Of a stretch of DNA of 6,904 nucleotides, positions 1 to 6,904 are shown in pieces. How positions within the stretch are numbered: position 1 is the first letter of the stretch; each line of letters starts with the position of its first letter. A model generated the notes under the pieces. It ran no database searches. It was not told the origin of the DNA and saw only the letters and a list, made by a program, of their open reading frames with translations. Made by a program: the position numbers and the translations under genes. Origin of the DNA: Gammaproteobacteria bacterium UBA3532. Its GTDB lineage: Bacteria; Pseudomonadota; Gammaproteobacteria; Enterobacterales; UBA3532. The DNA is taken from positions 1 through 6,904 of the forward strand of contig DFOV01000227.1 in the NCBI GenBank assembly GCA_002376965.1, read 5' to 3'.

Positions 1-20
1 TGTCTAGACATAATATGTCT
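1..20. promoter_or_regulatory. Operator-like double inverted repeat ahead of the hydrolase
   Basis: Two overlapping perfect inverted repeats are visible. TGTCTAGACA (1-10) is a 10-base palindrome. AGACATA-A-TATGTCT (6-20) has two 7-base arms around one base. Together they place three TGTCT/AGACA half-sites in 20 bases, just before the ribosome-binding site and preferred start of the hydrolase gene. This is the form of a binding site for a dimeric repressor or activator. The GT...AC core recalls GntR/FadR-type operators, but that match is loose and no regulator gene is visible. The window edge hides the promoter and anything further upstream. If translation began at ATG 15, the right arm would be coding, which argues mildly for the later start. 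Confidence 0.45.
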
Positions 21-35
21 TTTGAGGAAATTAAC

Positions 36-752
36 GTGCGTTCTCTACTTATTGTCCTTTCCCTTGTTGGTGGCCTTTATTGGTATTTCTCCCCGAATAC
101 AGCCACCGACCCCAGCACTGACATCAGCTTTAGCTATATCACCGAGGTTGTTGGTAACGAAGGCGAAGCCAATGCCTCTCCCCTATTGATAGCCTTACAT
201 GGCAATGGCGATACCGCCAGCCACTTTTTTGATACCATGTTGCACGACTACCCAGGCTCAGCACGCGTCGTTGTTATCAGCGGGCCTGTTGCTATGGGCA
301 CAGGCGATGCCTGGCCAACCAACGACGAAGGGCTACGCCATTACGGTTCCGCATTGGCGGGAGCGATCCATAAAATCACTCAAAAATACGATCACCCAAA
401 AGAGCCTGTGCTAACCGGGTTTTCAGGCGGAGGTTACATGGCCTATTATCTGGCAGCCAAACATGGATACCAGTTTTCAGCAATCGTACCGGTCTCGGGA
501 GGTTTGCCACAAGCCATAGAAGCCGACACCACAGACAGTGAATTAAAAGTGGTTAGCCTGCATGGAACAAAAGATCGTGTTGTTAGTTATGGCCAAGGAA
601 AAGCGGCCACTGATCACCTTAAAAAAGCAGGCTATTCAATTGAGCACTATGCGTTTGATGGTGACCATTTAGGCGCTTTTCGCGATGAGGTACACAGCAA
701 CTACCACCAGGTATTACATAACCTGTCCAACAGTCGGACAGTGAAGTTTTAG
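36..752 (+). CDS. Membrane-anchored alpha/beta-hydrolase (esterase, PHB-depolymerase/carboxylesterase-like)
   Basis: A serine hydrolase of the alpha/beta fold, probably an esterase acting outside the cytoplasm. Numbering from GTG 36 (238 aa), residues 2-18 form a hydrophobic signal-anchor with no clear signal-peptidase site. LIALHGNGDT (51-60) carries the HG oxyanion turn. GFSGGG (128-133) is the nucleophile elbow with Ser130. HGTKD (176-180) supplies the likely acid Asp180, and DGDH (208-211) the likely catalytic His211. GTG 36 is preferred because GAGGAA (24-29) sits six bases before it. An in-frame ATG at 15 has no visible Shine-Dalgarno and would add MSFEEIN before the anchor. No in-frame stop lies between 15 and the window edge, so a still earlier start cannot be excluded. 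The gene converges on the cyclase with one base between stops and is preceded by an operator-like palindrome. The substrate cannot be read from sequence; PHB-depolymerase-like, feruloyl-esterase-like and dienelactone-hydrolase-like assignments all remain possible. Confidence 0.85.
   Translation: MRSLLIVLSLVGGLYWYFSPNTATDPSTDISFSYITEVVGNEGEANASPLLIALHGNGDTASHFFDTMLHDYPGSARVVVISGPVAMGTGDAWPTNDEGLRHYGSALAGAIHKITQKYDHPKEPVLTGFSGGGYMAYYLAAKHGYQFSAIVPVSGGLPQAIEADTTDSELKVVSLHGTKDRVVSYGQGKAATDHLKKAGYSIEHYAFDGDHLGAFRDEVHSNYHQVLHNLSNSRTVKF
723..750 (+). terminator. Weak terminator-like hairpin inside the 3' end of the hydrolase gene
   Basis: CTGTCC (723-728) and GGACAG (736-741) form a perfect 6-bp stem around a 7-base loop. 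It is followed within five bases by TTTT (747-750), which runs into the stop codon. With only one base between the convergent stop codons, termination signals would have to lie inside coding sequence. The U-run is short and the stem modest, so this is a candidate only. No comparable hairpin with a U-run is seen on the minus strand for the cyclase cluster. Confidence 0.28.
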
Positions 753-753
753 G

Positions 754-2619
754 TTACTTCGACGTAAACGTAAATGCCCCATCCCAATCATCTGGCGGTG
801 GGGTTTGAGAAAAGATCTCAATGCGTTCAAGGTATTTCTGATAAAGCGGGTGGGGAGCTTGGTCGTTTAAGTGTTGGAGAACGCCATGGGCATTTTCCCA
901 ATCTCTAGCCCAGTAGGCTTCCAAAGCAGTATGGTACGCGGCCAGCCCCTGCTGTACCTCAGGGGCAACATCGTCTTGTAGCCCCAACGGATAATAGATC
1001 GTCACAGGTTTCTGCTTACCTTTCACCCGCACTTTATCCAAACACTGGTAAACATATTCTGGCGCTTGCTGCTGAGAAAACTCACTAACAACGATTGGAA
1101 CGGCATAGGCTTTACACAACCCCTCCAAACGCGATGCCAGATTGACGGCATCACCGATTACTGTGTAGTTAAGTCGTGTCATCGAACCCATGTTACCTGC
1201 AACCACTACCCCGGTATTAATGCCTACGCCAATAGCGAAAGCTGGCCAGCCTTTCTCGGTAAATTCATCATTCACCCTATCCAATGCTTTTACCATGGCC
1301 AGGGCTGCCCCGATGGCGTCATGAGCACAACGCGGGCTAGCTAAAGGCGTACCATAGATAGCCATAATGGCATCCCCAATATACTTATCAACCACCCCGT
1401 TTCGACCTTCAATGATCTGGTTCATCGCCGTCAGATAATGATTGAGCATGTCGATCACCGTTTTCGGGCTGAGCGACTCGCACAAGGTCGTAAAACTGCG
1501 CACATCAGAAAACAAGATCGTTGCCTCGCGCTCCTCTCCCCCCAGCTCTATTTGTTTGTTTAATAGCTCTTCGGCAATCTGCGGTGAAACAACCTTTCCC
1601 AATAGATTGACCACCCGCTCTCGGTCAGCCAGTCCTTGCATCATGGTGTTAAAGGTCTTTGCCAGCCGTCCCAGCTCGTCGCGCTGTGGCAGCTCAATTT
1701 TGGTTTGATAGTCGCCTTCTGCCACGCGCTCGGCACCAGCAGCCAGCCGTTGCACCGGCTGGGTAACATTGCGCGCCAATATCGATCCGCCAACGATAGA
1801 GAGCCCCACCGTGACCAGAAAAATATAGAATAGATTATTTCGCAGCTGAAAATAGAACACGAGCTCGCGATCCAACGAGCGCAATAGCACCGCTTGAGCA
1901 TTGCGATTGGCAATGGTTAATGGAACAACATGACGAATAAATTGCTCGCCGTCTAACCTTGCCGGAAGATGCTGCACGCCTTCAGCAGCCGCTGTAAACT
2001 GCAATCCAGCCAATACATCACATGACGATGGCGCTAGCGTACATGCATACATCTGGCTCGACTGCTGATGGTTTTCAAAATAAAGCGCCACATCCGTCTC
2101 TTGGGTCACCTGTTTTAGCGCTTTAGCCAAGGTCGTGTCCACCTCAAACCCACTGACAATCAATGCTACGGGATGGGGGATATAAAGAGGCGTAATCACC
2201 AGTTGATAAGGCTTACCATGAACGAAGCCAAAGCCCTGGGCTACCCCGCGCTCACTATTTAGAGCGGTTTCATATAGAAATGCCACGTCTGGTGGCATTT
2301 GAGTTTCGGCGGGTAGCAAGGTGTCGGCCTGAACCCTCTCCGTTTCAAGAGAAATCAGCATCATCACATCCGCCCCAAAACGTCGCTGATAGTTTTCCAA
2401 CGCCGAGTTAAGGGTAGCGCGCTCATTCAGCGCATAGGCCGATTTAAAACCATGATCTCGCGATAACAGATCGGACTTTTCGAGAAGTGTTTGATAGCGC
2501 CTGGCTAACAGGCGCTCAAATGCTTGCGAGGTTAACTGCAAATTGTCGCTGATTTTGGCCATAGCACTAGCATTGCTGGTGTGATTAACCGCCAAAAAGG
2601 TCAGAGCCTCAGCGACCAA
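754..2619 (-). CDS. Transmembrane class III adenylyl/guanylyl cyclase with periplasmic sensor region and HAMP
   Basis: Makes a cyclic nucleotide, probably cAMP, in the cytoplasm in response to a periplasmic cue. Numbering from TTG 2619 (621 aa): residues about 14-255 are an extracytoplasmic sensor resembling the dCache_3-type double sensory domain. A membrane helix lies at about 262-281, HAMP at about 283-337, the cyclase domain at about 363-545, and an alpha-helical tail at 550-600. Catalytic residues are intact: metal-binding Asp372 (FSDVRSF) and Asp416 (DKYIGD), purine-site Lys412, and Asn493 and Arg497 (NLASR). Thr486 in NYTVIGD replaces the purine-site Asp, the class IIIb pattern, a group with bicarbonate-stimulated members. 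This is the last gene of the barrel-cupredoxin-cyclase cluster. The start is doubtful: TTG 2619 would cut the first membrane helix in half, and the frame is open to 2700 and encodes the missing half (see the entry for 2620-2700). The true product is probably about 20 residues longer. Cyclase identity is sure; ATP over GTP preference is inferred. Confidence 0.9.
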   Translation of the reverse strand: MVAEALTFLAVNHTSNASAMAKISDNLQLTSQAFERLLARRYQTLLEKSDLLSRDHGFKSAYALNERATLNSALENYQRRFGADVMMLISLETERVQADTLLPAETQMPPDVAFLYETALNSERGVAQGFGFVHGKPYQLVITPLYIPHPVALIVSGFEVDTTLAKALKQVTQETDVALYFENHQQSSQMYACTLAPSSCDVLAGLQFTAAAEGVQHLPARLDGEQFIRHVVPLTIANRNAQAVLLRSLDRELVFYFQLRNNLFYIFLVTVGLSIVGGSILARNVTQPVQRLAAGAERVAEGDYQTKIELPQRDELGRLAKTFNTMMQGLADRERVVNLLGKVVSPQIAEELLNKQIELGGEEREATILFSDVRSFTTLCESLSPKTVIDMLNHYLTAMNQIIEGRNGVVDKYIGDAIMAIYGTPLASPRCAHDAIGAALAMVKALDRVNDEFTEKGWPAFAIGVGINTGVVVAGNMGSMTRLNYTVIGDAVNLASRLEGLCKAYAVPIVVSEFSQQQAPEYVYQCLDKVRVKGKQKPVTIYYPLGLQDDVAPEVQQGLAAYHTALEAYWARDWENAHGVLQHLNDQAPHPLYQKYLERIEIFSQTPPPDDWDGAFTFTSK

Positions 2620-2700
2620 AAACAGGCTGAGGATACCGACCGTTAGCTTGGTTCTGAATGACCGAAAGCAGGGAAAAAGATTCAGCGATAGCCCCCGCCA
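2620..2700 (-). other. Probable N-terminal extension of the cyclase, with no canonical start codon
   Basis: The cyclase frame continues upstream of TTG 2619 to a TAA at 2703-2701. This stretch translates to a short basic segment (CFRSFRTK) followed by TVGILSLFL, which joins VAEALTFLAV of the annotated protein to give one full 20-residue membrane helix. Receptors of this type normally begin this way, so the segment is probably translated. It contains no ATG, GTG or TTG. The best candidate start is CTG at 2685-2683. It overlaps the cupredoxin stop as CTGA, and GGCGGGGG ends six bases upstream as a weak ribosome-binding site. Alternatives are initiation at TTG 2619, or a one-base difference in the G5 tract that would connect ATG 2701. 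An in-frame ATG at 2721 is cut off by the TAA after six codons. Confidence 0.6.
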
Positions 2701-3329
2701 TTAGCCGTGGGAGAGCGCCATGATTTCCACAAACGCTTTTTGCTTATCTCAATCGTCAATGCACTACTGCCATCCTCGCCCACCCCTAGATTCTGGCGAG
2801 TGCTTGCAACATCCCCTTTTAACTCTGGGTGCCACACTTCTACCTGAAACTCTCCGGCAGGCACCTGGTTAATCGTAGCAACTCCCCGCTGGTCGGTAAC
2901 ACCAAAATAAGGTGTTGGGCTAACGTAAATATACGATGACATCCAGTCATGAATATTACAACCTAATGCCACCACCCCAGGCTTATCAAAGGCTACCGGC
3001 TCTCCCGGCGTTCCGGAATATAGAGGGATCTCAAACTGCTTCGCATCCGAGAACGAATAAACATGGTGACGAGTACTGTCTTTATTGGGAAAGCTGACTT
3101 TTGCGCCTTGCTCAACGGCGATGACAAAGGGTACGAATTCTTTGTCAATTTGCGTGACGGTGCCATCATTCACTTTACCAGCTGAAGGGCTAGCCGGATC
3201 AGTCACAGTAACCACCGCGTTATCGACCTTTTCACCTTTACTGTCAACGACAGTAACCGTAACAGTTGCGGCACTGGCTACACCTGCTTGCATTAAAAGG
3301 CTTAATGCTATCCAACGATATGCTTTCAT
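2682..3329 (-). CDS. Secreted periplasmic cupredoxin-like protein (methylamine-utilization-protein-like)
   Basis: A small periplasmic protein with a probable type 1 copper site. Numbering from ATG 3329 (215 aa), residues 1-20 are a Sec signal peptide ending GVASA before ATVTV. A beta-rich section follows. The copper site would use one His of HHVYSF (88-89) plus Cys124, His127 and Met130 of GCNIHDWM. C-x2-H-x2-M is compatible with cupredoxin ligands. The C-terminal part (about 139-170: YFGVTDQRG, VPAGEF, WHP) resembles the carboxypeptidase-regulatory-like beta fold that follows this domain in related proteins. Such proteins are often labelled methylamine utilization protein, but no other mau-type gene is present here. 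ATG 3329 is preferred over ATG 3335 because AGGAGGG (3342-3336) abuts ATG 3335 directly but sits six bases before ATG 3329. The Shine-Dalgarno overlaps the barrel stop codon, implying translational coupling. Electron transfer, copper binding or ligand presentation to the cyclase are all possible. Confidence 0.85.
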   Translation of the reverse strand: MKAYRWIALSLLMQAGVASAATVTVTVVDSKGEKVDNAVVTVTDPASPSAGKVNDGTVTQIDKEFVPFVIAVEQGAKVSFPNKDSTRHHVYSFSDAKQFEIPLYSGTPGEPVAFDKPGVVALGCNIHDWMSSYIYVSPTPYFGVTDQRGVATINQVPAGEFQVEVWHPELKGDVASTRQNLGVGEDGSSALTIEISKKRLWKSWRSPTANGGGYR

Positions 3330-3335
3330 TCTCAT

Positions 3336-3343
3336 CCCTCCTA
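3336..3343 (-). promoter_or_regulatory. Ribosome-binding site overlapping the barrel stop codon
   Basis: Read on the minus strand the sequence is TAGGAGGG. Its TAG (3343-3341) ends the barrel gene and its AGGAGGG is a near-perfect Shine-Dalgarno for the cupredoxin gene. A ribosome finishing the barrel sits on the next initiation site, so the two products are probably made in linked amounts. The position also decides the cupredoxin start in favour of ATG 3329 over ATG 3335. Confidence 0.8.
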
Positions 3344-4279
3344 GCGCAAGTACTGCAAGCTGAGGCGACCAATATTATTCTCATAGGTCCACTCTTCGAT
3401 ATCAATACTCTGGTAACTATAACCGACTGCAACCGATAGCTGCTTAGTGAGCGCATAATTCAGATCCAGACCCAGTTGATAACCATCGCCATCCAATACA
3501 TAGCGACAGCCAGGAACACCTTCACCGAAATCGGCCTCATTGAAAACACCGTCCAAACCAAAGGCAGTAAAGTTTTCCGGCCCACCAATGCCATCGATAA
3601 TCATCCCAATGGTATCGCCTGAGCACTGTCCGTGAAACTCCCCATCCAAATAGCGTGCCTGAGCACCTAGCATCAAACGAGGCAACAACGCAAATCGCGC
3701 ATTAGAATAAAGATGGAGCTGCTCAAAGTCGAGCACATCGCTATCCACTTGCTCGACCACCGCGTCCCAGTCTCGCCCATCACTTTTTAGATAAGCCAAG
3801 CCGACGCTGACATCAAATCGATGATTAAATGGCTTGTTGACCGATGCATCAAGCCGATGCAGCCAACGTTCACGCTGCTCGTCGTCAACTTTTTCACGCT
3901 CGCTCTGCCATTCCAGCCGTAGCTTAGGCACTGTATGTCCCAGGCCAAACTTGTGAAAATAAACCAGCGATGGCGTGACAGATACCTTGTTCATTTCGTC
4001 ATAGTGATTGTAGATCTCACCGCCAACTCCAAGCCCAAACTTAATACGACTGTTTGAGAAGCGACCGCCCAATTGATATAGCCGCCCGATTTCAACATCG
4101 GCGCGCGCGAAACTATCGGATAGCTCATCTTCTGAGAAAACGGCCTGATTTAGATTGTCGTTGTGCTCAACACGTAAAGATGCAGCATGTTGCCAATCGA
4201 CCCACTCTGCTGAAGCTGGGGCACTTACCCCGAGCAAACATAGTGATACCACAGAACCAAACTTTATTTTACTTATCAT
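3341..4279 (-). CDS. Outer-membrane beta-barrel protein, unassigned family
   Basis: A 312-residue exported protein with the look of an outer-membrane barrel. Residues 1-24 are a signal peptide with a canonical APASA cleavage site before EWVDW. The mature part alternates amphipathic strands ending in aromatics (for example SLVYFHKFG, RLMLGAQARY, LSVAVGYSYQ) with acidic loops rich in Asp and Glu. The last strand ends SLQYLR, with the aromatic residue two from the end and not a classic terminal Phe. The mature protein has only two cysteines, Cys219 and Cys258. They flank a long probable extracellular loop with Gly-rich IDGIGGPENF and may form a disulfide. A purine-rich ribosome-binding site (GGGGAGGGGGAAG) precedes ATG 4279. 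It is the first gene of the three-gene cluster. I do not recognise a named porin or receptor. It may be a small-molecule or metal channel, or a structural partner of the periplasmic protein. Confidence 0.78.
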   Translation of the reverse strand: MISKIKFGSVVSLCLLGVSAPASAEWVDWQHAASLRVEHNDNLNQAVFSEDELSDSFARADVEIGRLYQLGGRFSNSRIKFGLGVGGEIYNHYDEMNKVSVTPSLVYFHKFGLGHTVPKLRLEWQSEREKVDDEQRERWLHRLDASVNKPFNHRFDVSVGLAYLKSDGRDWDAVVEQVDSDVLDFEQLHLYSNARFALLPRLMLGAQARYLDGEFHGQCSGDTIGMIIDGIGGPENFTAFGLDGVFNEADFGEGVPGCRYVLDGDGYQLGLDLNYALTKQLSVAVGYSYQSIDIEEWTYENNIGRLSLQYLR

Positions 4280-4336
4280 AAACTTCCCCCTCCCCTTTTT
4301 AGTAATACCGCCCTTCTATCGTTCCAGTGCCTAAGC

Positions 4337-4362
4337 ATTAGCAACATCTATCCCATTGTCAA
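4337..4362 (-). promoter_or_regulatory. Candidate sigma-70 promoter for the barrel-cupredoxin-cyclase cluster
   Basis: The only gap on the minus strand long enough for a promoter is the 88 bases between the chemoreceptor stop and the barrel start. On that strand it holds a perfect -35 hexamer TTGACA (4362-4357). The -10 is poor: GCTAAT (4342-4337) matches four of six but at only 14 bases spacing, and TAATGC at 16 bases matches fewer. The site may be activator-dependent, or the cluster may be read from the chemoreceptor promoter. No rho-independent terminator separates the two genes. Confidence 0.35.
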
Positions 4363-4367
4363 CTCTG

Positions 4368-6293
4368 CTAAACTCGAAAGCGCTCGACCAGCGCGGTTAA
4401 TTCACTAGCACTCGCATATAGCTGGTCACAGGCTTGAACCGCCTCAATCGACGCATCTGCCGTGCGCTTACTGATATCATTAATCGCGGTAATATGACGA
4501 TTTAGGTCGTCAACGACGGTGCTTTGCTCTTCTGTTGCTGTTGCAACCATGGTCGACATGTCCGATATATGCTGTATCGATGAGGTGATACTGGAAATCG
4601 AACTCCCTGCCAATTCAGCCCCCGCGACTGCCTTTTCAGCCCGTTCCATCCCAATTGCCATCGCATTTACCGCATCCGAAGCACCTTGTTTCAACGTCGC
4701 GATCATGGTGTTGACTTCTTGCGTAGAATCCTGAGTTCGGCTGGCCAGTGTTCTAACTTCATCGGCCACGACCGCGAACCCACGCCCTTGCTCGCCCGCA
4801 CGCGCAGCTTCTATCGCCGCATTCAATGCCAGCAGGTTAGTTTGTTCCGAAATATTGGAAATTACCGTCAGTACCGAGCTGATCTGACCTATGTCTGCCG
4901 CCAGCCGCTCAATGACTTCAGAGGCTTTAAGGATATCATCATTGAGAGTGGTGATTTGTGATACCGTATTTTCAACTTCACGATAGGACTGAGAGGCGTC
5001 ATCTGCCGCTTTGCTGCTCGACTCTGCAGTGTCTGACGCATTGTTAGCGATTTCATTGACCGTTGCTCCCATTTGGGTTGTTGCAGTTGCAACCAGTTCA
5101 ACACTTTGCTGCTGCGAAATGCTGTCTGTTTTGGTTTGTTCTGATAAGGCACTCATCTGCGAAGCTGAGTTTTCGACCAAATGAGCGGTATCGTTGAGCT
5201 GAACCATCAGTTGACGCATCTTCTCGACAAAGCGGTTAAATGCCTCAGCCAACATCCCAATTTCATCTTGGGACGACACTTTTAGCTGTTTGGTAAGATC
5301 CGCCTCGCCCCGAGAAATCGCATCTAACATCGCCGCCGTTTTGACAATCGGCACTGCGATTCTCCCTGCTAACAATACAGCAACCGCGATAAGAACCAGA
5401 GCTAGCAAAACATTAATAAGAATAACCTTTTGAGTCGTTGCCTGCACACCACCATAGATTTCGTTATTAGGGATCTCCGCCACCAAAAACCAGTCGAGCA
5501 AAGGAATATAATGGGTAGCGACAACCAGCTTTTTATCAGCTTGTTTCACCACATTGAGCTTTTCCTTGTTTAGTAAATCGCTGATTTCATCCGCTTGATA
5601 GCCTAAACGCTCCAGACTATGAGAGCCTATATAGTTTGCATCTGGGTGCACGCGAATCCCACCTGCGGCATCAATTAAATAAACAACTCCCTGCTCCCCG
5701 ACTTGAAAGTCGCGGATCAGTTCGGCAAGCTGATTAACGCGTAAACCAATCCCGGTTACCGCCTGTTTATTCATGGTCAGGTTGTTAATGAATAGGGTGA
5801 AAACGCCACTCGAACTATCAATATCCAAATCAAGAGCGAACGGTTTACCTGATGCTAGAAATCCATAAAACCAGCCATCTTCAGGGTTAGACTGAGATAG
5901 AGTGCGCACCAAGCCATCCTGGGTGTAGTAATTACCAGTTTTTGCTGACACCAGAAATGACGTTTCAGCAGAGTAGCGTTGTTTCACCTGGTCCAGATAA
6001 CGACGAATATTCTCTCGCTCCGACTCTGGCTCCCCCTCATCCAACCAATCAGCAACAAAGGTGTTGTTAGCCATGTTGCTGGCGATGTTCATCGGAATAG
6101 CAATTTCCAACCCAATTTGAGCAGCCAGATCAGACAGAATATGCGGTAGTTCATTTTCGGTGATCCGATTAATAGCCTCCGTCCGCATAAACACATTGCT
6201 GAAAACGGTCGAAAGCACAATCGTGATAATCAGCGATCCGCCAATGGCCCCTATCAGCTTATTTCGAATACTCAAACGCGACCAAAATTGCAT
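4368..6293 (-). CDS. Methyl-accepting chemotaxis protein with dCache periplasmic sensor
   Basis: An inner-membrane chemoreceptor that would control CheA through CheW. Numbering from ATG 6293 (641 aa), the first membrane helix is about 13-35. The periplasmic ligand domain, about 36-288, has the double-Cache pattern; its membrane-distal half contains [14 protein letters not shown] and its membrane-proximal half [19 protein letters not shown]. The second membrane helix is about 290-310, HAMP about 311-364, and the cytoplasmic coiled-coil hairpin about 370-640. The hairpin tip [20 protein letters not shown] (483-502) followed by [12 protein letters not shown] is near-invariant in the family. The protein ends LVERFRV with no CheR-binding NWxxF pentapeptide. 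ATG 6293 is preferred because GAGAGG (6305-6300) lies six bases before it. ATG 6317, eight codons upstream, has its AAAAGGG directly abutting. The R-x-W-Y amino-acid-binding motif of many dCache domains is not seen near residue 140, so the ligand is unknown. It may be co-transcribed with the cluster downstream. Confidence 0.95.
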
Positions 6294-6317
6294 GCTCAAC
6301 CTCTCAATCGAAAACAT

Positions 6318-6904
<587 letters not shown>

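Follow-up and report, generated by a model that had tools for sequence, protein, structure and literature searches.

The window analyzed here is a stretch of 6,904 nucleotides from contig DFOV01000227.1 of Gammaproteobacteria bacterium UBA3532. On re-reading the sequence, three adjacent minus-strand genes, encoding a predicted outer-membrane barrel, a cupredoxin-like protein, and a receptor cyclase, were found where a sequence-only reading had placed them (Table 1). The coupling claimed there between the first two genes was also recovered, with the barrel stop codon (TAG, 3341-3343) overlapped by the Shine-Dalgarno-like AGGAGGG of the cupredoxin gene, as was an overlap between the second and third genes, in this case through a predicted start codon. 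The cyclase frame is open from a stop at 2701-2703. Because this frame contains no ATG, GTG, or TTG upstream of the first membrane helix (TM1), and a start at the TTG at 2619 would truncate that helix, we favor the CTG at 2683-2685 as the likely start; lying within a CTGA, it would make the cupredoxin and cyclase genes overlap. The same kind of receptor/cupredoxin overlap occurs in relatives, through CTGA (L047) or TTGA (L060 and L088), and the ATG of the L045 receptor lies 17 bases within the cupredoxin gene. A promoter and terminator scan of positions 3250-4450 was uninformative, with 2 promoter-like sites (1.4 in shuffled sequences) and no terminator-like site (1.1 in shuffled sequences).

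Table 1 Features of the barrel-cupredoxin-receptor locus.
Feature	Position	Strand	Basis
Exported, predicted outer-membrane beta-barrel, window-type family (312 aa)	3341-4279	-	Open reading frame, signal peptide, weak barrel-family matches
Shine-Dalgarno-like AGGAGGG	3336-3342	-	Read from sequence; overlaps barrel stop TAG
Secreted cupredoxin-like protein (217 aa) with carboxypeptidase-regulatory-like (transthyretin-type) beta-sandwich	2682-3335	-	Profile match, predicted fold
His90 codon, predicted copper ligand	3066-3068	-	Invariant in 79/79 and 121/121
Cys126 codon, predicted copper ligand	2958-2960	-	Conservation in aligned relatives
His129 codon, predicted copper ligand	2949-2951	-	Conservation in aligned relatives
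Met132 codon, predicted copper ligand	2940-2942	-	Conservation in aligned relatives
CTGA: predicted cyclase CTG start and cupredoxin stop TGA	2682-2685	-	Open frame, overlaps in relatives
Membrane receptor, TM1-dCache-TM2-HAMP-class III cyclase	754-2685	-	643 aa from CTG 2685; 621 aa from TTG 2619
Periplasmic dCache sensor domain	1873-2574	-	~235 residues
HAMP linker	1630-1779	-	PF00672, E 1.1e-15
Class III nucleotide cyclase catalytic domain	1000-1527	-	PF00211, E 1e-28; alignment with CyaB and further adenylate cyclases of solved structure

For the second gene, the predicted structure of the encoded protein was a cupredoxin with a Greek-key fold, and a profile of its relatives retrieved nitrite reductases through their type 1 copper domain, at a best E of 0.0011; the window protein itself brought no Pfam family to its cut-off and no NCBIfam family at E up to 1. 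The C-x2-H-x2-M copper-type site already recognized from the sequence corresponds to Cys126, His129, and Met132, and a fourth predicted ligand that was not named there, His90, completes the set. The His-Cys-His-Met set was present in all 79 aligned cupredoxin proteins, and the quartet was retained in 121/121 loci checked, including all 40 that came from protein or profile searches without the exact ligand-bearing pattern. This cupredoxin, with its complete type 1 ligand set, is predicted to bind copper. It differs from type 1 cupredoxins such as amicyanin, pseudoazurin, plastocyanin, and the T1 domain of nitrite reductase by its fused carboxypeptidase-regulatory-like sandwich, and by the position of its gene, which adjoins a signaling receptor and has no electron-transfer enzyme beside it in the window.

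The periplasmic part of this receptor comprises a long N-terminal helix followed by two stacked PAS-like domains, and is flanked by two membrane helices. Pfam dCache_3 scored above its cut-off in relatives (e.g., L075 and L052) and at only E 0.34 in the window receptor, for which no NCBIfam family exceeded its cut-off among the 25 of 36 matches listed (E up to 1). The sensor fold matched the periplasmic domain of LuxQ, crystallized with its partner LuxP (2hj9, 1zhh), and matched the small-ligand sensors CitA, DcuS, DctB, and KinD as closely, with its distal half similar to CitA and DcuS; the CHASE4 domains 8z6n and 8wct were also among its structural matches. On the cytoplasmic side, the catalytic positions of the window cyclase are Asp, Lys, Asp, Thr, Asn, and Arg. 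These comprise the two metal-binding Asp and the transition-state Asn and Arg of class III adenylate cyclases, along with a Lys (in DKYIGD) and a Thr (in YTVIGDAVNLASR) as in CyaB, at the Lys/Thr (or Asp) positions that we take to be the ATP-selecting pair. The predicted output of the window receptor is, from these residues, an adenylate cyclase. The full set was found in 15 of 22 cyclases checked (window included), while Thr was replaced by Ser in L066, L073, and L165. The adenylate reading is not extended to four cyclases with altered residues, namely L032 and L091 (Arg and Ala in place of the ATP-selecting pair), L139 (Gln in place of Lys), and L148 (most catalytic residues missing).

The first gene product is predicted to be an outer-membrane barrel. 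Its match to OMP_b-brl (E 2.5e-05, 25.0 bits) lies below the cut-off of 28.7, as do its matches to other barrel families, and a profile of 12 of its relatives searched against solved structures returned EstA only, and weakly (E 0.013). Among the Pfam and NCBIfam matches listed for it (E ≤ 1), none was to an OmpA or Pal family. A Cys pair in a barrel loop was considered as a conserved feature and dropped, being present in only 11 of 46.

We then evaluated the recurrence of this gene set across genomes, using profiles built iteratively from the fetched loci and counting a receptor when a sensor match lay at a gap of <1.3 kb, and a barrel-like gene when one lay within 4 kb. The named loci are the best 80 of at least 594 pattern matches, obtained with patterns that include the copper-ligand residues, and span Pseudomonadota, Nitrospirota, Rokuibacteriota, Nitrospinota, Verrucomicrobiota, and other phyla. 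A class sample of 232 genomes, drawn evenly from the class of the source genome, provided 16 strong cupredoxin loci outside the source genome (E ≤ 1e-30, a line set after viewing the table, at a gap from 1.3e-33 to 2.7e-27); fetching went on through the 15 places ranked next (down to 9e-20) and left out the 30 weakest. The sequence-only reading had suggested a neighborhood search with the cupredoxin, and this search recovered both barrel and receptor as recurring neighbors in the even class sample: a receptor with the same sensor was found at 15 of the 16 strong loci, a barrel-like gene at 15, and both at 14. By comparison, as an internal control, a receptor was found at only 2 of the 15 next-weaker matches. 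Among the 80 best pattern matches, 72 had a receptor, and in an order sample the sensor adjoined 14 of 18 cupredoxin matches outside the source genome. Overall, cupredoxin, receptor, and barrel-like gene occurred together in 65/80 named, 14/16 class, and 5/9 order loci, so that the proposal of a three-gene unit stood, and the rare co-occurrence named as speaking against it was not seen.

The association was equally apparent in the converse direction. Outside the source genome, 17 of 19 sensor matches adjoined a cupredoxin match, or 18 of 19 once the later-found L176 cupredoxin is counted, and a single sensor (L175, genome G195) had no cupredoxin on the stretch read; a second receptor of the source genome (L174) also had none. 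At the genome level, 14 genomes carried both a strong cupredoxin and the sensor, 1 the cupredoxin only, 4 the sensor only, and 212 neither (Fisher p ~5e-18). Adjacency was kept even where gene order or orientation had changed: of the 96 named and class loci, 15 have the receptor 5' in the same orientation, and in 4 it is encoded on the opposite strand. The two partners of the cupredoxin were absent at about equal frequency. None of the barrel-like families was found within 4 kb in 10 of 105 strong loci (7/80 named, 1/16 class, and 2/9 order), and 11 of the 105 classified besides the window had a barrel-like gene and no receptor, namely eight named (L027, L037, L051, L053, L065, L067, L078, and L095), one class (L149), and two order loci (L168 and L170). 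At L051 and L053, an upstream receptor could have been cut off, because the barrel sits at the contig start. A paralog locus in the source genome (L022) also consists of cupredoxin and barrel-like gene without receptor.

Across loci the cupredoxin and the dCache domain do not change, but the enzyme at the output end does: it is an adenylate cyclase, a histidine kinase, or, in most relatives, GGDEF-EAL, with histidine kinases in only a few. The original proposal, in which the cyclase makes the output, is therefore not supported as worded, and cAMP does not define the cluster. The output was not called in 3/80 named (L043, L054, and L100) and 1/16 class loci (L142), and since the cyclase call at L148 is a weak match that fails the catalytic-residue check, the certain cyclases of the class sample number 2/16. 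Nor is one barrel a fixed part, as had first been assumed: three different exported barrel-like families fill that place, i.e., the window type, DUF3034 (a family of unknown function, barrel-like by eye), and the type found at the source-genome paralog locus L022. The window type was found near the cupredoxin in 35 of the 80 named loci (best 80 of at least 594) and 3 of the 16 class loci. A single barrel family throughout was rejected, with hhalign probabilities of 0.8 to 14.8 for the three family pairs and no convincing relation. Of six L022-type members scanned, three came just short of the cut-off for porin families and the other three had no match, and profiles of DUF3034 and the L022 type returned nothing convincing from solved structures; that all three families are barrels is a prediction. 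Mapped on the cupredoxin tree, the output changed at least 14 times and the barrel at least 12 times, counts that may be too high because the tree is weakly resolved (53 of 103 inner branches without resolution).

Taken together, these patterns suggest that the three genes form one module in which the type 1-like cupredoxin docks on the dCache domain of the HAMP receptor and gates its cytoplasmic enzyme, a reading to which we assign a probability of about 45%. The cupredoxin would act as a periplasmic co-receptor, comparable to YfiR for YfiN or LuxP for LuxQ. Its copper loading or oxidation state would depend on the copper, oxygen, or reductant that enters the periplasm, and may in turn change its binding to the dCache domain; the signal would then pass via TM2 and HAMP to the enzyme, here the predicted adenylate cyclase. 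The barrel may let the cue in, or tether the cupredoxin to the outer membrane, a part that YfiB plays for YfiR, so that the whole would relay an outside copper or redox cue to an internal messenger. Since 11 of the 105 strong loci, as well as L022, carry cupredoxin and barrel-like gene without receptor, this pair also has a role apart from the receptor, probably a chemical one whose handling of metal or electrons is read out by the receptor. More broadly, and more tentatively than the docking itself, a blue-copper protein may serve as a signaling subunit of a widespread receptor family, a copper or redox switch plugged into cyclases, c-di-GMP enzymes, and histidine kinases, and into three barrel-like proteins.

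Known systems offer partial parallels. LuxP has a sugar-binding-protein fold and binds AI-2, and the output of LuxQ is a hybrid kinase. By analogy, the module here also pairs a dCache receptor with the gene of a periplasmic protein, with a cupredoxin in place of the LuxP-type binding protein and with contact between the two as a proposal. YfiR is not known to be a cupredoxin, and the periplasmic protein here has a cupredoxin fold in place of that of a YfiR-type regulator. YfiBNR (TpbB) is a tested precedent for a system that reaches from the outer membrane through the periplasm to an enzyme of the inner membrane; adjacent genes encode an outer-membrane component, a soluble periplasmic regulator, and an inner-membrane HAMP receptor enzyme, and the output was exchanged in evolution (GGDEF-EAL, Hpt, or histidine kinase) while the periplasmic pair was kept (PMC3375315). 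YfiB has a Pal-type domain whereas the module here has barrel-like proteins, with no Pal or OmpA family listed for that of the window, the periplasmic domain of YfiN is PAS-type whereas the receptor here has a double Cache, and distant Yfi operons mostly have no yfiB whereas the barrel-like gene is rarely missing here. The module also differs from YfiBNR in having a class III cyclase among its outputs. No publication on a cupredoxin-receptor-barrel module was found by full-text literature searches, as judged from titles and abstract openings (subscription journals and preprints lay outside this scope), and we regard the module as a new form of tripartite envelope signaling.

An alternative that we consider rather unlikely, although it is the best placed, is that barrel and cupredoxin form a metal-uptake or electron-transfer unit, while the dCache domain directly detects a small ligand, for instance a carboxylate or the substrate that is transported, so that the genes share a pathway and cupredoxin and receptor make no contact. 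The receptor could indeed sense without the cupredoxin, because direct binding of small ligands is usual for dCache domains and the distal half of this one resembles CitA and DcuS; a sensor fold as near to CitA, DcuS, DctB, and KinD as to LuxQ, together with the receptor-less loci, is what such a shared pathway would lead one to expect. However, the sensor is seldom found without the cupredoxin (1/19 outside the source genome) despite the barrel being swapped among three families, and a common substrate would be expected to change with the barrel, whereas the sensor and cupredoxin families remain unchanged.

Less probable still, the receptor itself may bind metal, with the cupredoxin as a copper donor or buffer that hands copper over and not as a regulatory subunit. 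Here, the CHASE4 matches of the sensor are relevant: in PA14_37690 such a domain is reported to bind copper in vitro on its own (PMC13277305), and that of IsmP is reported to bind iron (PMC10904736); since the former does so alone, copper could act as the cue with no partner protein involved. Both proteins resemble the module receptors in having a Cache-like periplasmic domain with reported metal ligands and a GGDEF-EAL output as in most of them, and differ in that the metal is bound by the receptor domain itself (PMC10904736, PMC13277305); a text search of PMC13277305 gave no hit for a cupredoxin, operon, or periplasmic protein. Against direct metal binding by the module receptors, the periplasmic part of the sensor alignments has no Cys, His, or Met among its invariant or nearly invariant positions, which leaves Asp, Asn, and other oxygen ligands as possible, and neither Cys of the window sensor is conserved in the alignment rows shown (one of them in 2/45). 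Finally, that these are unrelated genes and neighbors by chance, for which only the eleven receptor-less strong loci speak, is extremely improbable and refuted by the genome survey, because the set recurs in other genomes and in both search directions, cupredoxin and sensor co-occur at the genome level (p ~5e-18), and the genes stay adjacent despite altered order or strand.

The methyl-accepting chemotaxis protein (MCP) gene upstream (4368-6317) was considered as a fourth member and rejected: 8 of the loci fetched from other genomes contain MCP matches, at no fixed place, and the MCP sensor half and the downstream hydrolase matched nothing in the fetched loci except themselves. To our knowledge, the input of many periplasmic dCache receptors is not known, and with the co-receptor reading a whole dCache receptor family gains a probable partner and a cue that can be tested, the copper protein of the adjoining gene. 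If correct, a single conserved input would couple periplasmic copper or redox state to cAMP, c-di-GMP, and phosphorelay signaling, and cupredoxins (blue-copper proteins) would act as sensors as well as electron carriers. It would also provide a function for part of a large family currently annotated as plastocyanin or methylamine utilization protein, with 7,736 cupredoxin homologs at E ≤ 0.001 among the 8,000 candidates scored.

Among named genomes, a scan of genome contigs yielded at least 594 loci, of which the 80 best were classified, and a receptor with a periplasmic domain homologous to that of the window adjoined the cupredoxin at 72 of these 80. A barrel-like gene, the name used here for all three families concerned, lay nearby at 73 (35 of the window type, 35 DUF3034, 3 of the L022 type, called after an own-genome paralog locus), and all three parts occurred together at 65. 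Pseudomonadota accounted for 66 of these best 80 loci, the remaining 14 being spread over seven other phyla; in two of the eight receptor-less loci (L051, L053), the barrel gene stood at the contig start. Strong cupredoxin matches in the even class sample of 232 genomes (E ≤ 1e-30, a line placed at a gap in the match table; own genome excluded) comprised 16 loci in 15 genomes, with a receptor at 15/16, a barrel-like gene at 15/16 (9 DUF3034, 3 window type, 3 L022 type), and both at 14/16. Receptors accompanied only 2 of the 15 next-weaker cupredoxins (p about 6e-6). By genome, 14 held both strong cupredoxin and sensor, 1 the cupredoxin only, 4 the sensor only, and 212 neither (p about 5e-18). 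Outside the own genome, the converse search of the class sample, with the sensor domain alone, hit 19 places. Of these, 17 adjoined a cupredoxin match from the class search, an 18th (G151, L176) had a neighboring cupredoxin detected only by an iterated profile, and G195 (L175) was the sole case without a neighboring cupredoxin match. In the order sample, the sensor adjoined 14 of 18 non-own matches, and the nine of these loci read at full length included seven with a receptor, seven with a barrel-like gene, and five with both.

The three-gene cluster proposed by the sequence-only reading is thus recurrent, and adjacency is well conserved, but gene order is not: across 96 named and class loci, the receptor was 3′ on the same strand at 68, 5′ on the same strand at 15, divergent at 4, and absent at 9. 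Likewise, a receptor cyclase is the output in the window but not generally, as among the best 80 named loci the output was GGDEF-EAL at 50, a cyclase at 17, and a histidine kinase at 2, and could not be called at 3 (domain calls checked by Pfam in ten examples). The class sample had 10 GGDEF-EAL, 3 cyclase (L148 doubtful), 1 histidine kinase, and 1 broken receptor. A tree built from 106 cupredoxins gave at least 14 changes of output and 12 of barrel, counts that are not firm because this tree is weak; one well-supported clade (L032, L038, L091; SH-aLRT 97) contains both cyclase and kinase outputs. At four Pseudomonas loci from several species (L046, L079, L096, L100), one cupredoxin lies between two flanking receptors, as if serving two outputs. 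A second own-genome receptor of the window's sensor family, with a GGDEF-EAL output (L174, G000:C293, 372-2801), adjoins a divergent gene that looks outer-membrane-like by eye; no cupredoxin was found within the 12 kb read.

A signal peptide and weak matches to barrel families underlie the prediction of the window barrel, and two other families replace it elsewhere. All three scanned DUF3034 members matched PF11231 with E-values no higher than 1e-111, while porin families fell just below cut-off in 3/6 scanned L022-type members. A globin-profile match was present at 46/47 DUF3034 loci versus 0/59 others (bacterial-globin identity checked by Pfam in one locus), and the typical Pseudomonas set combines cupredoxin, GGDEF-EAL, DUF3034, and globin (e.g., L087). 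At many loci (L087:11013-12343, L138, L140, L144, L146), DUF3034 and a short globin gene lie 3′ of the GGDEF-EAL receptor; at L095 and L149, where no receptor is present, the pair adjoins the cupredoxin. The proximity of heme globin and copper protein hints at a gas or redox theme.

The sensor depends on the cupredoxin more than the cupredoxin on the sensor. The receptor was missing at 11 of 105 strong loci, all of which kept a barrel-like gene, as did the own-genome L022; this disfavors a pure signaling role. Since the pair persists without a receptor and the sensor is rarely without a cupredoxin, we read the barrel–cupredoxin unit as having its own chemical job, monitored by the receptor. 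At L022 (7283-9217), which has no receptor, the cupredoxin paralog is directly abutted by a 421-aa barrel-like protein of a different family. A distant cupredoxin subfamily with four intact copper ligands adjoins a HEAT-repeat-like gene (L154, L156, L158, L159, L161, L163), at several loci with universal-stress-like and radical-SAM-like genes too (gene kinds by eye), and looks like a separate uncharacterized cluster.

The best-supported reading is that the cupredoxin acts as periplasmic co-receptor of the dCache receptor: in a copper- or redox-dependent state it would bind the dCache domain and, once bound, set cyclase activity, with binding, copper loading, and the barrel's role all presumptive. 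LuxP on the LuxQ dCache domain offers a structural precedent. YfiR on YfiN is a further precedent: PMC3375315 describes competition among three Yfi proteins and outputs exchanged in evolution, and PMC4887326 and PMC4655355 describe sequestration of YfiR by YfiB. The module would work like YfiBNR and LuxPQ, but lacks the periplasmic protein of either and belongs to neither. Alternatively, the receptor may itself bind metal, a rival that stands: the CHASE4 domain of PA14_37690 is reported to bind copper in vitro (PMC13277305) and IsmP to bind iron (PMC10904736). The rival in which the receptor senses a shared small molecule stands as well. Full-text literature search, with subscription papers and preprints outside its coverage, found no publication on the module; database labels of cupredoxin homologs include plastocyanin and methylamine utilization protein.

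The window is the entire contig C411 (6,904 bases) of a 454-contig assembly, and its minus-strand genes are transcribed in the order chemoreceptor, predicted barrel, cupredoxin-like protein, membrane cyclase.

Genes of the window
Feature	Position	Strand	Remark
Chemoreceptor	4368-6317	-	
Predicted barrel	3341-4279	-	
Secreted cupredoxin-like protein	2682-3335	-	
Membrane cyclase	754 to about 2685	-	predicted start
Hydrolase	15-752		runs toward the minus-strand genes

Both couplings noted from sequence find support in the window, the second by a predicted start. The Shine-Dalgarno-like sequence of the cupredoxin gene overlaps the barrel stop codon. The cyclase frame has no usual start codon ahead of its first membrane helix, and its predicted start is likely a CTG that shares bases with the cupredoxin stop codon (CTGA, 2682-2685), because the equivalent place reads CTGA in L047 and TTGA in L060 and L088; at L045, the receptor ATG lies 17 bases inside the cupredoxin gene. 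Within 2682-2703, a G-rich stretch just before this predicted start encodes the cupredoxin C-terminus GGGYR; a part in ribosome binding may account for some of the conservation of that C-terminus. At 6459-6902, divergent from the chemoreceptor, a gene start resembling catalase-peroxidase by eye leaves the contig.
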